A DNA stretch of 17,931 nt from Candidatus Naiadarchaeum limnaeum. GTDB taxonomy: Archaea; Undinarchaeota; Undinarchaeia; Undinarchaeales; Naiadarchaeaceae. Made by a program: the position numbers and the translations under genes. Below are positions 1 to 17,931 of the stretch, in pieces; positions within the stretch are counted from its first letter, which is position 1; each line of letters begins with the position of its first letter. Location of the stretch: the NCBI GenBank assembly GCA_014189685.1, contig DVAB01000021.1, positions 1 to 17,931 of the forward strand, read 5' to 3'. The notes beneath the pieces are model-generated. The model was not told where the DNA came from. It did not search any database and worked only from the letters and a program-made list of their open reading frames with translations.

Positions 1-1361
1 AAAATATCGCCCTTCTGAATTTTTGAAAGCTCCTCTAAATTAGAAATTATTTTTACTCTTCCGGCAGATTTTCCAGGAGAGGCTCCAAATCCTTTTACTA
101 TAGCTCCGGCAGGCAAGGTTTCTTCCTTTGGAGATTCTTCAGCTTTTTCAATTTCTAAAATTGTTTCCTCAAACTCGGGCAAAGTCTCAGAAACTTCTGG
201 GGTTGCGACTTCTTTTTCAAGAATGCTTTCAATGTCCTCATGTTCAGCCTCAACTGTTGCCACCTCTATATTTGGAATACCAGTTTCTGTTTCCAAAATT
301 TCCTCTATGTCTTCTGCTGCTTGCGTTGCTGCCCGTTTCATTACAAGAGTAGCTGGCATTTGGCTTTCAACACTTTTTATCGTTGTAACAGGGCGTGTTT
401 GTAAAATAAAAATCTGCCCATCTTCAATTCCCCACTCAATATCCTGGGGCCAGGCATAGTGGTCCTCTATTCTTTTTCCAAACTTTGCGAGCATAAAAAG
501 TTCATCATCTGTAAGAACTTGTTTTTTTGCAATTTCCTGAGAAAGATTAACTTTTTTCGTTCTTCCTTTTTCTAAATCACGAGTGTACATAAATGGCTTT
601 TCGCTTATTTTTTTTAAAACAAGCTTTCCTGTTCTTTTGTCAATAACATAGTAATCAGGGGTTATTTCTCCAGAGACAACAGCCTCTCCCAATCCCCACG
701 CTGCTTCAATTGCAATTTTATTTAGGTCATTCGTTGTTGGATCAATTGTGAAAAGAACCCCGCTTTTATAGGAATCTACCATTTTTTGCACAACAACAGA
801 CATTGAAACTTTTTCATGCTCAAATCCTTTCTGTGTGCGGTAAAAAATGGCTCGCGGTTCATAGAGGGAAGCCCAGCACTCCTTAACAGCGTTTAAGAGC
901 TCAGATTTTCCCTTAACATTTAGCAAAGTTCTTTGCTGGCCTGCAAAGCTAGCATCTGGCAGGTCTTCTGCAGTTGCACTTGAGCGCACAGCAACAAACT
1001 CTCCTGATTCAAAACTTGCCCCAGCGATTCTTATTGTTCCAGATGAAAGTTTATCATAAGCAGTTGCGATTTCCTTTGCTATTTGTGAAGAAATTTCTGA
1101 ATTTATAATTACACTTTTGATTGTTTTTGAAGCAGAATTTAACTTATCCGTATCTTCTACATTCAGATTTTTTAAAAGGTTATTTACCTGATCGCGAATT
1201 CCAGCCTCATCCAAAAATTTATCATAAGTATTTGCTGTTACAACAAATCCATTTGGAACTGGCAAGTTAGCTCGCAAAAGTTCTCCGAGGTTGGCAGCCT
1301 TTCCTCCTGCAAATCCAATATCTCTTTTAGATATGTCTTTAAACCAGACTATTGTTGCCAA
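1..1361 (-). CDS. ppsA: Phosphoenolpyruvate synthase, N-terminal part (runs off the window)
   Basis: PEP synthase converts pyruvate, ATP and water to PEP, AMP and phosphate in gluconeogenesis; the family works in the cytoplasm. The translated N-terminus (ATIVWFKDISKRDIGFAGGK, then ANLGELL) and the motif VRSSATAEDLPDASFAGQQ (around 950-1010) identify the pyruvate/ATP-binding domain. DPTTND and FILQTRPVTT follow, and GFGASPGKSAGRV near 60-95 begins the phosphohistidine domain. The catalytic His motif lies beyond the window edge. The start is TTG at 1361, supported by a strong Shine-Dalgarno GAGGTGG (1368-1374) six bases upstream; no ATG precedes it. A TATA-like AAATATAAAT lies near 1400, inside the end of the L10e gene. 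Oddity: about 90 Glu-rich residues (99-371) separate the two domains, longer than I expect. The gene is cut by the window boundary, not visibly broken. Confidence 0.93.
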   Translation of the reverse strand, partial: MATIVWFKDISKRDIGFAGGKAANLGELLRANLPVPNGFVVTANTYDKFLDEAGIRDQVNNLLKNLNVEDTDKLNSASKTIKSVIINSEISSQIAKEIATAYDKLSSGTIRIAGASFESGEFVAVRSSATAEDLPDASFAGQQRTLLNVKGKSELLNAVKECWASLYEPRAIFYRTQKGFEHEKVSMSVVVQKMVDSYKSGVLFTIDPTTNDLNKIAIEAAWGLGEAVVSGEITPDYYVIDKRTGKLVLKKISEKPFMYTRDLEKGRTKKVNLSQEIAKKQVLTDDELFMLAKFGKRIEDHYAWPQDIEWGIEDGQIFILQTRPVTTIKSVESQMPATLVMKRAATQAAEDIEEILETETGIPNIEVATVEAEHEDIESILEKEVATPEVSETLPEFEETILEIEKAEESPKEETLPAGAIVKGFGASPGKSAGRVKIISNLEELSKIQKGDI

Positions 1362-1401
1362 TTATTTCCACCTCGATAAAAAGCTTAGAAAGGAATAGTA
1401 T

Positions 1402-1932
1402 TTATATTTTCTTTAATTTTTGTACAATAGTTCTTGTATTGCAGGGCAATTTCATTTTTGCGCGCCTCAAAGCTTCCTTTGCAAGTTCAATGCGCTCTTG
1501 GTTTACTCTTATTCCAATAACTTTCTGCCCAACCCTTATTCGAGCAGCGGTTCCTATTGGTTTACCAAATGCTCTTGACATTCCTTCTTGAAATCTATCG
1601 GCACCTGCGCCTGTTGCCATTGGGTTTTCGCGCAAAACATGATGTGGATAAGGATAAACTTTCATGAAAAAAGAAGCTCCGGCCGCGGTTCCAAGTGTTT
1701 TTGTTGCAGCAACTCTGCTTGCTTCTAAAGCGCGGTGTGTTATCTGAACATTTTCGTCTGAAATTAATTGAACTTCATACTCAAACTCAGCGTTTTGGTC
1801 GCCAATTTGGAACGTGTGAATTTTCGGCTTTGGCACTCCGCGGACATAGTTCACTCTGGGAACGCGCTCAGATTGCCTTGTGTATGGGCGCCCATCATAC
1901 TTTGCATAAACTCCGCCTTTTCGCTCTGCCAT
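1402..1932 (-). CDS. rpl10e: 50S ribosomal protein L10e (uL16 family)
   Basis: Large-subunit ribosomal protein of the archaeal uL16 family, which contacts the tRNA-binding face and peptidyl-transferase region of the 50S subunit. The 176-residue product has the usual archaeal length. It shows the expected PYTR and NYVRGVPKPKI near the N-terminus, ALEASRVAATK in the middle, and the hallmark YPHHVLRENPMATGAGADR followed by MSRAFGKPIGTAARIRVGQ. The ATG at 1932 is the natural start. A TATA box (ATTTATATATAAA, minus strand, 1963-1975) lies about 37 bases upstream, so the predicted leader is only about ten bases, without a clear Shine-Dalgarno. The gene has its own promoter and sits between PEP synthase (40-base gap) and the DUF1512 gene (45-base gap). 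Confidence 0.96.
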   Translation of the reverse strand: MAERKGGVYAKYDGRPYTRQSERVPRVNYVRGVPKPKIHTFQIGDQNAEFEYEVQLISDENVQITHRALEASRVAATKTLGTAAGASFFMKVYPYPHHVLRENPMATGAGADRFQEGMSRAFGKPIGTAARIRVGQKVIGIRVNQERIELAKEALRRAKMKLPCNTRTIVQKLKKI

Positions 1933-1962
1933 ATTAGTGAATAGGAGCTTGAAATGTACGAG

Positions 1963-1975
1963 TTTATATATAAAT
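1963..1975 (-). promoter_or_regulatory. TATA box of the L10e gene
   Basis: ATTTATATATAAA reads on the minus strand and its centre is about 37 bases before the L10e ATG. It lies in the 45-base gap between L10e and the DUF1512 stop codon. With the usual archaeal TATA-to-start distance of about 26 bases, transcription would begin near 1943. Confidence 0.6.
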
Positions 1976-1977
1976 CT

Positions 1978-3276
1978 TTAAACTGCCGGCATCCCAATTC
2001 TCGCAAATAAAAAGTTAATCATATTTGCAAAAAGCCCTTCTCCCGTATCTTCGCCTTTCTTTTTTCCGCTCGGCGCCAAAAACCATCCGCTCTCCTCTTC
2101 TTTTTCCTGCTCTTTCATTTTTTTAGCGCGGGTTTTTATTTTTTTAAGTACGTTTTTCAAATTCTTTTTTGTGTTTGGAATCCCACAAGTATTTCCAACT
2201 CCGACAACAATTATTTGGCTTCCTTTCTTAGTATCTAAAACTCTTTCCTTCACGAGCTCTGTTGCACCAGCAATTGAATCAGCAACTTCAGTTGGCATTG
2301 GGCTTATTGCCTCAAAAGGCGACATTTTAATTGCGATCGCATCCAAAGGAATATTATATTTAACAGCAATCTCCTCAATCTTTGCCCTTTCTATCCCAAC
2401 TCCACCTATTGCAACACCAATTCCCTCTGCCACAGAACCTGTTTTTTCTCCCTCTAATTTTTGTGCAGCATCAATTGTGATTATTTTTCCAAGTTTTCTA
2501 TTTCTCTTTGACAGTTTTAGTACAGCATCTCCCAGTTCTCCTAATCTTCCACCCGGTCCGCGGGCTTTAACAAAAGTAATATTGTGGCCCCACATTTTTT
2601 TGCTTGCAGAAATTACATCCTCTGCAATCTCTTTCCCTTCTTTATCAAGCAAAGAAGCAATTACAAGTGGTCCTGCTCCATCCCCAATTGCTTCTCCATT
2701 GAGGAAAGCGTTCAATCCTTTTTCCTCAGCCTCAACCAATTTTTCAATTATCGGAAGCTGCATCTGGAATATCATTGCGAACTGGAAGTTTTTGAATTTT
2801 TTCATCAGTTCTGCCCAGTGTCTTACGATTTTTGCAATCATGTTAATTGTAACAGCAGCCTGCAATCCCATATAAACATCCATTACCTCTTCGCTGTTGG
2901 CTTTTGGAGCAATTTCATGCGCTGCTTTCTTAAAGCGGTCTTCTGTTCCCCTGACTAAATGCTCTAATTTTTTCATAATTCCAAACGGATCCAGATCAAC
3001 AGGCGGTATCATAAAGAAATCCATGAAATGATCGATTCTCTTTTTTGCATCCTTGCTCTTTCCGCCGTGTTTGCTTGAAAATTTGAAAACAGATTTTCTT
3101 CCATCCGCAGCTATTTTCTCAAGCTTTTGCGCACTTGCCTCAATTTTAGCAAGAGCTTGCCACAAGTAAATTCTTGGGCCGAGAAATATGAATACCATAA
3201 ACATTATAAAATACAGTATATTCAGTATTGAGCCCCCAGCGTCCTTTGACCCGAAAAGTTGTGCCAAATCTATCAT
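1978..3276 (-). CDS. DUF1512 family archaeal membrane-anchored protein
   Basis: A conserved archaeal protein of unknown function, placed in DUF1512 by recall of family sequence style. The 432 residues begin with one clear transmembrane helix at about 17-38 (ILNILYFIMFMVFIFLG). A lysine-rich, largely soluble body follows, so it is probably an inner-leaflet protein with a cytoplasmic domain. Visible conserved-looking stretches are FFMIPPVDLDPFGIMKKLEH (about 88-107), GDGAGPLVIASLL, GPGGRLGELGDAVLKL, and IIVVGVGNTCGIPNTKKNL near the C-terminus. The tail is charged (KKMKEQEKEEE). Its ATG overlaps the stop of the TrmJ-like gene by four bases (ATGA), indicating translational coupling. It is the last gene of the ACT-trmJ-DUF1512 unit. 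No catalytic motif was recognised. Confidence 0.78.
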   Translation of the reverse strand: MIDLAQLFGSKDAGGSILNILYFIMFMVFIFLGPRIYLWQALAKIEASAQKLEKIAADGRKSVFKFSSKHGGKSKDAKKRIDHFMDFFMIPPVDLDPFGIMKKLEHLVRGTEDRFKKAAHEIAPKANSEEVMDVYMGLQAAVTINMIAKIVRHWAELMKKFKNFQFAMIFQMQLPIIEKLVEAEEKGLNAFLNGEAIGDGAGPLVIASLLDKEGKEIAEDVISASKKMWGHNITFVKARGPGGRLGELGDAVLKLSKRNRKLGKIITIDAAQKLEGEKTGSVAEGIGVAIGGVGIERAKIEEIAVKYNIPLDAIAIKMSPFEAISPMPTEVADSIAGATELVKERVLDTKKGSQIIVVGVGNTCGIPNTKKNLKNVLKKIKTRAKKMKEQEKEEESGWFLAPSGKKKGEDTGEGLFANMINFLFARIGMPAV

Positions 3277-3974
3277 TTTAACCTTTTTTTCATTTTCTTG
3301 AGAACACCTATCAGCGTGTTTGCCTCTCTGCCTGTGATTTGTGCTCTTCCTATTATTCTTGATAACATAAGATTAAATATCTTTCTTCGCTCAACTGGCT
3401 TTGGATACTTTATTAAGTTTGCGATGGCTCCAAAAGTATTTGTAATTAAATCTTTTTCCCGCTTGCTCGCTAATCTGAACTGTATTTTTTCTCCTTCCCC
3501 CTTGCTCAATTCGTACAATATTATTGCAACTGCGTGTGAAAGGTTCATCGAACGATAGTCCTTTGCACTCTGAATGCTTACCGCAATATCACACCTCTCC
3601 AGCTCCTCATTTTTTAATCCAATATCCTCTGGCCCGAAAACAACTGCAACTTTTCCATAAACTTTTTGTAATTTTTTTCTTAATTCCTCCGGACTTATAG
3701 TTATGCGCAAAAAATAATCATCTTTATTCGTTGATTCAGCAGTTGTTCCAATAACTAAATCAAAATTTTTAATCGCTGCCTCGAAATTTTTGTAAACTTT
3801 TGCCTTTTTTAAAATGCTTTTTGCGTGCACAGCCATATCATTTGCTTTTTTTCCGAGCTTGCACGGCTTGACTAAAATTAAATTCTTTAGTCCAAAATTT
3901 GCCATAACTCTTGCAACGCTTCCAACATTGCCTGCATAAAGCGGCCTGACAAGAACAATTGAAATTTCAGCCAT
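3273..3974 (-). CDS. trmJ: TrmJ-like SpoU/TrmH family RNA 2'-O-methyltransferase
   Basis: A SPOUT-fold, SAM-dependent 2'-O-methyltransferase. The closest characterised family is TrmJ, which methylates tRNA position 32 (Cm32 in archaea). All three SpoU motifs are visible: RPLYAGNVGSVARVMANFGL at residues 10-29 with the catalytic-type Asn and Arg, VVFGPEDIGLKNEELERCD at 111-129, and YRSMNLSHAVAIILYEL at 140-156. These form the trefoil knot and SAM pocket. Residues 160-233 make a helical C-terminal extension typical of TrmJ proteins. The 233-residue length fits the family. The gene starts three bases after the ACT gene's stop and overlaps DUF1512 by four bases. The exact target nucleotide cannot be read from sequence. 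Confidence 0.87.
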   Translation of the reverse strand: MAEISIVLVRPLYAGNVGSVARVMANFGLKNLILVKPCKLGKKANDMAVHAKSILKKAKVYKNFEAAIKNFDLVIGTTAESTNKDDYFLRITISPEELRKKLQKVYGKVAVVFGPEDIGLKNEELERCDIAVSIQSAKDYRSMNLSHAVAIILYELSKGEGEKIQFRLASKREKDLITNTFGAIANLIKYPKPVERRKIFNLMLSRIIGRAQITGREANTLIGVLKKMKKRLK

Positions 3975-3977
3975 AAT

Positions 3978-4400
3978 TTATTTCTTTACAACAAATGACT
4001 TAAGAAGTTTTTGTGCCCCGGATAAATCACTAACATTCATTACCACTTCTGTTTCTGGTCTGCCACTTAGCCCTTTTTTACTTCCACGAAGGTAAATTGA
4101 CTCTACATTAATACCCTGTTTTGCAAGTAACTTTGCAACTTTTGCTAATTCCCCCGGACGATTTATGAGGCTTAAAAAGAGCAAGGTATTAGTTTTGACC
4201 TTATAGCCTCCTGAAATGCTGAGCAAGCTTGTAGCTTTTTCTTGGTCCTCCTTGTTAACAACAATTCGCAGAAAGGAATCCCCTCTTTTACGCGTATCTG
4301 AAGAAATCCCTCTGATATTTATACCATGATCACCTAAAATTTCAGTAACTCGTGCCAATTCTCCCGGTTTATCTTTGACAAGAACTTGGATCTCCTGCAT
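3978..4400 (-). CDS. Tandem ACT-domain protein
   Basis: A 140-residue protein made of two ACT domains and nothing else. Domain 1 (about 1-70) begins QEIQVLVKDKPGELARVTEI and domain 2 (about 72-140) has LFLSLINRPGELAKVAKLL. Each carries the ligand-loop signature (KPGELA, RPGELA) and the following GINI/GINV strand. ACT domains bind amino acids or related small molecules and act allosterically, so a cytoplasmic sensor is likely, but the ligand is unknown. It is probably the first gene of a unit with the TrmJ-like methyltransferase and DUF1512. Its promoter lies in the 46-base divergent region shared with the DRG gene. Predicted transcription starts about six bases before the ATG, essentially leaderless. 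Confidence 0.85.
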   Translation of the reverse strand: MQEIQVLVKDKPGELARVTEILGDHGINIRGISSDTRKRGDSFLRIVVNKEDQEKATSLLSISGGYKVKTNTLLFLSLINRPGELAKVAKLLAKQGINVESIYLRGSKKGLSGRPETEVVMNVSDLSGAQKLLKSFVVKK

Positions 4401-4446
4401 CGTGCTAACATCTATAAATCAGGTTCATTATATACTTTTTTGAATC
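4401..4446. promoter_or_regulatory. Compact divergent promoter region with two TATA boxes
   Basis: The 46 bases between the divergent ACT and DRG start codons hold two TATA-like elements. CTATAAAT at 4412-4419 faces the DRG gene and lies about 31 bases before its ATG. AGTATATAATG, on the minus strand at 4426-4436, faces the ACT gene at about the same distance. Both transcripts would be near-leaderless and each TATA box falls in the other's upstream activator or BRE zone. Confidence 0.6.
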
Positions 4447-5529
4447 ATGAGCACCGAAGAAAAAATAAAACAAATTGAGGAAGAAATCCAGAAAACTCCC
4501 TACAACAAAGCCAGTCAGCACCATATTGGAAAATTGAAGGCGAAAATCGCTCACTTGAGAATGCAGATGGAAGCAGGCAAAGGCGGAAGAAAAGGAGCTG
4601 CTTCTATTGGCTACTCAATTAAGAAATCAGGAGATGCAACTGTTGTAATTGTTGGTTTTCCTTCTGCTGGAAAAAGTACATTGTTAAATGCTTTGAGCGG
4701 CGAAGAACTTTCAAAAGTTGCTGCTTATGAATTTACAACTCTGACTGTAATTCCTGCAATGCTAAAATACAAGGGTGCAAATATTCAGCTGCTTGATGTT
4801 CCTGGGCTGATTACAGGCGCGGCGCATGGAAAGGGGCGTGGGAAAGAAGTTCTTGCAGTTTTGAGAAATGCAGACATTTTAATAATTTTAGTTGATGCAG
4901 AAAAACTTTGGCAATTAAATGCGATTAAAGAAGAGCTTCAAAATGCTGGAATTCGCTTAAACCAAAATCCGCCGCGCGTTGAAATTGAGAAAAAGATTCG
5001 CGGCGGGGTTGGCATTACAAAATCAATCAATGTTCAGTTAACTGATATTGAGATAATTGCAGTTCTAAATGAATTTGGAATTCACAGCGCAGATGTTTCA
5101 ATTAAGGATTCAATTACAATTGAGCAGTTAATTGATGTTGTTGCTGGAAATAGAAAATATATCAAGGCGCTTTTTGTTGTAAACAAAGTTGATTTGGTCA
5201 ACCGAAATGAAATATTAAAAGATTTAATTCAGATTTCTGCTGAAAAAGGCGAAGGTGTAAAACAATTGAAAGACGAAATTTACAAAAAGCTCGGCTTTAT
5301 TAGAATTTATTTAAAGCCTCCTGGCCGCGAGGCTGATTTTGTAAATCCTCTTATTTTGCAAGAGGGGGCAACAATTGAAAATGTTTGCAAAAAATTGCAT
5401 AAAGCCTTTGTTTCAAAATTCAAATATGCACAAGTTACTGGAAAAAGTGTAAAGTTTAAGGAGCAGAGAGTTGGATTAGAGCATGAATTAAAGGATGAGG
5501 ATGTTGTAACTATTTTTGTTCGAGAATAA
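4447..5529 (+). CDS. DRG-family (Obg superfamily) GTPase with TGS domain
   Basis: Archaeal homologue of developmentally regulated GTP-binding proteins (DRG/Rbg), which associate with ribosomes and translation factors. The 360-residue length is usual for the family. An N-terminal helical segment (1-60) is followed by the G domain: G1 GFPSAGKST at 70-78, G2 EFTTLT at 95-100, G3 DVPGLI at 117-122, G4 NKVD near 246-249 and G5 SAEKGEG near 264-270. The DRG-type helical insertion lies between G3 and G4. A C-terminal TGS domain occupies about 288-360 and ends DEDVVTIFVRE. The ATG at 4447 sits about 31 bases after a TATA box. Its 3' end overlaps the convergent phosphatase gene by 20 bases. No partner gene (DFRP type) is nearby. 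Confidence 0.93.
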   Translation: MSTEEKIKQIEEEIQKTPYNKASQHHIGKLKAKIAHLRMQMEAGKGGRKGAASIGYSIKKSGDATVVIVGFPSAGKSTLLNALSGEELSKVAAYEFTTLTVIPAMLKYKGANIQLLDVPGLITGAAHGKGRGKEVLAVLRNADILIILVDAEKLWQLNAIKEELQNAGIRLNQNPPRVEIEKKIRGGVGITKSINVQLTDIEIIAVLNEFGIHSADVSIKDSITIEQLIDVVAGNRKYIKALFVVNKVDLVNRNEILKDLIQISAEKGEGVKQLKDEIYKKLGFIRIYLKPPGREADFVNPLILQEGATIENVCKKLHKAFVSKFKYAQVTGKSVKFKEQRVGLEHELKDEDVVTIFVRE

Positions 5530-6325
5530 ATCTTTGTTTCAAAAAATTCTCAAGAACTTTCCTGTTCGCGGCCGCGATTATATTTCTTGAAATTAATTTT
5601 GTGCCCTTGTGAATTTGTTCATTTCCGCTGAAATCTGTTACAATTCCGCCTGCTTGTCTAACAAGAAAAATTCCTGCCGCCACATCCAAAAATCTTGTAG
5701 CGCCTGCATAAACTAAAGCATCAAAAGTTCCGTCTGCCACAAGGCCGAAATCCAAAACAACTGCACCCATCCCGCGGTTATGCCGCGAATTTAAAAAGCT
5801 TCTAATTAAAAATTCAAAATCTGCCCTGCTTGCTTTTGGCGAAATTTCAAAAAGCGTGTTGCGCGAAATTTCTGCTGATGACGGCTTTATTAGCTTTCCA
5901 TTCTTGTAGCTGCCTTTGCCTTTCAAAGCATAGTACTCATCCTTATTTACCGCATTTCTTATGTATCCTATTACATAACCATAATTTGAATCAAGAACAG
6001 CAATCGAAACTCCAAAATAATCAATTCCATTTTTAAAATTAAAACTTCCATCCAAAGGATCAACAATTACATAGTAAAGCGGCCCTTCTTTCAAGCCGCA
6101 CTTTATCTCGCCGCGTTCCTCGCTTATTAAATGGATGCACACATTTAACTTTTCCAAATTTTTTATCACAATATCTTCTGATTTTTTGTCAGCCTCAATT
6201 GTAATATCCCCGCCAAAACCGCGGCCCATTTCTTTCCTACGATTACCACTATTGTAAATTCTCATTAATTCTTTTGAAGATTCTTTTCCGATTTTTTTGC
6301 AAACTTTGAGCCAGTCAATTTTCAT
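5510..6325 (-). CDS. Inositol monophosphatase / FBPase / PAP-phosphatase family protein
   Basis: A Mg-dependent sugar- or nucleotide-phosphate phosphatase of the inositol monophosphatase superfamily, 271 residues, which is the usual length. Visible metal-site motifs are GGDITIEADKKSE (38-50), ISEE (67-70), the hallmark DPLDGSFNF (89-97), and RFLDVAAG (211-218), where D214 would be the third-metal aspartate. The substrate is uncertain. Archaeal members are often inositol-1-phosphate and fructose-1,6-bisphosphate phosphatases. The APS-kinase-like gene in the same operon also makes a CysQ-like role (removing the 3'-phosphate from PAP) worth considering. It is the last gene of the four-gene unit, starting one base after the methyltransferase stop. 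The convergent DRG gene overlaps its 3' end by 20 bases. Confidence 0.88.
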   Translation of the reverse strand: MKIDWLKVCKKIGKESSKELMRIYNSGNRRKEMGRGFGGDITIEADKKSEDIVIKNLEKLNVCIHLISEERGEIKCGLKEGPLYYVIVDPLDGSFNFKNGIDYFGVSIAVLDSNYGYVIGYIRNAVNKDEYYALKGKGSYKNGKLIKPSSAEISRNTLFEISPKASRADFEFLIRSFLNSRHNRGMGAVVLDFGLVADGTFDALVYAGATRFLDVAAGIFLVRQAGGIVTDFSGNEQIHKGTKLISRNIIAAANRKVLENFLKQRFILEQK

Positions 6326-6326
6326 T

Positions 6327-6848
6327 TTACCTCTTTCTAAGTGTCCATACTAAAAAATGTGTGCCGCGGTCATATTTTTTCTCCCAGTCTGTTACTAGTT
6401 TCTCCCTACTTTCCTCTTTTTCAAAATAAATATTGTGGGCTGCAAAGAGCTCCTGTAGTTTTTTCAATACAAAGCCTGCTACTGTACTCATTGTAACCGT
6501 TCCATTTGGTTTTAATACCCTTGCAATCTCTGCAATGCGCTCAGATATAACCTCCTCTATGTCCCTATTTGACTCATGCTCAACATATATGCTCTCAAGA
6601 GTTATGCCTCGGACCTCAATATGTGAAATACTTCCATCTCGAAATGGCAGGAGGTTGAACCTCCCAAGAACATAGTCTACTTTTATACTTTTGTCTTCAA
6701 GTTTTTCAATTTTTTGTTTTGCAATTTTCAACGCTTCTCTGCTCATGTCAAATAAAATATAAAGTTCCCCTGGCTTTCTTTCATACAAACACACTGGTGA
6801 TGCTCCTGACCCCAAATCCAAATTTATTACCTTAACTTCCTCGCTCAT
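6327..6848 (-). CDS. Small class I SAM-dependent methyltransferase
   Basis: A 173-residue Rossmann-fold methyltransferase of unknown target. Motif I is LDLGSGASP (10-18). LYILFDMSREALKIAKQK gives the acidic residue that would bind the SAM ribose, and GRFNLLPFRDGSISHIEVRG resembles the post-II and motif III/IV region. IAEIARVLKPNGTVTMSTV is the typical strand-5 motif. The C-terminal half is short, leaving little room for a substrate-recognition domain, so a small molecule or lipid target is possible. It starts one base after the kinase stop and ends one base before the phosphatase start, so it is very likely co-transcribed with them. Substrate class cannot be assigned from sequence. Confidence 0.75.
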   Translation of the reverse strand: MSEEVKVINLDLGSGASPVCLYERKPGELYILFDMSREALKIAKQKIEKLEDKSIKVDYVLGRFNLLPFRDGSISHIEVRGITLESIYVEHESNRDIEEVISERIAEIARVLKPNGTVTMSTVAGFVLKKLQELFAAHNIYFEKEESREKLVTDWEKKYDRGTHFLVWTLRKR

Positions 6849-6849
6849 T

Positions 6850-7392
6850 TTATTTTAAAATTCTTGCAATTTTCGCAGCAGCCGCCTCTGGAATTATTTT
6901 TTCAGAATCAATAGTTAAATCCGGCTTCTTTGGAGCCTCATAAGAAACATCAATTCCCACAACTTCTCCAACTAATTTAACTTTTCTTCCTTCTAATCTT
7001 TGCAAAGCTTTTCTGTATAAATTTCTTACAATTAAATTTCCTTTTCGATTAGCTTCTCGTTTTATGGCTGTTTTTAGTGAGCATTTTACATAAACTTCAT
7101 AAAAATTTTCAATCAATCCGCGCGCAAAGTTTCTAAATTTTCTTCTGTGCCCAGTTGCATCAAACATAACATTGATTCCATTTTGAACTAAATAATATCC
7201 GATTAAAACCATTGCCCTATAAGCGTACTCTCTTTCCTCTTCTGTATATTTCGGTTTTTCCAACAAAAATTTTCTAAACTCATCCATCCGCAAAATTTGG
7301 ATTTTTTTGCCTCTTAATTTCTTAACTAATTCTTTTGCAATAGTTGATTTGCCGCTTCCTGGCAATCCTGTTAACCAAAGCGCCCAAGTCAT
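6850..7392 (-). CDS. APS-kinase-like P-loop kinase
   Basis: A 180-residue P-loop kinase resembling adenylylsulfate kinase (CysC) and related small-molecule kinases. The Walker A is WLTGLPGSGKST (6-17), as in APS kinases (WLTGLSGAGKST). RMDEF (35-39) stands where CysC has LDGD, followed by FRKFL. EEREYAYRAM (52-61) and VMFDATGHRRKFRNFAR (75-91) match the APS-kinase layout. VVGIDVSYEAPKKPDLTID (144-162) closely matches the C-terminal GIDxPYExPxxPxL motif. The altered DGD motif means the true substrate may not be APS. Its ATG overlaps the stop of the upstream APH-like gene by four bases. Bacteria have fusions of APH-like and ATP-binding kinase domains, so the two may act together. Confidence 0.78.
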   Translation of the reverse strand: MTWALWLTGLPGSGKSTIAKELVKKLRGKKIQILRMDEFRKFLLEKPKYTEEEREYAYRAMVLIGYYLVQNGINVMFDATGHRRKFRNFARGLIENFYEVYVKCSLKTAIKREANRKGNLIVRNLYRKALQRLEGRKVKLVGEVVGIDVSYEAPKKPDLTIDSEKIIPEAAAAKIARILK

Positions 7393-8489
7393 CCGTATAT
7401 CACCTTCGCCCCTTCAATATAATCATTAATTTTTTGCAAATCAATTCTGTTCGCATCTAAAATATTGATTGCAAAAGAAAATAGTTTTTCGCGTACTTTG
7501 TTTGGATTTTTTGCACCGCGCTCGATAAACCAATTATCCGGGTAAAAAACAGAATTTGCAACTACTATTGCTCTAAAAGCAAAAAATGGCTGAGCAACTT
7601 CCAAAATTTGGAAATCTTTTGTTTTTTTCAAATAGGTCTCAAAGAATAAATCAAAGAGCTCTTTGAATTCCCCGATTAATTTCCCATATTTAGTTATGCT
7701 CCAGAAAATAAAATTCATTGCAAAAGCAGTTAAATCATCTGCAGGCTCTCCAAATTCTCCTCTGCTCCTATCCAATAAAATAAATTCTGAGCTTTTTTCA
7801 TCCTGGAAAACAATGTTAAATGGATGGTAGTCTCCATGAATAACACATAATCTATCGGAATAACTTTTTAGCTTTCTCCACCATTCAACGCATTTCTTTA
7901 CAAATTCAATTTTTCTTTGTTCGTCCAGAAAACTTCCTTTTGGATATCCATCAAGAACCCCCATGATGTATTCTCCGTGTCCGATTAAATCTCTTGCGCG
8001 CCTTGCATACAATTCTGGGCGCGAAATTTTTTCTTTGTGAATTTTCGCTAGATATTCTGCAAGAGTTTTCACTCGCCTTTTGTCCAAATCACTGATTCCT
8101 TCTTTAAAAATTCGGTCCAAGTCACTGTCATAGGTTTTTCCTTTTGCCTCCTGCAGTAAAATGTAATATTTTTTTATCCCTCCGATTGAGACTAATTCAT
8201 CTCCTTTCAACCCAAGAACATCAAAGCTCTTTACATGCAATGGCAATTTGTTAAAAGTGTCGTGCGCTAAAATTAAATTGTGCGCAATATCAGAGAGATG
8301 GTCGTGCCCAAATCCACCTTCTGCCATTGTTTTTAATACAACTTTTTTTCTACCTTTTCCAGAGTTAAAATCAATTAAATAAGCCTCTCCGTAAACTCCT
8401 TTTCCAAGCTTTTTGAATTCTTTAAACTTAATTTGGCCGCCGAATTTCTTGGCTAGGTAAGTTTTCAAATTTTCTTTATTAATTTCCAT
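7389..8489 (-). CDS. APH/choline-kinase-like phosphotransferase
   Basis: A protein-kinase-fold small-molecule phosphotransferase (APH family), 366 residues from the chosen start. The nucleotide loop is LGKGVYGEAYLID (28-40) and the ATP-contacting lysine is in VVLKTM (50-55). The catalytic loop is CVIHGDYHPFNIVF (215-228), matching HGDxxxxN, and the metal-binding segment LLDRSRGEFGEPADDL (238-253) follows. The ATG at 8489 is preferred over an upstream-extended reading to 8576. A minus-strand TATA-like ATATAATAAATA lies near 8521-8532, and the extension would reach across that promoter and into the divergent gene. It is the first gene of the kinase-kinase-methyltransferase-phosphatase unit. Antibiotic resistance is not implied; family members phosphorylate many alcohol substrates. 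Confidence 0.8.
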   Translation of the reverse strand: MEINKENLKTYLAKKFGGQIKFKEFKKLGKGVYGEAYLIDFNSGKGRKKVVLKTMAEGGFGHDHLSDIAHNLILAHDTFNKLPLHVKSFDVLGLKGDELVSIGGIKKYYILLQEAKGKTYDSDLDRIFKEGISDLDKRRVKTLAEYLAKIHKEKISRPELYARRARDLIGHGEYIMGVLDGYPKGSFLDEQRKIEFVKKCVEWWRKLKSYSDRLCVIHGDYHPFNIVFQDEKSSEFILLDRSRGEFGEPADDLTAFAMNFIFWSITKYGKLIGEFKELFDLFFETYLKKTKDFQILEVAQPFFAFRAIVVANSVFYPDNWFIERGAKNPNKVREKLFSFAINILDANRIDLQKINDYIEGAKVIYG

Positions 8490-8517
8490 GCTCCCACGCT
8501 CTATTTTAAGAAGCAAT

Positions 8518-8534
8518 GGGTATTTATTATATGC
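8518..8534. promoter_or_regulatory. Shared TATA-like element between divergent genes
   Basis: GTATTTATTATATG reads as a TATA-like element on both strands. On the plus strand it lies about 25 bases before the ATG at 8551, predicting a leaderless DUF2085 transcript. On the minus strand it lies about 37 bases before the APH-like ATG at 8489. No other TATA-like sequence is seen in the 61-base gap, so one element may serve both directions. Confidence 0.45.
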
Positions 8535-8550
8535 TGTCCAACTTTTAATT

Positions 8551-9102
8551 ATGAATTTAAAGCCGATAATGCGCATTCTGTGCCACCAGAGAGAGGACAG
8601 AACTTACAAAGTTTGCGATAATTATTTGTTAGTTTGCGGCCGCTGTTTAGGAATTTATATTGGATTTTTCTTTTCATTCATAGTTTTGCTATTGATTTAT
8701 GGATTTTTTACAAGAAGTGTAAATGTTCTATACGCTTTTGCGCTTATAATTCCAATGGTAATTGATGGAATGTCGCAAGCATTTAATTTGCGCGAAAGTA
8801 AAAATTGGATTAGATTCATAACGGGCTACTTGGCAGGATTGAGCGTGGCTTACATATTCTATGCGATTATCTCTGTAATTCTAGCTACTCCACGATTTGC
8901 AAAGTTGCCATATTTTGAATTTATTCCTATAGCTGCAGTCATGCTATTTTTATTATTTATTCTTGAAAAATCACAGAATTCAAAAATTATTTTCCTGAAG
9001 AAGTTCTTTAATTCAATTGCAATTTTCTCAGCCGTATTTTTAGTTTTTGGCGTAATAATACTCTATGCACTACTTTTTCTAAAGCTAAAATTTTTCAGCT
9101 AA
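8551..9102 (+). CDS. DUF2085 family membrane protein
   Basis: A small integral membrane protein of about 183 residues. Near the N-terminus it has CHQREDRTY and CGRCLGIYIGFFFSF, the paired motifs (CHQR ... CxRC) that define DUF2085, a family of unknown function. The three cysteines and one histidine could bind a metal. About five hydrophobic segments follow: GIYIGFFFSFIVLLLIYGFF, VLYALALI-like, FITGYLAGLSVAYIFYAI, PIAAVMLFLLFIL and IFSAVFLVFGVIILYALLF. Start choice: ATG 8551 (MNLKPIMRIL) lies about 25 bases from a TATA-like element and would be leaderless; ATG 8569 is the alternative. Upstream in-frame codons to 8488 cross the promoter and are rejected. Its 3' end overlaps the convergent methyltransferase by eight bases. 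Confidence 0.75.
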   Translation: MNLKPIMRILCHQREDRTYKVCDNYLLVCGRCLGIYIGFFFSFIVLLLIYGFFTRSVNVLYAFALIIPMVIDGMSQAFNLRESKNWIRFITGYLAGLSVAYIFYAIISVILATPRFAKLPYFEFIPIAAVMLFLLFILEKSQNSKIIFLKKFFNSIAIFSAVFLVFGVIILYALLFLKLKFFS

Positions 9103-9643
9103 GCTGTATCACAAAAATTTTCTCAAAAGCTAATTTTTTCTCTGCAATTATCTCTCCCTCTGCCTGAACTCCAGATAAAGTGCTATTCACTATAACAGCG
9201 CGGCCGTTTTCTTTTAAAAAATCTCTATATTGCTCTAAAAATTTTTCTAAAGTTTCCGAACTGTTATAGCTCAAGTCTATAGGCCTGTCAGAATATTTTG
9301 TTTCGCGTGGCAGATAAGGCGGGTTAAAAATAATTAAGTCAAATTTTTCTCCATTTTTTAGCGGTGCGAGCAAATCACCTTCTCTAAAATCAACCTTTAC
9401 TTTATTCCCTTCTGCATTTTTCTTCGCACATTTAATTGCATGCTCGTTTAAATCAGTTGCAACAACTTCCGCACCTTTTCTTGCGCATAAAATTGCAATT
9501 AATCCTGAGCCAGTTCCAATTTCTAAAACTTTTTCTCCTTTTTTAACCTGCAAGTTATTTGCTAAAAGAAAAGAATCTTCTCTTGGCGAGTAAACATTCC
9601 CATCAGTTTCCAGAATTAAATCATTGTAAAAAGTCTGTGCCAT
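9095..9643 (-). CDS. HemK2/Mtq2-like protein-glutamine methyltransferase
   Basis: A 182-residue class I methyltransferase of the HemK2/N6AMT1/Mtq2 type. The N-terminal VYSPREDSFLLANNL (17-31) is the characteristic N6AMT1-like segment. Motif I is VLEIGTGSGLIAILCA (39-54), the acidic motif II is VVATDLNEHAI (60-70), and the catalytic IIFNPPYLPRE (104-114) carries the NPPY motif for amide or amine N-methylation. In archaea and eukaryotes this family, with the Trm112 activator, methylates the GGQ glutamine of the release factor, so aRF1 is the likely substrate (inferred from family). Trm112 is not in the window. Its start shares a base with the stop of the PhoU/RCK gene (TAATG), so the two are coupled. 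Confidence 0.87.
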   Translation of the reverse strand: MAQTFYNDLILETDGNVYSPREDSFLLANNLQVKKGEKVLEIGTGSGLIAILCARKGAEVVATDLNEHAIKCAKKNAEGNKVKVDFREGDLLAPLKNGEKFDLIIFNPPYLPRETKYSDRPIDLSYNSSETLEKFLEQYRDFLKENGRAVIVNSTLSGVQAEGEIIAEKKLAFEKIFVIQLS

Positions 9644-10245
9644 TATTTTGCAGCGCTTTTCAGAACTTCAACTGAATCTCTCAAACCTGAAACAATCAAA
9701 TGATCCCCAACATTTATCTTATCTGAATCGCTAACATGTGTTATCCAGCTGCCGTTTTTCCTAATTGCCAAAAATTTAACTCCCTTGTGGTCTTTTTTGA
9801 TATCCTTTATTGCCTTTCCAGAAATTTTGGCGCCTTTTCTTACCTCAATGCTATCAACATGCTCTCTTGACTCTAAAATTGCATCTCTTAATGCAGGATG
9901 TATCTCAACATCCCTGAGAACAATACCTGCCAATCTATCAGCAGCATTTGAAATATTCTCTGCTTCTGAGGCAAGTTTCAAAATTCCGGCAAGTTTTGCA
10001 GCCTGGGCAGGATTTTTTGCCGCTAACATAGTGCGTATTTCAACTTGGTATCTAAGCTTGTTCATCTCCTCCTCTAAATCGCGGACTTCATTTGCAAGCT
10101 CATCATTATTGAAAAGGACTGCAGAATAAGCAAGGTCAACCATTAGCTCAGAAATATCTTTCATATCCCGAAGTAAATCTTTTACTCCGCGGCCTCTCTC
10201 TAAAAGTTCGCCTACAATCTCATCAAATTCGTATTTTTTAGCCAT
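9643..10245 (-). CDS. PhoU-like plus RCK_C (TrkA-C) domain regulator
   Basis: A 200-residue two-domain protein. Residues about 8-115 form a helical PhoU-like domain (LLRDMKDISELMVDLAYSAV, then VRDLEEEMNKLRYQVEIRTM and ASEAENISNAADRLAGIVLR). Residues about 128-198 look like an RCK_C/TrkA-C ligand-binding domain: GAKISGKAIKDI, FLAIRKNGSWITHVSDSDKI, and INVGDHLIVSGLRDSVEVL. This architecture is known in archaeal and bacterial cytoplasmic regulators of cation transporters and channels. No transporter gene is adjacent, so its partner is unknown. A minus-strand TATA-like CTTATAAAG (10271-10279) lies about 30 bases upstream, giving a leader of only a few bases. It is followed directly by the HemK2-like gene. 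Confidence 0.82.
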   Translation of the reverse strand: MAKKYEFDEIVGELLERGRGVKDLLRDMKDISELMVDLAYSAVLFNNDELANEVRDLEEEMNKLRYQVEIRTMLAAKNPAQAAKLAGILKLASEAENISNAADRLAGIVLRDVEIHPALRDAILESREHVDSIEVRKGAKISGKAIKDIKKDHKGVKFLAIRKNGSWITHVSDSDKINVGDHLIVSGLRDSVEVLKSAAK

Positions 10246-10270
10246 GCTCTCCCTACTTGTTTAGTTTTTC

Positions 10271-10306
10271 ACTTTATAAGCCTTTTTGCATAAACATTTA
10301 TATAAT
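10271..10306. promoter_or_regulatory. Divergent promoters of the PhoU/RCK gene and the 105-residue protein gene
   Basis: Two TATA-like elements lie in this 81-base gap. CTTATAAAG on the minus strand (10271-10279) serves the PhoU/RCK gene starting at 10245. CATTTATATAATT on the plus strand (10295-10307) is centred about 26 bases before the ATG at 10327. The latter spacing is that expected for a leaderless transcript. Confidence 0.55.
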
Positions 10307-10326
10307 TGCAATTTCTATCTGCTCGC

Positions 10327-10644
10327 ATGGAAATTCACACTGCAATCGATAAATTCGATGAACTGCGCATTTTTATCGAAACAAAAAAAGAAGAACTGCA
10401 CGGAAAGGAAGTTAGAATAAAAGTAATGGCAGATAGCAATATAGTTGCGAATGAAGAAGGCTTTTTTATAAATCCAGATAAGATAAAGAAAGTACAATTT
10501 GCAAACAATGATAATGAGATAAATCTTTTTTTGTTTAGGAATTCAAATCCGGAAGAAGTTCCAGCAAATGCAAAAGTTTCATTTAATGTTACAAAAGAAC
10601 TTTGGCAGGAAATGCGGCCGAAATTTATAATAAGTTACAGCTAA
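10327..10644 (+). CDS. Unrecognised 105-residue soluble protein
   Basis: I do not recognise this family. The product has no membrane segment or signal peptide and mixes an N-terminal helix-like stretch (IDKFDELRIFIETKKEEL) with alternating strand-like segments (EVRIKVMADSNIVANEEGFF, EINLFLFRNS, KVSFNVTKELW, FIISYS). It is acidic/lysine-rich and cysteine-free, so probably a small alpha/beta cytoplasmic protein. The ATG at 10327 is chosen because a TATA box is centred about 26 bases upstream, exactly the leaderless distance. A longer reading from TTG 10306 would begin within the TATA box. It ends three bases from the convergent winged-helix gene. The promoter and continuous coding sense make it credible as a real gene. 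Confidence 0.65.
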   Translation: MEIHTAIDKFDELRIFIETKKEELHGKEVRIKVMADSNIVANEEGFFINPDKIKKVQFANNDNEINLFLFRNSNPEEVPANAKVSFNVTKELWQEMRPKFIISYS

Positions 10645-10647
10645 AAC

Positions 10648-11622
10648 TTAGTCTAAATCGTCCTTGCTCACAAGCAAAACCAAATCGCTCAATTCTTTTT
10701 CCCAGTACTTTTTTGCGTTTTTTGCAAATCCGCTCATACTAATTATTATAACAGGCGTTCTTCTTGAAACAGCTACCATTCCAATTGAAGAAACATCATC
10801 CTGGGAAACAGGCTTTTTTCCAGAATCTAAAATTCTAACCATATAAGTTTGCTTTCCAAGCGGGGTTGGAACTTTTACTTCCAATTCAACTTCTTTCCCA
10901 GTCTTCAAAAGTTTCTCGCTTTCAATATCTATGTTGTTTTTTTCAAGCCAATGGTAAACTATGTTTCTGAAATCATTTATTGGAGCTGCTTCAACTTCCC
11001 TGATTTTTTCTTCAACTGTCTTTCTTTTTCTTCCGCGCTTTCTTTCAACTTTTACCGGAATTGGCTTTACAGTTTTTTCAACTCTCTCAACTTTTTGCTC
11101 TGCTAATTGCTCAATTATTTTCTGATCCTGAGTTTTTGTTTCTTGAACAGCTTTTGCGACCGCGCCTCCAAATCTTACAGTTAATTTTTTCATTGCAATC
11201 TCCCTTGCTTTGGTTTCATGCATATCAGGAGTATACCAGCATCTTAGGGGCGTTCCTCTGAAATCAAGCACAAATCCGCCAACTAAATCCTCTAAATTTG
11301 AAAGTACAGTTGCTTCCTCAGGCCTGATTTCAAATTCTCCAACCACATTTTCCTTCATAAGTTTCTGCAAAAGTTCCTTGTCTTGCGGAGTCAACATGTC
11401 TGCAATTTTTTTCTGCAAAACAGGCAATTGATCAGGATAAAAATAATACTTCATACTTCCTAATTTTCTTTTTGAGCGCATTAACTTGTTCTGGCTTACA
11501 GCATCAACCAGAACAGCAGTTACAATTATTGAATTGGCCCCAAGTTTTTGGGCTATATCAACTGGAGTTGATGGGCCGTATCTTCTAATATGGTTTAAAA
11601 TTTCCTCGTCAATCCTTGCCAT
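10648..11622 (-). CDS. Winged-helix protein with AT-hook-like linker and possible degenerate nuclease-fold domain
   Basis: A 324-residue protein I cannot name. Residues 1-70 look like a winged helix (IDEEILNHIRRYGPSTPVDI, then AQKLGANSIIVTAVL). Residues 78-150 form a second small domain (TPQDKELLQKLM, VGGFVLDFRGTPLRCWYTP). Residues 155-212 are charged and contain the basic cluster KVERKRGRKRKT (191-202), resembling an AT-hook. Residues 217-324 (VELEVKVPTPLGKQTYMVRI, then PVIIISMSGFAKNAKKYWEK and LVLLVSKDDL) recall the Mrr-type PD-(D/E)XK fold, but the QxK/ExK active-site element appears replaced by MVRILD, so activity is doubtful. DNA binding is likely. The start at ATG 11622 sits about 29 bases from a TATA box; a TTG three codons upstream is less likely. 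Confidence 0.65.
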   Translation of the reverse strand: MARIDEEILNHIRRYGPSTPVDIAQKLGANSIIVTAVLVDAVSQNKLMRSKRKLGSMKYYFYPDQLPVLQKKIADMLTPQDKELLQKLMKENVVGEFEIRPEEATVLSNLEDLVGGFVLDFRGTPLRCWYTPDMHETKAREIAMKKLTVRFGGAVAKAVQETKTQDQKIIEQLAEQKVERVEKTVKPIPVKVERKRGRKRKTVEEKIREVEAAPINDFRNIVYHWLEKNNIDIESEKLLKTGKEVELEVKVPTPLGKQTYMVRILDSGKKPVSQDDVSSIGMVAVSRRTPVIIISMSGFAKNAKKYWEKELSDLVLLVSKDDLD

Positions 11623-11643
11623 TCCATCCAAATGTAGTGTAAT

Positions 11644-11660
11644 TAACTATATATTTTAAC
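11644..11660. promoter_or_regulatory. Bidirectional TATA element midway between two leaderless genes
   Basis: TAACTATATATTTTAAC is nearly self-complementary and is the only TATA-like sequence in the 55-base gap. Its centre (about 11651) is 27 bases from the plus-strand ATG at 11678 and 29 bases from the minus-strand ATG at 11622. Both distances match leaderless transcription in archaea. Confidence 0.6.
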
Positions 11661-11677
11661 TTTTTTAATCTTATCTT

Positions 11678-12274
11678 ATGAAATTTAGCCTTGCAGAAGA
11701 GCTGCGCAGAAAATCAGCGCATTTTTTCGGATTAGCTTGGGTTCTGGTTTCTTATTATATAACTTTGAAGCAGACAATTTTGCTTCTCGGGCTTTTCTTC
11801 TTTCTCACACTAGTAAACGCCTCACTTCACAAATATTTAGTTCGCATTCCTCTGCTTGGAAATTTTGTTGATTTTTTGCATTCAATGGCGCGCGCAGAGG
11901 AAAGACATGCAAAAATTTATTATGGGGCAGTTTATTTTTTTGGAAGCTTGATTGTTGTTCTTTTTGCAACTCAATCTTTGCCAATTTTTAGAGGAGCTGC
12001 TATTGTTTTAATTATTGGAGACGCTTTCTCTGCAATAATTGGAAAAGCATTTGGAAAAACTGAGCTTCCTTACAATCCTTTCAAAAGCGTTGAAGGGAGC
12101 ATTGCAGGGCTAATTGCAGCGAGCATTGCTGCGGCTTTTGTTCTTCCAATACCTCTTGCAATTTTTGCAGCTTTTATAGGAATGTTCATTGAATCAATTC
12201 CCTGGGATTTAAATGACAATTTAACAATGCCAATTGGGGTTGGGTTTTTCCTCTGGATTTTAACATCTTTATGA
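11678..12274 (+). CDS. CTP-dependent lipid kinase family membrane protein (SEC59/DGK1/VTE5-like)
   Basis: A 198-residue polytopic membrane protein of the dolichol kinase / phytol kinase / yeast DGK1 superfamily, which transfers phosphate from CTP to a lipid alcohol. Family signatures are ELRRKSAHFFGL near the N-terminus (8-19), GDAFSAIIGKAFGK (114-127), NPFKSVEGSIAGL (133-145), and IESIPWDLNDNLTMPIGVG (171-189). About six hydrophobic helices fill the rest. The likely substrate in archaea is a polyprenol/dolichol used for protein glycosylation, or another isoprenoid alcohol; this is inferred. The start ATG 11678 is leaderless relative to the TATA element near 11651. The rhomboid gene follows after eight bases, so the two are probably one transcript. 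Confidence 0.85.
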   Translation: MKFSLAEELRRKSAHFFGLAWVLVSYYITLKQTILLLGLFFFLTLVNASLHKYLVRIPLLGNFVDFLHSMARAEERHAKIYYGAVYFFGSLIVVLFATQSLPIFRGAAIVLIIGDAFSAIIGKAFGKTELPYNPFKSVEGSIAGLIAASIAAAFVLPIPLAIFAAFIGMFIESIPWDLNDNLTMPIGVGFFLWILTSL

Positions 12275-12282
12275 TTTAAAAA

Positions 12283-12999
12283 ATGGTAATTGGATATGAA
12301 ACTGAAGATCCGCTTTTCGAAAGCGGATTTAAATGGATATCAATAAAATTAGCTGCAGTAATCACATTTATTTTTGTTTTGCAATTAATTTATCCGCCGC
12401 TAACAGATATGTTTTCAGAAATTCCTTCTAGAATTTTTTTTGAGCCTTGGAGAATTATTACTCATATTTTTTTGCATTCAACAACTAATATAACTCATAT
12501 TTTTTACAACATGTTCGGACTTGTTTTATTTGGAGCGATTTTAGAAAAAATAGTTGGCTGGCGAAGATTTTTAACAATATTTTTTATTGCAGGAATAGTT
12601 GCATCTATTGGTTCAATTGTTGTTTCATTCTTGCAGGGAACCCAAAACATTCCAAGTATCGGAGCAAGCGGTGCAATTTTTGGAGTAATAGGGGCTTTAG
12701 CAGTTCTGCGGCCGCGAATGATAGTTTATGTTTTATACTTTCCAATGCCTATGATAGCAGCTGCATTTTTCTGGGCCCTAATTGATATTATAGGTTTGTT
12801 TAATCCATTTGATTACATTAACAATTCTGCGCATTTATTTGGAATGTTTTTTGGAATTGTTTTTGCTTTAGCGATAAGGCAGAGATTTGGAGAACCATTT
12901 TTTGTAAAAAAGAGAAGCGCAGATATTCATATTAAAGAGGAAGAATTCGAGGATTGGGAAGAGAGATGGATGGGGCGGAAAAAGAAAAAGCGCGAATAG
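12283..12999 (+). CDS. Rhomboid family intramembrane serine protease
   Basis: A 238-residue polytopic membrane protein with rhomboid catalytic features: HSTTNITHIFYNMFGL (65-80, holding the HxxxN motif, H72 and N76), the nucleophile in IGASGAIFGVIGA (126-138, Ser129), and the catalytic His in NSAHLFGMFFGI (181-192, His184). Six to seven TM helices are visible. The cytoplasmic C-terminus is highly charged (EEEFEDWEERWMGRKKKKRE). Rhomboids cleave TM helices of membrane proteins. The gene follows the lipid kinase by eight bases. Sixty bases downstream lies an operon with a membrane-tethered transcription factor, a possible but unproven substrate. The TAG stop forms part of an inverted repeat that precedes that operon's promoter. 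Confidence 0.93.
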   Translation: MVIGYETEDPLFESGFKWISIKLAAVITFIFVLQLIYPPLTDMFSEIPSRIFFEPWRIITHIFLHSTTNITHIFYNMFGLVLFGAILEKIVGWRRFLTIFFIAGIVASIGSIVVSFLQGTQNIPSIGASGAIFGVIGALAVLRPRMIVYVLYFPMPMIAAAFFWALIDIIGLFNPFDYINNSAHLFGMFFGIVFALAIRQRFGEPFFVKKRSADIHIKEEEFEDWEERWMGRKKKKRE

Positions 13000-13021
13000 C
13001 TACGAATGGATTCGTAGTTAT
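12996..13021. promoter_or_regulatory. Inverted repeat: candidate operator (or hairpin)
   Basis: CTACGAATGGATTCGTAG (13000-13017) is a perfect 8-base inverted repeat with a two-base centre. Adding the flanks ATAG and TTAT extends the pairing to 12 bases a side, with one G-T mismatch. The left arm includes the rhomboid stop codon. The right arm ends a few bases before a TATA-like element at about 13027-13040. As DNA it would suit a dimeric winged-helix regulator; as RNA it could form a hairpin at the end of the rhomboid mRNA. Confidence 0.6.
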
Positions 13022-13024
13022 CAT

Positions 13025-13040
13025 ATATTATTTAAAATAA
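13025..13040 (+). promoter_or_regulatory. TATA box of the lipoprotein/regulator operon
   Basis: TATTATTTAAAATAA centres about 26 bases before the ATG at 13060, predicting a leaderless mRNA. It lies directly after the inverted repeat, so a protein bound to the repeat would contact the BRE/TATA zone. Confidence 0.5.
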
Positions 13041-13059
13041 GCAAAATACCTTTTTAACC

Positions 13060-14343
13060 ATGGAAAAATCAAGAATCTTAATTGGAATTGGAATTTTAAT
13101 CGCAGTAGTTTTAGTTAGTGGATGCACTCAAAAATATAATGGTTCAGAAAAAGTGCAGGTTCAAGAAAAAGCGCAAATTTCTAGTGGAATTCTTGAACTT
13201 CAAAAGACATATGATTATTTTTATAAAAACGAAGGTCCGAATATGCAAATTTTTGAATTTACTGCCATTAAAGAAGGCATAGAAGTTTTAAACTTTGTTT
13301 CAGAAAAAGGTAATAAAACCTTCTTCCTTGTTGAAATTGTTTCTACTGATGGTATCTCAAAAAATATTACATATTATGTAGATTCTCATCAACGTATAAC
13401 CAATATAACTATGGGTTTAGACGATACCTTAAGTATTGGATTAGTGGCGATGCCTGCTCGGGAAGGCGAATCGGGCGTTGGGCGTTGGAATATTCAAGAA
13501 AGTACGCCTATAGAAAAAGATATTGTTGTAAAATCTAATCTAGTGGCTGATTTATGTACGGCAGAGAAACTTCAGTATAGACTGGAAAAAGAGTGCAGGG
13601 ATGCATTTAAAGTTGCGGGTGATCCAATTGTTTGTGACCAAATGGAAAAATACGAAGATGATTGCTATAAATATTACGCAGAAAAATTTTCTGATATAAA
13701 ACTTTGTGATAAAATAAATTATTTAGCGGATAAAGATGCATGCTATGAAAATATAGCTGTAAAAGAGAAAGATAAATCATTGTGCGCTGAAATTGACAAT
13801 TCTAACAATTATCCTTATGATACGGGCGCAGATTGTTACTACAAAATAGCGGTTTTGCAAAACGATGGAATTATATGTGATCTTATTAAAGAAAAATCTG
13901 CTCCGTACGACCGTTATAATTTTAATATAAAACATAAAAAAGCGCAGTGTTATTATGAAGTGGCTTTAAATACAAATAATCCTGCTTTGTGTAATAAATT
14001 GGATGAAGTCGCTTCTATAGATGTTGGCAACTATTACGAATCTAAAAGTTTCTGCTATTTCAAAATTGCGTTAAAAACAAAAGATAATTCACTGTGCGAA
14101 AATGTAAAAACTCTTACTGTCACAGAGATTACACCAGATCCAAACGCTCCACCTTGTCGTTCAGGTCCAACAGCTGGTACTTGTGGTACTCCTGTAATTA
14201 AATTTAATTGGACTATGAGCAATGAAATGTGCCGCAGTGAGCTCAAAAATATACATTTGGACTTAACTTGTCCTCTAGAGGCGCCTAATTGCTCTTACGA
14301 TACCTACAATATGCTCATAAATCCAAATCTAAAATATCGCTGA
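13060..14343 (+). CDS. Secreted lipoprotein with paired-cysteine repeats
   Basis: A 427-residue extracytoplasmic protein I cannot assign to a named family. It has a lipoprotein signal: KSR, then hydrophobic ILIGIGILIAVVLV and lipobox LVSGC with Cys22 as the lipidation site. Residues 40-160 form a beta-rich domain without repeats. Residues 179-346 hold six units of consensus C[Y/R]xxxA(x5-7)[D/N]xxxC[D/E/N]x[I/L/M/V]. Cys pairs are 179/192, 202/216, 228/242, 259/273, 297/311 and 332/346. A further Cys-rich tail (366-411) contains four to five more Cys. The many even-spaced Cys suggest disulfide-stabilised helical repeats outside the cell. The next gene, a membrane-bound regulator, follows after ten bases, so this may be a surface sensor or ligand-binding partner; that is inference. 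Confidence 0.75.
   Translation: MEKSRILIGIGILIAVVLVSGCTQKYNGSEKVQVQEKAQISSGILELQKTYDYFYKNEGPNMQIFEFTAIKEGIEVLNFVSEKGNKTFFLVEIVSTDGISKNITYYVDSHQRITNITMGLDDTLSIGLVAMPAREGESGVGRWNIQESTPIEKDIVVKSNLVADLCTAEKLQYRLEKECRDAFKVAGDPIVCDQMEKYEDDCYKYYAEKFSDIKLCDKINYLADKDACYENIAVKEKDKSLCAEIDNSNNYPYDTGADCYYKIAVLQNDGIICDLIKEKSAPYDRYNFNIKHKKAQCYYEVALNTNNPALCNKLDEVASIDVGNYYESKSFCYFKIALKTKDNSLCENVKTLTVTEITPDPNAPPCRSGPTAGTCGTPVIKFNWTMSNEMCRSELKNIHLDLTCPLEAPNCSYDTYNMLINPNLKYR
13594..14097 (+). repeat. Six paired-cysteine protein repeats
   Basis: Six degenerate units, each with two cysteines 13 or 14 residues apart, are encoded here within the lipoprotein gene. Examples are CYENIAVKEKDKSLC, CYYKIAVLQNDGIIC and CYFKIALKTKDNSLC. 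Spacing between units varies (10 to 24 residues from the second Cys to the next unit's first Cys), and the DNA has diverged, so these are old protein repeats and not recent tandem duplications. Confidence 0.8.
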
Positions 14344-14353
14344 TGTATTAAAA

Positions 14354-15157
14354 ATGGAAAACTCAAAAGACAAAAAACTAATAATAACTCCTCTGGATGA
14401 AAACACTAAAAAAATTAGCCAAGTCCTTGCAAATGATACCTGCAGAAAAATTCTTGATGTATTAGCTGAAGATCCTTTAAGCTCCTCTCAAATTTCTGAA
14501 AAATTAAATCTTCCTTTAACAACAGCTGATTACAATATAAAAAAATTGAGCGAAGTTGGATTAATCACAGTCCATCACAAAAAATGGAGCCCAAAGGGGA
14601 AAAAAGTAAATTACTACGCGCCGGCTGAGAAATTTATTTTAATTGCGCCGAAAGCTCCGACTGCGCAGATTTTCAAGACATTGAAAAGTTTAATCCCTGT
14701 TCTTGCTGTTTTAGCACTTATCTCAGGAGCACTTGAATTCATATTTGCAGGATTCAAACGCTCATTTAGCGCAAAAGCCTCATTTTTGGCAGAGACTGCA
14801 GTATCACAAGTAGCCACAGCACCTCGCACAGGAAATATTTCTGGAAATGTCACAACAACTGTTTCTACAATAACAAAAGCTGGAACTCCGCCGCTTGATG
14901 GTGTTGCTGGGGGGGCTGGAGGAGTGGCAGCTAATGTAGCAAATATTCCTTCAAATGTAACAAGTGGAGCTGCTGGCTCTACAATAGCAAAGGCCGGCTC
15001 TGTGCCAGTGGCAGGAGCTCCTGCGCCCATAGAAACAGTTTCATACGCTACATACAAAACACCATTTTTGCTCCAGCATCCGGGATTAATAATATTTATA
15101 ATTGGCGTGGCAGTAATTCTGCTCTACGTGATTTACAAGTATAAATATGAAAAATAA
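14354..15157 (+). CDS. Membrane-tethered winged-helix transcriptional regulator
   Basis: A 267-residue protein. Residues about 15-95 form an ArsR-type winged helix (ISQVLANDTCRKILDVLAED, LSSSQISEKLNLPLTTADYN as recognition region, then VGLITVHHKKWSPKGKKVNY as the wing). Residues 112-134 are a first TM helix. Residues 140-240 are low-complexity Ala/Gly/Ser/Thr with three N-glycosylation sequons (NIS 161, NVT 165, NVT 201). Residues 244-261 are a second TM helix, with a short basic tail KYKYEK. Topology: DNA-binding domain inside, glycosylatable loop outside. It would have to act while membrane-bound or be released by proteolysis; a rhomboid gene lies upstream. It starts ten bases after the lipoprotein gene and overlaps the next gene by 11 bases. 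It may bind the inverted repeat at 12996-13021. Confidence 0.82.
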   Translation: MENSKDKKLIITPLDENTKKISQVLANDTCRKILDVLAEDPLSSSQISEKLNLPLTTADYNIKKLSEVGLITVHHKKWSPKGKKVNYYAPAEKFILIAPKAPTAQIFKTLKSLIPVLAVLALISGALEFIFAGFKRSFSAKASFLAETAVSQVATAPRTGNISGNVTTTVSTITKAGTPPLDGVAGGAGGVAANVANIPSNVTSGAAGSTIAKAGSVPVAGAPAPIETVSYATYKTPFLLQHPGLIIFIIGVAVILLYVIYKYKYEK

Positions 15158-15689
15158 AATTTTGGTTGGAATCGGAATTTTAATCGCAACGGTTTTTATA
15201 ATCGTAGTCTTCTATAATAAGCCAAAAGGGGTTTATTCTATAAGAGGAGATATGTGCTATTCGGATTCTGATTGTGCTTGTGATTATAAAAATCCAGATC
15301 AATGTGGCAAAACCGGCCAGTCTTTGGTTTGTATAAAAAATAAGTGTTATATTGGATTTAAAAATGAAACTGAATCATGCGCTTATATAGATAATGAATT
15401 GGTCTGTGAGGCTCAAGCTATTACTAACATCGGTGAACTTTTCAAATTAAAAGGCGAGGAATCAAGAACTGTGAAAGTTGAACTAACAGGGTTTATTAAA
15501 GAGGGTTGCATGGATTTCTTTAATATAGAGGACTCTACTGGCACAATTCAAGTTAGAGGAGTTGATGAAAAATTTTTGGATAAAAAAGTTATGATAAAAG
15601 GAAATTTTACTTATTCACCGATAAGATGTTTAGCTCTGTGCGTTTGCGATCCGCACGTTGTAGTTGAAAGTATAAGTTTTGCGAAATAA
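15147..15689 (+). CDS. Anchored cysteine-rich protein with OB-fold-like C-terminal domain
   Basis: A 180-residue extracytoplasmic protein, not recognised as a named family. Residues 5-23 are an N-terminal anchor (ILVGIGILIATVFIIVVFY) without lipobox. Residues 37-87 are cysteine-rich (Cys 37, 43, 45, 53, 62, 67, 78, 87; beginning CYSDSDCACD). Residues about 105-178 show an OB-fold-like strand pattern (TVKVELTGFIKEGCMDFFNI, then EDSTGTIQVRGVDEKF and KKVMIKGNFTYSP), with four further Cys (121, 161, 165, 167). OB folds usually bind nucleic acids or oligosaccharides; here the domain would lie outside the membrane. The start overlaps the regulator gene by 11 bases. The anchor-coding DNA is nearly identical to that of the lipoprotein gene at 13082-13104. 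No Shine-Dalgarno is seen. Confidence 0.7.
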   Translation: MKNKILVGIGILIATVFIIVVFYNKPKGVYSIRGDMCYSDSDCACDYKNPDQCGKTGQSLVCIKNKCYIGFKNETESCAYIDNELVCEAQAITNIGELFKLKGEESRTVKVELTGFIKEGCMDFFNIEDSTGTIQVRGVDEKFLDKKVMIKGNFTYSPIRCLALCVCDPHVVVESISFAK

Positions 15690-15692
15690 AAA

Positions 15693-15794
15693 CCTTTTTA
15701 AACCACCTTATTCATTCTATCTGCCTTAGCTGCCGTGTCAAACGGCGTGATGATAGTCTTAATTGACTTGAGCTAAAACCAACTGAAGACAAAA
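15693..15794 (+). promoter_or_regulatory. Promoter and structured leader of rpl15e
   Basis: CCTTTTTAAACC at 15693-15704 is a TATA-like element, placing the transcript start near 15725 and giving eL15 a leader of about 70 bases, unlike the leaderless genes around it. GCCGT (15732-15736) and ACGGC (15742-15746) can pair as a five-base stem with a GTCAA loop, extendable by one wobble pair. The remaining leader has no obvious Shine-Dalgarno. It could be an autoregulatory site for the ribosomal protein, but no binding motif is recognised. Confidence 0.4.
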
Positions 15795-16304
15795 ATGGGT
15801 TTCTACAAATATTTGGCAGAGGCTTGGAAAAAACCTTCTAAAGAGGTTCAGCGAAAGCGCTACATACAATGGAGAAAAGAAAATCGTTTTGTTAAAATTG
15901 AAAAGCCAACCAGAATTGATCGCGCACGTTCATTGGGATATAAGGCAAAGCCAGGATTTGTTGTTGTTCGTGCGCGAATAGGAAAAGGCGGAAGAAAACG
16001 CCCACGAGCAATTGCTGCAAGAAAGCCTACAAAGCTTGGGGTTTATTTCAATCCAGACAAAAACTTGCAAAGAATTTCAGAAGAAAGAGTGCAGAGAAAA
16101 TACCCAAACTTGGAAGTTTTGAATTCATATTGGGTTGGGGATGATGCGCACCACGAATTCTATGAAATTGTTTTAGTCGACCCAAATCATCCGCAAATCC
16201 GTTCGGATAAAGATATTAATTGGATTTGCGCGCCGCAGAATAGGCGCAGGGTCTACAGAGGACTTACATCGGCCGGAAAAAAATCGCGCGGCTTAAGAAA
16301 GTAA
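15795..16304 (+). CDS. rpl15e: 50S ribosomal protein L15e (eL15), short C-terminus
   Basis: Archaeal/eukaryotic large-subunit ribosomal protein. The start MGFYKYLAEAWKKPSKEVQR is the standard N-terminus. RIDRARSLGYKAKPGFVVVR, RKYPNLEVLNSYWVGDD, VDPNHPQIRSD, INWICAPQNRRRVYRGLTSA and GKKSRGLRK follow in family order. The product is 169 residues, while archaeal eL15 is usually about 190. The shortfall is the basic C-terminal tail, which here stops at GLRK without sign of a frameshift. Neighbours downstream (Rpp30, Pop5, proteasome alpha) match the known archaeal superoperon. It has its own TATA element and a long leader (see the separate entry). Confidence 0.95.
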   Translation: MGFYKYLAEAWKKPSKEVQRKRYIQWRKENRFVKIEKPTRIDRARSLGYKAKPGFVVVRARIGKGGRKRPRAIAARKPTKLGVYFNPDKNLQRISEERVQRKYPNLEVLNSYWVGDDAHHEFYEIVLVDPNHPQIRSDKDINWICAPQNRRRVYRGLTSAGKKSRGLRK

Positions 16305-16332
16305 TTTAAACTTGTTTAATTTATAATTTTTT

Positions 16333-16584
16333 ATGAACAACCGTGGTTATGTTTTAAAGCTGGCAGCTTTTGCAATTGCTTTTATTTTAATTGGCTATGG
16401 ATACTACGGATTATTTTACATTCCCCAAAATAGCGGGTTTGGTGGGTCGAAATGTATTCTAGAGAATTTTCAGGCGCAACAAACTTATAAAACAGGCGAG
16501 CCTTGCGTGTACTCTTTTGAATCATTGGCTGTTGGAATAATTTTAGTAATTTTAATAATTGTTATATGGTGGAAATTCGATTAA
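16333..16584 (+). CDS. Small two-TM protein of unknown function
   Basis: An 83-residue membrane protein, unrecognised. Residues about 8-30 (LKLAAFAIAFILIGYGYYGLF) and 65-80 (LAVGIILVILIIVIWW) are TM helices. The 35-residue loop between them contains two cysteines (41 and 58) that could form a disulfide if the loop is extracytoplasmic. The N-terminus MNNRGY is short and basic. The ATG at 16333 is about 25 bases after a TTTAAA element at 16306-16311, so a separate leaderless transcript is possible. The Rpp30 start follows the stop by four bases. It interrupts the usual eL15-Rpp30 adjacency; a role in RNA processing is not indicated by its sequence. Confidence 0.65.
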   Translation: MNNRGYVLKLAAFAIAFILIGYGYYGLFYIPQNSGFGGSKCILENFQAQQTYKTGEPCVYSFESLAVGIILVILIIVIWWKFD

Positions 16585-16588
16585 GACA

Positions 16589-17260
16589 ATGTACGATTTG
16601 CATAATTTTATTTTGACAAGAAAGGAAGAGCATGCCCAATATTTTCAGCAATTTGGAATAAGGGGGATTTCAGTTATTTTTGAAAACAACTTTGACGTTA
16701 GGAAATTCCATGAATTAAAAGAAAGATATCAAAATTTAGATTTAATAAGTGTGGTTGAGGTAGTAGCGGAAAGGAAGGGCGAAGTAAAAAAAGCAATTGA
16801 TAAATTTAGAAATCAGGTTGATTTAATCATAGTAAATGCAAGAGACACGCGGGCTATGAGAGCTGCTGCTGAGTTTTCTCCAATAGACTTTATTGCGCAT
16901 GCCTTTGTTGACCAAACAGCTGCGCGCGACTGTGCTGTAAACAATGTTGCTCTCGAATTTGATGTTGCAGATTTTCTCGGAGTTTATGGAATGAAGAGGG
17001 CAACTTTAATTTCAAAACTACAATTTAATCTTGATTTGGCACGCAAATACAAAATTCCAATCATCCTTGCCAGCGGGGCACAAAATGTTTATGGACTTAG
17101 GAACGCAACTCAAATAATTGCCTTTGCCGAGACTCTGGGATTTAAGCACGATGAGGCAAAAGCTGCTGTTTTAAGAAATCCTTTTGAGCTTGTTAAGAGA
17201 AACAGAGAGAGAAGAAAGGGCATAGAAATAGCAGAAGGGGTAAAAATCGTTAGAGAGTGA
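16589..17260 (+). CDS. rnp3: RNase P protein subunit Rpp30 (component 3)
   Basis: Archaeal RNase P subunit with a TIM-barrel-like fold. With Pop5 it forms the specificity-independent catalytic-enhancing pair on RNase P RNA for tRNA 5' maturation. The 223-residue length fits. Seen are the N-terminal YDLHNFILTRKEEHAQYFQQ, the conserved ISVVEVVAERKGEV, VDLIIVNARDTRAMRAAAEF, AVNNVALEFDVADFLG and IPIILASGAQNVYGLRNATQ. The start at ATG 16589 is chosen because upstream codons (from TTG 16559) fall in the preceding gene and the family begins close to the DLH motif. It follows the small membrane protein by four bases and precedes Pop5 by four bases, so these genes are coupled. Confidence 0.93.
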   Translation: MYDLHNFILTRKEEHAQYFQQFGIRGISVIFENNFDVRKFHELKERYQNLDLISVVEVVAERKGEVKKAIDKFRNQVDLIIVNARDTRAMRAAAEFSPIDFIAHAFVDQTAARDCAVNNVALEFDVADFLGVYGMKRATLISKLQFNLDLARKYKIPIILASGAQNVYGLRNATQIIAFAETLGFKHDEAKAAVLRNPFELVKRNRERRKGIEIAEGVKIVRE

Positions 17261-17264
17261 GATC

Positions 17265-17603
17265 ATGAAATTTAAGGTAAAACCGTCCCAAAAAGAAAAC
17301 TGGCGCTATATTGCATTTGAGTTAGTTACAACAGGAGTTTTTGTTGACCAAGATGTTGTGAAAGCAATCACAGCCGCGAATTTGCGCTTGTATGGGGAAA
17401 TTGGAACTTCAGAGGAAAATCTCTGGCTTATTGAATTTGACAAAGAAAAACAGCGCGGGATTTTGAGATGCTCGCACAAGGCGCAGCAAAAAGTTCTTGC
17501 AGCGCTCACAGCAATAACAAAAATTAACGAGCAAGATGTTGTGTTTAATGTTCGCGGGGTTTCAGGGACGATAAAGAAGGCAACGGATAAATATCTTAAA
17601 TAA
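17265..17603 (+). CDS. rnp2: RNase P protein subunit Pop5 (component 2)
   Basis: Archaeal Pop5/Rpp14-family RNase P subunit, 112 residues, which binds the catalytic domain of RNase P RNA as a complex with Rpp30. The family pattern is visible: WRYIAFELVTTGVFVDQDVV, then AITAANLRLYGEIGTSEENL, RGILRCSHKAQQKVLAALTA and a C-terminal VVFNVRGVSGTIKKA. It starts four bases after Rpp30 and lies in the conserved order Rpp30-Pop5-proteasome alpha. A weak purine-rich stretch (GAGTGAGATC) directly precedes the ATG, too close for a normal Shine-Dalgarno. Confidence 0.92.
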   Translation: MKFKVKPSQKENWRYIAFELVTTGVFVDQDVVKAITAANLRLYGEIGTSEENLWLIEFDKEKQRGILRCSHKAQQKVLAALTAITKINEQDVVFNVRGVSGTIKKATDKYLK

Positions 17604-17697
17604 AAACCCTTAAATACCCCACAATACTTTAATATGAATTCAAAAAATCATCGATTTATGATAACAAATTAATCGAGAGGTGAAAAACAAATAAAAA
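17604..17697 (+). promoter_or_regulatory. Promoter and leader of the proteasome alpha gene
   Basis: CCTTAAATACC (17608-17618) and CTTTAATATG (17628-17637) are TATA-like. The leader contains an inverted repeat, TCGATT (17651-17656) with AATCGA (17671-17676), whose right arm runs into a good Shine-Dalgarno GAGGTGA (17677-17683). The Shine-Dalgarno is 14 bases from the ATG, longer than normal, and a stop TAA at 17692-17694 rules out a closer in-frame start. A four-codon ORF (ATG 17658 to TAA 17672) lies in the loop. Confidence 0.45.
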
Positions 17698-17931
17698 ATG
17701 GCAGAAATGCAATCCCCCCAGATGATGGGTTATGACCGCGCCATTACTGTGTTCTCTCCACAAGGCAGATTATACCAAGTGGAGTATGCAAGAGAAGCGG
17801 TTAAGAAAGGAACAGTTTCTCTCGGAGTTGTCTACCAGGACGGAGTTGTTTTGGCAGCAGACAAAAACATAACCGAGGAACTGATGATTCCTGAATCTAT
17901 AGAAAAGATTTATCAGGTAGATGAACACGTT
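17698..17931 (+). CDS. psmA: 20S proteasome alpha subunit, N-terminal part
   Basis: Start of the archaeal proteasome alpha subunit, which forms the outer gating rings of the 20S protease. The first 78 residues are inside the window and the gene runs off the end. The hallmark [20 protein letters not shown] (11-30) followed by AREAVKKGT is diagnostic of alpha subunits and forms the N-terminal gate and first helix. [17 protein letters not shown] and [12 protein letters not shown] follow. It lies 94 bases after Pop5, in the known superoperon order, with its own probable promoter. Genes usually following in this superoperon (SBDS, exosome subunits) are outside the window. Confidence 0.96.

Follow-up and report, generated by a model that had tools for sequence, protein, structure and literature searches.

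An Undinarchaeota operon for a membrane-integrated winged-helix regulator and two predicted surface proteins, with a rhomboid protease gene as a probably unrelated neighbor

We propose, at a probability of roughly 0.55, that the operon at positions 13060-15689 encodes a one-component transmembrane transcription regulator (TTR) together with two extracytoplasmic proteins, maybe its sensors, with the winged helix working from the membrane and the upstream rhomboid protease gene being a mere neighbor. The window analyzed here, 17,931 nucleotides long, is a whole contig (DVAB01000021.1) of the 0.98-Mb, 98% complete genome of Candidatus Naiadarchaeum limnaeum, phylum Undinarchaeota. The features that the argument draws on are the following:

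10648-11631, minus strand: Mrr-like winged helix-turn-helix (wHTH) protein (Pfam Mrr_cat E 0.002, below the cut-off), left border of a variable interval
11678-12274, plus strand: dolichol-kinase/CTP-transferase-like membrane protein (CTP_transf_1 1e-6), probable transcription partner of the rhomboid
12283-12999, plus strand: rhomboid intramembrane serine protease (Pfam Rhomboid, PF01694, 1.2e-29; GASG with Ser129, His184, H72xxxN76)
13000-13017, no strand assigned: perfect 8-bp inverted repeat, CTACGAAT-GG-ATTCGTAG, a possible operon operator or rhomboid mRNA 3' hairpin
13031-13040, plus strand: TATA-like box TTTAAAATAA, at -29 relative to the lipoprotein ATG, a candidate leaderless-type promoter of the operon
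13060-14343, plus strand: lipoprotein (lipobox LVSGC, Cys22; 19 Cys; orphan N-terminal region; Cys repeats at ~166-366)
13074-13112, plus strand: leader segment in the lipoprotein gene, 82% identical to 15158-15196
14354-15157, plus strand: membrane-integrated winged-helix regulator (HTH_20 4.9e-13; wHTH ~20-100, first transmembrane helix TM1 ~113-131, second TM2 ~243-261)
15147-15689, plus strand: anchored Cys-rich protein, here the OB-like gene (12 Cys; possible C-terminal OB-type beta-barrel)
15158-15196, plus strand: second leader copy, in the OB-like gene, duplicate of 13074-13112
15795-16304, plus strand: ribosomal protein L15e (Pfam 4.3e-72), right border of the variable interval

The anatomy described in the original prediction was confirmed at every coordinate: a rhomboid with Ser129 and His184 precedes the lipoprotein gene by 60 bases on the same strand, a 10-base gap separates the lipoprotein and winged-helix genes, and the latter overlaps the gene of the anchored Cys-rich protein by 11 bases. 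The kinase-like gene, the rhomboid and the operon together occupy a variable interval, bounded by the Mrr and L15e genes, which are divergent. The same divergent arrangement recurs in ARS1358 (G003), where it encloses two other, unrelated genes, and the L15e-RNaseP30-Pop5 block is kept in other Undinarchaeota. Between L15e and RNase P p30 lies the gene of a small two-TM protein (16333-16584), a position apparently kept in a second genome (G001, L155 7229-7480). A recent foreign origin of the operon was also considered, and composition gives no sign of it, the G+C content of its genes (32.8 to 39.4%) not being set apart from that of the contig (36.6%).

The claim that a winged-helix factor is held by two TM helices stands. 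The predicted layout runs from a cytoplasmic winged helix through TM1 (N-terminus inside), a 111-residue outer loop rich in Ser, Thr, Ala, Gly and Asn, and TM2 to a short basic inner tail. By profile, the closest solved DNA-binding domains are the ArsR-type winged helices PH1932 (PDB 1uly, E 8.8e-11) and 2p4w (E 6.2e-7), the match being restricted to the winged helix. On sequence grounds the regulator belongs with other membrane-integrated winged-helix proteins of archaea in a family that has no name yet, which a ten-member profile detected, at E<=1e-15, in 52 of the 297 archaeal genomes searched. Family members share a winged helix, a TM helix soon after it, a low-complexity loop, a C-terminal TM helix and a short basic tail; the two-TM layout is seen in most aligned members, with the first helix weak by hydropathy in some. 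Genomes with the family reach 3 Mb in size, and several consist of a single contig, so that tests could be made in one of these other archaea rather than in the uncultured Undinarchaeota.

The immediate neighbors of 19 relatives of the regulator were mapped. In one locus (L161), the gene of a secreted Cys protein overlaps that of the regulator relative by 4 bases, and in another (L163), the overlap, also of 4 bases, is with a DUF4349 lipoprotein gene (3.2e-67), followed by alpha-2-macroglobulin domains. In a third (L159, 123-2741) a winged helix-TM protein is fused to a large beta-propeller (PF09826, 1.3e-167) beyond the TM helix, a membrane regulator that carries its own outer domain. A longer protein of ~510 residues is found, in addition, in three genomes of a single genus, and a chagasin domain was identified in one of these proteins (L146, 4.2e-15). 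Most relatives adjoin housekeeping genes (TruA, a CBS protein, adenylate kinase, an ABC exporter) and others have a SIMPL-domain gene nearby; only a minority have surface-protein partners. The original view that the regulator shares an operon with two anchored proteins of the extracytoplasmic side is supported at the locus itself, and among its relatives extracytoplasmic proteins are at times found as operon partners or as fused domains.

Two side observations were made on these loci. Protease inhibitors are linked to regulator relatives twice, as the fused chagasin (I42) of L146 and as the alpha-2-macroglobulin in the operon of L163 (1322-4797). In three loci of one archaeal family (L022, L023 and L024), a divergent gene of the DUF1512 type lies ~1 kb away from the regulator relative; the window has a homologue of that gene too (1978-3276), at a distance of 11 kb from the regulator.

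The first gene of the operon encodes a protein whose signal carries the lipobox cysteine of archaeal lipoproteins (Cys22 in LVSGC). Its Cys repeats follow the pattern LCxxI...D.CYxxIA...D over residues ~166-366 and recur in ten further archaeal genomes, there in extracytoplasmic proteins; the N-terminal region had no relatives in the genomes searched. The extracytoplasmic protein family to which the lipoprotein belongs, with repeats of the form LCEKIxDxxxKDxCYxxIAxxxxD, was seen in L166 and L167 (G038) and also in L168, L170, L171, L172 and L173, with 16 places in G038. No Pfam family was found for the lipoprotein of the window. An AlphaFold model gives confident helical hairpins within ~199-244 and 285-348, consistent with a helical repeat; the repeats had no match among solved structures by sequence, a fold search with the Cys-repeat model returned generic helical-repeat matches only, none at E<=0.001, and a literature search on the repeat yielded nothing relevant.

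The last gene of the operon had been described as encoding an anchored Cys-rich, OB-like protein. The anchor and the 12 cysteines hold up, and the OB assignment stays weak: the C-terminal part alone reached the tRNA_anti-codon OB family at E 0.09, the NCBIfam stress_OB_fold model gave E 0.13, and a single-sequence structure model shows about five strands at low confidence (mean pLDDT 45), too poor for a structure search. The whole protein matched no Pfam family, and no relative was found in 80 other archaeal genomes. The leader DNA of this gene and that of the lipoprotein gene are 82% identical over 39 nt, and the genome has exactly two copies of their 23-nt core. One membrane anchor was probably copied from the other by local duplication, and the shared leader suggests that the two flanking genes evolved together in a block. 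We infer that the two surface proteins, which had no full-length relatives in the genomes searched, may act as sensors; the linkage of lipoprotein, regulator and OB-like gene is seen in one genome only.

These data bear on a reading in which the targets of the regulator are housekeeping genes or genes far away, no sensing complex exists, and its place between surface genes is an accident of a variable insertion interval. It agrees with the different gene content of the Mrr-L15e interval in a relative (ARS1358), with the highly variable neighbors of the regulator and with the orphan nature of the surface genes. We nevertheless consider it unlikely, given the 11-base overlap and 10-base spacing within the operon, the leader common to both flanking genes, with the joint evolution that it suggests, and the surface partners that turn up again, separately encoded in L161 and L163 and fused in L146 and L159.

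The TATA-like box at 13031-13040 lies 29 bases before the lipoprotein ATG and downstream of the inverted repeat at 13000-13017, whereas no such box was found at a comparable distance before the rhomboid start. The operon has a promoter-like element of its own, and a single unit of rhomboid and operon is not supported. We also considered the palindrome as the site of a genome-wide regulon and ruled this out: no intact copy was found elsewhere in the genome (one copy has 1 mismatch), and palindromes of such size are at chance level in the whole window (3 seen against 3.7 expected). The palindrome is statistically ordinary, and autoregulation is therefore put forward as a proposal only.

If the operon is a one-component system, the two surface proteins, or an envelope state reported by them, would act on the outer loop/TM pair of the regulator, and the signal would alter DNA binding by the winged helix while the regulator stays in the membrane. 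The likeliest first target would be the promoter of the operon itself, where the inverted repeat may be the binding site. The orientation of the protein is best read from the family, in which 75 sequons (N-x-S/T) were counted among 2081 loop residues and 3 among 3153 wHTH residues (36 versus 1 per 1000, with several loci counted twice), and the reversed motif occurs ~26 times in the loops, about a third as often as the sequon. From this bias and that of charge across the family, we therefore place the loop outside and the winged helix inside, with TM1 in an N-in/C-out (type II) orientation. The window regulator's own loop has three sequons and two reversed motifs, which prove nothing alone.

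Should the regulator ever be released, a site-2-type protease would fit this topology better than a rhomboid. One could picture, by analogy with regulated intramembrane proteolysis elsewhere, that the outer loop is trimmed first and that a site-2-type protease then cuts TM1. Apart from the orientation of TM1, this would be in keeping with the M50 proteases found in all six Undinarchaeota genomes, with three M50 peptidase loci in the source genome, and with the regulator relatives fused to or beside protease inhibitors (chagasin, alpha-2-macroglobulin). However, M50 proteases are near-universal (14 of 14 control genomes), the second TM helix would have to be dealt with, and the comparable archaeal regulators ArnR and ArnR1 are regarded as membrane-bound activators (PMC6396743), so that we hold such a release to be improbable. 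Helices with a cytosolic N-terminus are also the substrates of SPP-type enzymes (PMC7366577).

The rhomboid itself has the sequence hallmarks of its protease family (profile match, GxSG serine, TM6 histidine and HxxxN); residues G127-A-S129-G, H184, H72 and N76 are invariant in an alignment of four Undinarchaeota proteins. It starts 8 bases after the dolichol-kinase-like gene, and this pair is directly adjacent also in UBA543, where the order Mrr-kinase-rhomboid is that of the window and where, likewise, homologues of HemK, OBG, IMPase, TrmJ, DUF1512 and L10e lie beyond Mrr. UBA543, whose contig stops ~380 bases past the rhomboid, is the sole relative that keeps the local order, and there the rhomboid pairs with the upstream lipid-kinase-like gene, against the predicted linkage to the regulator. 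Our comparison set within the phylum comprised five other Undinarchaeota genomes (among them ARS1358, UBA55, UBA543 and 'Candidatus Undinarchaeales archaeon'), only 75 to 86% complete; four of them carry the rhomboid, all without the regulator, and the regulator, lipoprotein and OB-like genes were found in none of the five. A second, distant rhomboid-like gene (L078, G000:C48:5981-6511, 30% identity) is present in the source genome and has counterparts in four other Undinarchaeota.

Conserved adjacency of the four genes, which the original prediction had proposed as a check, was looked for at other archaeal rhomboid and regulator loci and not found; with the pairing seen in UBA543, the outcomes named beforehand as speaking against that prediction have for the most part been observed. 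The operon is absent from eight further archaeal rhomboid loci examined: the neighbors differ in ARS1358, SRR5007147.bin71 and UBA55 (one genus), in an Aenigmatarchaeota genome, in two Nanoarchaeota and in Dive96, and tblastn found none of the operon genes at the rhomboid locus of Methanosarcinaceae UBA470. Conversely, no rhomboid was detected, by similarity or by motif, near the 19 mapped relatives of the regulator.

Rhomboids generally cut near the outer face of the membrane and favor an orientation opposite to N-in/C-out, with exceptions. With TM1 N-in, a cut near the outer face would therefore leave the winged helix membrane-bound, and TM1 does not have, by the family topology, the orientation needed for rhomboid release of a cytoplasmic factor. 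The idea that the rhomboid cuts the regulator in TM1 (residues 112-134) and that the freed winged helix controls its own operon, attractive for an intact rhomboid gene on the same strand 60 bases away and for a TM1 site (ALISGAL at 121) that fits the minimal rhomboid consensus, as do sites in TM2 and the loop and most plant membrane-bound factors (PMC9237531), is very improbable in view of the missing linkage at every other archaeal rhomboid or regulator locus examined, the operon's separate promoter-like element, the four Undinarchaeota that have the rhomboid without the regulator, and the orientation of TM1. Because of linkage, promoter and topology, we exclude the rhomboid from the system, of which it had been thought a part; it is probably a separate, older unit with the lipid-kinase-like gene, a neighbor of the operon and not its activating protease. 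Treating it as a probably unrelated neighbor spares a misdirected experiment.

A broader reading, which we regard as tentative and rather doubtful, is that the unnamed, widespread two-TM winged-helix family senses the envelope from within the membrane, with an outer partner that changes between lineages (a fused beta-propeller or chagasin, an operon with DUF4349 and alpha-2-macroglobulin, a SIMPL neighbor, or a Cys-repeat lipoprotein with an OB-like protein), the Undinarchaeota operon being an archaeal counterpart of bacterial co-component systems. Little is known of how archaea, and small DPANN cells above all, perceive their surroundings, and, if true, conserved membrane-held regulators with interchangeable surface partners would offer a handle on this.

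The original prediction knew of no described archaeal system with this layout, which holds only in part, since archaea are known to have one-component regulators bound to the membrane, as ArnR/ArnR1 (PMC6396743) and in a survey that reports TTRs from 367 of 404 archaeal species (PMC10269533). As in the TTRs described there, the regulator of the window combines a DNA-binding domain, predicted to be cytoplasmic, with at least one TM region in one protein, without a separate kinase; it differs in that its family is not singled out in the passages of the survey consulted and in that two surface-protein genes flank its gene. ArnR and ArnR1 of Sulfolobus acidocaldarius likewise have an N-terminal HTH and two TM helices and are membrane-bound one-component regulators of surface structures (PMC6396743). 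In ArnR, however, the two C-terminal TM helices are preceded by a HAMP-like and a sensor domain, whereas the window regulator, which lacks that arrangement, has TM1 next after its winged helix and 111 loop residues between TM1 and TM2, which by description sets it apart from ArnR.

The bacterial co-component systems ToxR, TcpP and VtrA, as presented in the same survey (PMC10269533), also join a membrane-integrated DNA-binding regulator to a co-encoded membrane partner, and both genes flanking the regulator in the window would encode such an anchored extracytoplasmic partner. The partners of ToxR, TcpP and VtrA are often lipocalin-like, whereas here one is a lipoprotein with Cys repeats and the other a Cys-rich protein with a possible OB fold, and the likeness seen is one of gene layout; as to a lipocalin-like partner or an outer-domain heterodimer, the OB-like protein model is poor (mean pLDDT 45) and the regulator loop is of low complexity. 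The haloarchaeal Rho1 and Rho2 are, like the rhomboid of the window, archaeal rhomboids with no natural substrate assigned; they were studied for motility, adhesion and shape, and no transcription-factor substrate is mentioned (PMC11985538). Set against these systems, the operon is a lineage-specific case of an already known regulator type, with an unnamed family behind it.
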